Assembly: GCA_947490615.1 (NCBI GenBank)
Contig: CANLHK010000003.1
Coordinates: 186,001 to 250,000 of the forward strand
From: Planctomycetaceae bacterium
Lineage (GTDB): Bacteria > Planctomycetota > Phycisphaerae > Phycisphaerales > SM1A02
Direction of reading: 5' to 3'
Length of the DNA stretch: 64,000 nucleotides
The notes under the pieces were generated by a model. The model searched no databases. It was not told the DNA's origin and worked only from the letters and a program-made list of their open reading frames with translations. This document shows, one piece after another, positions 1 to 64,000 of the stretch. Position 1 is the stretch's first letter. Each line of letters begins with the position of its first letter. The translations under genes and the position numbers were made by a program.

Positions 1-1882
1 CGACCGCCGCGCGCGCCATGGCCGACTTCGCAGCGTCCGAGCACGCGATGAAGACGGTGCCGTCTTCTTCGACATTGATCTTGGCGCCCGTCATCTCCTG
101 GATGCCGCGGATCGTCTTGCCGCCTGGTCCGATGAGCTTGCCGATCTTCTCCGGATCGATCTTGACGATCGTGATGCGCGGAGCCAATGGCGAGATGTCG
201 GGCCGTGGCTTGGCGATGACCTTTTCCATTTGCTCGATGATCTGCAAGCGGCCGACCTTCGCCTGCTGGAAGATCTTCTCGATCTCCTCAACCGACAGTC
301 CGCGTGCCTTGAGATCGAGCTGGATGCCCGTGATGCCTTCACGCGTACCCGAGACCTTGAAGTCCATCTCGCCGAAGAAGTCCTCTTCGCCGATGATGTC
401 CATCACATGGGTGACCTTGCCGTCGGTGTCGGTGAACCGACCAACGGAGATACCCGCGCAGGTGTTGCGAATCGGAACGCCCGCATCCATGAGCGCAAGG
501 CAACCACCACAGACGCTGGCCATCGACGACGAGCCGTTGCTCTCGGTGATGTCGCTGACGAGCCGTACCGTGTAGGGGAAGTCCTCGGTCGAGGGGAGAA
601 TGCCGAGCAGCGAACGCTCGGCAAGCGCGCCGTGTCCGAGCTCGCGACGCCCTGGTCCCATGATGCGACCAGCTTCGCCCGTGCAGAACGGCGGGAAGTT
701 GTAGTGGAGATAGAACTTCTTGGCGTACTCAGCCAAGAGTCCGTCCACGATCTGCTCGTCGTCGCCGGTGCCGAGGGTGCAGGTCACGAGGGACTGCGTC
801 TCGCCGCGCTGGAAGAATGCGGAACCGTGGGTGCGGGGGAAGATCTCGACCGACATGTCGATGTCGCGGATCTGATCGAGTCGACGACCGTCGGCGCGGA
901 TCGAGTGCTGGGCGACGAGGTAGTGGGTGACCTTCTTCTCGAGAATGCGCAGCGCTTCCTTGGCTTGCTTCTGCTTCTTCTCGGCTTCGAGGTGGTCGGA
1001 GTACGCAATGCCGGTTGGAATCGCAAAGTGGGTCTTGAGGACCTCGTTCTTGATCGCGTCGACGGCGTCGTTGCGCTCCTTCTTGCTCTTGATCTTGCGA
1101 GCGACGACGAGGCGGTCGTACGCGAGTTCCTTCACCTTCTTGGTGATCTCGTCGCTTGGAGTCGTGAGCTCGCCCATGCGCACGGCGGGTGCGCCGCACT
1201 TGGTGCGAAGCTCTTCGATGAGCTCAAGGATCGGCTTGATGCCCTCGTCGTAGCCGAAGCGGATCGCGCGGATCATCGTGGCTTCGTCGACTTCCGCAGC
1301 GCCAACTTCGATCATGTTCACGCCGTCCTTGTGGCCCGAAAGCACAAGGTCGAGGTCGCTGAACTCAATCTGCGCCTGCGTGGGATTGACCACGAAACGC
1401 TCGCCTTGCTCGGTGATGATGCGGCCGACACGCACGGTGGCGACTGGCCCGAGGTAGGGAGCGTCGGTGATCGCCAGCGCTGCCGAGGCAGCGGTGCAGG
1501 CGAGCACATCGGAGTCGTTCTGTCCGTCGTGGGACATGACGAACACTTGGAGCTGGATCTCGTCGCAGAACCCATCTGGAAAGAGCGGGCGGATCGGGCG
1601 ATCGATCATCCGCATCGTGAGAATTTCCTTCTCGTTGGGCGCGCCTTCACGCTTGCGGAATCCACCGGGGAACTTGCCAGCAGCGCCGGTCTTCTCGCGG
1701 TAATCGCAGGTGAGAGGGAAGAAGTCGATGCCCGCGCGGGGGTTGGCGCGGACGCAGGTGGCCAGGACCCAGGTGTCGGCGTAGCTCGCGATGACTGCGC
1801 CACTGGCGAGCTTTGCGACGCGACCTGTCTCGAAGCGGAGCGTGCGCCCGCCGATGACCTTCTCAACGATTGTGACTGCCAT
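1..1882 (-). CDS. pnp: Polyribonucleotide nucleotidyltransferase (PNPase), 3' end outside window
   Basis: Phosphorolytic 3'-5' exoribonuclease of RNA turnover and the degradosome. Translating the minus strand from the ATG at 1882 gives an open frame of 627 codons that runs off the left edge. It begins MAVTIVEKVIGGRTLRFETG. Family signatures are GRRELGHGALAERSL, TESNGSSSM near residue 445, and GEEDFFGEMDFKVSGTREG, all of the second RNase PH-like domain. IGKLIGPGGKTI near residues 577-590 is the GXXG loop of the KH domain. PNPases are usually about 700 residues, so the C-terminal S1 domain should lie beyond position 1. A GGAG lies 5 nt before the start. It sits downstream of rpsO on the same strand, the classic rpsO-pnp arrangement, with a 231-nt gap. 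Identification is secure. Confidence 0.97.
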   Translation of the reverse strand, partial: MAVTIVEKVIGGRTLRFETGRVAKLASGAVIASYADTWVLATCVRANPRAGIDFFPLTCDYREKTGAAGKFPGGFRKREGAPNEKEILTMRMIDRPIRPLFPDGFCDEIQLQVFVMSHDGQNDSDVLACTAASAALAITDAPYLGPVATVRVGRIITEQGERFVVNPTQAQIEFSDLDLVLSGHKDGVNMIEVGAAEVDEATMIRAIRFGYDEGIKPILELIEELRTKCGAPAVRMGELTTPSDEITKKVKELAYDRLVVARKIKSKKERNDAVDAIKNEVLKTHFAIPTGIAYSDHLEAEKKQKQAKEALRILEKKVTHYLVAQHSIRADGRRLDQIRDIDMSVEIFPRTHGSAFFQRGETQSLVTCTLGTGDDEQIVDGLLAEYAKKFYLHYNFPPFCTGEAGRIMGPGRRELGHGALAERSLLGILPSTEDFPYTVRLVSDITESNGSSSMASVCGGCLALMDAGVPIRNTCAGISVGRFTDTDGKVTHVMDIIGEEDFFGEMDFKVSGTREGITGIQLDLKARGLSVEEIEKIFQQAKVGRLQIIEQMEKVIAKPRPDISPLAPRITIVKIDPEKIGKLIGPGGKTIRGIQEMTGAKINVEEDGTVFIACSDAAKSAMARAAV

Positions 1883-1925
1883 AAAGACTCCATCTGCCGC
1901 GTCGATCGCGGCGTGCGTGTGTGTC

Positions 1926-1941
1926 CATGGACGCATCCATG
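1926..1941 (-). other. Short hairpin in the rpsO-pnp intergenic leader
   Basis: A perfect 6-bp inverted repeat (catgga / tccatg) with the loop cgca lies about 45 nt upstream of the pnp start. In enterobacteria a larger RNase III-cleaved stem upstream of pnp mediates autoregulation. This one is small and could be chance, so it is only recorded as a candidate leader structure. Confidence 0.2.
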
Positions 1942-2113
1942 AACGCGTGGGCGCAGCGCGCCCGTTCTCAGGAAAAAGGTGTGTTCGATCTGCGGATGCC
2001 GGGGCGCGAACTGCACAGCACCGGCGCGATGCGCCGCGATGGCGGAGGTGTGGCGGTTGCGCGGTGTAGCGCAAAGAATCCGACGCACGCTGCCGTTGGC
2101 GCGGCGCGTTGGA

Positions 2114-2365
2114 TTACTTGCGGAGGCCGAGGCGCTTGATGAGGGCGAGGTAGCCGTCGCGGTTGGTGTTCGCGAGGTACTTCAGCAGGCTGTTGCGCTT
2201 CCCGACAAGGAGCAGAAGGCCACGACGGGACGCATGGTCCTTCTTGTTGGCCTTGAAGTGATCCTGAAGGTCGGTGATCCGAGTGGTGATGGACGCGACC
2301 TGAACTTCGGTGGAACCCGTGTCCTTGGCGTGGTGGCGGCTGGCGTCGACGATCGTGTTGGTCAT
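2114..2365 (-). CDS. rpsO: 30S ribosomal protein S15 (uS15)
   Basis: Primary 16S rRNA-binding protein of the small-subunit platform. The 83-residue product contains the S15 hallmarks [16 protein letters not shown], then [16 protein letters not shown] and KRNSLLKYL, and ends in IKRLGLRK. The ATG at 2365 was chosen because [20 protein letters not shown] matches the usual N-terminus and length (about 85-89 aa); the frame stays open further upstream but adds unrelated residues. The ribosome binding site is weak (gagaac). The gene heads an rpsO-pnp pair and is divergent from the carboxyltransferase gene. Confidence 0.96.
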
Positions 2366-2428
2366 GAGAGTTCTCGTTGCGCGGCAATCCCGCCGCCCGC
2401 GGTCCTGTCTGGTTGATGAGGATCGGAG

Positions 2429-2458
2429 ACGATAGCGGAAGCTGGCGTGTCCTTGCAA
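2429..2458 (-). promoter_or_regulatory. Candidate sigma-70-type promoter for rpsO
   Basis: On the minus strand a TTGCAA -35-like box (2453-2458) is separated by 18 nt from a TATCGT -10-like box (2429-2434), about 65 nt upstream of the rpsO start. Both boxes match only 4 of 6 consensus positions, so this is a plausible but unproven call. Confidence 0.35.
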
Positions 2459-2558
2459 GGGGCGGAAGTCGGGGTTCGGAGTTCTCGGAACGGTTGGCGA
2501 TGGGTCGATCGTCCGTTTGGATTACCCTTCGCCCCGTCCTCCCGCCTCCGAGACCCTC

Positions 2559-4202
2559 ATGAGCTCCGCCCCTTCTGCCCTCCAATCCGCGACTTCTGAA
2601 TACCTCGCGCTGGCTGCCAAGATCGAGGAAGGCGGCGGGAAGTCGGGCACCGAACGGCAACACCGCAACGGCCGACTCACGGCGCGCGAGAGGCTGGCAC
2701 TCCTAGCGGATCGCTCCGCGCGCACCATGGAGTGCGGACTCTTGGCGGCGTGGGGCATGTACCGCGAGTACGGCGGCGCGCCCGCTGCGGGCGTGGTCAC
2801 CACGATCGCGGAGGTTGACGGCAGGCTCACGATGATCATCGCCAACGACGCCACCGTGAAAGCGGGCGCGTTCTTTCCGATGACCTGTAAGAAGATCATT
2901 CGCGCGCAGACCATCGCCGAGCGTGCGCGACTTCCGTTGCTCTATCTCGTGGACAGCGCGGGCGTCTTTCTCCCGTTGCAGGAAGATGTCTTTCCTGACA
3001 CCGATGACTTCGGGCGCATCTTTCGCAACAACGCCGTGCTGAGTGCGCAAGGCATTCCGCAGATCGCAGCCATCATGGGGAATTGTGTCGCAGGAGGCGG
3101 CTATCTCCCCGTGTTGTGCGACACGCTCTTGATGACCGAAGGCAGCGGGCTCTACCTCGCGGGCCCTGCGTTGGTGAAAGCCGCGATCGGACAAGAGGTG
3201 TCGAGCGAAGATCTTGGAGGAGCCGAGATGCACGCGCAAATCTCGGGGACGATTGACTTCAAAGAGAAGGACGATCCTGCGTGCATCGAGCGCTTGCGCC
3301 GCGTGTTTTCCGCGGTGCGCACCGCACCCGAGAAGGCGCGGCCTCCCTTTGCCTGCGTCCCGCCGAGTCGTGCCTCAGGTGAAGTCGTGAGTGTGTTTCG
3401 CGGAGAAGCGGGCGCGCAATACGACATGGTCGAGTTGCTCTCCTGCGTGGTCGATGCCGACAGTTTCGATGAGTACCGCGCGGAGTACGGGCGTTCACTC
3501 ATCTGTGGTTACGCGCGCGTCGGCGGATTTCCTTGCGGCATCGTCGCCAACCAACGCAAGCTCACCCAACGCAAACTTCCTGGCGGTAAGACTGGTCCGA
3601 CGAGTGCGACCAACATGCCTGCGGTCATCTACGACGACAGCGCCGACAAGAGCGCGCGCTTCATCATGGACTGCAACCAGAAGGGCTTGCCGATTCTCTT
3701 CGTGACCGACACCACGGGCTTCATGGTTGGTCGCGACAGCGAGCAGGGCGGGATCATTCGCGCAGGTGCCAAGATGGTCAACGCGATGGCCAACTGCGTC
3801 GTGCCGAAGATTTCGCTCGTCGTCGGTGGCGCGTTTGGCGCGGGCAACTATGCGATGTGCGGTCGCGCCTTCGATCCACTGCTGACGCTGGCCTGGCCAG
3901 GAGCGCGCTTCGCGGTCATGGGTGCTGCGCAGGCGGCGGGCACGCTGCTCTCGATCGATCTCGCCGCGCGCGAACGCAAAGGTGAGAAGGTTGATGACGC
4001 CGAGCGCAAGCAGTTGCTTGCTGCGATCACTGCCAGCTACACCGAACAACAGGACATTCGCTATGCCGCGAGCCGAGGTTGGGTGGATCGCATCATCGAT
4101 CCTGCGCTCACCCGTGAGGAGCTGATCCTCGCATTGCAAGTGGCGGCACAGGCGCCGATGCAACCGAGTGGCGTGTATCGCACGGGTGTGCTGCAGACCT
4201 AA
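2559..4202 (+). CDS. Acyl-CoA carboxylase carboxyltransferase (beta) subunit, methylcrotonyl-CoA carboxylase-like
   Basis: Transfers carboxyl from carboxybiotin to an acyl-CoA; the closest recalled family is the beta subunit of 3-methylcrotonyl-CoA carboxylase (leucine degradation), with propionyl-CoA carboxylase as the alternative. The 547-aa length fits. Visible signatures are the N-terminal RHRNGRLTARERLALL-like segment, the first crotonase half (VDSAGVFLPLQEDVFPD, MGNCVAGGGYLPVLCD, SSEDLGGAEMHAQISG) and the second half (LPILFVTDTTGFMVG, SLVVGGAFGAGNYAMCGRAF, WPGARFAVMG). The ATG at 2559 gives the expected start MSSAPSALQS; an open stretch before it has no other good start. No biotin carboxylase or biotin carrier gene is adjacent, so its partner must be encoded elsewhere. 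Confidence 0.88.
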   Translation: MSSAPSALQSATSEYLALAAKIEEGGGKSGTERQHRNGRLTARERLALLADRSARTMECGLLAAWGMYREYGGAPAAGVVTTIAEVDGRLTMIIANDATVKAGAFFPMTCKKIIRAQTIAERARLPLLYLVDSAGVFLPLQEDVFPDTDDFGRIFRNNAVLSAQGIPQIAAIMGNCVAGGGYLPVLCDTLLMTEGSGLYLAGPALVKAAIGQEVSSEDLGGAEMHAQISGTIDFKEKDDPACIERLRRVFSAVRTAPEKARPPFACVPPSRASGEVVSVFRGEAGAQYDMVELLSCVVDADSFDEYRAEYGRSLICGYARVGGFPCGIVANQRKLTQRKLPGGKTGPTSATNMPAVIYDDSADKSARFIMDCNQKGLPILFVTDTTGFMVGRDSEQGGIIRAGAKMVNAMANCVVPKISLVVGGAFGAGNYAMCGRAFDPLLTLAWPGARFAVMGAAQAAGTLLSIDLAARERKGEKVDDAERKQLLAAITASYTEQQDIRYAASRGWVDRIIDPALTREELILALQVAAQAPMQPSGVYRTGVLQT

Positions 4203-4213
4203 GAGGCGGCTCG

Positions 4214-4978
4214 TCAGCGCCGTCGACGGCGCGCGCCGCTTGCCAACATCAAGAGCGCCAACGCGCTGGGCGCGGGAACAACCGTGTATTCGATCTCGAG
4301 TCTTGGCGCGATGCCACCGAGTGTCGTGCTGTCGGCGCTGTCGAATCGACGCGCTGTGCCAAAGGTCGACTCATCGCCAAGGAGGAACCAACCGTAGTTT
4401 TCCGATGGTTGCTCAGCGAAGGCGCGCACCTCTTCGAGGAGTTCGGCTGAGTTCCAGGTGTAGAGGCCAATGGCAGAGGTGAGCACCGTGGCGCTCGCGG
4501 ACGCCGTGAAGTCGCCGCCCGCGGTCTGCCAAAGCGCGCCGCTGCCGAGTCCATCGGCGCTTGAGTAAAGCCAAGTCGCGTCGTTGGCGGTGGGTGTTGT
4601 GCCGCTGCCCTCGGGATCTTCGGGATCGCTGGTTCCTGCTGTCCAGTTCGTCACGGCGCGATGCGTGCTGACCGCGCGCGCGGGTCCGAGGCTGCTCTGT
4701 GAAAGGTTGAGGATGAGTCGCGCGTCACTGATGATCGCGCCCTGCGGCAGCATGCCTGCGACATCGAAGTGAACGAGTCCGCGACGCACGCGCACCTGGT
4801 TGTTCACGCCCGCAAAGAGATACCGCCCCGCACCATTGGCCAGCGAGCCATCAAACGACTCGTAGAGCGTGGCATCGCGCGTTGGAGTGAGCGCCAGCAA
4901 ATCCGCCGTCGCCAACGAGGTGGCGCACGCGGAGATTGCAGCCGCCAGCGCAGAGCATCGGGCAACGAAACGATTCAT
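4214..4978 (-). CDS. Exported DNRLRE-domain protein with PEP-CTERM-like sorting tail
   Basis: The 254-aa product has an N-terminal signal peptide (MNRFVARCSALAAAISACAT), a body resembling the DNRLRE surface domain (DATLYESFDGSLANGAG, RRGLVHFDVAGMLP, ISDARLILNL), and a C-terminal tail VPAPSALALLMLASG followed by five arginines. That tail has the layout of a PEP-CTERM sorting signal (Pro-x-Pro, hydrophobic helix, basic end), here with PAP in place of PEP. The start at 4978 is supported by a strong GGAGGA 5 nt upstream. It is probably surface displayed after exosortase-type processing; no exosortase is in the window. The molecular role is unknown. It is convergent with the carboxyltransferase gene. 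Confidence 0.75.
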   Translation of the reverse strand: MNRFVARCSALAAAISACATSLATADLLALTPTRDATLYESFDGSLANGAGRYLFAGVNNQVRVRRGLVHFDVAGMLPQGAIISDARLILNLSQSSLGPARAVSTHRAVTNWTAGTSDPEDPEGSGTTPTANDATWLYSSADGLGSGALWQTAGGDFTASASATVLTSAIGLYTWNSAELLEEVRAFAEQPSENYGWFLLGDESTFGTARRFDSADSTTLGGIAPRLEIEYTVVPAPSALALLMLASGARRRRR

Positions 4979-5043
4979 CTCTCTCCTCCTTTCGCTAGGC
5001 TGCGCGCCGATTGACACGGAGCAAGCTCACGCACGATATCGCT

Positions 5044-5640
5044 ATGAAATCCTTGGTCATCGCCACCTCCAACCCGCACAAGCTGCACGAGATTGAGGCG
5101 GTTCTCGGGCCGATCGGATTCACCTGCACACCACTCCAAGACGCGGGAATCCCCGAGCCTGAGGAGGATGGCGAGACCTTCGAAGAGAACGCGCGGATCA
5201 AGGCCATGGCCTACGCGAAGGCTCTCGGCGTCACTGTGCTCGCGGATGACTCTGGTCTTGAAGTCGACGCGCTCAGCGGCCGTCCTGGTGTCCACAGCGC
5301 ACGATTCGCAGGCGTCGGCGACACGCGCGCGCAGCGCGATGCGGCCAACAACGCGCGGTTGCTGCGGGAGCTTGCGGGCGTGCCTGATGCACTGCGGACC
5401 GCGCGATTTGTCTGTGTGCTCTGTGTCGCGCGCAGCGATGGCTCGATCGTCGCCGAGTCGCGCGGGCACTTTGAAGGTCGCATCGGACACGCCTTGCGCG
5501 GGAGCAACGGATTTGGATACGACCCGTTGCTGGTCCTAGCCGATGGTCGCACCAGTGCGGAGTTGTCCAACGACGAGAAGAACGCGCGCAGTCATCGCGG
5601 CAACGCCTTGCGTGTGCTCGTCGCGCTGCTGGCGAGTTAG
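5044..5640 (+). CDS. rdgB: RdgB/HAM1 family non-canonical purine NTP pyrophosphatase
   Basis: Hydrolyses ITP, dITP and XTP to monophosphates, cleaning the nucleotide pool. The 198-aa product has all family motifs: SNPHKLHEI at the N-terminus, EENARIKAMAYAKALG, the catalytic DDSGLEVDAL, PGVHSARFAG, GFGYDPLL, and the C-terminal HRGNAL. The ATG at 5044 was chosen because MKSLVIATSNPHK matches the conserved N-terminus. No strong ribosome binding site is visible. It is divergent from the DNRLRE protein gene, with only 65 bp between the two starts. The window has a second nucleotide house-cleaning gene, maf, and a dUTPase. Confidence 0.95.
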   Translation: MKSLVIATSNPHKLHEIEAVLGPIGFTCTPLQDAGIPEPEEDGETFEENARIKAMAYAKALGVTVLADDSGLEVDALSGRPGVHSARFAGVGDTRAQRDAANNARLLRELAGVPDALRTARFVCVLCVARSDGSIVAESRGHFEGRIGHALRGSNGFGYDPLLVLADGRTSAELSNDEKNARSHRGNALRVLVALLAS

Positions 5641-5661
5641 AGCGGACGAATGTGCTTCGCG

Positions 5662-6924
5662 TCAGATGCTCTCGCGGGTGATGCGCCGCAAGCCGTCATC
5701 GAGACGGAAGTACTCCATGCGCAGTCGCTCACCCACGGAGCCAAGCCACGGCGCGCGGCCAGCGTGTCGATCAATGCGGCCGAGCGCGTCGCGGACATCC
5801 TCGAGCGTGGCGTGCTCATGATGGCGTGTGGCGGCCAGTGCGCGCGCAAGCCACGCTGAGCAGGCGATGTTGAGGACCATCGCTTGCAAGCCACGCACCG
5901 CGCTCCAACCGTAATAGCCCGCGCCCCACGCGCGATTTCCTAAGAGCGTCGCGCGCGCGTAGCGGGCGTAAAGCGCATCGATCGCCTCTCGATCAGGACT
6001 CTCCGAGAGCGTTGGAATCGCCGCAATCGCAGCAAACTCGCAGCCGTCGAGCAGGCCACGCGCCACACTCGGCGCGCGCCCCACGCCGCGGGTGAAGGCG
6101 CGGCTGGCAAGGAGTTGTCGAAGGACGGTGCGCCAACGACCAACCGACATTGCTTCGTTGACCTGCACATCTTCGAGCCGCGCATAGGTTGCTTGTCGAA
6201 GGAGCCGCATCTGCTTCTCAAGCGCACGATCCAATGGAAGGTGTTCGAGCTCGCCAGGAAGCGCGGAGGCCAGCATGGTGATGAGTTCGCGAAATCGACT
6301 CGCGCGCACTTCGGCGAGTTGGGCGCGGCCGAGGCTCGCCACCATCCACGCCAGACCATCGAAGCGATCGCGCATCACCACATCTTCGCGCGCGAGGAAG
6401 CGGTCGAGCGTCATGCGCAACGCGTCGAGCTCGCCTTCTTTGGCGGAGAGCGTGTCGGCGAGCATCGCGCTGTAGGTTGTCGCGCGCGTCTCGGGAAGAC
6501 TGAAACTCATGCGATCCACTTCGCGCAGATGGGTGCGCAACTCGGCACCTTTGTTCTCGCGAACACTCTGACATGCAAATGAGATCCCAATGTGCGTGCG
6601 CACATCGTCGGGAATGAGCACAAAGGGAAACAGCTGACAGGCGATCGGTTTCTCGGTGAAGCCGTAATCTTTGTGGATGCGGCAGAGTCCGTCTTCCATG
6701 AGAAACACACATCCGCCGTCGGCGCGCTGCTTCAGATAGGTGCGTCCGCGAAAGACCGTCGTCACAGGCTGACCGATCTTCTCCTCCCAACCTTGCGCCG
6801 TGAGCTTGGCAAGATCAGCCTCTCGCAATTGCACCGTGAAGTCGCGGCAGCAGTTGCCACAACCGTGGCAGCTGTAGCGTTGCGTGGCGACGGGGAGCAT
6901 GAGGATGGGAAGCGGATGGTTCAT
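5662..6924 (-). CDS. YkgJ-family cysteine-cluster protein
   Basis: The N-terminus carries Cys19, Cys22, Cys25 and Cys26 in YSCHGCGNCCRDF, followed by GGCVFLMEDGLCRIHKDYG and IACQLFPF. This is the Zn/Fe-chelating CxxCxxCC cluster family (YkgJ, formerly UPF0153), whose role is not established. The rest of the 420-aa protein is helical and unrecognised, so this is a long member; many are 100-250 aa. The ATG at 6924 overlaps the stop of the upstream membrane-protein gene as ATGA, which suggests translational coupling in the order glycosyltransferase, YbhN-like, YkgJ. A metal-binding role is inferred from the cysteines only. Confidence 0.75.
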   Translation of the reverse strand: MNHPLPILMLPVATQRYSCHGCGNCCRDFTVQLREADLAKLTAQGWEEKIGQPVTTVFRGRTYLKQRADGGCVFLMEDGLCRIHKDYGFTEKPIACQLFPFVLIPDDVRTHIGISFACQSVRENKGAELRTHLREVDRMSFSLPETRATTYSAMLADTLSAKEGELDALRMTLDRFLAREDVVMRDRFDGLAWMVASLGRAQLAEVRASRFRELITMLASALPGELEHLPLDRALEKQMRLLRQATYARLEDVQVNEAMSVGRWRTVLRQLLASRAFTRGVGRAPSVARGLLDGCEFAAIAAIPTLSESPDREAIDALYARYARATLLGNRAWGAGYYGWSAVRGLQAMVLNIACSAWLARALAATRHHEHATLEDVRDALGRIDRHAGRAPWLGSVGERLRMEYFRLDDGLRRITRESI

Positions 6925-7916
6925 GGCGTGCCACCATCTGTAGGCGCAGTGCGGCTCGCGCGGCGCAGTGCATAGAAACACCACGCCGCACCAGCGAGTC
7001 CGAGTGGGATCGACAGGGCCGCCTCGCCCGCACTTTCGAGGAGCGCCATGCTCGCCGTGAGTGCATCGAGTTGTTCAGGCGTCGCCCCAGCGCCGATGAC
7101 ATGCGGCGCGACCGTGGCAACCAACATTTCGCGATAGCCAATGCGTCCAAGCGGGAAGCCTGCGCCGAGAATCGCAATCGATGCGAGCAACACCGCCTGC
7201 GCGGGATGCAAGGTCACGCCCACGATGGCCGCCGCCGCCCACATCCGCACTGCCCACGCCGCGAGGTCCACGGTTCGCCAGGCGAGTCCTTCGATCAAGG
7301 CGCGTCGATCGACCAACACGCGCTCGGCGCCTTTGAGAAACCGTCGCAGCATCGGCGCGCGACCGATCAGGAGTGTGAGGGCGGTCCCCGCAACGAGGAA
7401 GGCGCCAAAGAGCGCAAACCAGAGCGGACCAAGCGTGAGCTCCGTTCGTCCCATCGGGAACTGCACGAGTCCTGCTGCGGCCGCGGACAGCACCGTGCCG
7501 AGCGTCACGATCGCCACCGCCGCGATCCACGCCGCGAGCTGAGCGGTGCGCAATCCATCGACGCGCCAATGAAATGCGCAACGCAGCGCAAGGCCGAGCC
7601 GCACGGGCGCGTAGTTGAACAGCGAGGCCATGAGATTGATCGCCTGCATTTCGACGACGCCAAATCGGCGAATGGGGCGAGCCATGGCGCGAAAGGTGAA
7701 GCCCGAGCAGATCAAGGAGACCAGAGTCGAGCCTAGAAGCGCCGCCACCATGCGCGGATCGGCGTGGCGCAGCGCGGTGAGCCCATCTCCGCCCGTTGCC
7801 AGCGCGCGCTTGATGCACCAGACCACGAGTCCGCAACCGATGACAAAGCCGAGGAGCTGCACGACCAAACGCAGGCCGCGCGGTCGGACTGAAGGTGCGT
7901 CATGCTCCGCGTTCAC
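6921..7916 (-). CDS. YbhN/AglD-like integral membrane protein (lysylphosphatidylglycerol-synthase TM family)
   Basis: A 331-aa polytopic protein with about seven to eight hydrophobic segments, starting with LVVQLLGFVIGCGLVVWCI. Segments such as SLFNYAPVRLGLALRC and GAGFPLGRIGYREMLVA resemble the conserved loops of the lysylphosphatidylglycerol synthase TM region (MprF flippase-like, YbhN, AglD). Such proteins often accompany a family 2 glycosyltransferase, as here, and are thought to handle lipid-linked precursors. Translation would start at a GTG (7916-7914) that overlaps the upstream stop as GTGA. The family assignment is by pattern and moderately sure; the substrate is unknown. Confidence 0.65.
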   Translation of the reverse strand: MNAEHDAPSVRPRGLRLVVQLLGFVIGCGLVVWCIKRALATGGDGLTALRHADPRMVAALLGSTLVSLICSGFTFRAMARPIRRFGVVEMQAINLMASLFNYAPVRLGLALRCAFHWRVDGLRTAQLAAWIAAVAIVTLGTVLSAAAAGLVQFPMGRTELTLGPLWFALFGAFLVAGTALTLLIGRAPMLRRFLKGAERVLVDRRALIEGLAWRTVDLAAWAVRMWAAAAIVGVTLHPAQAVLLASIAILGAGFPLGRIGYREMLVATVAPHVIGAGATPEQLDALTASMALLESAGEAALSIPLGLAGAAWCFYALRRASRTAPTDGGTP

Positions 7917-8644
7917 CCGCGTGCCGTTCTGCGTCGCTCGCGCCAGAGCACGACGAAGACCCGCAGTCCGTCGCGCATGCGGATCTTTTTGCCTTCGCCA
8001 AATGATCGCGGTGCGTAGGTGACGGGCGCCTCACAGACGCGCAAGCGATGCCTCGAGGCGACGGCCACAATCTGCGGCTCGATGCCGAAGCGTTCCTCAG
8101 TGAGCTCGCCCATGATGGTGCGCATGGCGGGGATCGTGAAGAGCTTGAGGCAGCACTCCATGTCGCTCACCTTGAGCCCAGTCGCAAGGTTGCTGGCCAG
8201 CGTGAGTATGCCGTTGAGAAGGCGATGCACGAAACGAATGGTGCCGCGCGGCGCGATTGCCCATCGATTGCCCAGCACGAGATCGGCGCGTCCCTCGACC
8301 AGCGGCGCGAGCATGCCATTGAAGTCCGCGGGGTCGTACTCAAGGTCGGCATCGAGAATCATGATCGCGTCGGCCGGCTGCGCGATCTCGAGCGCCTTGG
8401 CGAAGCCGGTGCGGATCGCCGCGCCTTTGCCGCGATTCTTCGGGTGAAACAGGGTGATGGCGTCGCCCGAGTGTCCGAGCGCACGGACCGCGTCCACCGT
8501 CGCCTGAGCGGACCCGTCGTCGACGAGGATCACTTGCGTCTGCCAATTGGTTGCCCTGAGTGGCGAAGCGCGGACGCGCGACACCGACACGGCCAAGGTC
8601 CCTGGCTCATTGAACACGGGCATGACGACATAAAGCGTCGGCAT
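7913..8644 (-). CDS. Family 2 glycosyltransferase (polyprenyl-phosphate sugar transferase type)
   Basis: The 243-aa product has the GT-A fold motifs of GT2: VVMPVFNEPGTLAVSV at the N-terminus, VILVDDGSAQATVDAV, KNRGKGAAIRTGF, the DxD-like MILDADLEYDP, and LVLGNRW. The spacing is that of dolichol/undecaprenyl-phosphate mannose or glucose synthases (DPM1-like). There is no membrane segment, so it is a soluble or peripheral enzyme at the inner leaflet. It is first in a tightly overlapping cassette with a YbhN-like membrane protein and a YkgJ-type protein, which suggests a lipid-linked sugar made here and moved by the membrane partner (inference). Confidence 0.85.
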   Translation of the reverse strand: MPTLYVVMPVFNEPGTLAVSVSRVRASPLRATNWQTQVILVDDGSAQATVDAVRALGHSGDAITLFHPKNRGKGAAIRTGFAKALEIAQPADAIMILDADLEYDPADFNGMLAPLVEGRADLVLGNRWAIAPRGTIRFVHRLLNGILTLASNLATGLKVSDMECCLKLFTIPAMRTIMGELTEERFGIEPQIVAVASRHRLRVCEAPVTYAPRSFGEGKKIRMRDGLRVFVVLWRERRRTARG

Positions 8645-8651
8645 CGGGCGC

Positions 8652-9677
8652 TTAGGCTTGCGGAGTCCCGCCGATGCCCGCCCGCATCTGGGTGTCGGCC
8701 ATCATGTTCTGCATGCGGTAGTAATCCATGAGCCCGATCTTCCCCGTGCGCAGCGCCTCGGCGACAGCGCGGGGGACTTCGGCCTCGGCGAGCACGACAA
8801 GCGCGCGGTTCTTCTGCGCTTCAGCTTGGTACTCAACTTCCAATGCGACCGCGAGTGCGCGGCGCTGTTCGGCTTGCGCCTGAAAGCGCTTGGTGTCCGC
8901 CTCGGCTTGCGCGGCCTGCAGCTGCGCACCGATGTTCTCACCAACATCGATGTCGGCGATGTCAATTGAGAGAATCTCGAACGCGGTTCCTGAGTCGAGT
9001 CCCTTCGCGAGCACGGTCTTAGAGATGCGGTCGGGGTTTTCCAACACATGCTTGTGGTTTTCCGCCGAACCGATGGTGGAGATGATGCCTTCACCAACGC
9101 GCGCGATGATGGTCTCTTCGGTGGCGCCGCCGACGAGGCGGGAGATCGCGGTGCGCACCGTCACGCGGCACTTCGCGCGCAACTGGATGCCGTCTTTCGC
9201 CACCGCGTCGATGGTCTGCCGGCCCGAGTTTGCACTCGGGCAGTCGATGACCTTGGGGTTCACCGAGGTCTGCACGGCGTCAAGGATGTCACGACCCGCG
9301 AGGTCGGTCGCGGTCGCGCGGTTCCACGGCAACTCGATGCCTGCCTTGTCAGCGGCGATCATGGCAGCGACCACGCGGCTGATGTTTCCGCGCGCGAGGT
9401 AGTGCGCTTCCATGAGGTCCGTCGAGATGTCGAGGCCCGCCTTCTTGGCGCTGATGCGATTGATGACGATGAGATCAGGCGGCACCTTACGAAGGCGCAT
9501 CATGACGAGATCGAGCATGCCGACCTTGGCATCGCTGAAGAGCGCCTGCACATAGAGCTTCAGGACTCCGATCATGATGAAGAAGATCACGATGCCGACC
9601 AGCGCGACGATGCCGAGGAGCACCCAGATCAAGACAGTTCCTGGGGTGACGGTGGTTTGGGCGAGAAAGTTCTGCAT
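8652..9677 (-). CDS. floA: Flotillin-like protein FloA (SPFH family)
   Basis: The 341-aa protein has one N-terminal membrane hairpin or helix ([19 protein letters not shown]) then the FloA body: [59 protein letters not shown], and an Ala/Glu-rich coiled coil ([19 protein letters not shown]). FloA scaffolds functional membrane microdomains. The ATG at 9677 is preceded by GGAG at 6 nt spacing; eight upstream codons are open but lack support. It lies downstream of two NfeD-family genes, the conserved FloA-NfeD partnership also seen in Bacillus yqeZ-yqfA. Confidence 0.92.
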
Positions 9678-9762
9678 GGTGGACTCCGATTCAGACGCCA
9701 ACAGTTCAGTCCAGGTCTTCGCGCTGGGGATGCGAGGGTATCAGAGGCTGTCGAGGTTCGAT

Positions 9763-10272
9763 TCAGGTTCGCCGCGCGCGCACGCGGAGCTGTCCATCGC
9801 GGACTGAAATGACTTCGATGGTCGTGCCCGAGTCGATGAGATCTCCCTCGGCGCTGGCGTCGAGGCGGCGGCCATCGATGCGCACGAAGCCCGAAGGCCG
9901 CAGCGGCGTGATCGACTCGCCTTGCGCGCCGATGGGCGGCAGCGAACTGGGATTCTCCGCGATGCCCGCACCGGTGCGCGCGGGATCTTCGGCCGAGAGC
10001 ACCATGCGGCGCCCGAGCGGAGACTTGGTGGCGACGCGCAATCCGAGGATCACCATGAACGGTGCAGCAGCGGAGTAGAGCGCAAGGAGTGCCATGCCCA
10101 GCGTGGCGTCGTGCGTGAAGCCGAGCACAACGGAAGCGATGGCGCAGAGCACGCAGAGCACCGCGAGCAGGCCGCCCGACGGCAGGACGAACTCAAGGAA
10201 GAACACACCCAACGCTGCGCAACCAAGAATGATCGCCGCCAGCAACGCGCCCGATGATTCGCCGCCGTTCAT
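9763..10272 (-). CDS. Short NfeD-family membrane protein with C-terminal OB-fold domain
   Basis: The 169-aa product has about three hydrophobic helices in its first half (LLAAIILGCAALGVFFLEFV, LLAVLCVLCAIASVVLGF, MALLALYSAAAPFMVILGL) followed by an NfeD C-terminal domain. That domain shows GAQGESITPLRPSGFVRIDG, then GDLIDSGTTIEVISVRDGQL, the usual soluble OB-fold. It lacks the ClpP-like protease domain and so is the short (NfeD1b type) form. Its ATG overlaps the stop of the long NfeD gene as ATGA. It is likely a partner of the flotillin encoded next. Confidence 0.85.
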   Translation of the reverse strand: MNGGESSGALLAAIILGCAALGVFFLEFVLPSGGLLAVLCVLCAIASVVLGFTHDATLGMALLALYSAAAPFMVILGLRVATKSPLGRRMVLSAEDPARTGAGIAENPSSLPPIGAQGESITPLRPSGFVRIDGRRLDASAEGDLIDSGTTIEVISVRDGQLRVRARRT

Positions 10273-11909
10273 GCGCGTCCCTTCGCTTGAATCACGCGCT
10301 CTTCGACGACGACCGTGGAACCGAGGCGCCCAACCACTTCGACCGTCGAGCCGCGGTGGATGTAGGAGCCCGTCGACTGCGCGTCGAAGATGCTGTCGTC
10401 AAATCGCGCTCGTCCCGACGGGCGGAGGTCGCTGTCGGCGATTCCGAATGCGCCAAGAATGGGAAGCGCTGGTTCTCCGCGCAGCGGCTCCGCGTGATCG
10501 TTCGTGAGTGCCGTCGAGAGGATCGCGCGCTTGAAGAGCGCGGACTCGCCAAACCACCGCGAGCAGAACCAGGTGAGAATCGCGCCGAGCACGATGCCGC
10601 AGATGGTCGTCGTGGAGGCGGTGAGGAGCGCGCCGCGCTCGCCCGCACTCGTGGGATCGGTTCCCGTGAAACTCGCGATGAGTCCGACGAGGACGCAGAT
10701 CGCGCCCGCGATCCCCGCGATGGCGGTGCCAGGAAGCACCAGCACCTCGAGGGCAATGAGGCCGATTCCAGCAACGACGAGCAGGATTTCCCACCACTCG
10801 GCCAGTCCAAGGAGCCCCGGGGCGCCAACGAGCAGGGCGAGTGTTGCAGCCGCGACAATGCCCGCGACGCCAATTCCAGGATGCAGCCCTTCGATGATGA
10901 TCGCGACGATGAAGATCGCGATCAACGCGATGCGCGCAGGCCACGAGATCAGAAAGCGCACTAAGGCCTCGGTCCAACTGTGCGGAAAGCGCACGATGCT
11001 GTCGGCGAGAAAGTACGACTTGAGCGCCGCGTCGTCTTTGACTTGCGCCGTGGCGAGTCCCCACCGCAGCGCTTCATCGCTCTGCACAACCAAGAGGCGA
11101 TCAGCGGAGTCGACGACCTCGATGAGTTTCCACGCGCCCGCATCGTTGGCACCGAGCGGGAGATCGCCCACAGGTGTCGGCCGCACCACGAGGCTCTCAG
11201 CAGGAATCGACGGAGTCGCACTGGTTGGATCGAGGTTCAGCAGCGCGAGCTCGGCGCGATCGGCAAAGCGTCGCGCACCGTCGGCGGTTCGTTCGATCAA
11301 CCACAACTCGCGCTCGACCGAGACGAAGGCATGCAGGAGTCGAGGGTCGTCGCCGCGGCGCGCAGCAGCTGCGTCAAGTTCGTCGAGCAGGGGTGACTCC
11401 TGCTTGGCGCGCTCGGTCGCGGGCATCGGGACCAGTCCCATGCCAGGAACCGCGGTGATTGGCGCTGCGTCACCGAACACCGATCCAGGCGCAACGATGA
11501 TCTCGCGGCAGGTCAGTGCGATGAAGGTCCCCGCGCTGTAGGCCTTGGGTTTGATCCACGCGACGGTGTTGTTGGGCGCTTCACTCTTGATGCGCAGACA
11601 GATGTCGAGCATCGCGCCGACCTCACCGCCTGGCGTGTCGATTTCAAAGACCACCGCGTCGTACTGCCCCTCGCGCACCGCGTTGAGTCGGCGTTCGATC
11701 GACCACAAGGTGACATCATCGATCTCGCCCGTGATGGGAAGGATCGCGACGCGTGAGGCTTGGCGCTCGCTTGGAATGGCGGCAACCTGTGGCGCATTCG
11801 GGCGCGATGCCGCGGCGCCGCAGAGCGTCGCGAGGGCCAACAGCAAGAAGCTGATGAGCAGCGGCGATCGAGTCAAGTGTCGGTTCCCATCAGCCCACAT
11901 GGCGCGCAT
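10269..11909 (-). CDS. Long NfeD-family membrane protease (ClpP-class serine protease domain)
   Basis: A 546-aa NfeD1a-type protein. After a signal or anchor segment (LLISFLLLALATLCGAA) comes a ClpP-class domain with FEIDTPGGEVGAML, then AYSAGTFIALTCREIIVAPG; Ser125 is in the position of the catalytic serine of archaeal homologues, and Lys169 (ATERAKQES) is a candidate for the paired lysine. Several membrane helices follow, then a C-terminal OB-fold (SDLRPSGRARFDDS, STVEVVGRLGSTVVVEE). Known relatives cleave hydrophobic C-termini, including stomatin-type partners. It starts a cassette with a short NfeD and FloA. The start could equally be the internal ATG three codons in; neither has a good ribosome binding site. 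Confidence 0.88.
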   Translation of the reverse strand: MRAMWADGNRHLTRSPLLISFLLLALATLCGAAASRPNAPQVAAIPSERQASRVAILPITGEIDDVTLWSIERRLNAVREGQYDAVVFEIDTPGGEVGAMLDICLRIKSEAPNNTVAWIKPKAYSAGTFIALTCREIIVAPGSVFGDAAPITAVPGMGLVPMPATERAKQESPLLDELDAAAARRGDDPRLLHAFVSVERELWLIERTADGARRFADRAELALLNLDPTSATPSIPAESLVVRPTPVGDLPLGANDAGAWKLIEVVDSADRLLVVQSDEALRWGLATAQVKDDAALKSYFLADSIVRFPHSWTEALVRFLISWPARIALIAIFIVAIIIEGLHPGIGVAGIVAAATLALLVGAPGLLGLAEWWEILLVVAGIGLIALEVLVLPGTAIAGIAGAICVLVGLIASFTGTDPTSAGERGALLTASTTTICGIVLGAILTWFCSRWFGESALFKRAILSTALTNDHAEPLRGEPALPILGAFGIADSDLRPSGRARFDDSIFDAQSTGSYIHRGSTVEVVGRLGSTVVVEERVIQAKGRA

Positions 11910-11985
11910 GGTAAGCGGGAACTGTGCGTGGAAGTCAGCGCGTTGCCGGCGGAGATCGCTCTATCGCCTCGGTGTAGCCCACTCC

Positions 11986-12023
11986 AAAAAGACCGCGGCC
12001 GACGCACAAGGCGTCGGCCGCGG
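11986..12023 (-). terminator. Rho-independent terminator of the pseudopilin operon
   Basis: A perfect 13-bp inverted repeat (ccgcggccgacgc / gcgtcggccgcgg) with a 5-nt loop spans 11993-12023. Reading leftward it is followed by gtcTTTTTgg (11986-11992), a U-tract in the minus-strand transcript. It lies 22 nt past the stop of the downstream pseudopilin gene and shields the NfeD gene from read-through. Confidence 0.9.
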
Positions 12024-12045
12024 GATTTCTTGCTGATCTGTGGGC

Positions 12046-12906
12046 TTAGTCCCAGGTGATCGTGTAGGTGAAGTTGGCGCCGCCGCCAGTCACGGTGCTG
12101 ATCATCGTCAACCAAGAGTCGGCGGTCACAGCTTCAGGGTCATCCTTGAAGATGTTGTCGTCGATCTGCGGATTGGTGGTGCCGTACTGCGTGATGCCGT
12201 CGGGCTGGAACTTGATCTCGTAGGCAACATGGTTGTCGTTGAAGCAGACATTGCCTTCCCACTGCTTGTCGCCGCCGTGGATCGCGAGAGTCTTCGAAAC
12301 GTTGTAGTCGGTCGAGACCAAGCTACCGTTCTTGACGCCGCGGTTTCCAAGGACCACGAAGCGCGAGTTGTAGGTGTCCTTCCACTCCTTGGCCTTGCGG
12401 GTGCCCATGAGGTGGAGAGTGCCGTAGCTCACATTCGAGAGCGAGGTGAGATCCGACTTGAAGAGGTCGTCCCAGTAGAGATCGTTGGCCGCGGTCACGT
12501 TGTACTTGTCGAAGTTGTAGTTCGCCATCGCAAGGACGGAGGTGCTGACCTCTGCGGGGCTGACGAGCACGCTGGTGTCGAACGCGTGCTGCATGATGCA
12601 CGCGGAGTACATCTTGCCGTGGTCGTTCATCAGGAGATCCTCGGCGCCCTTGCCGGGGATGTTGCCGACGCGGTCGATGAGACCGGGAGTCGGGAAGGTG
12701 CCGCCAAAGTCGCGGGCGAGGGTGAGGAAACCCTTGTGGGTCTGCTGAACTTGGGTGGAGTCCTTCACGCGCTTGGCGGTCGCACGAGCGCGGCCGAGGG
12801 CGGGGAGAAGGATGGCCAGGAGAAGGGCGATGATGCCCATGACGACCAGAAGCTCGATGAGCGTGAAGCCCTTCGATGTCCTGGTCTTGTTGCTGAGAGT
12901 CTTCAT
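12046..12906 (-). CDS. Type II pseudopilin-like protein (second of a pair)
   Basis: The N-terminus SKGFTLIELLVVMGIIALLL is a class III prepilin signal: cleavage would fall after Gly and Phe would be methylated, leaving the hydrophobic pilin helix. The 286-aa body is Planctomycetota style, ending with a GDKQWEGNVCFNDNHV motif, the counterpart of the HxGGxNxxFxDGHV motif of DUF1559-type proteins. It is probably exported and assembled by a type II secretion or type IV pilus apparatus encoded elsewhere. GGAG lies 9 nt before the ATG. The upstream gene is a paralogue 72 bp away, and a strong terminator follows. Confidence 0.85.
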   Translation of the reverse strand: MKTLSNKTRTSKGFTLIELLVVMGIIALLLAILLPALGRARATAKRVKDSTQVQQTHKGFLTLARDFGGTFPTPGLIDRVGNIPGKGAEDLLMNDHGKMYSACIMQHAFDTSVLVSPAEVSTSVLAMANYNFDKYNVTAANDLYWDDLFKSDLTSLSNVSYGTLHLMGTRKAKEWKDTYNSRFVVLGNRGVKNGSLVSTDYNVSKTLAIHGGDKQWEGNVCFNDNHVAYEIKFQPDGITQYGTTNPQIDDNIFKDDPEAVTADSWLTMISTVTGGGANFTYTITWD

Positions 12907-12978
12907 GATTGGTGGCTCCGTTGGTATGGAGGTGGTGTTGTGGGATCGGTCAAACTTCGGCCGAGCGAACCATCGAAC

Positions 12979-13920
12979 TTAGGTTGGGTTGGTTCCATCG
13001 GTCAGCTTCTCAGGAGCTTCGGCGTAGGTCGACGCGTTGGGGGCGCCGATACCGATGCACATCCAAGAGTCACCACCGGTGGAGCCGCCTGCGTTGCAGG
13101 TCGCGAACTCTTGGTAGGCGTAGATGTTGTCCTTCTTGAGGTTGATGCTGCCGCACTCGTACTGCACATTGTCAGGCATGACGCTGCGCTCGAGGGAGAC
13201 GTGGTTGTCGCCGTAGCAGACGTTGCCTTCCCAAGTGTCGTCAGGAGCGTGGAACCCGAGGGTGTAGCTCTTGGCATAGTTGAGACCGCTGAACGCGCCC
13301 TTGTAGGTCGAGCGGTTGCCCATGACGGCCTTGGTGCCGTCGGCCTTGTTCGACCAGCTGAACTTCTTGCGCTCGCCGTGGAGGGCAAGGTGCGCATAGG
13401 AGGTGTGGCAGGCCGAAGTGGCCTGACCATCCGCCGCGCGGAAGATGTTGGCAAGGAAACCCACATCCCAGAAGGTCGGGTTGGTCGCCGACGGGTTGTA
13501 GGAGTTGCGGTTGTAGTTGTCGTGCTTCTTGACGACGGGGTTGGTCTCGACCGGCGAGATGAGGACTTCTGGAGTGATGTACTCCTTGGCGATCATCGAG
13601 GAGTAGAGGTTCGCAGTGTTGTTCCACTGGAGGTCCTCTTCACCCTGGCCTGGGACATAGGCGGCTGCACCGTTGGTGCCTGCGCCAGGAACTTGCTTGC
13701 GGCGGATGAGGCCTGGGAGCGGCATGCGGCCGCGCTCGTCAGCGTTGGCCCAGGTGAGGAATCCCTTGTGGATCTGGCTGATGTTGGCCGAGTCCTGCAG
13801 GCTCTTCGCGGTTCGTTGCGCCTTGCTCAGGGCCGGCAGAAGCAGGCCGATGAGGAGGGCAATGATCGCGACGACGACAAGCAGCTCGACGAGGGTAAAC
13901 CCGTGTGGCTTACGCTTCAT
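12979..13920 (-). CDS. Type II pseudopilin-like protein (first of a pair)
   Basis: The 313-aa product opens MKRKPHGFTLVELLVVVAII, a textbook prepilin N-terminus with Gly-Phe cleavage site and Glu at +5. It shares with the neighbouring paralogue the segment after the helix (QIHKGFLTWA versus QTHKGFLTLA) and the motif DDTWEGNVCYGDNHVSLE, so the two arose by duplication. Extra cysteines in the C-terminal third could form disulfides in the envelope. GGAG lies 8 nt upstream of the ATG. It heads the operon behind an unusually long leader with a good candidate promoter. Confidence 0.87.
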   Translation of the reverse strand: MKRKPHGFTLVELLVVVAIIALLIGLLLPALSKAQRTAKSLQDSANISQIHKGFLTWANADERGRMPLPGLIRRKQVPGAGTNGAAAYVPGQGEEDLQWNNTANLYSSMIAKEYITPEVLISPVETNPVVKKHDNYNRNSYNPSATNPTFWDVGFLANIFRAADGQATSACHTSYAHLALHGERKKFSWSNKADGTKAVMGNRSTYKGAFSGLNYAKSYTLGFHAPDDTWEGNVCYGDNHVSLERSVMPDNVQYECGSINLKKDNIYAYQEFATCNAGGSTGGDSWMCIGIGAPNASTYAEAPEKLTDGTNPT

Positions 13921-14508
13921 GGTGTCGGTCTCCTAGATTTGGAAGTCTCTGACTTCCGCGGTGGTACGGAGTCCATCCAACGATGGCTCCCTTTGGGGTG
14001 AATGAACCGAGCCAGAATGACTGGCATCGATGACGATGCGGGGTTGCGGAACTCCGTGGTTCCAAGCTCGCTCCAAGGCGGCATCGCGGGGAGGGTTCGA
14101 TTTGGGCTCGCTCTGCGGATCTGCAGTGCGTGCGCGGGGCGAAGGCCCCGCAGCGATGCCGTAGAACCTGTGAACAAAGCAGCCCGCACCCGTGCGAGGG
14201 TGGTCAGAGCGGTTCATTCACGCGTGTTCGCGGAATTCGCGTCCTCATCGAATCCAATCTGGATTCCGCCATCCTGCGCGGTGCTCCGATTCCCAAGGTT
14301 CGATCCGAACCAAGACTTGGTGCGGGTCAGGCCAGACGGGAGCGGGCGCAGGTGACTTCGAATTGTCGGCGGTCGCGGCGGGAAGAAGGAGTCGGGTAAC
14401 CGACATTCGAAAGGAGGACGGGTTGAAGAGGAGCCGTTGAAGAGAGTCGGTGATGACTCAGGGCTCGACCTCGGATTGGTGCCGCAACCGTCAGTTGAAT
14501 GCTCGCGC
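13921..14508 (-). other. Long untranslated leader upstream of the pseudopilin operon
   Basis: About 590 nt lie between the candidate promoter and the first pseudopilin start. No convincing gene is seen on either strand: the open frames are Arg/Pro/Ser-rich, lack ribosome binding sites and match nothing recognised. Visible structure includes a 7-bp hairpin gcggggc-gaag-gccccgc at 14134-14151 and a ggttcg/cgaacc hairpin near 14298-14312. It may be a regulatory 5' UTR or contain a small RNA. Confidence 0.35.
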
Positions 14509-14536
14509 AGGGTAGTACGGGTGCTGAAGGTGTCAA
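14509..14536 (-). promoter_or_regulatory. Candidate sigma-70-type promoter for the pseudopilin operon
   Basis: The minus strand reads TTGACA (14531-14536), a perfect -35 consensus, then a 16-nt spacer and TACCCT (14509-14514) as a -10-like box. It is the best promoter match seen in the window and is oriented toward the pseudopilin genes, placing the start of transcription near 14500. Confidence 0.5.
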
Positions 14537-14792
14537 GTTCCCGTTCAGGTTGAAAAGTCCTTTTTGCGCGAAGCAGGATCGACCGGCCCGCTCGGTTGTT
14601 CGGGTTGGAGAGATTGGACGATGCTTCTAGAGATCGAATGCGACGGGCTTCGGGTGTCACACGAGTGGGACCTGCGTCTGCGCGCGCTGAACCTCGCGGG
14701 CGGGTTGTGTCGACTCGGTAGAGTGCCTGTTCGCGCCCGATCCTCGGCCGCCGAAGCCTGCCCGACCTGTCCGAAACTACCGAACTGCTCCT

Positions 14793-15266
14793 ATGAGTAC
14801 TCCGCACGACGCGCTCACTCGCCTTGGCATCACTCTTCCCCCTGCGCCGAAGCCCGTGGCGGCCTATATCCCCGCGGTTCGTGCGGGAAACCTGATCTTC
14901 GTCTCGGGGCAGCTCCCGATGTCGAGCGGGGCGCTTCTCTCCACGGGCCCCGTGCCGTCGAAGGTCTCGATCGAAGACGCCCAAAAGGCCGCGAAGCAGT
15001 GCGCCCTGAACGCGATTGCCGTGGTGGCGGACCAACTCGGCGGCGATCTCACGAAGGTGAAGCGCATCGTGCGGCTAGGCGTCTTCGTCCAGTCCGACGA
15101 TCGATTCGACGGTCAGCCCAAGGTCGCCAACGGCGCGAGTGAGTTCATGCAGGAGGTCTTCGGCGAGGCTGGCCGTCACGCCCGCGCCGCCGTCGGAACC
15201 AATGCGCTGCCACTCGACGCCACGGTCGAAGTTGAGGTGTTGGTGGAAGTCAAGCAAGACGCCTGA
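14793..15266 (+). CDS. RidA/YjgF/YER057c/UK114 family protein
   Basis: The 157-aa product fits the longer RidA subfamily: AYIPAVRAGNLIFVSGQLPM at the front, then AAKQCALNAIAVVADQLGGD with VKRIVRLGVFVQSDDRF, and the C-terminal GRHARAAVGTNALPLDATVEVE. Canonical RidA hydrolyses reactive 2-aminoacrylate enamines made by PLP enzymes; this subfamily carries the conserved Arg (HARAAVG) of the active-site region, but its substrate is less certain. It stands alone, convergent with the kinase gene 29 bp downstream. Confidence 0.9.
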   Translation: MSTPHDALTRLGITLPPAPKPVAAYIPAVRAGNLIFVSGQLPMSSGALLSTGPVPSKVSIEDAQKAAKQCALNAIAVVADQLGGDLTKVKRIVRLGVFVQSDDRFDGQPKVANGASEFMQEVFGEAGRHARAAVGTNALPLDATVEVEVLVEVKQDA

Positions 15267-15295
15267 CAAGGGCGCAGTGCCGAATCGCGTCGCGC

Positions 15296-16693
15296 TTACC
15301 GCGACAGCATCATCGTCAGCAAGACGATGTTGGCGAGCACACTCGCGGCCAGAAGTCCGACGAGTCCAAGCACCATCGGATTGGAGAAAGGACTCTCGCC
15401 GCCGTGGCGCACCACGGTGAGCGGGTTGTCGGCGGATGCTTGCACGGCCGTGGCGATCGCCACGATGTCGACGGCAGGCTTGGCAAACTCGGGCTCTTGG
15501 CCTGCCAGGACAAGATCGATGTCGCGGATGAGGTCCCGCGCGTTCTTGTAGCGATCGCGGATCTCTTTGGCGAGCATCGTCTCGATGATGAGCGCCGTGC
15601 CCGACGAGAGCTGCGGGTTGATGTGATCGGGTGGAACCAGCGGCTGGTGAAGATGCTTCTTCATCACATCGCTTTGGTTCTTCGCCTCGTAGGGAACCTT
15701 GCCCGTGACCATGTGATAGAAGGTCGCGCCCAAACCGTAGATGTCCGCGGGCGGACCGATGTCGAGCTTTCCGTGGATTTGTTCGGGCGAAATGTAGTAG
15801 GGCGTTCCGTAGGCGCGGCCCGCTTCGCTCTCGGCGAGCTCACGGTCGGACATCACTCTCGCGAGTCCGAGGTCAGCGAGCTTCGCGACCCCTGCGATCG
15901 TCATCATGATGTTGCGTGGCTTGATGTCGCGGTGAACGATGCCGCGGTCGTGCGCGTGCTCGAGTGCGCAGGCGACTTGTCGGATGATCTCGAGCGCCTC
16001 GCGCTCGGGAATGCGTTTGCGCGCAGTGATCCGATCGTGCACTGTGTCGCCGTCGACATACTCCATCACGAAGTAGTGCAGGCCGTTGGTCTCGCCGATC
16101 TCGTAGGCGGCCACGATGTTGTTGTGGCTCAGGCTCGCCGCCGACTGACCTTCCTTTTGGAAGCGCTTGATGAACGAGGCGTTCTCGCTGTAGGCCTTGG
16201 GGAGGATCTTGATCGCGACGAGGCGATCGAGCGAGAGCTGGCGCGCGAGGTAGACCTTGGCCATCGCTCCTGCGCCGAGCTTGCGGAGAATTTGGTAGCC
16301 AGGGATTCTCGTCGAGGTCTTAATCGTCTCGGCTTCGACGCGAATGTTGTCGAGTTGGTCGCTGGAGGTCAGCTTGCGCTCGAGGAGAAGTTCACGCAGC
16401 GTGGTTGGACGCGACTGCTCGAGGCGCGCTCGAAGTTCCTTCAGGCACTGGTCCATCGCTGGTTGCGAGACGATGCCTCGCTCAACCAACGCGCGTCCGA
16501 GCGCGGTGTCGAAGTTGGTACCTGCCCTTGAACCTGCGCTGCTGCCGCCGTTGCCTGCGGTGCCTGCACGCGAACCCGCCGCGTCCATGGCAGAATCCCC
16601 CGACGGCGCGTCGGCGGGGAGGGCGGAGGGCGGCGGATCTGGCTGGTCTGCCAAGAGAGGGGAGCCTTCGAGACTTGCAGTGACTGAAGCCAT
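15296..16693 (-). CDS. Membrane-anchored serine/threonine protein kinase
   Basis: The 465-aa Hanks-type kinase has an Ala/Gly/Pro-rich N-terminus (1-60), a segment (60-125, ALGRALVERGIVSQPAMDQC, LLLERKLTSSDQLD) resembling the MshEN/T2SSE N-terminal module often fused in Planctomycetota kinases, and the kinase domain (134-400). The kinase shows the glycine loop LGAGAMAKVYLARQ, Lys162 in VAIKILPK, the catalytic loop HRDIKPRN with Asp256, DLG at 274-276 in place of DFG, and SPEQ in place of APE. A single C-terminal helix (LGLVGLLAASVLANIVLLTM) anchors it. It is divergent from maf. The target is unknown. Confidence 0.92.
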   Translation of the reverse strand: MASVTASLEGSPLLADQPDPPPSALPADAPSGDSAMDAAGSRAGTAGNGGSSAGSRAGTNFDTALGRALVERGIVSQPAMDQCLKELRARLEQSRPTTLRELLLERKLTSSDQLDNIRVEAETIKTSTRIPGYQILRKLGAGAMAKVYLARQLSLDRLVAIKILPKAYSENASFIKRFQKEGQSAASLSHNNIVAAYEIGETNGLHYFVMEYVDGDTVHDRITARKRIPEREALEIIRQVACALEHAHDRGIVHRDIKPRNIMMTIAGVAKLADLGLARVMSDRELAESEAGRAYGTPYYISPEQIHGKLDIGPPADIYGLGATFYHMVTGKVPYEAKNQSDVMKKHLHQPLVPPDHINPQLSSGTALIIETMLAKEIRDRYKNARDLIRDIDLVLAGQEPEFAKPAVDIVAIATAVQASADNPLTVVRHGGESPFSNPMVLGLVGLLAASVLANIVLLTMMLSR

Positions 16694-16857
16694 GGTCTAT
16701 CGGAACAGAGTTGGGGCTAGTCGAGGAGATTCACGCAAGCGAAGGCGATTGTCAAACCTCCCCGCAACGGATCCTTACGCCGTGGCGGCCGATACGGGTG
16801 CCGCAGCGTCGGAACTTCCCTCTGAACTCGTATCTTGTCCCTCCTGTGACTGCCCCG

Positions 16858-17475
16858 ATGCACACTTCCGCGGACGCGTTTGCGCCCATCGTCCTTGCGA
16901 GTGGGTCGCCGCGGCGGATGTTGCTTCTGGCCGAGGCGGGGTTCGTGGCCGAGATCGAAGCAGCGGACCTCGACGACGTGATGCTCACGATGGGTGAGGT
17001 GGACGCGCTGGCCGTGGCGCCCGCACTCGCGCACTTCAAGGCGCAGCGCGTGGCGACGCGGAGAAAGCAGCGCGGCGCGCGCGCAGCGTGGATTCTCGCG
17101 GCAGACACGGTCTGCGAGCGCGACGGCGTGGTGCTAGGGAAGCCAGCGGACCAGGACGAGGCGCGCGCCATGATCGAGTCACTCTCCGCACGAGGGCACC
17201 GCGTGATCACGGGTTGGTGCCTCTTAGGCCCCAACGGCGCGCGGCACATTGGTCGCGACATCGCCCGCGTCGAGATCGGCGTGCTTCCTCCTGCCGACTT
17301 CGAGAGCTTTCTTGAAGGTGGCTGCTGGCGTGGCAAAGCGGGCGGCTACAACCTGACCGAGGTCATCGCGCGAGGTTGGCCCGTGCGCTGCGAAGGCGAC
17401 CCGCAGACCGTGGTCGGACTTCCGATTCAGCGCCTCGCCCCATTTCTGCGGCGCGCGATGGGAGCGAGCGCGTGA
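16858..17475 (+). CDS. maf: Maf-family nucleoside triphosphate pyrophosphatase
   Basis: Hydrolyses dTTP/UTP or modified nucleotides to monophosphates and has been linked to septation in Bacillus. The 205-aa protein has the family motifs LASGSPRRMLLLAEAGF (phosphate-binding SxSPRR), ILAADTVCERDGVVLGKPAD with the catalytic Asp, EARAMIESLSARGHRVITG and GKAGGYNL. The ATG at 16858 places the conserved motif about 14 residues from the start, as usual. It leads a run with a small membrane protein and lpxK through overlapping codons. Confidence 0.92.
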   Translation: MHTSADAFAPIVLASGSPRRMLLLAEAGFVAEIEAADLDDVMLTMGEVDALAVAPALAHFKAQRVATRRKQRGARAAWILAADTVCERDGVVLGKPADQDEARAMIESLSARGHRVITGWCLLGPNGARHIGRDIARVEIGVLPPADFESFLEGGCWRGKAGGYNLTEVIARGWPVRCEGDPQTVVGLPIQRLAPFLRRAMGASA

Positions 17476-17897
17476 GGCCTGCCACCTCCACGATCGATCC
17501 CGCGCTCTCTGGACGCGACCTTGGACCATGGTTCATGGTTCCGTGGTGGATCACCCTCCCCGTGCTTTGTGCGGTGGCGGTTGGACTCGTCTGGTATTGG
17601 CTTCGACTCGGACGCGCGGGCGTGCCGCGCGAGCGCCGCTGGCTTCGTCGCGCTTCGATTCTCTGCGCGCTGCTCGCCATCACGCCGCTCGCGCGCGGGC
17701 TGACCTTCGTCCATCCCCACGAAGATCGTGTGGGCTTCGCGCTCGCGTGGTCGATGGTCTTGTTGTTGCTGCTGCCGTGCCTCATCCTTGCGGGGATCGA
17801 TGTCTGCCTGACCATGCGACGCGGTCTCGACGAGCTCCGCTCGCTTCGTCGCGAGACGCTCGGTGGCAAAGCTGAGAAGAAAGGCGTCGATGGCTGA
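17472..17897 (+). CDS. Small three-helix membrane protein of unknown function
   Basis: A 141-aa protein starting at GTG 17472, overlapping the maf stop as GTGA. Three hydrophobic helices are seen: WWITLPVLCAVAVGLVWYWL, RRASILCALLAITPLARGL and ALAWSMVLLLLLPCLILAG, with a charged C-terminal tail. I recognise no family. It overlaps the lpxK start by 8 nt, so the three genes are probably cotranslated. A link to envelope or lipid A handling is inferred from position only. Confidence 0.7.
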   Translation: MRPATSTIDPALSGRDLGPWFMVPWWITLPVLCAVAVGLVWYWLRLGRAGVPRERRWLRRASILCALLAITPLARGLTFVHPHEDRVGFALAWSMVLLLLLPCLILAGIDVCLTMRRGLDELRSLRRETLGGKAEKKGVDG

Positions 17898-18996
17898 AGC
17901 GCCTGCGCTCTTGAAGATTCCCGCACTCCTGCGCCCCTTGGCGTCGGTCGCGGCGTGCGCGTACGGACGCGGGGTTTCCTGGCGCAACGCGCGGTTTGAT
18001 CGCGGCATCGGAGTCGGCGCCATTGAAGTGCGCGGTGCGCGCGTGCCCGTTCTTTCGGTTGGAAACCTCACCGTCGGCGGCACGGGAAAGAGCCCGTTCG
18101 TGGCGTGGTTGTGCCACGAGTTGGTGCAGCTGCTTCGGCAACCTGTGATTGGCATGCGCGGCTACAAGTCGCGCGTTGGGGCGTCGGGTGCAGCGCAGAG
18201 CGACGAGGCGCTGGAGTATGCACTCACAGCTTCTGCAGCACTCGTGGTCGCGAACCCGCGCCGCCGCGCAGCGCTCAATGCAGAACTCTCTCGAGAGATT
18301 CACGCGCCGTGGGTCCATCGCGCCGTCGTGGTGCTCGATGATGGATTTCAGCACCGCTCGGTCGCGCGCGAACTCGACATCGTGCTCGTGGATGCGACGC
18401 GGCCTGGCTTGGATGGAGCGTTGATTCCGCGAGGGATCTTGCGTGAGCCTGCGAGCAACCTCTCCCGCGCCGACCTCGTGGTCATCACCAAGGCGCATGA
18501 TCCAGCCCAGAGGCGGAGCGCGGAAGAACTCGTGCTCGCGGCGCGTGGTAGCGCTGCAGACGCGGCGTGTGTCCACGAGTGGGCTGGGCTCACGGTCTAT
18601 GAGAATTCCGCGCCGCCCGAAGAGCTCCCCATGGAGTGGCTGAGCGGTCGTGCGCTGGTGACGGCCTCCGGCCTCGGCAATCCTGCCCACTTTGAACAGA
18701 TGGCGCAACGCGCTGGAGCGAGGCTTCTTCATACGGCGCGCGTTGGAGATCATCAACCGTGGAGTGCGCGGGAGCTCGATGCGTTGTGCGCAACAGCTGC
18801 GCGTGCGGGCACTCGGCCAGAGGCACTCCTCGTCTCACGCAAAGACTTCGTGAAGCTCGATGCTTTGCCGCAGTCGTGCCCGATCGTGGTGCCGCACTTG
18901 GCGGTGCGCTTTCTTGAGGGCGAGGCGTGTGTCCGCGAGCGAGTGTCCCGTGCGCTCTCGATTACGGGTGCGCTCGGTCGGCCGTCCGCGTCGTGA
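17890..18996 (+). CDS. lpxK: Tetraacyldisaccharide 4'-kinase (LpxK)
   Basis: Inner-membrane kinase that phosphorylates the 4' position of the lipid A disaccharide precursor. The 368-aa product has the LpxK P-loop region VLSVGNLTVGGTGKSPFVAWL (Walker A at residues 63-68), VIGMRGYKSR, and the hallmark DDGFQHRSVARELDIVLVDA followed by GALIPRGILREP. The ATG at 17890 lies within the last codons of the preceding gene, indicating coupling. Its presence implies a lipid A outer membrane. The 3' end overlaps a convergent small lipoprotein gene by 35 bp. Confidence 0.93.
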   Translation: MAEAPALLKIPALLRPLASVAACAYGRGVSWRNARFDRGIGVGAIEVRGARVPVLSVGNLTVGGTGKSPFVAWLCHELVQLLRQPVIGMRGYKSRVGASGAAQSDEALEYALTASAALVVANPRRRAALNAELSREIHAPWVHRAVVVLDDGFQHRSVARELDIVLVDATRPGLDGALIPRGILREPASNLSRADLVVITKAHDPAQRRSAEELVLAARGSAADAACVHEWAGLTVYENSAPPEELPMEWLSGRALVTASGLGNPAHFEQMAQRAGARLLHTARVGDHQPWSARELDALCATAARAGTRPEALLVSRKDFVKLDALPQSCPIVVPHLAVRFLEGEACVRERVSRALSITGALGRPSAS

Positions 18997-19282
18997 CGCG
19001 AAAGTCGACATACGGCTGCCCGTTGATGACGCGTTGCCGATCGACGGCGTAACGGGTCGAGAGGATCGTCTCGCGGATCACGGGGTCGCGGTCCTGGCCG
19101 AGGCGGGCGTCGTTGCGGGTCGCGAACGCGCCCCGATCGAGCTCTCCCGAGCGCACCAAGACTGCGCAGGGGGTGTGCCGGGTTGGGATGGAGGCGGTCG
19201 CGCAACCGAGGGAAAGCGTGGAACCGAGGATTCCGATGGCCGCGGCGGCGAGGTTCTTGGTTCCAATCTTCAGCTTGTCCAC
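18962..19282 (-). CDS. Small predicted lipoprotein of unknown function
   Basis: The 106-aa product starts at a GTG (19282) preceded by GGAGGA at 6 nt spacing, which is strong evidence for translation. The N-terminus MDKLKIGTKNLAAAAIGILG continues to STLSLGC, a signal peptide with a lipobox-like LGC, so Cys27 could be lipidated. The rest has no recognised domain. It is convergent with lpxK and overlaps its last 35 bp. It may be an outer-membrane lipoprotein; the function is unknown. Confidence 0.6.
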   Translation of the reverse strand: MDKLKIGTKNLAAAAIGILGSTLSLGCATASIPTRHTPCAVLVRSGELDRGAFATRNDARLGQDRDPVIRETILSTRYAVDRQRVINGQPYVDFRVTTRTADRAHP

Positions 19283-19448
19283 AGTGGCTCCTCCGCGTCG
19301 ACCCTGCCCTCGGAGAGGCGCAGGGCAAGAACGGAGTGGCGGATCGCTTCAATACCGCCCTCGGCGAAGCCGCGTAAGTCCACCAAAGCGCATCCCGAGA
19401 GAAAGATGAGTCCGAGAAACGCCATCTCTTGCAAAGTTTTGCCGTTTC

Positions 19449-19478
19449 TTGACTTCTGCTGAGACCTTCAGGCATACT
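19449..19478 (+). promoter_or_regulatory. Candidate sigma-70-type promoter for the HU-like gene
   Basis: TTGACT (19449-19454) is followed after 18 nt by CATACT (19473-19478), about 70 nt before the HU-family start. Matches are 5 of 6 and 4 of 6 to consensus. Position and orientation fit the highly expressed gene downstream. Confidence 0.5.
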
Positions 19479-19547
19479 CGCCTCAACCCCCAACCGATCC
19501 CGATGGCGACTTGTAGGTGTCCTCGGGCGTGCTTTTCGAGGTGTGAG

Positions 19548-19868
19548 ATGGCCACCACGACGAAGAAAGATTTGATCGAGCGAGTAGCGACAGAGACGGA
19601 ACTCTCACGAGCGGATGTGCGCCGTGCGGTCCAGAGTTTTCTCGATCAAGTGATCGGGGAGCTCGCCCGCGGTAACCGCCTTGAGTTTCGCGACTTCGGT
19701 GTCTTTGAGATTCGCGAGCGCGCTGGACGCGTCGCGCAGAATCCCAAGACGCTTGAGCGCGTTTCCGTTCCCGCACGCAAGAGCGTGCGCTTCAAGGTCG
19801 GACGATTGATGCAGCAGTCGCTTGAGGACGGCACCGTCGTCCTCGTGCGGAACCGCGAAGAGGACTGA
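19548..19868 (+). CDS. HU/IHF family DNA-binding protein
   Basis: Nucleoid protein that bends DNA as a dimer. The 106-aa product begins MATTTKKDLIERVATETELS and has the HU fold: VRRAVQSFLDQVIGELARG, the central RLEFRDFGVFEIRERAGRVA (GxFxxRxRxGR-like), the arm with NPKTLERVSVPARKSVRFK and a C-terminal helix. It is about 15 residues longer than typical HU, the excess being an acidic, Arg/Glu tail. GAGG lies 7 nt before the ATG. A promoter upstream and a terminator downstream suggest a single-gene unit. Confidence 0.93.
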   Translation: MATTTKKDLIERVATETELSRADVRRAVQSFLDQVIGELARGNRLEFRDFGVFEIRERAGRVAQNPKTLERVSVPARKSVRFKVGRLMQQSLEDGTVVLVRNREED

Positions 19869-19896
19869 ACTCCTCCGCAATCCGAAGTCGAACTCA

Positions 19897-19938
19897 CGGG
19901 ACGCCCCACACGCGTAGTGGCGTCCCGCAGTTCTTTTT
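19897..19938 (+). terminator. Rho-independent terminator after the HU-like gene
   Basis: A 9-bp perfect stem cgggacgcc / ggcgtcccg (arms within 19897-19927), extended by a further partial pairing in the loop, is followed by cagTTCTTTTT (19928-19938). It begins 29 nt after the HU-family stop. Confidence 0.9.
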
Positions 19939-20024
19939 GCGCGCGAGCATCGCGTCTCGCCTCCGTGCCGTGAGCATCCTGACAAGCCTCCTCGCGCCGC
20001 GCGTGGTCGGATAGCCTCCGCCGC

Positions 20025-21608
20025 GTGGACGACCGACTCACCAGCAATTCCAACTCGCCAGCAGCAGGCTCTTCCGCCGACCGTGACGCGGGCGGTGGTT
20101 TCCGCTCAGGTCGCGGTGGACGCCGTGGCAAGAGTGATGGCCAATCCGAGTCGCAGCGGCGCGATGTTGCTGCGCTCTTTGGCTCCGCGCCACCGGTCGC
20201 CATCGAGGCGGAGATGGGTCTCATCGGCGGGATCATCTGGGATCCGAAGGTCATCGGTGACGTGATCACGGTCGTGCGCAATGGCGAGGATTTTTCGTCG
20301 CCGCGCCACGGTCGCATCTACGACGCGATCGTGGAGGTCTACGAGCGCCACGCGACTGTCGACCTCGTGCTGCTGAATCAACTGCTGACCGATCGCGGCA
20401 TTCTCGATGCCGTCGGCGGGCTCGATTACATCGTGCAAATGGCTGAAGGCGTGCCCAGCGCCGCCAACGCCGTGCACTGGGCGCGCGTGGTGCGTGAGAA
20501 GGCCACGATGCGCGAGTTGATCGCGGCAGCGGGCGAGATTCTCGAAGAAGCGCACACGTCACGCTCTCCTGCGCAGGAGATGCTCGAGAGCGCGGAGCAA
20601 AAGATCTTTCGCATCGCGCAGAAGCGTGAGACGGGCGTGGTGTCGACCGCCAACGAACTCGTGCATGAGACCATGCGCATGCTCGATGAGAGCGATGGCG
20701 CGGGTTTCATGGGTGTTCGCACGGGCTATCCGCAACTCGACGAGATGACCAACGGATTGCAGAAGGGCGAGATGCTCGTGCTCGCGGCGCGTCCGTCGAT
20801 GGGCAAGACTGCACTGGCGTTGAATCTGCTTGAGCAGATCGCGCACCACAATGTCGCGAGCGTCATGTTCAGTCTTGAGATGGGTAAGCAGCAGCTGATC
20901 CAGCGCATGCTCTGCGCGCTTGGCGGCATCGATGCACAACGACTCCGCAAGCACATGCTCGGCAGCGACGATCATCGTCGGCTGCTCGCGGCCTGCGGCG
21001 AGATTTCCAAGTTGCCGATCTTCATCGATGACACGCCAGGACTCTCGCTCTTGGCCATGCGCTCGAAGGCGCGTCGACTCAAGGAGCGCCACGGCATCGG
21101 CTTCATCGCCATCGACTACTTGCAGCTCATGAGTTCGGGATCAAAGGTCGAGAGCCGACAACTCGAAGTCAGCGAGATTTCCCGTGGAATCAAGGCGATG
21201 GCGCGCGAGCTCGATGTGCCCGTGCTCTGCCTTTCGCAGCTCAACCGTGCCGCCGAACAGCGCGAAGGACACCGTCCACGCATGAGCGACTTGCGCGAGT
21301 CAGGCTCGATCGAGCAGGACGCCGATGTGGTCATGATGTTGCACCGCGAGGATTACTACCACCGCGGCGACACCAACTGGGCTGATGAGAATCCCGACAA
21401 GGTCGGCACCGCGGAACTCATCCTGGCCAAGCAGCGCAACGGTCCGACGGGCTCGGTTGACCTCATCTGGGATGGCTCGACGACGACTTTCAAGAGTCGT
21501 TCCTATGCAGCGCAGAGTGACTCGTCCTTTGGTTCCGAACCGCGACGCGCCTTTGCGCCGACACGAATGCGCGCCGCTGCGGAACCGAACGACGACCTTC
21601 CGGTTTGA
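20025..21608 (+). CDS. dnaB: Replicative DNA helicase DnaB
   Basis: Hexameric 5'-3' helicase of the replisome. The 527-aa product has a disordered Ser/Gly/Arg-rich extension (about residues 1-55), the DnaB N-terminal domain (EAEMGLIGGIIWDPKVIGDV, FSSPRHGRIYDAIVEVY) and the RecA-like C-terminal domain with Walker A ARPSMGKTALALN, FSLEMGKQQLIQRML, Walker B FIAIDYLQLM, and LSQLNRAAEQR...DLRESGSIEQDADVV. The start is a GTG at 20025, the most upstream sensible start; the extension may be shorter if translation begins later. No intein is present. It is monocistronic by spacing. Confidence 0.96.
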   Translation: MDDRLTSNSNSPAAGSSADRDAGGGFRSGRGGRRGKSDGQSESQRRDVAALFGSAPPVAIEAEMGLIGGIIWDPKVIGDVITVVRNGEDFSSPRHGRIYDAIVEVYERHATVDLVLLNQLLTDRGILDAVGGLDYIVQMAEGVPSAANAVHWARVVREKATMRELIAAAGEILEEAHTSRSPAQEMLESAEQKIFRIAQKRETGVVSTANELVHETMRMLDESDGAGFMGVRTGYPQLDEMTNGLQKGEMLVLAARPSMGKTALALNLLEQIAHHNVASVMFSLEMGKQQLIQRMLCALGGIDAQRLRKHMLGSDDHRRLLAACGEISKLPIFIDDTPGLSLLAMRSKARRLKERHGIGFIAIDYLQLMSSGSKVESRQLEVSEISRGIKAMARELDVPVLCLSQLNRAAEQREGHRPRMSDLRESGSIEQDADVVMMLHREDYYHRGDTNWADENPDKVGTAELILAKQRNGPTGSVDLIWDGSTTTFKSRSYAAQSDSSFGSEPRRAFAPTRMRAAAEPNDDLPV

Positions 21609-21665
21609 GTCGGCTGTCCTGTTCCCGTTCCGCGTTCGCGGCCGCGTTACGCTGCCTCCGCCTGC

Positions 21666-22256
21666 ATGAGCGACTCCGCCGACACGGACCCAATGGAGCT
21701 CCAGTCGCTGCTTCGGCGCGCTGCAGACGGTGATTCGCAGGCGTGGCGCGAGATCACCGAGCTCTTTGCTCCGCGCGTCTTCGGCCTCCTTCGCGCGCAC
21801 TGCCACGACTCGGAACTCGCTGAAGAGATCGCGCAATCGACCTTCTGCACCCTCGCTGCCAAGATCGGCGAGTATGTGGAAAGCGGTCGCTTCGAGTCGT
21901 GGATCTTTCGCATCGCGATGAACCGATTGCGCGACGAGATGCGGCGTCGCGCGAGGCACGCCCGACCGATGGAAAGTTCTGCGCTCGGCGTCGCGGCGGT
22001 TCAGAAAGGTGGAAGCGGGACCGACGCGGCCGCGAGTGAGCTCCACGAGCGACTCGCGCGGGCCATGGCGCGGCTGTCCGAACTTGATCGCGAGATCATC
22101 GAGTTCCGCCACACCGCGCAGATGAGCTTTCGGGCGTTATCAGACTATTACGACGAGCCTGTCGGGACGCTTCTCGCGCGGCACCATCGCGCGCTTCGGA
22201 AGCTTCGAGCCATGCTCGAGGAGCTCGGCGTGGACGGGGAGGATCTCGGTGGGTGA
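21666..22256 (+). CDS. ECF-type RNA polymerase sigma factor
   Basis: The 196-aa product shows sigma-70 region 2 (LLRRAADGDSQAWREITELF, AEEIAQSTFCTLAAKIGEY, FESWIFRIAMNRLRDEMRRR) and region 4 (MARLSELDREIIEFRHTAQM, SFRALSDYYDEPVGTLLARH, RALRKLRAML). It lacks regions 1 and 3, as in ECF sigma factors. The DE-x-R region 2.2 is well preserved. It is followed after 192 bp by a single-pass protein and an exported protein on the same strand, which are the natural candidates for its regulators. The extracytoplasmic signal is unknown. Confidence 0.9.
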   Translation: MSDSADTDPMELQSLLRRAADGDSQAWREITELFAPRVFGLLRAHCHDSELAEEIAQSTFCTLAAKIGEYVESGRFESWIFRIAMNRLRDEMRRRARHARPMESSALGVAAVQKGGSGTDAAASELHERLARAMARLSELDREIIEFRHTAQMSFRALSDYYDEPVGTLLARHHRALRKLRAMLEELGVDGEDLGG

Positions 22257-22448
22257 GGCGCAGACTGAACTTCAGGTCGGTTTGGCAGGGATGCGCGGCC
22301 TAGGTGGCGGCCGAGCGCCCGTCCGAGCAAGATCCTCGGGCCGAATCGTGTCGGAGGCGGCAATCGGGCCGTGGTCGAGCCGTTCGAGAGATGATCAAGT
22401 CAGCGGGTCGGTCAACCAACCACACCCCGCCGTTCCGAGGATCGATCG

Positions 22449-23156
22449 ATGAACCAGAGCCCAGACAATTTCTTCGAGCAGCCGCAGCGGGAGCCGCACG
22501 ATTCGGAGCAGGCGATGAACGCGCTGCCACCCGACATCGCGGGGCTCGGCTCGCTGCTCGACTCTCGGGGCCAAGCAAGCCGCCGCACGCTCAGTTCGGG
22601 CGCGCTGGATCGCATTGCTTCGATGAGCGATTTGCAGTTGCCCTTGGCGCATCGGGACGAACCCCTCGTCTTGGCGCGTGTCGGAAGTTCTTCTCGCCAA
22701 ACTTGGCTCACCCGACCTTCGTCGTGGCGCATCGCTGCAGCCATCGTCGCGGTTGCGGGCATTGGCGCCGCGGCGTATTTCGTGGCGCGTGCTGCGCTGG
22801 ATCGGGGAACGCCAGCTCCAGGCACGCTTGTTGAGGTTCCCCCGAGTGCGGAACACGCACTGCCCGCGCCGACACCAGGACTTCGATCCAAGAGCATTGA
22901 GCACCTCGATCGGGCGCTCGCGCAAAGTGGCCGCGCAACGGCCTCCACTTCTTCTGCCTCGGTCTCCACCATGCTCGTGGCACTTTCCAGCCCGCGTGAT
23001 GAGGCCGCGCTGCACTACAACGAACTCGATGAGGCTTCAGAGGCGGAGATCGCTTCGTTCCTCAGCACGAGTTCGCTGCTTGACGGTGGCGGCACAACCT
23101 ACGAGGATCTCTCAGGCGAATTCGCTGCGATCGTTGCGCCCGGCTCGTTCCGATGA
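22449..23156 (+). CDS. Single-pass membrane protein downstream of ECF sigma, possible anti-sigma factor
   Basis: The 235-aa product has a cytoplasmic-looking N-terminal part of about 95 residues (MNQSPDNFFEQPQREPHDSE, SGALDRIASMSDLQLPL), one membrane helix (WRIAAAIVAVAGIGAAAYFVA) and a Ser/Ala-rich extracytoplasmic half ending in EASEAEIASFLSTSSLL. This layout resembles anti-sigma factors, but the zinc-binding HxxxCxxC motif of the ZAS type is absent, so the role is inferred from position and topology alone. Its stop overlaps the next start as ATGA. Confidence 0.6.
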   Translation: MNQSPDNFFEQPQREPHDSEQAMNALPPDIAGLGSLLDSRGQASRRTLSSGALDRIASMSDLQLPLAHRDEPLVLARVGSSSRQTWLTRPSSWRIAAAIVAVAGIGAAAYFVARAALDRGTPAPGTLVEVPPSAEHALPAPTPGLRSKSIEHLDRALAQSGRATASTSSASVSTMLVALSSPRDEAALHYNELDEASEAEIASFLSTSSLLDGGGTTYEDLSGEFAAIVAPGSFR

Positions 23157-24112
23157 GGGGCTCGTTGAGGCGCTTGTTGAGGTGCTTCGACCTCGGAGGC
23201 TTCATGCTCTCGGTAAGGATCCTCCAACTTCGACTCTCGACTGCCACGATGCTGGCCGTGAGTGCGACTCTCTTGACCGCGTCAGCCACGGCGCTGGCAG
23301 CCGCAGCGCAGGACGCACCGCCGAAGCCTGATGGCGCGGAGGTTGATCGCAAACAAGATGACCCGCGCCAAGAGGGCAGTCGCCAAGGTGAACGCGGTGG
23401 CCGTCGGGGTGGACGAGGTCTTCCGCAAGCTCCTGATTGGCCACGCGCTGGTGGTTTCGGACCAAGCGGTATCAGCGGAACCAACGCAGAGCGGCCCATG
23501 ATCGAAGGGCTCGTGCTTGAGGGGCTGATTCCAAGTGCCTTCGGCAAACGCGAGCTGAACGACGCGGATGTTCAACGCGTGCTCGAGGTCGCCAAAGAGA
23601 TTTCGCCCGAGTGGGGTGCTGCCATCGAAGGTCGCATCAAGGCCGACGCGGAACAAGTGAAGGCCACGCTGCGCACGAGTGGTCGCCGATTGCTCGGCAT
23701 GGCGGCGCTGAAAGAGCGTGCGCCCAAGGTCTACGCTGTCAAGATTGCAGAACTTCGCGCGCAAGCGGAGTGCGAGCGACTCGCGAGCGAGATGCGCGAA
23801 GCGATCAAGCACGCGATCGACGATCCTTCGACGAATCCCGAGGCGGTCAAGGCCTTGAAGGCTGAGCTTGGCGCAGCGGCGCAGCGTCAAGTCGATGCCA
23901 CCATCGCTGCGCGTCGTGAGGAACTCGCAGCGCTCGAGGATCGCATGAAGAAGTTGCAGAGCGATCTCGACGCGGACATGGTGCGTCGCGAGGCGCTCGC
24001 CGAAGAACTGACGCAGCGCCTGCAGAATCGACGCGAATCGCAGCGCGCGCCTTCGAAGCCTGACGCGAAGCCTGACACGAAGCCTGACGCGCGACCCGCG
24101 CCACGCGAGTAG
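23153..24112 (+). CDS. Exported coiled-coil protein of unknown function
   Basis: The 319-aa product has a long signal peptide (hydrophobic LSTATMLAVSATLLTASATALAAA, probable cleavage after AQDA), a Gly/Arg-rich stretch (RQGERGGRRGGRGL), then a charged helical region: ADVQRVLEVAKEISPEWGAA, and ARREELAALEDRMKKLQSDL. It ends in a KPDA/KPDT/KPDA repeat tail. The helical region recalls periplasmic Spy/CpxP-like sensors in general shape, but I cannot assign a family. The start overlaps the preceding stop (ATGA), so it is cotranslated with the putative anti-sigma protein; an internal ATG at residue 18 is an alternative start. Confidence 0.65.
   Translation: MRGSLRRLLRCFDLGGFMLSVRILQLRLSTATMLAVSATLLTASATALAAAAQDAPPKPDGAEVDRKQDDPRQEGSRQGERGGRRGGRGLPQAPDWPRAGGFGPSGISGTNAERPMIEGLVLEGLIPSAFGKRELNDADVQRVLEVAKEISPEWGAAIEGRIKADAEQVKATLRTSGRRLLGMAALKERAPKVYAVKIAELRAQAECERLASEMREAIKHAIDDPSTNPEAVKALKAELGAAAQRQVDATIAARREELAALEDRMKKLQSDLDADMVRREALAEELTQRLQNRRESQRAPSKPDAKPDTKPDARPAPRE
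24055..24090 (+). repeat. Three tandem 12-bp repeats (KPDA/KPDT tail)
   Basis: The unit gaagcctgacgc occurs three times in tandem with one base change in the middle copy (24055-24066, 24067-24078, 24079-24090). It encodes the repeating Lys-Pro-Asp-x tail of the exported coiled-coil protein and is likely to vary in copy number. Confidence 0.85.
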
Positions 24113-24124
24113 CATTCGCGCCCG

Positions 24125-25171
24125 ATGGCGCCCGAGCGAATTGTCGACAACACGCAGCGAGTGGATTCCGAGGTTGCACGGACACCTCGTGTGTCTGCAC
24201 GCCTTGGCACGGCGGGGCGCATCGGGTTGTTGCTGTTGGCGCTGGTCATCGGGCTCTGTGTGGCGACGCTGCCGTGGACCATGGGTGGCGTGGCCAGTGG
24301 CGCGACGCGCATGGCGCGCTACGAAGCCTCAAATCTCTCGCTCAATCTGCTTCCACCGATCTGGGAATCGCTCGACGATTCGCAGCGCGAACGCCTGGCC
24401 AACGCGCTCGCAGCCGAGCAGTATGTCCCCGGCCGCGCGCTCGGGACCGATCGGCTCGGGCGCGATGTGCTGGCGCGACTCCTCGCGGGTGGCGCGATCA
24501 GTTTGCTGGTCGGACTCAGCGCCGCTGCGATTGCCGTGGTCGTGGGAACGCTCTACGGATCGTGTGCGGGCGCGATGGGTGGACGCGTTGATGCGGTTCT
24601 GATGCGCATCGTGGACATCCTCTTTGGGCTGCCCTCGATTCTTCTCGTCGTGCTTCTGGCCGTCGCCGTGGATGGCATCATCGAGCGCGAGGGTGCGGAA
24701 CTCTCGCTCTTGACGCGGCAGTCCATCAACATCGCGACTCTGCTCTTAGCCATCGGCGGAGTGAGTTGGCTCACCATGTCACGCGTGATTCGCGGACAGG
24801 TCATGGCGCTGCGCGCGAAGCCATTCATGGAAGCCTGCCGCGCTGTGGGTGTCGGTGCGCCGCGGCAGTTTTACGCGCACTTGCTGCCGAACCTCGTGGG
24901 TCCCATCGCGGTCTATGCGGCACTCGCTGTTCCGTCGGCGATCCTCTCGGAGAGCTTCCTCTCTTTTCTTGGTATCGGCGTGCGCGAGCCACTTCCGAGT
25001 TGGGGCAACATGGCCGCCGACGGCCTCGCCGAACTCAACACTGTGGAGAGTCGCTGGTGGCTCCTGGTCGCGCCGTGCTTGGCCATCGCGGTGACGCTCG
25101 TCGCGCTGAACTTCCTTGGTGATGAACTGCGCGAGCGGTTCGACCCGATGCGCACACGGAAAGTCGCCTAG
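24125..25171 (+). CDS. Peptide-type ABC transporter permease, DppC-like
   Basis: The 348-aa product has an N-terminal helix (IGLLLLALVIGLCVATLPW), an extracytoplasmic loop of about 75 residues, and the BPD_transp_1 domain: GTDRLGRDVLARLLAGGAIS, LLVGLSAAAIAVVVGTLYGS, MRIVDILFGLPSILLVVLLA, the EAA loop EACRAVGVGAPRQFYAHLLP, and FLSFLGIGVREPLPSWGNM. These are DppC/OppC features. It precedes a peptide-binding protein and a second DppC-like gene, so the cluster has two copies of this subunit type. It starts 12 nt after the previous stop. Confidence 0.88.
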   Translation: MAPERIVDNTQRVDSEVARTPRVSARLGTAGRIGLLLLALVIGLCVATLPWTMGGVASGATRMARYEASNLSLNLLPPIWESLDDSQRERLANALAAEQYVPGRALGTDRLGRDVLARLLAGGAISLLVGLSAAAIAVVVGTLYGSCAGAMGGRVDAVLMRIVDILFGLPSILLVVLLAVAVDGIIEREGAELSLLTRQSINIATLLLAIGGVSWLTMSRVIRGQVMALRAKPFMEACRAVGVGAPRQFYAHLLPNLVGPIAVYAALAVPSAILSESFLSFLGIGVREPLPSWGNMAADGLAELNTVESRWWLLVAPCLAIAVTLVALNFLGDELRERFDPMRTRKVA

Positions 25172-25264
25172 GACTCTCGCCGACAAGCGGTCGCGCTGCG
25201 TTCGATTCGAGCGCGACTGGTTAGGATGCGCCCCCCGCATCTCACCCCGCGGGCAGGGACCACC

Positions 25265-27139
25265 ATGACCAATCGCTTCGGCTTCAAGGATTTCATTCAG
25301 ATCGTGCTGCTCGCTGCGGTGCTGTTCCTTGGTTGGCTGCAAATGGTGCAGCAGGATCGCGATCGGGTGTTGCAGCAGGATGTCCTCAGCAAGCTCTCGG
25401 CGATTGAGAAGCGGCTCGCTTCGGGCATCGTCGCGTCCGCCGCTGCGCCGCACACCAACGGTGGCACCACCGACGGCGCGCGCGATGAGTCGTGGGCGCG
25501 ACCTGGCATCCCGATCGAGTGGCAGGAGCCTTGGGGGTTCGCCAACGATCCGCGGCAGCAACCAGGATTTGCCGAAGGTGGTGAGTTCACCGATCTCTTC
25601 GAAGCGCAGCCTGCCAAACTCACGCCGTATCTTGGAAGCGATGTCTATTCGATTCGCGTCTGCGATCGCGTCTGTGATTCGCTTGGTGCCTACGACCCCA
25701 AGACGCTGCGCTTTGTTGGCACGCTCGCTGACGCCTGGCAACAGGATCCCAAGGGACTGTGGATTCGCGCGCACATTCGCGCGGACGCGCGGTTCAGCGA
25801 TGGCGAACCCGTCACCGCTGAGGATGTGCGCTGGACCTTCAAGGACTTCATCTTCAACCCGTCGATCGAGGCCGAGCGCGCGCGTTCGACGATGGACCAG
25901 ATTGTCGATGTGAAAGTGCTCGGTCCCAAGACTGTCGAGTTCGTCTTCAACAAGGCGCTCTCGTTCAATGTCGTCGCTGCGCTGGGGAACTACATCCTCC
26001 CCAAGCATTTCTACGACAAGTTTGAGCCCGCGCAGATCAACAGCTCGACGGCGCTCCTCATGGGTTCGGGTCCGTTCCGTCTTGAGCGACTCGATCCGAG
26101 TGCGCAGTGGTCACCAGGCCAGGATGTCGTACTCGTGCGCAACGAGAATCACTGGGGCCCGCGCTCGCCACTGGACAAGATTCGCTTCAAGGTCGTGAAC
26201 GACGATCTCGCGCGGCTTGTCGCCTACACCAACGGCGAAGGCGATCAGACGCTGCCCACGAGCCCGCAGTACATCAGTAAGACCAAGGAGCCCGACTGGA
26301 GCAAGGAGAATCAGTCGTTCTCTTGGATCAACATGCGCTCGGGCTACTCCTTCATCGCGTGGAACCAAGGACCGCGCAACGGAAAGCCAACGCCCTTTGG
26401 CGACAAGCGCGTTCGACAGGGTCTCACGATGTGCATCGATCGCGAGCAGATGATTCGCGATATCTGGGAAGGCGTCGGCGTTGTCGCCAAGGGCTCCGTG
26501 AATCCCGAAAGCCCCGCGTCCGACAGGTCGCTCAAGCCGTGGCCGTTTGATCCCGTCAAGGGCAAGGCGCTCCTGGCCGAAGCAGGTTGGAAAGATCGCG
26601 ACGGCGACGGCTTCCTCGAGAACGAGCAGGGCGAGCGCTTCAAGATCGAGTTCACTCGTCCCTCGGGCGGCGAGATCTACGAGCGCATCTCAAACTTCAT
26701 CAAGAACAGCTATTCCAAGGTGGGCATTCAGATCGAGACCAAGGTCGTCGACTGGTCGGTCATGCAGGAGATCAACAAGGCGCGCGACTTTGACGCGCTC
26801 ATGATGGGTTGGTCGGCCAGCGCGCCCGAGAGCGATCCGCGGCAGATCTTCCACTCCGAGTCGATCAAGGAGGGCGGCGACAACTTCGTGCAGTGGAACT
26901 CGCCGAAGGCCGACGCGCTCATCGATCGCATTCGCTCGACGCTCGATTACGACGAGCGCATGAAGGTTTGGCACGAGTTCGAGGCGACGCTCCACGAGGA
27001 GCAGCCGTACACCTTCATTCGCGTGTCGCCGTGGCTGCGCTTCGTGAAGAAGTCGATCGGCAATGTGCACCCCTACAAGACCGCGCTTGAGCAGTGGGAG
27101 TTCTTCCGTCACGCCGTCCAACCGACGCCCGCGAACTGA
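25265..27139 (+). CDS. Membrane-anchored peptide-binding protein of ABC transporter (SBP family 5)
   Basis: The 624-aa product belongs to the DppA/OppA substrate-binding family: LTPYLGSDVYSIRVCDRVCD, HIRADARFSDGEPVTAEDVR, WTFKDFIFNP, SGPFRLERLDPSAQWSPGQD, KRVRQGLTMCIDREQMIRDI, and a C-terminal ARDFDALMMGWSASAPESDP. The N-terminus is atypical: an uncleaved-looking helix (FIQIVLLAAVLFLGWLQMV) leads straight into a charged helix (DRVLQQDVLSKLSAIEKRL), so the protein is probably tethered to the membrane by a coiled coil rather than being a free periplasmic protein or lipoprotein. The ATG at 25265 was chosen for its AGGGA upstream. Confidence 0.87.
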   Translation: MTNRFGFKDFIQIVLLAAVLFLGWLQMVQQDRDRVLQQDVLSKLSAIEKRLASGIVASAAAPHTNGGTTDGARDESWARPGIPIEWQEPWGFANDPRQQPGFAEGGEFTDLFEAQPAKLTPYLGSDVYSIRVCDRVCDSLGAYDPKTLRFVGTLADAWQQDPKGLWIRAHIRADARFSDGEPVTAEDVRWTFKDFIFNPSIEAERARSTMDQIVDVKVLGPKTVEFVFNKALSFNVVAALGNYILPKHFYDKFEPAQINSSTALLMGSGPFRLERLDPSAQWSPGQDVVLVRNENHWGPRSPLDKIRFKVVNDDLARLVAYTNGEGDQTLPTSPQYISKTKEPDWSKENQSFSWINMRSGYSFIAWNQGPRNGKPTPFGDKRVRQGLTMCIDREQMIRDIWEGVGVVAKGSVNPESPASDRSLKPWPFDPVKGKALLAEAGWKDRDGDGFLENEQGERFKIEFTRPSGGEIYERISNFIKNSYSKVGIQIETKVVDWSVMQEINKARDFDALMMGWSASAPESDPRQIFHSESIKEGGDNFVQWNSPKADALIDRIRSTLDYDERMKVWHEFEATLHEEQPYTFIRVSPWLRFVKKSIGNVHPYKTALEQWEFFRHAVQPTPAN

Positions 27140-27193
27140 TGATGTCCTCATGACGCCGACGACGCCGAACACCGCCACGAAAGGCACGCGCGG

Positions 27194-28747
27194 ATGCTGA
27201 CCTACATCCTCCGCCGCGTCTTGCTCATGGTTCCGACACTCATCGGAATCACCTTTGTGGTGTTCCTGTTGCTTGCGCTTTCGCCTGGCGGAATCGGCGC
27301 AGCGTTGTCGGTCTCGGGCGGCCAACAGGACGCGTCGAAGGCCGCGATCCTGCAGGTCTACCTTGAAGATCGCTACGGCCTGAATGATCCAGTGATCGTG
27401 CAGTACGCGCGATGGATGCATCGCATCTCACCGATCAAGTTCGGGACGCGCGACCAAGTCACTGCTGCAGGCGAGCGTCTGCAACATCCAAAGGACATTC
27501 CGCAACCGCCGCTTTCGGGCTTCGTGCGCGCAGCAACGAATGCTGCGGCAGCACCAGCTGCGCTCGCCACCGTGGCCGTCACCGATGGCTCCGTCTTGCG
27601 CGGGACCGATGAAGTGGAACGCCAGCGCGCGTATCGCAAGGTCGCCAACGACGCGCTGACGGCGCGCTCGAAGTACCTCGCCGCCAAGCGCGCGTTTGAG
27701 AGTGCTCTGGTCGAGTACGCGATGGCAGGCAAGCGCAGCGAACTGTTGGATCGCAAGGGCAAGATCATTCTCGAGAAGCTTGAGAGCGAAACGCCCGACA
27801 TCGCCAACGCAGCGTGGCCCAAGGTCGTCACCGCCGATGCGGAGATGCAAACTGCCTACGAACGCGCCGTGGCCACGCGCGATGTGCTCGCACGCGCCTT
27901 CGCAGAGCGCCCTTTTCCTGAAGCGGGCATGAACATCATTCCTGGTTCACTGTGGGTTGGCGCGCCTGACCTCGGCACGGCGTTCTCGAAGGCGCGTCCT
28001 GTGTCAGGACTGTTGCTCGATGCGTTGCCGGTGACGCTTCTCATCAACTTCATCGCGTTCCCGATCATCTACCTCATCGCGATTCCTTCGGGCATTCTCG
28101 CCAGTGCCCGCGCGGGCTCGTGGTTCGACAAACTTTCGGGCGCGACCTATGTGGCACTCTGGTCGATCCCCACGGTGTGGGCTGGCGTGCTGGCGATTGG
28201 CTACCTCGCGAACAACCAATACCTTGGGATGTTCCCTGTCGCTGGCTTGCATGATCGAGCCGCGGAAGGGTGGACTTTCCTTCCTGGAGTGCAAAGCAAC
28301 GGCACCTGGCAGATCGGTTGGTTGCTCGACATGGGTTGGCACCTCGTCCTTCCCGTGGCGTGTCTGGTCTATGGCGGATTCGCGGTCCTCTCCAAGCAGA
28401 CACGCGCCGCGATGCTTGACAACTTCAACGCCGACTATGTGCGCACCGCCAAGGCCAAGGGTGTCTCTCGAAAGGATGTGGTGATTCACCATGTCTTTCG
28501 CAACAGCCTGTTGCCGCTCATCACCATGTTCGTCACCGTCTTTCCCGCGACGCTTGCGGGTTCGGTGGTGATCGAACGGATCTTCTCGGTGCCGGGCATG
28601 GGCAGCCTCATGATCGACGCGATTGCGCAGCGTGATCGCGAGCTCATCCTGGCCGATGTGTTCATGATCGCCGTCGTCAACCTTGGTGCGTTGCTCTTGG
28701 CTGACATCCTCTACGCGGCGGCCGATCCGCGGGTGAGCTATGAGTAA
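27194..28747 (+). CDS. Peptide ABC transporter permease, DppB-like with large insertion
   Basis: Start and end match DppB/OppB: MLTYILRRVLLMVPTLIGIT, RYGLNDPVIVQYARWM at 60-75, then PDLGTAFSKARPVSGLLLDA at 258 onward, ALPVTLLINFIAFPIIYLIA, the EAA loop VRTAKAKGVSRKDVVIHHVF, and MIDAIAQRDRELILADVFM. In ordinary DppB the first two blocks are about ten residues apart. Here residues 81-257, roughly 175 residues, are inserted, rich in Ala/Lys/Glu helices (YRKVANDALTARSKYLAAKR). The insert lies in the first extracytoplasmic loop by normal topology. Total length is 517 aa against about 310-340 for the family. The stop overlaps the next gene by 8 nt. Confidence 0.87.
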   Translation: MLTYILRRVLLMVPTLIGITFVVFLLLALSPGGIGAALSVSGGQQDASKAAILQVYLEDRYGLNDPVIVQYARWMHRISPIKFGTRDQVTAAGERLQHPKDIPQPPLSGFVRAATNAAAAPAALATVAVTDGSVLRGTDEVERQRAYRKVANDALTARSKYLAAKRAFESALVEYAMAGKRSELLDRKGKIILEKLESETPDIANAAWPKVVTADAEMQTAYERAVATRDVLARAFAERPFPEAGMNIIPGSLWVGAPDLGTAFSKARPVSGLLLDALPVTLLINFIAFPIIYLIAIPSGILASARAGSWFDKLSGATYVALWSIPTVWAGVLAIGYLANNQYLGMFPVAGLHDRAAEGWTFLPGVQSNGTWQIGWLLDMGWHLVLPVACLVYGGFAVLSKQTRAAMLDNFNADYVRTAKAKGVSRKDVVIHHVFRNSLLPLITMFVTVFPATLAGSVVIERIFSVPGMGSLMIDAIAQRDRELILADVFMIAVVNLGALLLADILYAAADPRVSYE

Positions 28748-30239
28748 GCGCCCGACCAACGAACCTGCCTCGATCAGCGGCATCGAAGCGATGCGCGGCG
28801 TCGGCATCGGGCACGCCAAGGGTTTCTGGGCTGATGCGTGGGAACGCGTCGTGGGTCGATTCGGCGCGCGTCTGGCGTTGGTCTGGATCGGCACGATTGC
28901 GTTCTTCGCGGTCTTTGCGCCGGTTCTGGCCAATGCGCACCCGATCTATCGTCAGAACATCGAGAGCGGCGTGTGGGACTCGCCGTTGTGGCAGAGTCTT
29001 TCGAGTGTCGACCTCGGTCTCCTCGCGTTGGCCGTCTTCGGCGTGCCGTTTGTCTTCCTTCCCATCGGCGCGGCGGTCCGCATCGGCATGCCCGATCGTT
29101 CGTCGCGTTTGGGAATGTTGCTCCTGTGCGGAATCCAAGCGGGGCTCACCATCGTGCTCGCCTCGGCGGTCGCGGCGTGGTCACGCGACAGCGAGAGCGC
29201 GCCATGGATTCGTGAGTTGTCGCGCATCGCGGGATTCCCGTGGATGGCCGCGGGCACGATTGGATTGGTGCTCGCCATCGGTGCAGCAGTCGCTGTCGGA
29301 CGCGGAAACTCAGCGCGTTGGATGGTGATTGTGCTGGCGGCAGTGGTGGCGATCTCTGCGTCGGCTTCGCGCTGGTCGGATCGTCTGGTGAACTTCGACA
29401 CCTACGACGCGCAAGAGTCGTCGGGGCAGTACGAGATCATCTACACCCTCGTGCCGTTCTCACCCGAGTTTGGACGATCGGATACCTATGTCTTTCCGCC
29501 GCTGACCAAACTCGGTGACAAGGCGAGCGCGACGACGGGTACACCAGTTGGATTGCGCACCGTACTCCTCGGCACCGACGCGCTGGGCAAAGATGTGCTC
29601 TCCCAAATGATGTGGGCTTGCCGACTCTCGATCTCGATTGGCGTGGTCTCAACGGGACTGTCGGTCCTCATCGGCGTCACCATCGGAGCCATCATGGGCT
29701 TCTTTGGTGGATGGATCGACCTGCTGCTCTTTCGCGTGGTCGAGATCTTCATGGCGATTCCCGTGCTCTTCCTCTTGATCGTGGCGGCCGCAGTCTTGCC
29801 GCGCAACACCTACATGATGATGGCGATCATCGGCTGCGTCTCGTGGACTGGTGCGGCGCGATTCACCCGCGCGGAGTTCCTCAAGCTGCGCAAGCAGGAC
29901 TTCGTGCAAGGCGCGCAGGCCGCGGGACTGCCGCTTCGCTCCGTGCTGTTCCGCCACATGCTTCCCAACGGCGTCACGCCCGTGCTCGTGGACGCGTCGT
30001 TTGCCGTGGCGGCGGCGATCATCGCCGAAGCGACGCTCTCGTATCTCGGCCTTGGTCCCGACGGTCAAGCGTCCTGGGGCAAGCTGCTTTCGAGTGCGAC
30101 GGGAACCACAGGCATCTTCGTCTGGTGGCTGGCGATCTTCCCTGGGTTTGCGATCTTCCTGACGGTCCTCAGTTACAACATGCTTGGTGAGGCGATGCGC
30201 GACGCGATCGATCCGAAGCTTCGAAAGGCAGCGCATTGA
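28740..30239 (+). CDS. Peptide ABC transporter permease, DppC-like with extra membrane helices
   Basis: The C-terminal half is a standard Dpp[21 protein letters not shown] at 277-296, [20 protein letters not shown], the EAA loop [40 protein letters not shown]. After the first helix ([20 protein letters not shown]) there are about four additional hydrophobic segments between residues 92 and 212 ([71 protein letters not shown]) that the usual about 300-aa family lacks. Total length is 499 aa. It overlaps both neighbours, so stoichiometric cotranslation with the DppB-like subunit is likely. Confidence 0.87.
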
Positions 30240-31357
30240 TGGTGGAAGGCGCAGCAACCAAGACTCCGACCCCGACGAAGACGACGCCGATTCTCGAGGT
30301 GGCCGACCTCGCGGTGAGCTTCGCAAACTCCGCAGGGGGCCCGCGCATCCAAGCGGTGGCGGGCGCGTCGATGACGGTGCATCCCAACCAAACGCTCGCC
30401 GTTGTCGGTGAGTCGGGTTGCGGCAAGAGCGTCACGGCGATGAGCACGATGCAGTTGATTCCGCGTCCACCAGGACGCTTCGATCGCGGCACCGTCTTGT
30501 TCGAAGGGAAAAACCTTCTGACCTGCAGCGAGCGCGAGATGCTCTCGATTCGCGGCGGCAAGATCGCCATGATCTTCCAGGAGCCGATGACGAGTCTGAA
30601 TCCCGTCTACACCATCGGCGACCAGATCATCGAAGCGATTCTCTTGCACCAAGGTGTCGGTCATGCCGAAGCGTGGAAGCTTGCGATTCAGGCGATGCGC
30701 GATGTCGGCATCCCGAAGCCCGAAGAGCGCATGCGCGCCTATCCGCACCAGTTTTCGGGCGGCATGCGCCAGCGGGTCATGATCGCCATGGCGCTCGCGT
30801 GCCAGCCGAAGTTGCTCCTCGCCGATGAGCCGACGACCGCGCTCGATGTGACGATTCAGGCGCAGATTCTCGATCTGCTGCGCGATCTGCAACGCACGCG
30901 CGGCATGGGCATCATGCTCATTACCCACAACCTAGGTGTGGTGGCGCAGAACGCCGATGTCGTCTGCGTGATGTATGCGGGGCGCGTCGTCGAGTACGCA
31001 CGGGTCTATGAACTCTTCGAGAACCCGCTGCACCCGTACACGCGCGGGCTCTTCAACTCGATTCCGCTCTTGAAGGTCCGCGCGCATCGACTCACCACCG
31101 TCGAGGAAGTTGTGCGCGATCCGGCCCAATTCAAGCTCAAGAATCCCGCAGGTGCGAGCCTCGCGGAGAGTCTGGTTCCGTGGTGGCCCGATCCGCCCGT
31201 TGGCGTTCGACCCGAAACCGTCCGCAACCGCGACGAGTACGCCTTGGTGCAGGTCGCGCCCACGCGCTGGGTCGGCTGCTTCAACACCCAGTGGGTTGAA
31301 GATCATCCGAGCCCGCGGCCTGATCTGGACTACCGCCGCGAAGGCGCGGTCGTCTGA
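30239..31357 (+). CDS. Peptide ABC transporter ATP-binding protein, DppD-like
   Basis: The 372-aa ATPase has Walker A GESGCGKS at 57-64, the Q-loop [10 protein letters not shown], signature [16 protein letters not shown], Walker [13 protein letters not shown] and the H-loop ITHNL. The C-terminal oligopeptide-transporter extension follows with [15 protein letters not shown]. It then continues about 60 residues longer than usual, lacking the cysteine-rich FeS-like motif of some DppD proteins. The ATG at 30239 overlaps the previous stop by one base (TGATG). No DppF-type partner gene is in the window, so it may act as a homodimer or pair with a distant subunit. Confidence 0.9.
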
Positions 31358-31413
31358 GGGGAGAGCGGTGGTGAGGCGCGGTGCGCGTCTTCGTCTGCGC
31401 TACCCTGCGCGCC

Positions 31414-31878
31414 ATGCATTCGGTTCAGCTCCAGTTCAAGAGGTTGCGCGCGAGCGCCGTGCTTCCGTCGTATCAAACTGAACATGCGGCGGGCATGGAC
31501 TTGTCCGCGGACATTCCTGCGCCCGTCGTCCTTGCTCCTGGGGCGATCGCCTTGATCCCGTGCGGCTTCGCGATGGCGCTTCCTGTGGGCTATGAGGCGC
31601 AGGTTCGCCCGCGTTCTGGACTCGCAACCAAATTCGGCATCTCGATGCCCAACGCGCCCGGCACGGTCGACGCCGACTACCGCGGTGAGATGATGGTGCC
31701 GCTCATCAACCTTGGTCAGAACCCGTTCGTGGTCGAGCCCAAGATGCGGATCGCCCAGATGGTGATCGCCAAGGTGGAGCACGCGCAAGTCATTGAAGTG
31801 GAGCAGCTTACGGAGACGATTCGCGGCCAGGGCGGCTTCGGGTCAACAGGAACAGGACACGCGCCGCTGCAGGCCTAA
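31414..31878 (+). CDS. dut: Deoxyuridine 5'-triphosphate nucleotidohydrolase (dUTPase)
   Basis: Converts dUTP to dUMP and pyrophosphate, keeping uracil out of DNA and feeding thymidylate synthesis. All five motifs of the trimeric family are present in the 154-aa product: AGMDLSAD (27-33), [12 protein letters not shown] (66-76), [14 protein letters not shown] (80-93) with the catalytic Asp, [10 protein letters not shown] (112-121) and the C-terminal [12 protein letters not shown] (137-148). The ATG at 31414 gives the normal N-terminus. It follows the peptide importer by 56 bp and may share its transcript. Confidence 0.96.
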
Positions 31879-31965
31879 CAGAGCGTCCCCCGCACACTTC
31901 CACGCTGCGCACAAATTCGGCACAATGGCAAGTCTCCGGTAGGCCGGAGGAACTTGGAGTGTGTT

Positions 31966-32055
31966 GTGCGTACTGACCGTTCTCTCGAAACCTATCGCGC
32001 GCGTGCCAACCCAATGCCGCGCCAGACCGCGTCGGGCGCCTGGAGCGCCCCATGA
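31966..32055 (+). CDS. Candidate 29-residue small ORF coupled to the RNase D gene
   Basis: A GTG at 31966 preceded by GGAG at 6 nt spacing opens a 29-codon frame (VRTDRSLETYRARANPMPRQ then TASGAWSAP) that ends in CCATGA. That stop overlaps the ATG of the RNase D gene as ATGA, the coupling arrangement used throughout this window. The peptide is basic and unlike anything I recognise. It may be a real small protein or a translational-coupling leader; chance cannot be excluded at this length. Confidence 0.35.
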   Translation: MRTDRSLETYRARANPMPRQTASGAWSAP

Positions 32056-33320
32056 ATCTGAACTACCGGCGCAAGAAGCGCGAGCGTCACCACGCCGCGG
32101 CGCAGGATGAGGACTCAGCGGACGCCCCGCACCTCGAGCACCAGCTCGTCGCGCGCGGTGAGGCGCAACTTGTCACCTCTGACACGGCCTTGGCCGAAGT
32201 CATCGCCCATGTTCGGGAAGAAGGCGTCTTCGCCTACGACACCGAGTTCATCGGCGAAGAGAGCTACTGGCCGCGCATCTGTGTCGTGCAGATCGCCACC
32301 ACGCAGCGCGTCGTCCTCGTCGATGCCGTCGCGGTCCCTGACCTGCGACCGATCTTTGAGCTCGTCGCCGATCCAACGCTGCTCACTCTGGTGCATGCAG
32401 GAACGCAAGACCTCGAGCCCGTCCGCCGCATGCTCGATCGGCAACCCGCCAACACGCTCGATGTGCAGGTCGCTGCCGCGTTCGCCGAGATGCCGTGGCC
32501 TGCTGGACTCGAGAAGTTGGTTGAACGCTTTGCGGGACACAAGCTGTCGAAGGGTCACACCTTTACCAATTGGGATGCGCGTCCGCTGACCGCCTCGCAG
32601 CTGCGTTACGCGGCCGACGATGTGCGCTACTTGCCGCTGGTTTGGGAGCGTTTGCGCGCCGAACTCGAGCGTCGTGGTTCATTGGCGTGGGCGATGACCG
32701 AGTGTGAGCAGAGCGTGAAGATCCCCGCGCGGTTTGATGAAGACGCCCAGATGCGTCGCGTCCTCAAGAGCTGGCCGATGAAGCCCGCGCAGATTCCCAC
32801 GCTGCGGCTTGTCACGCGGTTGCGCGACGAGATTGCTCGCAAAGAGGACTTGCCGCATCGCGTCGTCATGCCCGATGACTCGTTGGCAGACATCGTCAAG
32901 CAGCGACCGATGTCGCAGCAGCAATTCGCAGCGGTGCGCGGACTCCCCAAGAAGCTTGCGGCGAAGTACGGCGACGCGCTTGCGCAGGCCGTCGATGAAG
33001 GTGGCAAGAGTCCTCCTGAGAAATTGCAGCACGGCAAGACCTTCGACGAGACGGGCGAAGATCGCGCGCGCATCGATGCGCTGGTGGCGATCATCAGCGC
33101 GCGGTGTATCGCCATGGGCCTCGCGCCAGGCATGGTCGCGACGCGCGGCGATGTCGCACGCTGGTGGATGACGCGCGGCTCGAAGAATCCTGAAGCGTTG
33201 TTTGAGGCAGGGGACTGGCGCGTCGAGGCACTGGGAAACTGGCTCGACTGCTTCATGGATGGCAAGGCGAGCGTGTCGATTTCGTGGCGCAACGGCGGCC
33301 CCGAGTTGCTGCATGGGTAG
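32052..33320 (+). CDS. rnd: Ribonuclease D family 3'-5' exoribonuclease with HRDC domain
   Basis: Trims tRNA and other stable RNA 3' ends. The 422-aa product has the DEDDy exonuclease motifs: ExoI VFAYDTEFIGE (Asp63, Glu65), ExoII LVHAGTQDLEPVRRML with its Asp, and ExoIII YAADDVRYLPLVWERL with Tyr and Asp. An HRDC-type domain follows (LRLVTRLRDEIARKEDLPHR, IVKQRPMSQQQFAAVRGLPK). The first 30 residues are a charged extension. The C-terminus (ISARCIAMGLAPGMVATRGD) matches the end of RNase D proteins. It overlaps both a possible small ORF upstream and an aldehyde dehydrogenase gene downstream (8 bp). Confidence 0.92.
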   Translation: MNLNYRRKKRERHHAAAQDEDSADAPHLEHQLVARGEAQLVTSDTALAEVIAHVREEGVFAYDTEFIGEESYWPRICVVQIATTQRVVLVDAVAVPDLRPIFELVADPTLLTLVHAGTQDLEPVRRMLDRQPANTLDVQVAAAFAEMPWPAGLEKLVERFAGHKLSKGHTFTNWDARPLTASQLRYAADDVRYLPLVWERLRAELERRGSLAWAMTECEQSVKIPARFDEDAQMRRVLKSWPMKPAQIPTLRLVTRLRDEIARKEDLPHRVVMPDDSLADIVKQRPMSQQQFAAVRGLPKKLAAKYGDALAQAVDEGGKSPPEKLQHGKTFDETGEDRARIDALVAIISARCIAMGLAPGMVATRGDVARWWMTRGSKNPEALFEAGDWRVEALGNWLDCFMDGKASVSISWRNGGPELLHG

Positions 33321-34746
33321 CCTGCAGTCGGTCAACCCCGCGTCTGGCGTGGCGTTTGGTCACGCGTTCAAGACGAGCACGCGGGCCGAACTCGAGGCGA
33401 TGGCGCGCGCGGCACACGCCACGGTTGAATGCATGGCCGACGCGCCCGGCGCGCAACTTGCGGGATTCCTCGAGGAATATGCGCGTCTTCTCGATGCCGA
33501 TCGAAGCGCGCTTGCGCAGCTTGCCCACGAAGAGACAGCACTCCCGCTGACGCCTCGACTCTCCGAGGTCGAGTTCAATCGCATGCTGTCGCAACTGCGC
33601 AGTGGCGCGCGCGCGCTCATCGACGAGTCGTGGCGCACGATTGCCATCGACGCTCCCAACCAACTTCGTTCCACGCTGGTGCCGCTTGGCGGGGCCGTCG
33701 TGTGCATCGGTCCCTCCAACTTTCCGCTGGCCTTTCATGGTGTGTCGGGCGGAGATTTCTGCGCAGCGATCGTGGCGCGCAATCCCGTGATCGCCAAAGC
33801 GCATCCTGGGCATCTCGGCACTTCGGCGCGTCTCTACGCGGCCGCGTGTGCAGCGAGAGAAAAAGCGGGACTGCCCGCGGCGGCGGTGCAGATGTTCTTT
33901 GATTGCGCCAGTGACGATGGTCTTGCGCTCCTTGAGCATCGCGGAGTCGCGGCGCTCGCGTTCACCGGCTCGCGTGCGTCAGGTCTGCGATTGAAGGCGG
34001 TGTGCGATGCACTCGGAAAGCCATCGAGCCTTGAGATGTCGTCGGTGAATCCCGTGTTTGTGGCGCGCGGCGCTGCAGCAGCGCGCGCTGAAACCATCGG
34101 CGAGAGTTGGGCCACGGCGCTGCTTCTTGGCGGTGGACAGTTCTGCACCAAGCCAGGCGTGCTTCTTGTGGTGGGTGCCGATGCAGCGCAACGACTGACC
34201 AGTCGCGTTGCCGAGTTGTTGCGCGCGGCTGCTCCACCGATCTTGCTCACCGAGTCGGTCCGCAAGAACTTTCTCGAACGCGTCAAAGCGCTGCGCAGCG
34301 TGTGCGGCGAACCGATCTGTGGCGGCGGCAGCAGCGAGTTGGCTGGTTTCCGCGTGGAACCCACGCTGTTTCGCGTTGCCGCTGGCCGCGCGCGCGCTGA
34401 GCGTGTCGTGGTGATGCAGGAAGCGTTTGGACCTGTCGGAGTTGTGCTCGAAGTCGAAGACGATGCCGCGCTCGTTGAGTTCGCGCACGAACTCGAAGGC
34501 CAACTCGCTTGCACGGTCGTCGCGGACGAGTCCGACGCTGCAACGCGCGCGGCGCTCTACGCCACGCTGCGATTTCGCGCAGGCCGATTGCTCGACGAAG
34601 CGATGCCAACAGGTGTCGTGGTGTCCAACGCGATGGTCCACGGCGGACCGATGCCCGCGACCAATGACCCGCGCTTCACGGCCGTGGGATTGCCTGAGTC
34701 AGCAAAACGGTTTTCGAAGGCACTTTGCCTCGACCGCGTTCGTTGA
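33313..34746 (+). CDS. 2,5-dioxovalerate (2-oxoglutarate semialdehyde) dehydrogenase
   Basis: NAD(P)-dependent aldehyde dehydrogenase producing 2-oxoglutarate. The 477-aa protein has GPSNFPLAFH (Asn136), Lys162 in VIAKAHPGH, the FTGSRASG cofactor loop, Glu241 in LEMSSVNP, and catalytic Cys278 within GGGQFCTKPG. The H-P-G-H and GQFCTxPG forms, and the PxTNDPRFTAVG end, are typical of the alpha-ketoglutarate semialdehyde dehydrogenase branch. It is the last step of hydroxyproline and of pentose/hexarate catabolism; the neighbouring DHDPS-family and epimerase genes favour hydroxyproline. The start overlaps the RNase D gene by 8 bp, giving tight coupling to an unrelated gene. Confidence 0.87.
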   Translation: MGSLQSVNPASGVAFGHAFKTSTRAELEAMARAAHATVECMADAPGAQLAGFLEEYARLLDADRSALAQLAHEETALPLTPRLSEVEFNRMLSQLRSGARALIDESWRTIAIDAPNQLRSTLVPLGGAVVCIGPSNFPLAFHGVSGGDFCAAIVARNPVIAKAHPGHLGTSARLYAAACAAREKAGLPAAAVQMFFDCASDDGLALLEHRGVAALAFTGSRASGLRLKAVCDALGKPSSLEMSSVNPVFVARGAAAARAETIGESWATALLLGGGQFCTKPGVLLVVGADAAQRLTSRVAELLRAAAPPILLTESVRKNFLERVKALRSVCGEPICGGGSSELAGFRVEPTLFRVAAGRARAERVVVMQEAFGPVGVVLEVEDDAALVEFAHELEGQLACTVVADESDAATRAALYATLRFRAGRLLDEAMPTGVVVSNAMVHGGPMPATNDPRFTAVGLPESAKRFSKALCLDRVR

Positions 34747-34758
34747 GGTCCACGCGCC

Positions 34759-35688
34759 TTACGGCCGATGCGCGAGCGCACGGCGAATGACCTCGATCGC
34801 TTCGGCGCGCGCAACTCCTTCAAGAGCGCGACGCGGTGCGCGCACCCGCTCATCACCGGTCTGCGTCAGCACCATCGTCAGCTTGATCAGCTGGACGAAC
34901 TCAGGCACGGTGTCGAGCCGCAACAACGGAAGAAACCAGCGATAGAGCGCATCGCACGCCGCGATGTCCGCGGGAAGCGACGACTGCGCAAGCTGGAAGA
35001 GCTTCACGCTTTCAGCTGGCAGCGCGTTGGCAAGTCCTGCGATCCAGCCGCACGCACCCATGCGCGCTCCTTCGACGGCGCAATCATCGAGTCCGACCAA
35101 GGCGCCCACACCGCGCGAGCGACCAGTGCTTCCGGCGATGAGCGCGGTGAGCCGCCGCGCATCGCCTGAAGAGTCCTTCACGGCGACAAGATTGGCGTGC
35201 GCGTCCGCGAGCGCGAAAGTCTGCGCCGCTGTCACATCCACGCCGTAGGCGACGGGGTTGTTGTAGAGCATCATCGGAAGCGGGGCGGCCGAAAGCATCG
35301 CTTCAAAGTGCGCGCGATGTTCCGACCACGGTCCCTTGTGGACATAGGGCGGTAGAATCATGCAACCGCGCATGCCGATCTCGGCCGCAGCCTCGACTTG
35401 TCGCACCGCGTCCTTCGTCGAAGCAGCGGAAATCGTGGCAAACGCGCTGCCGTGCCCCTCACTGGCCGATGCGATCGCGCACCAACCAAGGACGCGCTCG
35501 TCATGCGAGAGCGTTTGTCCTTCGCCGAGCGAGCCCGGCCAGACTGTGCCGCTGCAACCCGCGCGCAGCATGCGATGCGCGAGATCGGCAAGTTTCGTCT
35601 CAGCGAGCGCGCCGTCATCATTCCACGGCGTCACCAGCGCAGGGATCACGCCGCGAAAGGGCGCACCAATCGTGTCAGAGGCAGTCAT
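34759..35688 (-). CDS. DHDPS-family lyase, probable 1-pyrroline-4-hydroxy-2-carboxylate deaminase
   Basis: A class I aldolase-fold enzyme of 309 aa related to dihydrodipicolinate synthase. Motifs are GVIPALVTPWNDDGALAETK, the GxxGE loop GSLGEGQTLSHDER, Tyr142 in MLYNNPVAYG and the Schiff-base Lys171 in LVAVKDSSGD. Housekeeping DapA would not be expected here. Lying between a 2-oxoglutarate semialdehyde dehydrogenase and a proline-racemase-family epimerase, the best guess is the deaminase that turns the cyclic imine of D-hydroxyproline into 2-oxoglutarate semialdehyde. 2-keto-3-deoxyarabinonate dehydratase activity is the alternative. It is convergent with the dehydrogenase and divergent from the epimerase. 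Confidence 0.75.
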   Translation of the reverse strand: MTASDTIGAPFRGVIPALVTPWNDDGALAETKLADLAHRMLRAGCSGTVWPGSLGEGQTLSHDERVLGWCAIASASEGHGSAFATISAASTKDAVRQVEAAAEIGMRGCMILPPYVHKGPWSEHRAHFEAMLSAAPLPMMLYNNPVAYGVDVTAAQTFALADAHANLVAVKDSSGDARRLTALIAGSTGRSRGVGALVGLDDCAVEGARMGACGWIAGLANALPAESVKLFQLAQSSLPADIAACDALYRWFLPLLRLDTVPEFVQLIKLTMVLTQTGDERVRAPRRALEGVARAEAIEVIRRALAHRP

Positions 35689-35739
35689 CCACGCAGCGTA
35701 ACCACGCAGCGTGAGACTCGCGCGCAGTATGCTGCGCGC

Positions 35740-36735
35740 TTGGATCTCTCGCGCTTCATCGATAGTCACACCGAAGGAGAGCCGACGCGGGTGCTGGTCG
35801 CACCTGATGGCGGACCGTTTCGCGAAACGCTTCCTGAGGTCCTTTCTCAACTCACCAAGAATGGCCGCGTGACGATCCCTGACGAATGGCTTGCCATCAG
35901 CGGCAATCCGCGCGCTGCCGAGGCGACGGTGTGCGCGCTCTGTTGTGCGCCTTCGACGCCCAAGGCCTACTGCGGCGTGTTGTTCTGGAATGCGACCGCG
36001 GTGCTGGGCATGTGCGGACACGGCACGATTGGCTTGGTTCGATCGATGATGGATCGTCAGCCTGACGCGCGACAACTGCGCATCGAGACGCGCGTTGGCG
36101 AAGTCGTTGTCGAGTCGCGCAGCGACGGCACGATTGCGTTTGACAATGTTCCCTCGCGGGTCCATGCGCGTGATGTCGAGGTGCCGTTGCCGCAGGGCGG
36201 CGCGGCGCGCGGAGATATCGCGTGGGGAGGCAACTGGTTTTTCATTGTGCGCCATGATGGATCCCAGCGTGGAACGACTCCCGGCAGCCGTGCGGCGCGG
36301 CCGATGCGCTCGCACGCGGAGGAACTCGCCTATGCCCGCGCGATTCAGCAGGGAATCGACCACGCGGGATTGCGCGCTGGCGCCGAGAACGGCGGCATGA
36401 TCGACCACATCGAACTGGTCTTTCCGCCCTCACGCCTCGACGCGGATGCCCGCAACTTTGTGCTCTGCCCCAACGGTTCCTACGACCGATCACCGTGTGG
36501 GACGGGTACGAGCGCGCTCCTGGCCTCGCTTGCAGAGCGCGGTGAACTCGCGCCGAGTGAAGCGTGGCGGCAGGAGTCCGCCATCGGCAGCGTCTTTCAG
36601 GCGCACTACAAGGCGCACGGACCACACACCATCACGCCAACGATTGCAGGACGCGCCTTCCTGCTCGCGCAGGGAACGCTGCGTCACGATCCCACCGACC
36701 CATCGCGCTACGGAACTTGGAAGGAACTCGCATGA
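35740..36735 (+). CDS. Proline racemase family, probable 4-hydroxyproline 2-epimerase
   Basis: A two-base racemase. Both catalytic cysteines are present: Cys92 in LGMCGHGTIG and Cys253 in SPCGTGTSA, which points to an epimerase or racemase rather than the trans-3-hydroxyproline dehydratase branch with Thr. Other marks are FIDSHTEGEPTRVLVAPDGG at the front and GAENGGMIDHIELVF. The start is uncertain: no in-frame ATG lies near the conserved N-terminus, so a TTG at 35740 is proposed, giving 331 aa, the normal length. It would interconvert trans-4-hydroxy-L-proline and cis-4-hydroxy-D-proline. The stop overlaps the malic enzyme start (ATGA). Confidence 0.82.
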   Translation: MDLSRFIDSHTEGEPTRVLVAPDGGPFRETLPEVLSQLTKNGRVTIPDEWLAISGNPRAAEATVCALCCAPSTPKAYCGVLFWNATAVLGMCGHGTIGLVRSMMDRQPDARQLRIETRVGEVVVESRSDGTIAFDNVPSRVHARDVEVPLPQGGAARGDIAWGGNWFFIVRHDGSQRGTTPGSRAARPMRSHAEELAYARAIQQGIDHAGLRAGAENGGMIDHIELVFPPSRLDADARNFVLCPNGSYDRSPCGTGTSALLASLAERGELAPSEAWRQESAIGSVFQAHYKAHGPHTITPTIAGRAFLLAQGTLRHDPTDPSRYGTWKELA

Positions 36736-38342
36736 GGAAAGAGGCACACGAGATTCTCTACAACCCGCGCCTGAACAAAGGCACGGCTTTCAGCGAAGCG
36801 GAGCGAGAGTTGCTCGGTCTGACTGGGCTCTTCCCTGACGCGGTGGATGATGCCTCGACGCAGCAGCAACGCGCCGCAGGGCAACTCGCGGTGCGTGCGA
36901 ACGACCTCGAGCGCTATGTGTTTCTCTCGGAGTTGCAGGATCGAAACGAGCGACTCTTCTATCAACTGCTGCGCAACGATCCCGCGCAGTACATGCCGAT
37001 CGTCTACACGCCGACCGTCGGTGAAGCGTGTCAGAAGTTTGGGCACATCATGCGGCGGCCCAAGGGCCTCTATGTCTCACTGCGGCATCGTGGACGCGTG
37101 AAGGACATCGTGCGCAATTGGCCTGAAGAAGATGTACGCATCGTCTGCGTGACCGATGGCGAGCGCATCCTTGGCCTCGGCGATCTCGGCGTCTGCGGCA
37201 TGGGCATCCCTGTAGGAAAGCTCGCGCTCTACACCGCTGTGGGTGGCGTTCCGCCAGGACGCTGCATGCCCGTGGTGATTGATGTCGGCACCAACAACGC
37301 AGGATTTCTCACCGACCCGCTCTATCCAGGACTCCGCCAGCCGCGTGCGCGTGGTGCGGAGTTTGACGCGCTGGTTGAGGAGTTCGTTCTCGCGGTGCAG
37401 GAGGTCCATCCGCGCGCGTGTATTCAGTTCGAAGACTTTCACAACACCACGGCGATCCCGCTGCTCGCGCGCTATCGCAATCGCGTGTGCTGCTTCAACG
37501 ACGACATCCAAGGAACCGCCTCGATCGCCGTCGCGGGACTCTTTGCGGGCTGCCGCGCATTGGGCAACACACTCGCGGATCACCGCTACCTCTTCTTCGG
37601 CGCAGGCAGTGCGGCCACGGGGATCGCTGATCTCCTCGTCCAGGCGATGTGTGCGCAAGGCTCCACCGAAGCAGCAGCGCGCGCGCGGGTCTGGCTCATG
37701 AACTCCAAGGGTTTGGTCGTGCAGGAGAATCCTGGCATTCAACCGCACCAGATTCCCTTCGTGCGCGAAGGCCGCTTGGTGCCCACGCTGCTTGAGGCAG
37801 TCCAAACGGTGAAGCCGACGGTGCTCATCGGCACGAGCACGCAGCCGCAGACCTTCACCCGCGAAGTGATCGAAGCGATGCGCGTCTACTGCAAGCGCCC
37901 GATTGTCTTTCCGTATTCGAATCCGACTTCGAAAGCCGAGTGCACCGCCGCGCAAGCGTGGAGTTGGACCAACGGCGAAGCGATCTTCGCCGCGGGTTCA
38001 CCTTTCCCCGCGTTTGAGATCAACGGACGCACGCTGATTCCTGGCCAAGGGAACAATGTCTACATCTATCCTGCGGTTGGCCTCGCGGTCTATGCCACCG
38101 AGGCCTCGCGCGTGACCGATGAGATGTTCCTCAAGGCTGCGGCTTCGTTGGCGTCACGCACGACCGACGCGGAGCTCTCGGTGGGCCTGATTTACCCGCC
38201 GATTCAGCGAATTCATGAGTCCGCCGTCGAGGTCGCCGTCGATGTCGCTGCGCTCATCTTTGATCGCGGCTTGGCGCGCGTCGAGCGCCCAAAGGACATC
38301 GAAGCGTGGATTCGCTCGAAGGTCTATCAGCCCGCCTATTGA
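36732..38342 (+). CDS. NAD-dependent malic enzyme (malate dehydrogenase, decarboxylating)
   Basis: Oxidatively decarboxylates malate to pyruvate. The 536-aa protein matches the large-subunit SfcA/ME type: YTPTVGEACQKFGHIMRRPK with catalytic Tyr, LGDLGVCGMGIPVGKLALYT with catalytic Lys, the metal-site segment IQFEDFHNTTAI, and CCFNDDIQGTASIAVAGLFA. The NAD-binding site FFGAGSAATGIADLLV and VFPYSNPTSKAEC complete it. The ATG overlaps the epimerase stop. In this setting it would drain C4 acids arising from hydroxyproline-derived 2-oxoglutarate (inference). Confidence 0.94.
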   Translation: MRKEAHEILYNPRLNKGTAFSEAERELLGLTGLFPDAVDDASTQQQRAAGQLAVRANDLERYVFLSELQDRNERLFYQLLRNDPAQYMPIVYTPTVGEACQKFGHIMRRPKGLYVSLRHRGRVKDIVRNWPEEDVRIVCVTDGERILGLGDLGVCGMGIPVGKLALYTAVGGVPPGRCMPVVIDVGTNNAGFLTDPLYPGLRQPRARGAEFDALVEEFVLAVQEVHPRACIQFEDFHNTTAIPLLARYRNRVCCFNDDIQGTASIAVAGLFAGCRALGNTLADHRYLFFGAGSAATGIADLLVQAMCAQGSTEAAARARVWLMNSKGLVVQENPGIQPHQIPFVREGRLVPTLLEAVQTVKPTVLIGTSTQPQTFTREVIEAMRVYCKRPIVFPYSNPTSKAECTAAQAWSWTNGEAIFAAGSPFPAFEINGRTLIPGQGNNVYIYPAVGLAVYATEASRVTDEMFLKAAASLASRTTDAELSVGLIYPPIQRIHESAVEVAVDVAALIFDRGLARVERPKDIEAWIRSKVYQPAY

Positions 38343-38357
38343 GGTGTCGTCGCCAAC

Positions 38358-39017
38358 TCAAGCAACATCGAGCACATCAGGCGGTGCCTTCTTGGAACGG
38401 CTGCGCACGATGAGTGCGGGAATGCCAAATCCAACAAGCATCAGTGCGCCGCAGCCGAAGACGCAGCCGCCTCCGAGTCCCTTGAGAAGCGCGATGCCCG
38501 AGTCCGCAAGCGCCGCCGCTTCCTCTTGCGTGACGGAGCCGATCATGATGGCGGCGGGGGTCGCTGAGCCATCACTGGCCTTGATGTCAAACTTGTACGA
38601 GCCAGATTCGACGACTTCGAAAGTGCCGATGAGATCAATCGGTGCCGAAGGGTTGCGCGGGCCGTTGTTCGCTTGGAACGCAACCGCATTCCCATCCTTG
38701 TCGGTGATCGAAACGGTGTAGCGCACATCGGTCGTTGGCGCTCCGATGATCTTGTCGCCGACCTTGCCATCTTTGGCGTACGCCACGGCGCCGCCGCCCT
38801 TCTCGAGTGTGAGTTCGATGGAGGCGGGCGCCTCAAAGGTGGTCGCTCGATCGGTGAGCGAGGTCACCATCGTCCCGAGGTTTGCCACGGCGTTCTGCGC
38901 GTCCGAGGTCACGAAGAGCACGATGCCCGCGATGATCAGGAGCACAGCGATGATCGTCAGCGCGAACAGGGTCGAAAGGAGGCAACTTCCGCGGTGGGGT
39001 GAGAGTCTGGTGCGCAT
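38358..39017 (-). CDS. Two-helix membrane protein of unknown function
   Basis: The 219-aa protein has an N-terminal helix (LLSTLFALTIIAVLLIIAGIVLFV), a 110-residue beta-rich middle (YTVSITDKDGNAVAFQANNG, LIGTFEVVESGSYKFDIKAS) and a C-terminal helix (GGGCVFGCGALMLVGFGIPA) with a basic tail. The middle resembles small beta-sandwich domains that face the envelope, but no family is recognised. The ATG at 39017 was chosen because residues upstream are Arg-rich and unlike a membrane-protein start. It is convergent with malic enzyme and divergent from the M48 protease. Confidence 0.65.
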   Translation of the reverse strand: MRTRLSPHRGSCLLSTLFALTIIAVLLIIAGIVLFVTSDAQNAVANLGTMVTSLTDRATTFEAPASIELTLEKGGGAVAYAKDGKVGDKIIGAPTTDVRYTVSITDKDGNAVAFQANNGPRNPSAPIDLIGTFEVVESGSYKFDIKASDGSATPAAIMIGSVTQEEAAALADSGIALLKGLGGGCVFGCGALMLVGFGIPALIVRSRSKKAPPDVLDVA

Positions 39018-39112
39018 GGGGGCAGCGTACCTTCTGAAGTGCAGCCGCATGCCGCCTTCGGCCGATAGTCGCGGCACCGCAGAGCGCAGTTGTTGCCGTG
39101 GAGGGTTCCGTC

Positions 39113-39925
39113 GTGGGTCTTGGGATTGTCCAACCGAGTTCGATTCTTGTGCTGTTGGCAGGCACGGCGATCACTTTGGCATGCACCGTCTCGTGCACCA
39201 CGGTGCCCGAAACCGGTCGGCGGCAGTTCGTGGTGCTCACCGCGAGCGATGAACGCGAACTCGGCGCTGCCGCCTACACCGAGCAGTTGACGGCGGCCAA
39301 GAAAGTTGCGTCGGGTCCCGACTTTGACCGCGTGCAACAGGTCGGCCAACGAATCGCTGCCTCGAGCGCGCGGCGCTACGGCGCGGCAGTCGCGAGTTTC
39401 GACTGGCAATTCGCGGTGATCGACACGCCTGAGGTCAACGCGTGGATGCTCCCTGGCGGCAAGAGTGCTGTGAACACGGGACTTCTTCGAGTGGCCACGA
39501 CCGACGACGAGCTGGCGGTCGTGGTCGGACACGAAGCGGCCCACGCGATCGCGCGTCACGGCGCCGAACGAATCTCGCGCGGCATGGCAACGCAACTCGT
39601 CCTCGGCATCATGCTCGCCTCAGGCGAAGTAGATCCGAGTCTGGTCGAAGCGACCGCCGTCGCGTACGGCGCGCTTGGCGAGACTGCCTTCAGTCGTCGC
39701 GAAGAGAGCGAGGCCGATCACATTGGTTTGCTCATCGCTGCCGACGCGGGCTACGACCCGCGCGCGGCGCTTCCTTTCTGGCAGAAGATGGCCAAGCAAG
39801 GTGGATCGAAGCCGCCCGAACTGCTTTCGACGCATCCAAGTTCGGACGCGCGCGCAGAGCGGCTCGCCCAACTCATGCCTGAAGCACTCAAGGTCTACAA
39901 CGCCGCGAAGGCGCGACGACAATGA
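39113..39925 (+). CDS. M48-family metalloprotease, predicted lipoprotein
   Basis: Zinc metallopeptidase of the envelope, BepA/LoiP-like. The 270-aa product has a signal peptide leading to Cys24 or Cys28 (AGTAITLACTVSCTT) as possible lipidation site, the zinc motif VVGHEAAHAIARHG (H140, E141, H144) and the third-ligand region SRREESEADHIGLLIAADAG. The MLPGGKSAVNTGLL segment is typical of the family. The GTG at 39113 was chosen because GGAGGG ends 7 nt before it. Its stop overlaps the MlaE-like start, so a protease of outer-membrane quality control is coupled to a lipid transporter. Confidence 0.87.
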   Translation: MGLGIVQPSSILVLLAGTAITLACTVSCTTVPETGRRQFVVLTASDERELGAAAYTEQLTAAKKVASGPDFDRVQQVGQRIAASSARRYGAAVASFDWQFAVIDTPEVNAWMLPGGKSAVNTGLLRVATTDDELAVVVGHEAAHAIARHGAERISRGMATQLVLGIMLASGEVDPSLVEATAVAYGALGETAFSRREESEADHIGLLIAADAGYDPRAALPFWQKMAKQGGSKPPELLSTHPSSDARAERLAQLMPEALKVYNAAKARRQ

Positions 39926-41049
39926 CCGATGCGGCACCGCAAGCCCGCGCCGAAGTTCGCGTGGGCGTTCGCGGTGATCAGCTTTCGATTGCGATTGAAG
40001 GCGCGTTGGTTCTCGAGACGGTCGGCGCGGTGTACGAATCGCTCGCTGCACCCTTGCGTCGCGCGCCGCGCGGTGTGGCGCTTGACTTGAGTGGCGTCAC
40101 CCGACTCGATGCTTCGGGCGTGGCGATTCCTGTCCACTTGTTTCGATACACCAAAGCTGCAGGCGGAACCTTTGCCCTCAGCGGTGTGAGCGGAGAGCGG
40201 CAACTGCTCATCGATCTCGCGTTGCGCGGACAGGATCCGGGTCCGCGCAAAGCTCCGCCAGGCGCTGTGCGCGTCGTGGGTGCGTGGGCGGGCGACATCT
40301 GGACGATCCTGACCGATCTTCTGCGGTTCAGCGGCGAGGTTTCGATCATCGCGTTGCAGATCGTGCGACGGCCGAGATTGCTCCGTTGGAAGGACACCGT
40401 CGCAGCGGTGGCGCGTCATGGAGCCGACGCGGTTCCCGTCGTCGGACTCCTTGGACTCCTCGTCGGCGCGATCATCGCGTTTCAGACCTACGACCCGATG
40501 GCCAAGTACGGCGCGAAACTGCAGGTGGCTGATGTGGTCGCGGTTTCGATCGTGCGCGAACTTGGCCCACTCATCACAGCGATCATTCTCGCGGGTCGCT
40601 CGGGGAGCGCGTTTGCCGCAGAGATTGGCACGATGAAGGTCACGCAAGAACTCGACGCGCTGCGCACCTTTGGACTTGATCCAGTGCGCTTCCTCGTGGT
40701 GCCGCGGATGTTGGCAACGCTCTTGGTCACGCCACTCCTTTCGGTGTACGCGTCGATCCTCGGTGTGCTCGGCGGCTTCCTCGTGCTCGGACCAAAGGGC
40801 ATCACCTTCATGCAGTACGCGTTGGAGGTTCGGGCGGCGCTCACCATCGGCGGCTACATGCAAGGACTGGGAAAGGCCGCCGTGTTTGCGCTGCTCGTCT
40901 CGGGCATCGGATGTTTAGCGGGATTGCGCACCGGGCAAGGACCAAGCGCCGTCGGACGGGCGGCGACGCGCGCCGTCGTCGCAGGAATCGTCGCCATTGT
41001 CGTGGCCGACAGTGTGCTCGGCTCGTTCTTCTACACGCTGGGAATCTGA
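39922..41049 (+). CDS. MlaE-type ABC permease with N-terminal STAS domain
   Basis: The 375-aa protein fuses a STAS domain (about 15-95: LSIAIEGALVLETVGAVYES, GVALDLSGVTRLDASGVAIP) to an MlaE permease (DAVPVVGLLGLLVGAIIAFQ, KYGAKLQVADVVAVSIVREL, GPLITAIILAGRSGSAFAAE, IGTMKVTQELDALRTFGLDP). In proteobacteria the STAS partner MlaB is a separate protein that controls the transporter; here it is built in. The complex exchanges phospholipids between inner and outer membranes. It is first of four overlapping transporter genes. Confidence 0.92.
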   Translation: MTDAAPQARAEVRVGVRGDQLSIAIEGALVLETVGAVYESLAAPLRRAPRGVALDLSGVTRLDASGVAIPVHLFRYTKAAGGTFALSGVSGERQLLIDLALRGQDPGPRKAPPGAVRVVGAWAGDIWTILTDLLRFSGEVSIIALQIVRRPRLLRWKDTVAAVARHGADAVPVVGLLGLLVGAIIAFQTYDPMAKYGAKLQVADVVAVSIVRELGPLITAIILAGRSGSAFAAEIGTMKVTQELDALRTFGLDPVRFLVVPRMLATLLVTPLLSVYASILGVLGGFLVLGPKGITFMQYALEVRAALTIGGYMQGLGKAAVFALLVSGIGCLAGLRTGQGPSAVGRAATRAVVAGIVAIVVADSVLGSFFYTLGI

Positions 41050-41052
41050 GCC

Positions 41053-41859
41053 ATGGCGACCACGCTGCCATCCTCACGAACCGTTGACGCACCACGCGGC
41101 GTCGCCATCGCGTTGCGCGGTGTGGCGATTGGATACAACGGTGAAGCGATCATCGAAGAGATCGACCTCGACATTCACCAAGGCGAGATCTTCTTCATCG
41201 GCGGTGGTTCGGGAAGCGGCAAGACGACCTTGCTCGCGTCGCTCATCACGCTGCGCCAACCGCTGCGGGGCAGCATCGTGCTCGATGGAATCGAAGTGGT
41301 CGGCGCCGACGAGGACGCGCTGAGCGCTGTCCGACGACGCTTCGGCATGATGTATCAACTCGGCGCGCTCTTCGGCGGCATGACGCTCCTCGAGAATGTG
41401 CGGATCCCACTCGAAGAGTTCACCACGCTTTCCAACGACGCGATGGATGGCGTCGCCCACGCCAAGCTCGGACTCGTCGGTCTTGCTGCGCACGCGCACA
41501 AACTTCCGAGCGAGATTTCAGGCGGCATGCAGAAGCGCGCTGCGATCGCTCGCGCACTCGCGCTCGATCCCTCCATTATCTTTCTCGATGAACCAAGTGC
41601 TGGGCTTGATCCAGTCACCAGCGCGGATCTCGATGCGTTGATCGTGGCGCTGAACCACATGCTGGGCACGACCTTCGTCGTCATCTCCCACGAGTTGGCG
41701 AGCATCTACTCGATTGGACATCGTCTGGCGATGCTCGATGGCGCGCGCAAGCGACTCGTCGCGCTCGGTTCACCAGCCGAACTCCGCGAGCACTCCCCTG
41801 ATCCGTGGGTTCGTCGATTTCTCACGCGCACAGCCAGCGCCAGCCAAGGAGCAGCCTGA
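41053..41859 (+). CDS. MlaF-type ABC transporter ATP-binding protein
   Basis: The 268-aa ATPase has Walker A GGGSGSGKTT at 50-59, Q-loop MMYQLGALFGGMTLLENVRI, signature ISGGMQKRAAIARALALDP, Walker B IIFLDEPSAGLDP and the H-loop VISHEL. The ALFGGMTLLENV and SGGMQKRAAIARA forms are diagnostic of the Mla/Ttg2A subfamily. It drives the MlaE-like permease encoded 3 nt upstream and is followed by the MCE protein with a 1-bp overlap (TGATG). Confidence 0.94.
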   Translation: MATTLPSSRTVDAPRGVAIALRGVAIGYNGEAIIEEIDLDIHQGEIFFIGGGSGSGKTTLLASLITLRQPLRGSIVLDGIEVVGADEDALSAVRRRFGMMYQLGALFGGMTLLENVRIPLEEFTTLSNDAMDGVAHAKLGLVGLAAHAHKLPSEISGGMQKRAAIARALALDPSIIFLDEPSAGLDPVTSADLDALIVALNHMLGTTFVVISHELASIYSIGHRLAMLDGARKRLVALGSPAELREHSPDPWVRRFLTRTASASQGAA

Positions 41860-42854
41860 TGAGTCCTGCAAGCGAAATCAAAGTCGGTGCCTTTGTCCTG
41901 GCCTCCGCGGGCCTCTTACTCGGCGGTGTCATTGCGCTCGGGTCAGGCAAGTTCTTTCAGGACACGCAGACACTCGAAACCTCGACGCGCGACTCGGTCG
42001 ATGGCCTGCAGGTGGGAAGCCCCGTGAAATACCGCGGCGTTCCTATCGGCGAAGTGTCCGCGATCTCATTTGCCGATCGGCTCTACCCCAGCAGTGACGG
42101 CGGTGAGGAGTTTGACTACGCGAGCCCAGTGGTCATTCGGATGAAGGTGCGCGCCGAAGTGTTTGGCTCGCAGCAATCCGAGCTCTTCACCAAGGACATC
42201 GAACGCGGTGTGGAGCAGGGGCTGCGCGCGCGCCTGCGATCGGCGGGACTGACGGGCGGCCTGTTTCTGGAACTTGACATGGCCAATCCCGTTGAGCATC
42301 CAGTTGCTGCGATGACCTATCACCCAGACTTTCCCTTCGTTCCGAGCGCGCCGAGCCAATTGGGCGAGGTCATCGCCGCGATCGAACGCATCACCGGCAG
42401 CATCGGGAACATCGACTTCGAAAACATCGGCACGGGCCTCAAAGAAGCGATCGCCTCCATCAATCGCGACATTGCTCCGAAACTCGACACCATGCTCGGT
42501 GACGCCAATCGTCTGATCAAGGAGCTTGAGAAGACCAATGTCATGTTGCAGGCGAGAATCACCGATCCGCGGGTCGACACGATGCTGACGGACGCAGCCG
42601 ATCTGACGGCGGGATTGCGCACCACGCTGCCATCGGCCATTCGTGAGTACGGTGCGTTTGGCGCGGAGCTCAATGCACTCATGAGCAGCGAGGAGTACGA
42701 GATTCGTCGGCTGCTCTCAGCGATGCGCGGCACCGTCGAGAACTTGGAACGAGTGACCGAGCGTGCGCGGCTAGATCCACCGCAGCTCTTCTTCGCCTCT
42801 CCCCCGCGCAAACTTGCGCCAGGCGAGATCGACGCGGGAGCCTCGAAGCCATGA
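41859..42854 (+). CDS. MCE/MlaD-domain substrate-binding protein
   Basis: The 331-aa product has an N-terminal anchor (VGAFVLASAGLLLGGVIALG), an MCE domain (SVDGLQVGSPVKYRGVPIGE, VEQGLRARLRSAGLTGGLFL) and a long C-terminal helical part with IGTGLKEAIASINRDIAPKL and GDANRLIKELEKTNVMLQAR. MCE proteins form hexameric rings or tubes that conduct lipid across the periplasm. The C-terminal helix of about 190 residues is much longer than E. coli MlaD and is closer to PqiB/Mce-type proteins that span part of the gap. It ends in an ATGA overlap with the lipoprotein gene. Confidence 0.9.
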   Translation: MSPASEIKVGAFVLASAGLLLGGVIALGSGKFFQDTQTLETSTRDSVDGLQVGSPVKYRGVPIGEVSAISFADRLYPSSDGGEEFDYASPVVIRMKVRAEVFGSQQSELFTKDIERGVEQGLRARLRSAGLTGGLFLELDMANPVEHPVAAMTYHPDFPFVPSAPSQLGEVIAAIERITGSIGNIDFENIGTGLKEAIASINRDIAPKLDTMLGDANRLIKELEKTNVMLQARITDPRVDTMLTDAADLTAGLRTTLPSAIREYGAFGAELNALMSSEEYEIRRLLSAMRGTVENLERVTERARLDPPQLFFASPPRKLAPGEIDAGASKP

Positions 42855-43516
42855 TGCGCCCGCGACCCACGCCAGGAACTTCGATGACCACTCCACGCAC
42901 CAGCTCGTTGACCCTGCTCGCTCTCCTCTGCGCGGTGTCCCTCACCAGTTGCAATGTGTTCGATCGCGATGCGCCGACGGACGCGTACTTCCTGCTCGCG
43001 CCCGCCGCGCAGCCGAAGGTTGACGGCGCGAAGCTCGGCAGCGTCGTGTTGCGGCGTGCCTCGGTGGTGCGCCCGTTTGGTGAGCGCGGATTTGTCTACA
43101 AGCTTTCCAACGGGCAGTGGCGGATCGATGCCTACAACGGATTTCTCGCGGATCCGATCGACATGATCACCGACGCGCTCTTGCGCGACTTCGATTCGTC
43201 GGGTCGATTCACCTTTGTGGCGGGAGCTGGCATCGTGACCGCGACCGACTTCGCGGCCGAGGTTCTCGTCGAGGAGTTCTTTACGGACTTCACCGATCCT
43301 GCCAAGGGCGTCGCGGTGGTGAGTCTGCGTGCGTACCTCGTCGATCGCCGCACCGAACGCGGCGGTGTGCATTGCACACTGCTCGGCACGGGCAGAGTCC
43401 CGCTTCACAACGGGAGTCCGATGGCAGTGGCTGAGGCGTTGTCTGCGGCCACCGCGCAGGCGATCGCAGGAGTTGTCTCCTCGCTTCCTGCATCAACTGC
43501 TCCCACGGCCCCCTGA
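42851..43516 (+). CDS. ABC-type transport auxiliary lipoprotein (PqiC-like, PF03886)
   Basis: The 221-aa product has a lipoprotein signal (SLTLLALLCAVSLTSC, lipid on Cys34) and the auxiliary domain: TDAYFLLAPA, LGSVVLRRASVVRPFGERGF, NGQWRIDAYNGFLADPIDMI, FTFVAGAGIV. The family (PqiC, YmbA) supports MCE transporters from the outer membrane. The start is set by the ATGA overlap with the MCE gene, although an internal ATG at codon 12 would give a shorter, more typical signal peptide. It closes the transporter operon. Confidence 0.83.
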   Translation: MMRPRPTPGTSMTTPRTSSLTLLALLCAVSLTSCNVFDRDAPTDAYFLLAPAAQPKVDGAKLGSVVLRRASVVRPFGERGFVYKLSNGQWRIDAYNGFLADPIDMITDALLRDFDSSGRFTFVAGAGIVTATDFAAEVLVEEFFTDFTDPAKGVAVVSLRAYLVDRRTERGGVHCTLLGTGRVPLHNGSPMAVAEALSAATAQAIAGVVSSLPASTAPTAP

Positions 43517-43593
43517 TGGGGCGGTAAGTCGTCAACGGCGCAGGCGCAGCACTCGTGCGGCGGCAGGCTGAACCGTTTACTCTGTGCGGCCCA

Positions 43594-44955
43594 ATGTCGA
43601 CTGGCTCGTATCAAGGCAGCGCCCACACCGACGACCTTCCGCGGGTCGTGGAGCGCGCTGCGCATGCGCTGGCCAAGAGCGTCGAGTCGATCGAGCTTCC
43701 GACAGCACAGCGTTTCCTTCGCATCGAGTCGACCATCGAGCCCGTGGATCTCCTGCACTGGTTGCGCGGCGCGCCCGTGGGCGATCGACGCTACTTCCGT
43801 GATCGCAGTGCCAAGTTTGAGATTGCCGCGACGGGTTGTGCGGCCGCCTGCAACTTTGGTGAGCAAGAGTCGTGGACGCAGGACTCTCTCGGTGCCACTC
43901 CGACGCGCGCCGCGGCGTGGTTTGTTTCGCTGCCCTTTGACGCCGATCGCGTGCGTCACAGCGAGTGGGCGCGCTTCACGACGCACTCCTGCGTTCTTCC
44001 CGAAATCGAGTTGCGTCGTCATGCCGAACAACACACGCTCGCGGTGCACCTGACACCATCGACCGATCGCGCGGCCTTGGCTGCGCAGTTGCGATCGTTG
44101 ACGACGCTCGTGGAGTCCTGCGTCGTCGAGCCCGCACTCGTGCGTCAGAGTGATGGAACGGGCGAAGCCGATTGGACGCGTGCGGTGCGCGCGGCGCTTG
44201 AGCGCATTCGCACGGGTGCCATGCGCAAGATCGTGCTCGCACGAACGAGGCGATACAGCGCGAGCGGTGTGCTCGATCCCGTGGCAGTGCTCGCGCGTTT
44301 GGCTGCGCGTGAGTCGCGCGGCTTCCGTTTCATGATCGAAGTCGGCCGCGGACACGCGTTTCTTGGCGTGACGCCCGAACGGCTTGTTGCTCGCACAGGA
44401 CGCATCGCTCGCAGTGAAGCTGTTGCAGGAACACGGCCGCGCGGAGTCGATGGCGTCGCGGATCGACTGCTTGGAGAGTCACTCCTCGCGAGTCTGAAAG
44501 ATCGGCGCGAGCACGAACTGGTGGTCGAGCGCGTCGCGGAAGCACTCGCCGCGTGCTCAAGCTCGCTGCGCGTCGAGTCGGAACCGCGACTTCTTCGTCT
44601 GGCGTATGTGCAACATCTCGCCCAGCGCGTGCAGGCTGAGCTGCGAGCGTCGGTGCACGATCGTGATCTCGTGCGCGCGCTTCATCCAACGCCCGCCGTC
44701 GCTGGTGCGCCTGTCGCGGAAGCGATCGTGGCACTTCGTGATTTCGAGCCGTTTGACCGCGGTTTGTACGCGGGTCCTGTCGGCGTGGTCTCCCGCGATG
44801 GCGCTGAGATCGCCGTGGCGATTCGCTCGGCGCGCATCGAAGGCGATCAACTCATCGCCTACGCGGGCGCAGGAATCGTCGAAGGTTCTGATCCTGCGGA
44901 AGAGTGGCGAGAGACGGGGCACAAACTCCTCGCCTTCGAGCGCCTGGCAACCTGA
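43594..44955 (+). CDS. menF: Isochorismate synthase (MenF)
   Basis: First step of menaquinone synthesis, converting chorismate to isochorismate with Mg2+. The 453-aa product has the chorismate-binding domain: MRKIVLARTRRYS with the general-base lysine, GHAFLGVTPERLVARTG with the acid glutamate, SEAVAGTRPRG, EHELVVERV and FDRGLYAGPVGVVSRDGAEI. The IVLART and AGAGIVEGSDPAEEW forms are those of MenF/EntC rather than TrpE/PabB. The ATG at 43594 follows the Mla operon by 77 bp. It opens a seven-gene men operon. Confidence 0.94.
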   Translation: MSTGSYQGSAHTDDLPRVVERAAHALAKSVESIELPTAQRFLRIESTIEPVDLLHWLRGAPVGDRRYFRDRSAKFEIAATGCAAACNFGEQESWTQDSLGATPTRAAAWFVSLPFDADRVRHSEWARFTTHSCVLPEIELRRHAEQHTLAVHLTPSTDRAALAAQLRSLTTLVESCVVEPALVRQSDGTGEADWTRAVRAALERIRTGAMRKIVLARTRRYSASGVLDPVAVLARLAARESRGFRFMIEVGRGHAFLGVTPERLVARTGRIARSEAVAGTRPRGVDGVADRLLGESLLASLKDRREHELVVERVAEALAACSSSLRVESEPRLLRLAYVQHLAQRVQAELRASVHDRDLVRALHPTPAVAGAPVAEAIVALRDFEPFDRGLYAGPVGVVSRDGAEIAVAIRSARIEGDQLIAYAGAGIVEGSDPAEEWRETGHKLLAFERLAT

Positions 44956-44969
44956 ACGGCGAGCGCGCT

Positions 44970-46700
44970 ATGGTCGACGCTGCGAACATCAATCTTGCGT
45001 GGACCATGCTCGCGGCGGAGGAGTGTCATCGCCTTGGCGTCCGTCATGCGGTGATCTGTCCTGGCTCACGCAGCGCGCCGCTGGCGGTGGCGTTGGCGCG
45101 GCATGAAGGGATGTCGGTCCATGTTGCGCACGATGAGCGCGGTGCAGCGTTTCTCGCGCTCGGTATCGGCAAGGCGACGGGTGTTCCTGCGATCCTCGTG
45201 ATGACCAGTGGCACGGCCGTCGCCAATGCGCTTCCTGCGATGGTCGAAGCGCGCATGACGCGCACACCGATCTTGGTCTTTGCCGCCGATCGGCCGCCCG
45301 AATTGCGCGCGTGTGGCGCGAATCAGGCGATTGAACAGGCCCATCTGCTCGACGGCGCTGCGCGTTGGTCGTTTGATCTTCCTTGTCCAAGCACCGAGCT
45401 TCCTGCAGAGTTCGTGTTGTCGACGATCGATGAAGCCTTCGCGCGCGCAACGGGAAGCGCAGGCACCCAAGGTGGAGCGGTGCATCTGAACTGGCAGTTC
45501 CGCGAGCCGCTCGCGCCCGACACGAAGCCGTGGGACATCGGCTGGCTCTGGTCGATTGCGCGCTGGACGCGTGATGCTGCGCGTGCACCGTGGCGCATGA
45601 CGATGCCGCCACTTCCGCAGCCCGTTGAAGTGGACGAGGCACTCCTCGTCGTCGGTCGGACCGACGCGCGCGCGACACACTCGCTGAAAAACTGGCGTGG
45701 CACGCTGCTGGCGGACATCACCAGTTCGCTGGCCTGCGCGGGCACTGCGGGCGCTGACCTGGTGTTGCGCGCAGCCTTCGACGGAACTGGGAACGAGGCG
45801 CTGCGCCGCGCGCTGCAGGCGAAGTCGCTCGCCGTGGTGGGCGACGCGTTGCTTTCGAAACGCCTCAACGCATGGATCGCGTCGCAGGAGTGTGGAGTCA
45901 CACTCTTTGGTGGTGGGGATCCGCGCGTCGACCCTGCGCATCGGGCTTGCGGGTGCTACGCGGGGCCCGTCGAGTTTGCCGCGCTGTCCGCGCTGAAACC
46001 TCACGCGGGATGGAAGCGCGCGCTTGCCTGCGCGACGAAGGCTGCGCACCGCGCCATCGCTTCGGAACGCACACTCTGTGAGCCGACCGCGATCGCCGAC
46101 GCGACGGCCTGCTGCGCCGAGCACGCGCAGGGAACGATCTTCTACGGCTCGTCCATGCCGATTCGCGACGCGGAGTTCTTCGCGCTGCACGCTCCGAAGG
46201 GCGCGCGCGGCCGTGTGAGCAACTGGACCTGTGCAGCCAACCGCGGCGCGAGCGGCATCGACGGATTGATCGCGTCCGCCACGGGCCACGCGGTGGCGAC
46301 AGCCGAACCTGTCCTCGCGTTTGTCGGCGATGTGAGCACGCTGCACGACCTCAACAGTCTGCAACTCGCCGCGCAAGTCACGACACCGCTGGTGATCGTT
46401 GTTCTGAACAACGATGGCGGCGCGATCTTCCGCTATCTCCCAGTGGCCAAGCACGACGATGTGTTTGAGCGCTGCTTCACGACGCCGCATGGACTGTCGT
46501 TTACTCCGATCGCCAAGGCGTTTGGACTTGCAGTCGAATCGCCGCGCACGCGCGCAGCACTCTCGAAGGCTGTGGCGCGAGCGCTTCGTCGCGGTGGCAC
46601 GACGGTCATTGAGGTGCGCACGCTCGCCACGACGAGTGAAGGCGTCCGCTCGCGCGCGGCAGCTGCAGCAAGCACGGCGTTGGCGCGGGAGTTCTCGTGA
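44970..46700 (+). CDS. menD: SEPHCHC synthase (MenD)
   Basis: Thiamine-diphosphate enzyme joining 2-oxoglutarate and isochorismate. The 576-aa product has HAVICPGSRSAPLAVALARH, Glu56 in VAHDERGAAFLALGIGKATG (activating the ThDP), TSGTAVANALPAMVEA, and the C-terminal ThDP/Mg site FVGDVSTLHDLNSLQLAAQV with LNNDGGAIF. These are MenD-specific forms. The gene starts 14 nt after menF, and the MenH start overlaps its stop as GTGA. Confidence 0.96.
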   Translation: MVDAANINLAWTMLAAEECHRLGVRHAVICPGSRSAPLAVALARHEGMSVHVAHDERGAAFLALGIGKATGVPAILVMTSGTAVANALPAMVEARMTRTPILVFAADRPPELRACGANQAIEQAHLLDGAARWSFDLPCPSTELPAEFVLSTIDEAFARATGSAGTQGGAVHLNWQFREPLAPDTKPWDIGWLWSIARWTRDAARAPWRMTMPPLPQPVEVDEALLVVGRTDARATHSLKNWRGTLLADITSSLACAGTAGADLVLRAAFDGTGNEALRRALQAKSLAVVGDALLSKRLNAWIASQECGVTLFGGGDPRVDPAHRACGCYAGPVEFAALSALKPHAGWKRALACATKAAHRAIASERTLCEPTAIADATACCAEHAQGTIFYGSSMPIRDAEFFALHAPKGARGRVSNWTCAANRGASGIDGLIASATGHAVATAEPVLAFVGDVSTLHDLNSLQLAAQVTTPLVIVVLNNDGGAIFRYLPVAKHDDVFERCFTTPHGLSFTPIAKAFGLAVESPRTRAALSKAVARALRRGGTTVIEVRTLATTSEGVRSRAAAAASTALAREFS

Positions 46701-47449
46701 GGCCGCGCGTGACGCTGGTGCATGGCTTCCTCGGATCGCCCGCGGATTGGGCCGATCTGTTGAGTGCGCTTGAGTCGGGCATCGACTGCGACTGCGTGTC
46801 GCTTCGTCGCGACTTGGATTGTTCGTCGGTCGCGCACGCAGCTGAGACTCTGGCTAAGCGACTCGCTGCGCGTCCCTCTGAACTCCTCGTCGGCTACTCA
46901 CTCGGTGGAAGGATTGCGTTGGAGTGCGCCGCCTCACAGCAGCTTCAAGGTTCACGCGTGCTGCTTCTTTCGACGAGTCCTGGCATCGATCCATCGGTGG
47001 ATGGCGCTTCGGCGCGGGACGAGCGCGCGAAGGAAGATGATGCGCGGGCCGCGAGGTTGCGCGCCGATGGCATCGAGTCGTTCATCGATGCGTGGTATTG
47101 GCTGCCGCTCTTCGCATCATTCCGCTCGCATCAGTCGTTCGCTGAGGCGTGTCTGCGGCGCACCGATTCCAGCGTGGAGCCGGACGCTGAGTTCTGGGCA
47201 TCGTGTGTCGCTGGATGTTCACCAGGACGCACAGTTGCGCGCTGGAGCGCCTTGGCCGAACTCGCGTCACGCACCACGCTCGCCGTGGGTGCGCAGGACG
47301 AAAGGTATGCTGCCCTTGCGCAGCGTGCGCAACGCGCTGCGCCCAACTTGCGCGTGCACACCATCGAGAACGCTGGGCATGTCCTTCCGTTGGAGGCGCC
47401 CGCCGAGTGCGCGCGATTGATTGAGAGCATCCTGCGAGAGAAGCCATGA
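46697..47449 (+). CDS. menH: SHCHC synthase, alpha/beta hydrolase (MenH)
   Basis: Removes pyruvate from SEPHCHC to give SHCHC. The 250-aa alpha/beta hydrolase has the oxyanion segment [15 protein letters not shown], the nucleophile Ser68 in [12 protein letters not shown] and the C-terminal His in [21 protein letters not shown] and the [13 protein letters not shown] region fit MenH. Start is a GTG overlapping the menD stop; the stop overlaps the menB ATG. Assignment is strengthened by order between menD and menB. Confidence 0.9.
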
Positions 47450-48333
47450 CGACCCAAGCGACTGTTTCGACGAAGCCCGCAGCCAAACCCACCACCGAGA
47501 CCTCCGAACGCATCGCGCCTGCGTTGGCGTGGAGCGAAGTGGCGATGGGATTTAGCGAAGTGCGCTACGCCAAGGCCGAGCGCATCGCCAAGATCACCAT
47601 CGCGAGGCCTGAGGTGCGCAACTGCTTCACGCCGCGCACCGTCGAAGAGATGCGTGCCGCACTGCTCGACGCCAAGAACGATCGCGAAGTTGGCGTCGTC
47701 ATCCTGACGGGTGAGGGAGAGCGAGCCTTCTGCGCGGGTGGCGATCAACGCATTCGAGGCCATGCGGGATATCGCTCCGAGGCGGGCGCGGAGATGCTCA
47801 ATGTGCTGGAGTTTCAGCGGGAGATCCGCACCTGCCCCAAGCCTGTCGTGGCGATGGTGGCAGGGTGGGCCATCGGTGGCGGGCATGTCCTGCACATGAT
47901 GTGCGACCTGACGATCGCTGCGGAGAACGCGCGCTTTGGGCAGGTCGGACCGCGCATGGGAAGTTTCGACGGCGGCTACGGCGCGAGCTACATGGCGCGC
48001 ATCATTGGTCAGAAGCGCGCACGCGAAATGTGGCTGCTCTGCCGCAGTTACTCCGCGAAAGAAGCGCTCGACATGGGCTTGATCAACACCGTCGTGAGCG
48101 TGACCGATCTTGAAACGACGACGGTAGCCTGGTGTCGCGAAATGCTGGCGAACTCACCCACGGCGATGCGCGCGCTCAAGGCCGCGCTGAACGCCGACTG
48201 CGATGGTCAAGCAGGACTGCAGGAACTGTCGGGCATCGCCACGATGCTCTACTACATGACCGACGAAGCGAAGGAAGGAAAGAACGCGCAGCTTGAGAAG
48301 CGCGAGGCGGACTTCCGAAAGTTCGCGCCGTGA
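47446..48333 (+). CDS. menB: 1,4-dihydroxy-2-naphthoyl-CoA synthase (MenB)
   Basis: Crotonase-fold ring-closing enzyme acting on o-succinylbenzoyl-CoA. The 295-aa product has a 30-residue disordered N-terminus, then [56 protein letters not shown], and the MenB hallmark [20 protein letters not shown]. The C-terminus contains [15 protein letters not shown], also typical. It overlaps menH and menA as ATGA and GTGA. Confidence 0.96.
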
Positions 48334-49229
48334 TCGCACGCCTTGTTCTCGCGATGCGGCCCAAGACTCTTGGTGCCTCACTCTGTCCAGTCTGTATGGG
48401 CGCAGCGTTGGCGTGGCACGATGGCGTGTTGGTTTGGATGCCTGTCGTCGCTGCGTTCGTCGGCGCGTGCCTCCTGCAGATCGCCAGCAACTTCGCGAAC
48501 GATCTCTTTGATGGAGTGCGTGGTGTGGACGCGATGGACGGAGCGCACGCGCGACTTGGTCCGCAGCGCGCAGTCGGAAGCGGCTTGATTTCGCCGCGGG
48601 CGATGAGAACCGCGCTGCTCCTCGTGCTGCTGCTCGCTGCGATACCAACGGCGTACCTGTCGATGCACGCGGGTGCAGCGTTCGCGGTACTCGGTGTGTT
48701 CGGCGCCGTATCTGCGGTGGCCTACACCGCGGGTCCTGCGCCATTGGGATACATCGGACTCGGCGACCTCTTCGTCTTTCTCTTCTTCGGCCCCTTGGCG
48801 GTCGCGGGTACGCGCGCTTCGTGTGATGGTCAGTGGACGAGCGCGGCGCTCGTCGTGGGCGTGGCTTCAGGCGCGTGTGCGGTGGCGCTGTTGGCGACGA
48901 ACAACCTTCGCGATCGCGTGGGCGATGCGGCCAACGGCAAGCGCACGCTCGTCGTGCGTTTTGGCGAAGAGTTTGGCCGCGGGCAGATCGCGGTGTGTCA
49001 TGCGGTAGCGATTCTGGTTCCGCTGGTCGCCATCGTGTTCTTTGGCGTGCCGCGCGGTGCGCTCGCTGCGTCGATGCTGGCCATCTTGCTTGCGCCACTC
49101 TCGATGTCGATCGTTGCGGGTCGTGACGGAGCGGCGCTCAACCGAAATCTCGTCGGCTTCGGCGCGCTGCTCATGCTCTACGGCGTCGCCTTTGCGATTG
49201 GAGTGCGCGTGAGTGGAGGCGCTGGGTGA
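48330..49229 (+). CDS. menA: 1,4-dihydroxy-2-naphthoate polyprenyltransferase (MenA)
   Basis: Integral membrane prenyltransferase adding the isoprenoid tail to DHNA. The 299-aa, roughly eight-helix UbiA-family protein begins [20 protein letters not shown], has the first Asp-rich motif [14 protein letters not shown], and the second, [20 protein letters not shown], with the MenA-type GKRTL. It starts at a GTG overlapping the menB stop. The C-terminal stop overlaps the menC start by one base. Confidence 0.93.
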
Positions 49230-50233
49230 TGACGCCGATTGATCCGATCGTGTGTGTGCAGCTTGGCGTGCAGCCGATCGCGCGGGCACTTCTCGGTTGC
49301 GACGCTCGGGCCATCGCGTTTGTCCGCATCGAAGACGAGCGCACGGCGCGCGCAGGTTACGGCGAGTGTGCGCCACTCGCGGGCTTGCACGAAGAGTCGT
49401 TTGAAGAGGCGATGACGGCGATCGAGGAGTTTCTCGACGGCTCGCGCGAACTCGAAGCGCTTCCACCAAGCGCAGCGTTTGCGGTGTCGTGTGCGTTTGC
49501 GACTGCTGCGGGCCTTGGCGCGAACGCGATCGCGCCGACAGCTGTGGCGGGATTCATCGCGCCCTCGCTGGCGCAGGACTCGACGCTGTTGGACGAGGCG
49601 CTCGAAGCGCACCGCGGTACGAGTGCAGTGCTCAAGTTCAAGATTGGCCGCGCGGATCTCGCGCTCGAGCGTCGCACGCTTGACCACGCGCTCGCCGCGT
49701 TGCCGCACGCGCGATTTCGCCTCGATGGGAATCGCAGCATGACGCGTGCGGACTGCGAGTCGCTCGTGCGCGGCATCGATCCTTCGCGCATCGAATACCT
49801 CGAAGACCCGTTGCGCGATCCGAGCGAGCTCGTGGCATTGCATCGGGAAACGGGCATCCCGATCGCGCTCGATGAGACCGTGCTCGATGCGCGCGACGGC
49901 GCTTCGGCCCTCCGCGCCGAGTTGGCCCGCGCGGGTGCGGTGAGTGCGTGGGTCTTGCGACTGAGCAAGATTGGTTCGCTCGATGACCTGCATGCTCTCG
50001 CAGGCGTGGCCGCGCGTCACGATGCCGATGTCGTGCTCTCCACGGCCTACGAGAGTTCCTACACGCTTCGCCTTGCTGCGCATGTCGCAGCGACGATTCC
50101 CAATGCGCGACGCGCTCATGGACTCGGCACCGCGAGCCTGTTCATCGATGATGTCTGCGCGAGCGCGGTGATTCAGGATGGTTGCCTCGCGGGCGATCCA
50201 CTTCCTGTTCCGCTCGCGGAGGCGTGGACATGA
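49229..50233 (+). CDS. menC: o-Succinylbenzoate synthase (MenC)
   Basis: Enolase-superfamily enzyme dehydrating SHCHC to o-succinylbenzoate. The 334-aa product has the whole active site in order: Lys136-x-Lys138 in LKFKIG, metal ligands Asp166 (RFRLDGNRS), Glu192 (EYLEDPL) and Asp215 (IALDET), and Lys247 (LRLSKIG). The N-terminal capping domain is short but present. ATG at 49229 (TGATG with menA stop) is preferred to a GTG one codon before. It overlaps menE by 4 bp. Confidence 0.93.
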   Translation: MTPIDPIVCVQLGVQPIARALLGCDARAIAFVRIEDERTARAGYGECAPLAGLHEESFEEAMTAIEEFLDGSRELEALPPSAAFAVSCAFATAAGLGANAIAPTAVAGFIAPSLAQDSTLLDEALEAHRGTSAVLKFKIGRADLALERRTLDHALAALPHARFRLDGNRSMTRADCESLVRGIDPSRIEYLEDPLRDPSELVALHRETGIPIALDETVLDARDGASALRAELARAGAVSAWVLRLSKIGSLDDLHALAGVAARHDADVVLSTAYESSYTLRLAAHVAATIPNARRAHGLGTASLFIDDVCASAVIQDGCLAGDPLPVPLAEAWT

Positions 50234-51393
50234 GTCTTGGTGCGCTCCAAACGCAGGAGGTCGCCGTCGGAACTGATCCGACGGAGCAACTCATCTCTGC
50301 GTGGGAAGCTGGAGCGCGCGTGCGATTGGTGGCGACGACGACGGCGGCGGCGTACGCGCCACCGCGCATCACCACACCGCGGGCGTTGGATTCTCGTGCG
50401 TTTCCGAAGTCTGCAGGTGTCCTCATCACCACGAGTGGTTCGAGTGGACAGCCGCGCTTGATCGATCTCAGTCTTGACGCGTTGGTGGCCAGCGCGACTC
50501 TCGGCGCGCGCGCGATTCCGTTTGGCGCAGGCGATGTCTGGCAGAGTTCGCTCGCGCCTGCGCACATCGGCGGCCTGATGATCTTTGTGCGCGCGATGGT
50601 TCTTGGTGGATCAGTGAAGCTTGCGCCGTCTCCGCGTCAGTGGTCGGATCTTGCAGGCGTGACCCATGTCTCACTCGTGGCCACGCAGTTGGCGCGGTTG
50701 TTGGAAGATCCTGCGGAGCCACCGACTTCGCTCAAGGCAGTGATGCTTGGAGGAGGGCCAAGTTCCATGGCGCTCCGTGACGCTGCGCTCAACCGCGGGG
50801 TCCCGCTCTACTCGACCTATGGACTGACTGAAACAAGTTCGCAGGTCGCGACGGGCGCGCTCGCACTGGGCGACGAAGCGACGCTCGCGGGGCCGCCGCT
50901 CCCTGGCATGTCGATCACCATCGATCCGAGCACGCGTGAGATTCTTGTCGCGGGTCCGACACTCGGACGAGGCGAGATCATCGATGGCGTCGGCTTCGCA
51001 TTGACCTCGCCCTTTCCCACGCGCGACGCTGGATTCTTCGATGCACGCGGACGATTGCACATCGACGGACGACTCGATGCGATGTTCATTTCGGGTGGAC
51101 GCAACATCCATCCTGAGACGATCGAACGCGCCATCGCGGCACTTGATGGAGTGCGCGCAGTCTGCGTGCTTGGTGTGGCCGACGAGAAGTGGGGGATGCG
51201 GCCGATCGCGTTTGTCGATTCCGCAAGCGCGACGAGCGCATCGCTGCGTTCGGCGTTGCGCAGCACACTCGAGCCCTACTTCGTGCCCGACGCGTTCTTT
51301 CCCATGCCAGTCGAGGAGTCACTCGCGATGAAGCCGTCACGCGCACGACTCACTGCGCGCGTTGCGTCGGGTGAGCAGTTCGCGCATCTCTGA
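50230..51393 (+). CDS. menE: o-Succinylbenzoate-CoA ligase (MenE), short form
   Basis: Acyl-adenylate-forming ligase activating o-succinylbenzoate with CoA. Motifs seen: P-loop TTSGSSGQPRLIDLS, YSTYGLTETSSQV, DAGFFDARGRLHIDGR, RLDAMFISGGRNIHPETIER. At 387 aa it is about 60 residues shorter than E. coli MenE, the missing part being N-terminal. The C-terminal A10 motif reads MKPSRARLTARV: where the family has SGKxxR, the catalytic Lys position is Arg371, with Lys368 three residues earlier. Activity is still likely given the intact pathway, but this is odd. It ends the men operon. Confidence 0.88.
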   Translation: MSLGALQTQEVAVGTDPTEQLISAWEAGARVRLVATTTAAAYAPPRITTPRALDSRAFPKSAGVLITTSGSSGQPRLIDLSLDALVASATLGARAIPFGAGDVWQSSLAPAHIGGLMIFVRAMVLGGSVKLAPSPRQWSDLAGVTHVSLVATQLARLLEDPAEPPTSLKAVMLGGGPSSMALRDAALNRGVPLYSTYGLTETSSQVATGALALGDEATLAGPPLPGMSITIDPSTREILVAGPTLGRGEIIDGVGFALTSPFPTRDAGFFDARGRLHIDGRLDAMFISGGRNIHPETIERAIAALDGVRAVCVLGVADEKWGMRPIAFVDSASATSASLRSALRSTLEPYFVPDAFFPMPVEESLAMKPSRARLTARVASGEQFAHL

Positions 51394-51407
51394 AGGTCTC
51401 TTTCCAC

Positions 51408-51839
51408 TCAACCGAGTCGACCGGTTCGAGACATCGTTTCCTCGAGCCACGCGCGGAAGGCTTCAGAGAACTCGACAGCGACACCAGTGTCTGCATTCAC
51501 CGCCACGCGCTTCACACGCGCCGACATTGCCAGTTGGCCTTCACGCAGGAAACTCCATGCGATCGTGTAACTGGTCTTACCGATCTCCATGCCCGCCACG
51601 CGCACGGTGAGTCGATCGCCAACCTGCAGCGGGATGCGATAGTCCGCCTCGCAATGGACGATCGGCGTCGGCGCGAGCGTGCGATCAAGCATTGCGCGGA
51701 GGCTGAAGCCACCAAGTTCAAGCCACCGCTCGAAGAGCTCCTGCTCAATCTCAAAGACCTTTGGGTAGAAGATCACGCCCGCCGCGTCGGTGTGCGGCAG
51801 ACGCACCACGATGTGTTCACTGAAGTCCGTGAGGTTCAT
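51408..51839 (-). CDS. Hotdog-fold thioesterase, probable DHNA-CoA thioesterase (MenI)
   Basis: Hydrolyses DHNA-CoA to free DHNA between MenB and MenA. The 143-aa 4HBT-type protein has the active-site segment RLPHTDAAGVIFYPKVFEIE with Asp18, EQELFERWLE, and the beta strands HCEADYRIPLQVGDRLTVRV. HTDAAGVIFY is very close to the DTDAAGVVYF form of cyanobacterial and plant DHNA-CoA thioesterases. It sits convergent with menE, 14 bp away, which supports the assignment. An alternative is a general acyl-CoA thioesterase of the YbgC type. Confidence 0.85.
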   Translation of the reverse strand: MNLTDFSEHIVVRLPHTDAAGVIFYPKVFEIEQELFERWLELGGFSLRAMLDRTLAPTPIVHCEADYRIPLQVGDRLTVRVAGMEIGKTSYTIAWSFLREGQLAMSARVKRVAVNADTGVAVEFSEAFRAWLEETMSRTGRLG

Positions 51840-51931
51840 GACGGGACGATACCCCGAGTCGCGCAGCAAACGCGGCCGTGGCATCGGGTATAAGACTCCT
51901 CCTCGTTCGCATCCCAAATCAGGATCTCACC

Positions 51932-52681
51932 ATGCGCTGCCCGCTTTGCTCGTACCTCGGTCTCTCCGTCGCCGTCGCTTCTGCTGCTGTGTTTGTTGCT
52001 GCAGGACCTGCGCAGCAAACCGCCGCCAAGAAGTGGGAAGTGCATGACATGAAGCGCCCGCAGCCCGCGATGGTGTCGGCGTCTGATCACACCGCTCCGA
52101 GCGACGCGATCGTGCTCTTTGATGGCAAAGACCTCAGCAAGTGGAACGGCAACTGGGAAGTGAAGGACGGCTACTTCCAGGCCAAGGCTGGAAGCGGCAA
52201 CATCTCGACGAAGGATGGCTTCGGCTCTTGCCAGCTGCACATCGAGTGGATGGTGCCTGCGTCGTGCAAGTGCGAGAGTCAGCACGGCTGCAACAGCGGC
52301 GTGTTCTTCATGGGTCGCTACGAGCTGCAGGTCCTTGGATCGAATCCAAACCAGACCTATGTCGACGGCATGGCGGGCGCGATGTACGGGCAGTACCCAC
52401 CGCTCGTCAACGCGTGCAAGCCCAATGGAGAGTGGAACACCTACGACGTGATCTTCCATGCCCCGAAGTTCAAGGCCGATGGAAGCCTTGAGAAGGCTGG
52501 CACGATGACCGTCTTCTTCAACGGCGTCCTCGTGCAGGATCACTCGGAAATCTGGGGCGCCACCTCGCATGCTGCGGTCGCGAAGTACTCGGCCCACGAG
52601 GAGAAGCTCCCGATCAGCCTGCAAGATCACGGCGACCCGCTCTGCTTCCGCAACGCGTGGATTCGTCCGTTGGCGAACTGA
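51932..52681 (+). CDS. Exported 3-keto-disaccharide hydrolase-domain protein (DUF1080)
   Basis: The 249-aa product has a signal peptide (LGLSVAVASAAVFVAAGPAQ) and a concanavalin-like DUF1080 domain: IVLFDGKDLSKWNGNWEVKD, GYFQAKAGSGNISTKDGFGS, LHIEWMVP, CNSGVFFMGRYELQVLGS, and the C-terminal PISLQDHGDPLCFRNAWIRP. These families are abundant in Planctomycetota and include enzymes acting on oxidised disaccharides. Three Cys near residues 110-118 could form disulfides. The substrate is unknown. Confidence 0.88.
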   Translation: MRCPLCSYLGLSVAVASAAVFVAAGPAQQTAAKKWEVHDMKRPQPAMVSASDHTAPSDAIVLFDGKDLSKWNGNWEVKDGYFQAKAGSGNISTKDGFGSCQLHIEWMVPASCKCESQHGCNSGVFFMGRYELQVLGSNPNQTYVDGMAGAMYGQYPPLVNACKPNGEWNTYDVIFHAPKFKADGSLEKAGTMTVFFNGVLVQDHSEIWGATSHAAVAKYSAHEEKLPISLQDHGDPLCFRNAWIRPLAN

Positions 52682-52756
52682 GGTCGGAGTGCGAGTCGCA
52701 TGTCGGTCGCTCGAACGCGACGCGGAGAGGTATCGAAGAGATCACGAGGGGCCAAC

Positions 52757-53020
52757 ATGGGCTGGTACTTCCGACGCTCACTCAATCTTGGACCGTTGCG
52801 CCTCAATCTCTCGCGGCGTGGCGTGGGTTGGTCGGTGGGGGGCCGCGGCTTGCGCGTCGGTGAATCCGCGGACAAGCGTGGCTACACCCGAGCCTCAATC
52901 CCTGGGACGGGCATCGGTTGGCGCGGTCCGCGCGGATGTCTGTTGGTGCTTCTGCCGCCGCTGGTACTTCTTGCCGCGTTGCTTGGCAGCGCAGCCCTTG
53001 CGCTCACGCGCGCGGCATAA
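52757..53020 (+). CDS. Small DUF4236-domain membrane protein
   Basis: The 87-aa product begins MGWYFRRSLNLGPLRLNLSR and continues RRGVGWSVGGRG, RGYTRASIPGTGIGW, which is the DUF4236 pattern (usually MGFRFRKS...INLSKSGxGxS). A hydrophobic C-terminal helix (LLVLLPPLVLLAALLGSAA) anchors it. GAGGGG precedes the ATG at 52757. Function is not established; DUF4236 proteins are often found with phage or envelope genes. Confidence 0.75.
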   Translation: MGWYFRRSLNLGPLRLNLSRRGVGWSVGGRGLRVGESADKRGYTRASIPGTGIGWRGPRGCLLVLLPPLVLLAALLGSAALALTRAA

Positions 53021-53062
53021 GAGATTTGATTCTACGCGGGCACGCACGCCGATAAGCGCAGC

Positions 53063-53755
53063 ATGCGACAGCTGCTTCGTCTCGCGTGTGCCTTCTTCGT
53101 TCTCATCGCCATTGGTTGCGCCTCGGTGCAGCAGCAGGGTGCGGCGATCAAGCGTGAGGAGTCGATCGGTGCGTGGACGCTTACCGACGATGAGAATGTG
53201 ACCTTCGATGTGCAGCTCTCCCACAAGGGGACAGCGGTCAGCAACTGGTCGAAGGGTCCGCAAGGGGCACAGGGCGAGGTCGGGCGGTGGGAAGCGACGG
53301 GCAATCGCATCGACATTGACTACACCGACGGTTGGCGGGATTCAATCATCCGTGAGCCAAGTGGGAAGTACCGCAAGGAGTCCTTCGGCCCGCGTGCCGA
53401 TCGAAACGGGCCTCCGACGAACATCGGACAGGCAGTTCGGACTTCGGGTGCGATGACCGCGTGGATTGGAGTCTTCGAGGTTCCCGTCGCAGAGACTCGG
53501 CGAGGCAACTCGTTCTATGTCGCGATCCAGTCAAGCCATACGGCGTGGAAGTCGATCGATGACCTCCGCGTGGGAAGTTGGTGGATCGCGGGTGAGGCGC
53601 TGCGAATTCGCTGGGCCAACGGATGGCTCGATGAGCTGAAGCCCGTCAACGGCGGCATTCAGGTGCGTTCGTGGAAGCCCGGAACCACGCTCGATGGCGC
53701 TGGGAATCCAGTCGACGCGCCGACCAACACGGGTGGCGCGCGTCGCGTCGACTAG
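53063..53755 (+). CDS. Predicted lipoprotein of unknown function
   Basis: The 230-aa protein has a lipoprotein signal (RLACAFFVLIAIGCASVQQQ, lipid on Cys19) and a body with two related segments: WEATGNRIDIDYTDGWRDSI and WIAGEALRIRWANGWLDELK. The repeat of W-x(4-5)-R-I-x(2-4)-GW suggests an internally duplicated beta domain. I recognise no family. It lies between a DUF4236 gene and a GH13 gene, with enough space for its own promoter. Confidence 0.7.
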   Translation: MRQLLRLACAFFVLIAIGCASVQQQGAAIKREESIGAWTLTDDENVTFDVQLSHKGTAVSNWSKGPQGAQGEVGRWEATGNRIDIDYTDGWRDSIIREPSGKYRKESFGPRADRNGPPTNIGQAVRTSGAMTAWIGVFEVPVAETRRGNSFYVAIQSSHTAWKSIDDLRVGSWWIAGEALRIRWANGWLDELKPVNGGIQVRSWKPGTTLDGAGNPVDAPTNTGGARRVD

Positions 53756-53855
53756 GCCGCGGCGCGGAAGTGTCTGCTGCTTCACGAAACGGATGATCGG
53801 TTCTGGTGCGTCCTGCGATAGACTCGCGGCCGCCCAACGCCGAGAGACTCCAAAG

Positions 53856-55913
53856 ATGCGCACCACTCCGACTGTTCGATCCTTCTCGTGTCTCGCGGCG
53901 ATCGCGGCTGCGATCTTCACGAGCTTGGCCGTCGCGCAATCGGCTCGGCCAGGGATCGGCGCCACGCCGTACTTCGGCACTCCTGCGGGAACGACCTTCC
54001 GCGTCTGGGCTCCCACCGCCACGGCTGTGCGCGTCGCGGGCACCTTCAACGCTTGGAACATGACGAGTCATCCCTTGGTGAGCGATGGCGACGGCTACTG
54101 GTCGGGCGATGTGAACTTCGTCTATGCGGGCACGCAGTACAAGTTCGTTGTCACGGGTGCCGCGGGGACCAACTGGAAGAACGACGCGCGCGCGCGACAA
54201 GTCACGAGTTCGACGGGGAACTCGGTTGTGGTGAATCACGCTGCATATGTCTGGCAGACCAACGGCTTCCAAATCGCCGACTGGAACAAGCTCGTGATGT
54301 ATGAGCTCCACATCGGGACATTCGGTCAGACTCCCGATGGTGTGCTTCCCGCAAACTTTGACGAGGCGCGCACGAAGCTTGATCACCTCGCTGACCTCGG
54401 CGTGAACGCCGTGCAGGTCATGCCGATCTGCGAGTTTCCGCTGGGGATTTCCTGGGGCTACAACGCCTCGCATCCCTTCGCGATTGAAACGGCCTATGGC
54501 TCACCAACCGACTTCAAGGAGTTTGTTGACGCTGCGCACGCTCGCGGCATCGCGGTCCTGAGCGATCTCGTGTTCAGTCACTTCGGTCCCAACGATCTCG
54601 ACCTCTGGCAGTACGACGGTTGGAGTCAGAACGCAGGTGGCGGCATCTACTTCTTTCAGGATGCGCGCGCGGTGACGCCGTGGGGCAACACGCGTCCCGA
54701 CTACACGCGCAATGAGGTCCGCGGCTATCTGCGCGACAATGTGCTGGCGTGGCTCGACGACTATCGCCTCGATGGTCATCGCATGGACGGCACCAAGTAC
54801 ATCCGCAAGGTTGATCAGTTTGGCCCTGATATCCCCGAAGGTTGGTCGCTCTTGCAGTGGATCAACGACTCGGTGGACAGCGCGCATCCAGCGAAGATCT
54901 CCATCTGCGAGGACCTCGACAACAACGAGTGGCTGACCAAGACCACTGGCGCGGGCGGCGCTGGTTTCGACAGCCAATGGGACGCGCAGTTCTACTGGCC
55001 CGTGCGCAGCAACTTGATCACGCCCAACGATGGCGATCGCGACATGTTCGCGATTCGTGGCGCGATCCAAGCCGCGTACAACGGCGACGCGTTCGAGCGG
55101 ATCATCTACACCGAGAGTCACGATGAAGTCGCCAACGGTCAGTCGCGCATGCCCGAAGCGATCTGGCCAGGCAACGCGTCGAGTTGGTACTCCAAGAAAC
55201 GCTCCACGCTTGGCGCAGCAGTGGTGATGACTTCGGCAGGAATCCCCATGCTCTTTCAAGGGCAGGAGTTTCTCGAGGACGCGTGGTTCCAAGACACCGA
55301 TCCAGTTGATTGGAGTAAGGACACGACCTTCGCGGGCATCAAGGCGCTCTACAAGGATCTCATTGCGCTGCGGAAGAACGATGCGGGCCTGACCAACGGA
55401 CTCCTCGGGCAGAGCACGAATGTCTTCCATGTGAACAACAGCCTCAAGATGCTTGGCTTCCATCGTTGGATGAACGGTGGTGAGCGCGATGATGTCGTCG
55501 TGGTGATGAACTTCTCGACGACGCCGCGCACGGGCTATCGCGTGGGATTCCCGCGCGCAGGTCGATGGAAGGTGCGCTTCAACAGCGATTGGAATGGCTA
55601 CGACGGTTCGTATGCCAACACGGGGACCTTTGATCTCGACGCCACGACGGCGAGTCCGTGGGACGGGCTTCCTGCAAGCGGGACCTTTGACATCGGCGCC
55701 TACACCTGCGTGATCTTCTCGCAGGGCGATGCGCCGCCCGTGACCAACCCAGCGGATGTGAACAGCGATGGCTTCGTGAACGCCTCGGACCTCACGCTGC
55801 TCCTCGGATCATGGGGTGCTGCGAAGGGTCCTGCGGACATCAACCGTGACGGCAGTGTCAACGCCTCGGATCTTGCGTTGCTCCTCGCGGCGTGGGGTTG
55901 GAGCGCCCTGTAA
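53856..55913 (+). CDS. Secreted GH13 branching-enzyme-like protein with C-terminal dockerin repeats
   Basis: The 685-aa product has a signal peptide (SCLAAIAAAIFTSLAVAQSA), a CBM48-like domain (45-130, TFRVWAPTATAVRVAGTFNA) and a GH13 barrel. Seen: ELHIGTFGQTPDG, LADLGVNAVQVMPICEFPLG, GIAVLSDLVFSHFG, catalytic DYRLDGHRMDGT with Asp311, Glu352 in KISICEDLDNN, and YTESHDEVANG, as in glycogen branching enzymes. The barrel is followed by a C-terminal beta domain and two dockerin-like Ca-binding repeats (DVNSDGFVNASDLTLLLGSW, DINRDGSVNASDLALLLAAW). It is therefore extracellular and may act on starch or glycogen. Branching versus hydrolysis cannot be told by eye. Confidence 0.87.
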   Translation: MRTTPTVRSFSCLAAIAAAIFTSLAVAQSARPGIGATPYFGTPAGTTFRVWAPTATAVRVAGTFNAWNMTSHPLVSDGDGYWSGDVNFVYAGTQYKFVVTGAAGTNWKNDARARQVTSSTGNSVVVNHAAYVWQTNGFQIADWNKLVMYELHIGTFGQTPDGVLPANFDEARTKLDHLADLGVNAVQVMPICEFPLGISWGYNASHPFAIETAYGSPTDFKEFVDAAHARGIAVLSDLVFSHFGPNDLDLWQYDGWSQNAGGGIYFFQDARAVTPWGNTRPDYTRNEVRGYLRDNVLAWLDDYRLDGHRMDGTKYIRKVDQFGPDIPEGWSLLQWINDSVDSAHPAKISICEDLDNNEWLTKTTGAGGAGFDSQWDAQFYWPVRSNLITPNDGDRDMFAIRGAIQAAYNGDAFERIIYTESHDEVANGQSRMPEAIWPGNASSWYSKKRSTLGAAVVMTSAGIPMLFQGQEFLEDAWFQDTDPVDWSKDTTFAGIKALYKDLIALRKNDAGLTNGLLGQSTNVFHVNNSLKMLGFHRWMNGGERDDVVVVMNFSTTPRTGYRVGFPRAGRWKVRFNSDWNGYDGSYANTGTFDLDATTASPWDGLPASGTFDIGAYTCVIFSQGDAPPVTNPADVNSDGFVNASDLTLLLGSWGAAKGPADINRDGSVNASDLALLLAAWGWSAL

Positions 55914-55923
55914 CTACAACTTC

Positions 55924-55960
55924 TCTCGGGGGAGCCTGAATTCGGCTCTTTCTCCCGAGA
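55924..55960 (+). other. Hairpin after the GH13 gene, possible terminator
   Basis: A 7-bp outer stem tctcggg / cccgaga encloses a 5-bp inner stem gagcc / ggctc. It starts 11 nt past the stop codon. No T-run follows, so termination would be factor-dependent or the hairpin protects the 3' end; the call is uncertain. Confidence 0.4.
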
Positions 55961-56061
55961 ACGCCCGCCGTGGCTCGGTACCTTCCACGCTTCAACTGAC
56001 CTTTCAGCGCTGCCTGTGGCGCACGCGCTTCCGCGAGTCATCCAACTAGGAGTTCAGAGAG

Positions 56062-57093
56062 ATGCGTTACCAAGCGATGTCCCTTGCCGTTGTCGGTGTT
56101 GCGAGCGTGGTTCATGCCCAAGGTGTGCTCGACGGAGTTGCCGAGAAGGGCTACGGCCCCCCGATTGCTGTGCAGAACACGCAAACGCAGTTTGGCGATT
56201 CGATCCTCGGGACGATTGATTATGCGGGCGGCTCCGAACTCGACGCGATCTACGCGCATGTCGCGGGCAGCATGCTGCACCTCGTGTTCACGGGAAACCT
56301 CGAATCGAACTTCAACAAGCTCGAGATCTTCCTCGACGGCGTCGAGGGCGGACAGAACCAGATTCGCTCTGACAATCCCGATGTCGACTTCAATGGCATC
56401 AACCGCATGGGTGATGACCCTGCGACCCTCAAGGTGGTCGAAGGACTGCTCTTTGACGCGGCGTTTTCGCCCGATCTGTGGGTGAGCCTCACCTGCGGCG
56501 GCACGCCATTCGGGGTCTACATGAACCAAGCGCAGTTGCTCACCCTCGGTGGCGGCACGGGTGGCTACCTCGGTACGGGCGGCGCTGGCGCGACGGGCGC
56601 CGTGACCTTCAAGAGCGGCTTTGGCTTCGGTCTCGACAACTCGAACATCGCGGGCGTCATTGGCGGCACCGATGTGGGTGACGGCATGGGTGTCCTCACT
56701 GGTATCGAGGTGCAGATTCCGTTGACCGCCATTCCTGGATATGTCTCGGGCGATGTCAAGCTCTGCGCCTTCATCAACGGCGGCGGGCACGACTACTGCT
56801 CAAACCAATTCCTGCCCGGTCTCGGTGGCGGACCCAATCTCGCCGACCCGCGCTTCGTGAACCTTGAGGCCGTGCCTGGCGAGCAGTTCGTGATGATCTC
56901 CATGGGTGGCGGCGGAGCGCCGTGCCCCGCGGACACGGACCACGATGGAACCGTCGGCTCCCCCGACCTTGCAGCCATGCTCAATGCGTGGGGTTCTGCG
57001 GACGCGGCGTATGACCTCGACGCCAACGGTTCCGTTGGCTCGGGAGATCTCGCGACCCTGCTGAACGCCTGGGGCGCCTGCCCAACGCCCTGA
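56062..57093 (+). CDS. Secreted protein with C-terminal dockerin-like repeats
   Basis: The 343-aa product starts with a short signal peptide (MRYQAMSLAVVGVASVVHAQ) and ends with two calcium-binding repeats: DTDHDGTVGSPDLAAMLNAW and DLDANGSVGSGDLATLLNAW. The middle is a beta-rich domain (AHVAGSMLHLVFTGNLESNF, KLEIFLDGVEGGQNQIRSDN) with a Gly-rich stretch; it looks like a family of Planctomycetota exported proteins for which I know no function. A strong terminator follows. Confidence 0.75.
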   Translation: MRYQAMSLAVVGVASVVHAQGVLDGVAEKGYGPPIAVQNTQTQFGDSILGTIDYAGGSELDAIYAHVAGSMLHLVFTGNLESNFNKLEIFLDGVEGGQNQIRSDNPDVDFNGINRMGDDPATLKVVEGLLFDAAFSPDLWVSLTCGGTPFGVYMNQAQLLTLGGGTGGYLGTGGAGATGAVTFKSGFGFGLDNSNIAGVIGGTDVGDGMGVLTGIEVQIPLTAIPGYVSGDVKLCAFINGGGHDYCSNQFLPGLGGGPNLADPRFVNLEAVPGEQFVMISMGGGGAPCPADTDHDGTVGSPDLAAMLNAWGSADAAYDLDANGSVGSGDLATLLNAWGACPTP

Positions 57094-57117
57094 CCTCGAT
57101 GCGACAAGCTCAATCAC

Positions 57118-57160
57118 ACACGGCCGCTTTCGCAAGGAAGCGGCCGTGTTGTTCTTTTCT
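57118..57160 (+). terminator. Rho-independent terminator after the dockerin protein gene
   Basis: A perfect 12-bp stem acacggccgctt / aagcggccgtgt with an 8-nt loop (57118-57149) is followed by tgTTCTTTTCT (57150-57160). It begins 24 nt after the stop. Confidence 0.92.
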
Positions 57161-57360
57161 GCATTTTCAAAGGACAGAACGCCGATGCCCGAACCGTCGG
57201 GACCCGCGGCTGTAGCACGGCCCAATCGGCGGATTTCGGCTTCCATTTTGGCTGCGATCGCGCACGATGCGAGGTCATTTCGAGTTTCATCGAGACCTTG
57301 GGGCTCGTCGCAGCCGCAGCTGCAAGAGTCAGTTCCTCACCCACACGGAGTGTTCAAGCG

Positions 57361-60159
57361 ATGGCATCTTTGATTCGTACCAGCATGGCGCTACTTCCTT
57401 CGATCACCGCAGCGGTTGCTTCAGCCGCGGCTGACCTTCCGCCGTTTGCGGAGGTGTCGAAGGACCACGAGCGCGTCGTGAGCACTGCCGATGGCAACTC
57501 GCTCTTCGGGCTCTATGTGAATCGCAAAGAAGAGCAGATGCTCGCCGAGCTCCCGCGCGGCTGGGACAAGATGAAGTTCCTCATCGCCGCGACTCCCGCG
57601 GGCGGCGTGATCTTCAGCGGTCTGCAGGGGCCTGAGAAGTATGTCTTCTGGCGCCAGTACGGCAATCGCCTCGCGCTGGTCTCGCCGCAACTGGATAAGC
57701 GCTCGACGGGTGAGCAGACTTCGAAGGATTCGGTGCGCCGAATCTTCACCGACACCGTCGTGCTCGAAGTGCCGATCGTTTCGACGGGACCAAACGGTCA
57801 GCCCGTCATCGACCTCGATGCGATGCTCGTTGGTCAGTCGCAGCAACTCGTTGGCGTCGGACTCAACGCTCGACTCGCGAAACTCGCCAAGACCAAGAGC
57901 TTCCCACAGAACCTTGAGATCGCCATCGAAGCGCCCGACCAAAGCGGTAACTTCAAGATGGTGCACTACTCGATCTCGGCGCTGCCCGAGAGCGGGAGCT
58001 ACAAGCCGCGTATCGCGGATGACCGCGTCGGCTACTTCCTCACGGGCTACGTTGATCTCGGCCTGTACGGCACCGAGACCAACGCCACGCGCAACATCAA
58101 CCGCTGGAATCTCGAGAAGCGCGACCCGAAGCTTTCGCTCTCGCCGCCGAAGGAACCGATCATCTACTACATCGAGCACACGGTTCCCGTGCGCTATCGC
58201 CGCTATGTGAAGGAAGGGATCCTCCAGTGGAACGACGCCTTCAAGCGCATCGGTATCGACAGCGCCATCGAGGTCTACCAGCAGGATGAAGTGACGGGCG
58301 CGCACATGGACAAGGATCCTGAGGATGTGCGCTTCAACTTCGTGCGCTGGCTGAACAACGATGTTGCCACCGCCATCGGGCCGAGCCGCGCGCACCCCAT
58401 CACTGGTCAGATCCTTGATGCGGACATCGTGCTCACCGACGGTTGGATTCGCGCCTTCTACAGCTGGTACGACGATCGTCCCATCGAGCAGGCCACGAGT
58501 CTCACCGCGGAGTCGTTGGTGTGGCTCGAGACGCACCCGCAGTGGGATCCGCGCATTCAGCTCTTGCCAGCGGCGCTGCGTCAGACCGAACTCGACGCCC
58601 GCGCCGAGCGACTTTCAGCTGGCGACACCGACGCTGCCGACAGCCGCAAGGATTCGGCCGTTGCAGCGAGTCCTGAACTCCGCGGCCTCTTGAAGTGGTA
58701 CCAGGAGTCGCGCGCTGGCGATCACGCCAGCTGTGGCTCGACCTGCGATGCCACCATGTGCTTTGCCGCACAAGGCATGGCCAGCGACATGGCGATTGCG
58801 AGCATGTACTTCGATGCGCTCGACCCCAACGCTCTTGCGTTGCAGGGCGGCGATCCGCCAAAGGATGGCGCGCCCAAGGTTGACACCCCCAAGGTCGACA
58901 CCCCCAAGGTCGAGACGCTCGACGGCGTGCCTGAGTCGTTCGCTGGTCCGCAACTCGCGCATCTTGTCGCGCACGAAGTCGGCCACACGCTTGGCCTGCG
59001 TCACAACTTCAAGAGCTCGTCGCTTTACACGCTCTCCGAGATCAACTCGGCGGAGATGAAGGGCAAGCCGCACGCGGGTTCGGTGATGGACTACATCGGC
59101 ACGAACTTCAATGTCGACAAGGAGCAAGTGCAGGGTGACTACTGCATGATCGGCATCGGTCCTTACGACCTGTGGGCGATCGAGTACGGCTACACCTTCG
59201 AGGATCCAGCCAAGGTCGCAGCGCGCGTTGGTGAGAAGGGCCATGCCTACCTCTCCGATGAAGACACGGGCGGACCTGATCCGTTGGCGCGGCGCTACGA
59301 CTTCACCAAGGATCCGATTGAGTTTGCGCGCGCCGAGATGGAACTCATCAAGCAACTCCGCGCGGTCATCCTCGAGAAGTATGTGAAGACCGGCGACAGC
59401 TGGGAGCGTGCGCGCAAGGGCTACCTCAAGACTCTCAGCAAGCAGCGCAAGTCGATTGACATGATGGCGCCGTGGATCGGCGGCACCCATGTGAACCGCG
59501 TGAAGAAGGGCGACGCGAACACGGGTGATCCACTGGTGCCCGTGGCCGTCGAACAGCAGCGCGCTGCCTTGGCGTTTGTCGTCGAGAACGCGTTCCGCGA
59601 CGAGGCTTTCGGTCTCACGCCCGAACTCGTGAACAAGATGACCGTCGAGAAGTGGGAGGACACTCCGTCATCGATGATGGCTTCGAGCACCTGGTCGATC
59701 AACGATGCCATCGCTGGCACGCAGTCGACGGCGCTTACGCTCGTGCTCAATCCAAGCACGCTCGGACGCGTCTACGACAACGAGCAGCGCGTGGCCGCTG
59801 GTGATCAGGCGCTCACACTGCCTGAAGTGATGAAGACCTTGAGCGATGAGATCTTCAAGGAGATCTCGCCGTCGGAACTCGGTTCGGACGACCCGCGCAA
59901 GCCCGTCGTGTCGAACTTCCGCCGCAATCTCCAAGCCGATTACGCCGATCGCCTCGTGGCCATCGCCACCGGCAAGGCTGGACTGCCGCGCGTCGCGCGT
60001 CAGCTCTCGGCGCAGGAGCTTCGCGGTCTCAAGGTGCGACTCGATGCCACGCTCGCGCGTGCTTCGGAGAGCAACTGCGATCCCTACACCCGCGCGCACT
60101 TCGCCGATCTTCAGGCGCGTTGCGACGCGGCCTTGGAAGCGACGATCACGCTCGACTGA
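57361..60159 (+). CDS. Large secreted zinc metalloprotease (DUF5117/DUF4953 type)
   Basis: The 932-aa product has a signal peptide (TSMALLPSITAAVASAAADL), a long N-terminal domain with an IFTDTVVLEVPIVSTGPNGQ segment and GYFLTGYVDLGLYGTETNAT, then a metzincin-like catalytic domain: IIYYIEHTVPVRYRRYVKEG, GILQWNDAFKRIGIDSAIEV, and the zinc motif HEVGHTLGLRHNFKSS near residues 538-553, with SVMDYIGTNF as the Met-turn. A Cys-rich insertion (SCGSTCDATMCF) and a PKVDT triplet linker lie just before the zinc motif. The C-terminal helical part has GGTHVNRVKKGDANTGDPLV. It is probably a periplasmic or outer-surface peptidase. The ATG at 57361 gives a clean signal peptide. Confidence 0.88.
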   Translation: MASLIRTSMALLPSITAAVASAAADLPPFAEVSKDHERVVSTADGNSLFGLYVNRKEEQMLAELPRGWDKMKFLIAATPAGGVIFSGLQGPEKYVFWRQYGNRLALVSPQLDKRSTGEQTSKDSVRRIFTDTVVLEVPIVSTGPNGQPVIDLDAMLVGQSQQLVGVGLNARLAKLAKTKSFPQNLEIAIEAPDQSGNFKMVHYSISALPESGSYKPRIADDRVGYFLTGYVDLGLYGTETNATRNINRWNLEKRDPKLSLSPPKEPIIYYIEHTVPVRYRRYVKEGILQWNDAFKRIGIDSAIEVYQQDEVTGAHMDKDPEDVRFNFVRWLNNDVATAIGPSRAHPITGQILDADIVLTDGWIRAFYSWYDDRPIEQATSLTAESLVWLETHPQWDPRIQLLPAALRQTELDARAERLSAGDTDAADSRKDSAVAASPELRGLLKWYQESRAGDHASCGSTCDATMCFAAQGMASDMAIASMYFDALDPNALALQGGDPPKDGAPKVDTPKVDTPKVETLDGVPESFAGPQLAHLVAHEVGHTLGLRHNFKSSSLYTLSEINSAEMKGKPHAGSVMDYIGTNFNVDKEQVQGDYCMIGIGPYDLWAIEYGYTFEDPAKVAARVGEKGHAYLSDEDTGGPDPLARRYDFTKDPIEFARAEMELIKQLRAVILEKYVKTGDSWERARKGYLKTLSKQRKSIDMMAPWIGGTHVNRVKKGDANTGDPLVPVAVEQQRAALAFVVENAFRDEAFGLTPELVNKMTVEKWEDTPSSMMASSTWSINDAIAGTQSTALTLVLNPSTLGRVYDNEQRVAAGDQALTLPEVMKTLSDEIFKEISPSELGSDDPRKPVVSNFRRNLQADYADRLVAIATGKAGLPRVARQLSAQELRGLKVRLDATLARASESNCDPYTRAHFADLQARCDAALEATITLD
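58873..58917 (+). repeat. Three tandem 15-bp repeats (PKVDT linker)
   Basis: The unit cccaaggtcgacacc occurs three times (58873-58887, 58888-58902, 58903-58917) with few changes, encoding PKVDT PKVDT PKVET in the metalloprotease. It is an in-frame linker within the catalytic region and a candidate for copy-number variation. Confidence 0.85.
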
Positions 60160-60178
60160 GTGACTCACTGAGATTTCT

Positions 60179-60221
60179 CCACCGCCCCGCCGTTGAACAC
60201 GCGCGGGGCGGTGGTGTTTTT
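60179..60221 (+). terminator. Rho-independent terminator after the metalloprotease gene
   Basis: A perfect 12-bp stem ccaccgccccgc / gcggggcggtgg (60179-60190 and 60203-60214) with a 12-nt loop is followed by tgTTTTT (60215-60221). It starts 20 nt after the stop. Confidence 0.92.
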
Positions 60222-60295
60222 GGTGGGGGAGATGGCGGGATCGTCGGCATCGGCGTCGGTGACGCTGCTGCATTGCGCGAGGTAGCATCTCGTGG

Positions 60296-61417
60296 ATGCG
60301 TCGATCCCAGTTGCGAGAGTTCCTCACCTTCGCCGCAACCACCGCGGCTCTCGGCGCGTTCGCCTCGTTCGTGCTCTGTGGGTTTGCGGCCTGGGATCTC
60401 TCCATTCCTGCAGAGAGAGAGGGCGGCCTCTTGGGACGGGGTCCATCGTTCGATGAACCAACCGTGCTCGGCTGGTACCGATCCGTCACTCCCGAATGGG
60501 CTTCTGAGCGGTGGGCGTACAGCGCAAAGCGGCCGTGGGATCCGTACGAGTCAAGAGCCTCGTCCGACAGCGATCGATCGGTCGTTGAGGCCAGTGAGCG
60601 CGCCTGGTTTGTCGGCACCTGCACGGCAATCGATCAGCTCATGCGCTTCAAGATCGGCCAAGGGCTCTATGACCGCGTGATCAAGATCCGTCGCCTGAAC
60701 AATGCATCCGACGACGCAACGCAGCGGCTTCAAGAAGACGAGAGATGGAAGGAGTCCCTGGAGCTCGGGCTGTCTGTTGATGACGCGGAACTGCTCGAGT
60801 TCGAAGTCGCGCAGCCGTATCAGCAGGAGCTCGGTGGGCGCGCGCTGGGCATTCCGCCAGTGACATGGGGCTCGCATGAACTCTGGCGCGGCGGAAGGAG
60901 GAGCTTCTGGGGAGCAGCGGTCTCACGCGTCCCTCCGTTCCCTCAAGCGCTTGAACCAGACAGCGGAGTCGGGCGCATGATGAGCGTCGGGGTCTTGGGC
61001 CGTGAGGTTTCTGAAACGCGCGTCTACGGCTGGCCTCTGCGCTGTCTGACGGTGTACGGTGTCAGAGTGCAACGATGGCAGGAGTCCAAGGTCCCTCTCA
61101 GCGATGTTGTGGTGTTGCAGGACGATCACTGGACCGATGGCGCCATCGACTTCGAGCATCATGCGGAATGGGGATTCGATGCCGACCAGCCCCCCGCGAC
61201 GGGTCTTCCGTGGAAGCCAGTGTGGTTTCCGTTTCTCGTCAACGCGCTGATCCTCGGCCTGCCGCTCACGCTCGCAGGGCTTGGTGTCACGCGCACGATG
61301 CAGTGGGGCATTGCGAGATTTCGCGGCCGCGGCGGCAAGTGTCCGCGTTGCGGATACTCGCGCGCGGGGCTCGCGCTCGACGCGGCGTGTCCTGAGTGTG
61401 GGGACGGGCGGGCTTGA
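60296..61417 (+). CDS. Membrane protein with C-terminal zinc ribbon, unknown function
   Basis: The 373-aa product has an N-terminal helix (FLTFAATTAALGAFASFVLCGF), an extracytoplasmic region of about 250 residues without recognised domain, a second helix (FPFLVNALILGLPLTLAGLG) and a cytoplasmic C-terminal zinc ribbon (KCPRCGYSRAGLALDAACPE CG, with CxxC pairs 15 residues apart). This two-helix plus CPxCGY ribbon layout is recurrent in Phycisphaerae genomes, but no function is known to me. It stands alone between a terminator and the beta-helix gene. Confidence 0.75.
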   Translation: MRRSQLREFLTFAATTAALGAFASFVLCGFAAWDLSIPAEREGGLLGRGPSFDEPTVLGWYRSVTPEWASERWAYSAKRPWDPYESRASSDSDRSVVEASERAWFVGTCTAIDQLMRFKIGQGLYDRVIKIRRLNNASDDATQRLQEDERWKESLELGLSVDDAELLEFEVAQPYQQELGGRALGIPPVTWGSHELWRGGRRSFWGAAVSRVPPFPQALEPDSGVGRMMSVGVLGREVSETRVYGWPLRCLTVYGVRVQRWQESKVPLSDVVVLQDDHWTDGAIDFEHHAEWGFDADQPPATGLPWKPVWFPFLVNALILGLPLTLAGLGVTRTMQWGIARFRGRGGKCPRCGYSRAGLALDAACPECGDGRA

Positions 61418-61510
61418 GGCGATCTTGCGATGCCGACTTTGCAGACAAATCTCAGGGTTTCGTGGTCGCCAGCAGTATCACGGTCACAATAAACCGCTCG
61501 GATGAGCGCA

Positions 61511-61552
61511 GCGACCCGATTGCCCCCATGGCCCCATGGGCGAACGGGTCGC
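61511..61552 (+). other. Hairpin in the leader of the beta-helix gene
   Basis: An 8-bp perfect stem gcgacccg / cgggtcgc encloses a CCATGG-rich inner stem (gccc...gggc). No T-run follows. It lies 32 nt before the start codon of the beta-helix gene and about 95 nt after the previous stop, so it may be a leader structure or a weak terminator. Confidence 0.35.
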
Positions 61553-61584
61553 CCTTCAACACTGGCATTGCCAGAGGTGTTTCG

Positions 61585-64000
61585 ATGCTCGGGACGAGAG
61601 CTGGTCGTGTCATCTCATCGCATGCAACTCTCGCGTCGAGCGTGCTGTCTTTCTTCGCCGTCGTCGCATCACACGCACTCTGCACGACATCTCACGCGCA
61701 GTCGTATGCCGAGGGATTCGAATCCGTCGGGGCCGACACCGGCAGTGGTCCCTCGGAACTCGTCGCGCGCGAGTTTGAGTTCCGCCGCCTCCTCGATCCC
61801 TCATTGGGACACGAGCCATGGACGCTCGGCCCGTGGTACGCGGGAGCACCAGTGCCGTGGGAGGGCGCGGGCTATCTCTACGGTGGAGTCTCGGTCCCTC
61901 CGTTTGTCTCAGGCAACTTCGTGAAGTGGATCATCCTTCCCCCGATCCCTGGGCAGCAAGCAGGAAGCGTCGCATCACTGTGGGCGCGCGGATTCACCAC
62001 GGGCACGTTTCCCATGCTGGGCTCGGTCGAACTGCGCTACGCACCGACGCAAGGAATCTCAACAGGCGTCACGACGGCGTCAGTCGGCGACTTCACGGAG
62101 GTCGTCGCCACGAACACCAACTCGATTTTCAGCTCATGGGATCACTTGCAAGGGAAGGTCCCAGGGAGTGGCCGACTCGCCATTCGATGGTCAGGCTTCG
62201 CTCCGTTCAGCTTCTCAGGAACGGCGCTCAACTTCTTGGCCGATGATCTCACGGTGACGACGACCGGTGTGACGCCGCCACTTCCGCAGAGCGGCGAGAC
62301 GGTGCACTGGACCGTCGCGATGAGCCCGATCCATCTGACCAACCAACAGGTGATTCCAAACGCAGCCACGCTGGTGATCGACGCGGGTGTCGAGATCTGG
62401 TTTGACTTCAACAGCGAGATGTTCACAGGGCCAGAAATCGTCGCGTTTGGCGGCACGATTCGTTTCGAAGGCACGGCGAAGAACCCCGTGCGCCTGCGAC
62501 GCGGCGTGAACACGCCGAATCTTCCTTCGGTCGGCGCTGGATCTGGAACGCTTGCAACCGTTGGTACGACAGCCATGATCGATGCGAACTTTGTCGACAG
62601 CGACATCTCGCTCGGAGGAGGATCGTCAGCATTTGTCCGCGTCCGCAACTCAGTCTTCCATCGCGCGGAGCCGATCGACTGGATCAGCATGACCGACTCG
62701 CAGTGGCAAACACCGCGCATCGGCGGCGGAAAGTGCACCGCGCGCATCGAGAGTTGTGTCTTTCGCAACGCCATCGTGGAGCTCGATGATGCGCTGTCCA
62801 TCGTTTCAGGTTGCACCTTTGACGACGCGCTTCTTCGCGTGGAACGCTTTCCCATGTCGCAGTCTCATGCGATCACGGGGAACACCTTTGTGAACTCCAC
62901 CCGCTACACACCGCTGGATCTCGGCGGCTACGACTTCCATCTCGCGCAGAACACCATCGAAGGAAACCTCTGGCCCCTCTCTTTGAACGGATCGGGTCTC
63001 ACGCCTGACAGTGTGATCCCTGCTTCAGGCAACACCAACAATCGAGTTCCCTTCGGTGGCGCTTCGGGATCGGAGATCGTTGGTCCTCTGCACTTGCCAC
63101 CCATGTCTGTGCCGTATCTGATTCGTTCGCAACTCACGGCGGGAGATCAGTACGACCCCATCGTGACTTTCGAAGCGGGCAGCACCATTGAGATGGGTCC
63201 CAACTCAGGCATCCTCTTTGAAGGTGTGGCGCGCACCGAGATCCGCGGCCGTCCTGAAGCGCCCGTGCGTTTCGTGCCCGAAATCTCAGGACAACGATGG
63301 ATCACCGTCTCGACGGCAGCGAGTCCGCCGTTGACCATGCGCAACGCGGTCTTTGAGGGCGGCCGATGGGCTGCGGGCGGAGTCGACACGCTCTATTTCG
63401 TGCACGACTGCGAGTTCCGCGGCAACGAGATTGGCGTGCAGGTTGGCGACCTTTGCGGTGCGGTGATTTCGAAGTCGCGCTTCATCGACAACGGCAAGGG
63501 CTGCTTCGCGCCCTGGGCTGGCGCTTCAGGGATCGATCAAGGGATGTTCTTCCACTACGGCGCGGCGAACTTCAACTCGTTTGAAGGAACCGGTGTGGGT
63601 GCAACGACCGAACCACCGACGACGGCCTTCAGCGAGATAAAGGACGCGTGGTGGGGCGCGGTCAACGGACCGCAGCACTGGACGAATCCGAGCGGACAGG
63701 GTGCGGTCGCAGGTGAGTGGGTGCGCGTGCTTCCGTACCGCACTCAGCCCGTCGACTTCACCGACCATCCGCCTGTGGTCGATGCGATGCCCATCGCCAA
63801 GCGGCTGTTGCGCGCGGGCGACACGATCATCTTGCATTGGGATGCGACCGACGCGGGCACGGTTGTCTCGCAGCGGCTCGAGTTCCGCCCCAATCGCGGA
63901 TTCAACGACGGCATCGTCGCAGTCCGCAACATCGCGCCCACCGCGCGCAGTCTTGAGCTGGTGATTCCTGACACGCTGCACGGTGACCCCGTGCTCGGCG
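61585..64000 (+). CDS. Secreted right-handed beta-helix-like protein, 3' end outside window
   Basis: The frame opens with an ATG at 61585 preceded by GAGGT and stays open to the right edge (805 codons). A signal peptide is visible (TLASSVLSFFAVVASHALCT), then a domain that resembles surface lectin-like modules, followed by repeated short strands typical of parallel beta-helix proteins: IRFEGTAKNPVRLRRG, CVFRNAIVELDDALSIVSGC, NTFVNSTRYTPLDLGGYDFH, NAVFEGGRWAAGGVDTLYFV, ISKSRFIDNGKGCF, AWWGAVNGPQHWTNPSGQG. Such proteins are exported and often bind or cut polysaccharide. The C-terminus, and any sorting signal, lie beyond the window. Confidence 0.8.
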   Translation, partial: MLGTRAGRVISSHATLASSVLSFFAVVASHALCTTSHAQSYAEGFESVGADTGSGPSELVAREFEFRRLLDPSLGHEPWTLGPWYAGAPVPWEGAGYLYGGVSVPPFVSGNFVKWIILPPIPGQQAGSVASLWARGFTTGTFPMLGSVELRYAPTQGISTGVTTASVGDFTEVVATNTNSIFSSWDHLQGKVPGSGRLAIRWSGFAPFSFSGTALNFLADDLTVTTTGVTPPLPQSGETVHWTVAMSPIHLTNQQVIPNAATLVIDAGVEIWFDFNSEMFTGPEIVAFGGTIRFEGTAKNPVRLRRGVNTPNLPSVGAGSGTLATVGTTAMIDANFVDSDISLGGGSSAFVRVRNSVFHRAEPIDWISMTDSQWQTPRIGGGKCTARIESCVFRNAIVELDDALSIVSGCTFDDALLRVERFPMSQSHAITGNTFVNSTRYTPLDLGGYDFHLAQNTIEGNLWPLSLNGSGLTPDSVIPASGNTNNRVPFGGASGSEIVGPLHLPPMSVPYLIRSQLTAGDQYDPIVTFEAGSTIEMGPNSGILFEGVARTEIRGRPEAPVRFVPEISGQRWITVSTAASPPLTMRNAVFEGGRWAAGGVDTLYFVHDCEFRGNEIGVQVGDLCGAVISKSRFIDNGKGCFAPWAGASGIDQGMFFHYGAANFNSFEGTGVGATTEPPTTAFSEIKDAWWGAVNGPQHWTNPSGQGAVAGEWVRVLPYRTQPVDFTDHPPVVDAMPIAKRLLRAGDTIILHWDATDAGTVVSQRLEFRPNRGFNDGIVAVRNIAPTARSLELVIPDTLHGDPVLG

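Follow-up and report, generated by a model that had tools for sequence, protein, structure and literature searches.

Gene organization and domain architecture

The analyzed window, a stretch of 64,000 nucleotides from the genome of a planctomycete of probable freshwater origin, contains two neighboring genes on the forward strand, one encoding a GH13 enzyme with a C-terminal dockerin and the other a partner protein whose gene starts 148 bases downstream of the enzyme gene (Table 1). Open-reading-frame analysis yields a 685-residue frame from an ATG at 53856 to a stop codon at 55911-55913. A longer, in-frame start exists at 53694, but the start at 53856 is favored since the signal peptide begins directly after it. 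The N-terminus, MRTTPTVRSFSCLAAIAAAIFTSLAVAQ, has a basic start, a hydrophobic core and an A-V-A end, and is flagged by our own crude signal-peptide rule. Pfam detects CBM_48 (51.2 bits against a cut-off of 22.4), the Alpha-amylase domain (67.5 against 22), Alpha-amylase_C (51.7 against 21.2), for which a genome search at E ≤ 1 returned no second protein, and Dockerin_1 (PF00404; 35.6 against 22.9, E 1.1e-8). The motifs DGHRMDG and SHDEV carry D311 and D423, with E352 as third catalytic residue. Judged by its score and E value, the dockerin is more than a chance match; it fits type I, being above the PF00404 cut-off with two canonical calcium loops, while it stays under the GC-type cut-off (NF041540; 26.6 of 29 bits) and has no cysteine in the domain. 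Hence, a preliminary description of this gene as encoding a secreted enzyme with a signal peptide, both of these motifs and two C-terminal dockerin-like calcium repeats is borne out, as far as the signal peptide is concerned by eye and by the crude rule.

Table 1 Features of the enzyme gene and its partner gene (positions within the window)
Feature	Position	Strand	Basis
GH13 enzyme of 685 aa, probably secreted, dockerin at the C-terminus	53856..55913	+	Reading frame, Pfam
Signal peptide, residues 1-28	53856..53939	+	By eye and crude rule
CBM48 domain, residues 35-110	53958..54185	+	Pfam
GH13 barrel, about residues 142-520	54279..55415	+	Pfam and predicted model; boundaries judged from model
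D311, catalytic nucleophile	54786..54788	+	Alignment
E352, general acid/base; the adjoining D353 is acidic as in branching enzymes	54909..54914	+	Alignment
S421-H422-D423, third catalytic motif; Ser common to branching enzymes	55116..55124	+	Alignment
Alpha-amylase_C all-beta domain, residues 531-622	55446..55721	+	Pfam
Dockerin type I domain, residues 633-676, no cysteines	55752..55883	+	Pfam
Calcium loop 1 of enzyme dockerin, DVNSDGFVNASD, residues 634-645	55755..55790	+	Sequence
Calcium loop 2 of enzyme dockerin, DINRDGSVNASD, residues 661-672	55836..55871	+	Sequence
Partner: signal peptide, CBM74-like beta-sandwich, cysteine-bearing dockerin	56062..57093	+	Pfam, NCBIfam, homologue search, predicted structure
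Partner dockerin, residues 290-335	56929..57066	+	HMM scores under cut-offs; model match
Terminator-like hairpin after partner gene, 14-bp stem	57118..57149	+	Three terminator-like sites in region, 3.1 expected by shuffling

In folding, the intergenic region does not surpass its shuffled versions. Behind the pair, here as well as in near relatives, follows a gene for a 953-residue zinc metalloprotease-like protein (57298-60159; HEVGHTLGLRHNFK).

Affiliation of the enzyme within GH13

Branching enzymes are normally cytoplasmic. The catalytic core had been likened to that of glycogen branching enzymes (GlgB), and of this claim the fold stands, while the membership does not. In the AlphaFold model of the enzyme (mean pLDDT 83), predicted structure and catalytic residues agree with GlgB (GH13_9): branching enzymes occupy its top 28 structural matches, with Z from 37.0 to 32.3, and matches to TreZ (32.2-30.2) follow, interleaved with more branching enzymes. 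With NCBIfam models, the enzyme scores between GlgB and TreZ, far under the cut-offs of each: the GlgB models TIGR01515, NF008967 and NF003811 give 211.8 of 463.95, 270.9 of 577 and 264.4 of 741 bits, and the TreZ model TIGR02402 gives 243.1 of 538.8. Alignment with E. coli GlgB, a planctomycete GlgB, GH13_8 and TreZ proteins revealed a motif set of the enzyme's family comprising YE[ML]HIGTF, DVVYNHxGPSD, DG-R-D, IAEDLxNN and YTESHDEVANG, with positions that differ among members. GH13_8 and GH13_9 serve here as subfamily names, each with its assigned motifs.

Two trees were calculated from hand-chosen rows, i.e. 34 family rows (32 of 93 non-redundant sequences plus L205 and L207), 10 GlgB of those to hand, all five GH13_8 and four of five TreZ proteins (L172, which has no catalytic letters, was excluded). 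In the first one (56 rows), the 34 family rows lie on one side of a branch with support 92/78. In the second one (60 rows; five alpha-amylase-type GH13 proteins from this and related genomes added and L208, a long branch, dropped), all 34 form their own clade (98/97), apart from amylases, debranchers, GlgB, GH13_8 and TreZ. The 10 GlgB rows constitute one clade (100/97) which is joined by GH13_8 at 100/99, whereas the family clade tentatively joins TreZ (94/76, not starred); due to long-branch warnings on both trees, the order among the GH13 groups is provisional.

Based on these data, membership in the known groups compared was rejected. An ordinary GlgB furnished with a signal peptide is ruled out by the cut-offs, motifs and trees; the enzyme shares with GlgB the CBM48-barrel-C order, the predicted fold, the catalytic residues and the SHDE motif, but is without the DWVPxHF, AEEST and PLSHDEVVHG forms, falls in its own clade and carries signal peptide and dockerin. 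From TreZ, with which it has the NHxGP region I and a comparable profile score in common, it differs by reaching less than half of the TIGR02402 cut-off, by the absence of QNHDQ and AESDLND, by its position outside the TreZ clade and by the lower Z of TreZ folds. The AED and ESHD residue choices are also those of GH13_8, the eukaryote-type branching enzymes, yet AEDMSGMP (AED-SGMP) and AESHDQALVGD (AESHDQ) are absent and GH13_8 forms a separate clade. Finally, placement among ordinary alpha-amylases was checked in the second tree, where the five amylase-type proteins form a clade apart (100/98). The enzyme thus appears, from sequence comparison, to belong to a GH13 clade to which none of the named families compared corresponds. 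No characterized clade member was found by PDB sequence search (best match GlgB, 170 bits), by NCBIfam or through two generic annotations, and a phrase search of the accessible literature found no paper on branching enzymes, of glycogen or in general, described as extracellular or secreted.

Concerning the catalyzed reaction, Y202, D237, H242, R309, D311, E352, H422 and D423 are invariant in all 34 family rows. As most of them are common to all GH13 rows compared, they would mark an active enzyme rather than its type. Two other positions are more discriminating. Directly behind the acid/base Glu, an acidic residue stands in the family (34/34), GH13_9 (10/10) and GH13_8 (5/5), while TreZ has S or N instead (acidic in 0/4) and both debranchers have P. 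The residue before HD is Ser in 32 of 34 family rows, all 10 GH13_9 and all five GH13_8, but Asn in all four TreZ; across 93 family sequences, Ser occurs 83 times and Asn 10 times. These two residues and the fold ranking point to branching enzymes and speak against the alternative that the enzyme is a hydrolase, with a cut of the alpha-amylase or TreZ type. Nevertheless, this alternative has close to an even chance. Besides the TreZ-joining branch, it is favored by the TreZ score of 243 bits, which is near the 271, 264 and 212 bits of the three GlgB models, by the TreZ-like region I (DVVYNHxGPSD), by the presence in the same genome of genes for a pullulanase and an alpha-amylase, each with an apparent signal peptide, and by two named, plasmid-borne relatives annotated only as 'alpha-amylase family glycosyl hydrolase'. 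Since the clade is separate from GlgB and tentatively next to the hydrolase TreZ, branching cannot be assumed. Taking fold and the two residues on one side and the tree on the other, alpha-1,6-transfer and hydrolysis appear about equally likely.

Distribution of the enzyme family

Matches to the enzyme at E ≤ 1e-30 were obtained in 35 of 61 relatives. As nine of these 35 matches are merely 30-35% identical, and the eight readable ones among them are GlgB or GH13_8, the family is carried by 26 of the 61. A pattern scan of one genome per species (84,980 species) gave 136 relatives, and the loci of the best 80 of them were taken further. The rows of the first tree carry the names of eight phyla, although several rows are metagenome bins with doubtful titles. 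Among 91 classified family sequences (6 of 97 were omitted, four as GlgB and two as cut off), a dockerin is present in 44, of which 37 have a signal peptide by the crude rule, which misses some plain signal peptides. The remaining 47 are without dockerin, 35 with and 12 without signal peptide by the same rule. Because of these 12, export is not part of the core job of the enzyme. Inspection by eye of the listed loci of such cytoplasmic-type relatives revealed no alpha-glucan context around the genes. In a Mastigocoleus bin (L129, 259-4814), an enzyme homologue without visible signal peptide adjoins genes that look phage-tail- or contractile-injection-like by eye.

The partner protein and its genomic association

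The partner combines a beta-sandwich of about 260 residues, for which there is no Pfam match, with a dockerin whose HMM scores lie under the cut-offs (17.4 of 22.9 and 21.4 of 29 bits), while the predicted model of this region matches a solved dockerin with Z 9.9 over 59 residues. The model of the whole partner is of moderate quality (mean pLDDT 70). Its nearest structures are three entries of the CBM74 of Sas6 from Ruminococcus bromii (Z 12.4, 12.1 and 11.9; best match with rmsd 4.7 over 226 residues), the next carbohydrate module following at 8.9. Foldseek places a glucodextranase first (E 0.013) and Sas6 second (E 0.021, probability 0.57), both weakly, and gives no match at E ≤ 0.001. When the PDB was searched at E ≤ 10 with a sequence profile built from 15 modules, Sas6, the sole CBM74 compared, was not among the matches; the CBM74 likeness is therefore a fold-level lead only. 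CBM74 modules are almost exclusive to resistant-starch degraders, according to PMC10826348. The partner is a probable starch-binding protein.

The association of both genes is widely conserved. The partner occurs in 24 of 41 genomes searched, and in 19 of the 20 genomes holding both, enzyme and partner lie within 1.2 kb of each other, with the partner either downstream or upstream; in the twentieth (G051) they are 1.05 Mb apart and no GH13 match is found near the module. The partner also adjoins the enzyme in the Armatimonadota loci L136 and L137. In a Phycisphaerae bin (L146, 4767-7853), both are fused in one protein, with a further module copy behind. Enzyme and partner module are thus a gene-fusion pair, fused in this bin and adjacent in most relatives that hold both. 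Four genomes contain the module without an enzyme match. Three of these (G038, G039 and G049) have GH13 or GH13-like genes beside it, the neighbor in G039 being under the Pfam cut-off (19.4 of 22 bits). In G002, the module lies at a contig end. In the genome studied here, the sole other module copy at E ≤ 1e-5 lies inside the above-mentioned alpha-amylase with apparent signal peptide, which likewise ends in a dockerin (cut-off 22.9 bits; 23.1 when the genome was searched, 19.0 for the whole protein). A module copy of G003 is joined in frame to RCC1-like repeats; as in G051, the module is here not tied to GH13. The module stretch of G049 (L233, 7510-19263, contig C24) includes, by eye, genes for a LacI-type regulator, a GH13 and permease-like proteins, and one module there combines a dockerin-like stretch with a tail resembling PEP-CTERM.

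Dockerins, cohesins and possible surface attachment

The preliminary description had further proposed a calcium-dependent attachment and a search for cohesins in the genome. This search returned seven cohesin-like matches over the Pfam cut-off, one of them only together with its frame neighbors, which makes docking possible. On the other side, no cohesin match was obtained for 20 of the 35 dockerin-rich relatives, and in some other lineages PEP-CTERM replaces the dockerin of the partner module. The proposal hence stands in part, and cohesin docking in this species is possible. In its full form, it would mean that both dockerins plug into cohesins, with enzyme and binder as subunits of a planctosome- or amylosome-like complex on the organism's own cohesin adaptors, which we consider doubtful.

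Cohesin proteins encoded on contigs C19 and C14 combine a cohesin with HYR-type or dockerin-like stretches. A frame of 518 residues corresponds to an adaptor of planctosome type (HYR 33.4 and cohesin 27.9 bits, dockerin-like repeats by eye), and a lamin-tail anchor with cohesin was not among the seven proteins of this genome that were scanned. In the congener G015 (contig C36; L230, 1938-15636), anchor, adaptor and a dockerin-bearing, module-bearing alpha-amylase are found within 14 kb: the distance from the amylase gene is 2.5 kb to the cohesin-HYR-dockerin adaptor and 4.5 kb to a 2228-residue protein with lamin tail (LTD), three P-domain (P_proprotein) matches, TSP_3 and a cohesin match. This arrangement supports a docking of glucan enzymes to cohesins and fits the published planctosome model, whose adaptors and anchors were proposed for peptide degradation (Andrei et al. 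2019, PMC6461901); the words 'starch', 'glucan', 'amylase' and 'glycogen' are absent from the main text as available to us. Cohesin-HYR adaptors in the genome studied here and a lamin-tail/P-domain anchor with adaptor in the congener are thus shared with the planctosome, whereas the cargo would here be alpha-glucan enzymes.

Several observations weaken the docking explanation. When six of the cohesin proteins were rescanned whole (the 491-residue one of C19 was excluded), three were over the cut-off, one was just under it, and two gave nothing at E ≤ 0.01. Among 35 relatives with at least 20 GC-type dockerin matches, a cohesin match at E ≤ 1e-3 was found in 15 and none in 20, including G042 (two contigs) and G046 (one contig) with at least 81 dockerins each. 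Likewise, cohesin matches are present in 13 of 23 genomes with a dockerin-bearing enzyme and absent in 10 (the dockerin status of G010 was taken from L153, assumed to be the same bin). The module occurs in an amylase-length frame in six genomes (two of these frames were read), in one of the six on a cohesin-bearing contig. Some further details deserve mention. Among the L230 neighbors is a 259-residue dockerin-ended protein of cohesin-like look by eye, without a Pfam match. Cohesin proteins of L045 (6686-12098) and L047 (3537-6248) share a C-terminal VK[ED]LRRxGxGxL-like stretch before the last dockerin-like loop and end in Trp. The order-level relatives G037, G042, G046 and G050 each have at least 81 GC-type dockerins and no cohesin match at E ≤ 1e-3.

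Alternatively, the dockerin could be a general C-terminal sorting or anchoring tag, equivalent to PEP-CTERM and recognized by something else than cohesins of the Pfam type; we give this a chance a little short of even. The genome has 132 Dockerin_1 matches at E ≤ 1 (150 of 197 candidates scored), some of them several per protein and part of them under the cut-off, and the best 30, including that of the enzyme, all end at most nine residues from the stop codon. This position is less telling in so far as canonical dockerins, too, are often C-terminal. Nine of these 30 proteins were scanned and proved varied (RCC1, FG-GAP, plastocyanin-like, reprolysin, or nothing known), as would suit a general tag, and dockerin-rich genomes without cohesin matches exist, although PF00963 could miss divergent cohesins. 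Moreover, the partner of the Armatimonadota locus L136 has a PEP-CTERM tail in place of the dockerin (TIGR02595, 23.2 bits, cut-off 16), that of G039 has one at the limit of detection (TIGR02595, 16.2 against 16; Pfam, under the cut-off with 19.6 against 20.7), and similar tails were seen by eye in L137, G038 and G049. NCBIfam names a related domain 'GC-type dockerin domain-anchored', but the dockerin of the enzyme is without cysteines and misses that cut-off. The G049 module with a dockerin-like stretch and a PEP-CTERM-like tail together also counts against equivalence, as dockerin and PEP-CTERM may then do different jobs. All in all, the replacement by PEP-CTERM in some other lineages agrees with a general surface tag no less than with cohesin attachment, and the dockerin at the C-terminus probably serves to retain the proteins at the surface.

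Probable glucan processing at the cell surface

The domain architecture, the catalytic residues, the clade, the fold prediction, the conserved gene neighborhood and the one fusion are results of computation, whereas secretion, glucan binding, surface retention and the chemistry are inferred. In the explanation we prefer, and which we hold to be moderately probable, a secreted GH13 enzyme of branching-enzyme fold, from a clade apart from GlgB, would act outside the cell on an alpha-glucan such as starch or glycogen. The partner encoded by the next gene would most likely hold this glucan via its CBM74-like beta-sandwich, and calcium-binding, dockerin-type C-termini would keep both proteins at the cell surface. 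The substrate could then be captured, and its chains cut or rearranged, in one place. Extracellular glucan handling, as initially suggested for the enzyme, is thus likely, with backing from the neighboring partner gene.

It is improbable that the enzyme serves to make or restructure a branched alpha-glucan on the surface of the producing organism itself rather than to exploit starch from outside. Its branching-type residues, the probable surface retention and its standing as sole Alpha-amylase_C protein of the genome would agree with such a role. However, no secreted alpha-1,4-glucan synthase was found in a search for GT5, which gave two partial matches in one GT4-looking frame without visible signal peptide, and the partner module recurs beside amylase-type GH13 genes. 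The genome also encodes a 425-residue GH57 protein without visible signal peptide (G000:C15:12150-13028).

Sas6 itself ends in a dockerin. Returning to the preferred explanation of a surface-held enzyme and binder acting on external glucan, one of the closest known systems is the amylosome of R. bromii with Sas6, Sas20 and Amy enzymes, its organization being taken from PMC9112005. Alike are the dockerin-bearing GH13 enzymes alongside non-catalytic starch binders and the partner module, which is nearest in fold to the CBM74 of Sas6. In contrast, the present case concerns a planctomycete with a branching-type catalytic unit, enzyme and binder are encoded by neighboring genes, and cohesin binding is putative. 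Carried furthest, the comparison would give a planctomycete 'amylosome', in which an extracellular branching enzyme from a new clade of GH13 would be mounted on the cohesin scaffold of the planctosome together with a tagged amylase and a starch binder of CBM74 type, so as to capture and re-branch external alpha-glucan at the cell surface; this we regard as improbable.

What is new here is the adjacent, tagged partner beta-sandwich, nearest in fold to the starch-binding CBM74 of Sas6. If true, an exported and tagged clade of branching-enzyme fold together with a probable starch binder would add an unassigned GH13 group to be tested, and part of the numerous dockerins in these planctomycetes would gain a concrete substrate. 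As the same module bears a dockerin or a PEP-CTERM tail depending on the lineage, it would also afford a clean test of what planctomycete dockerins do.
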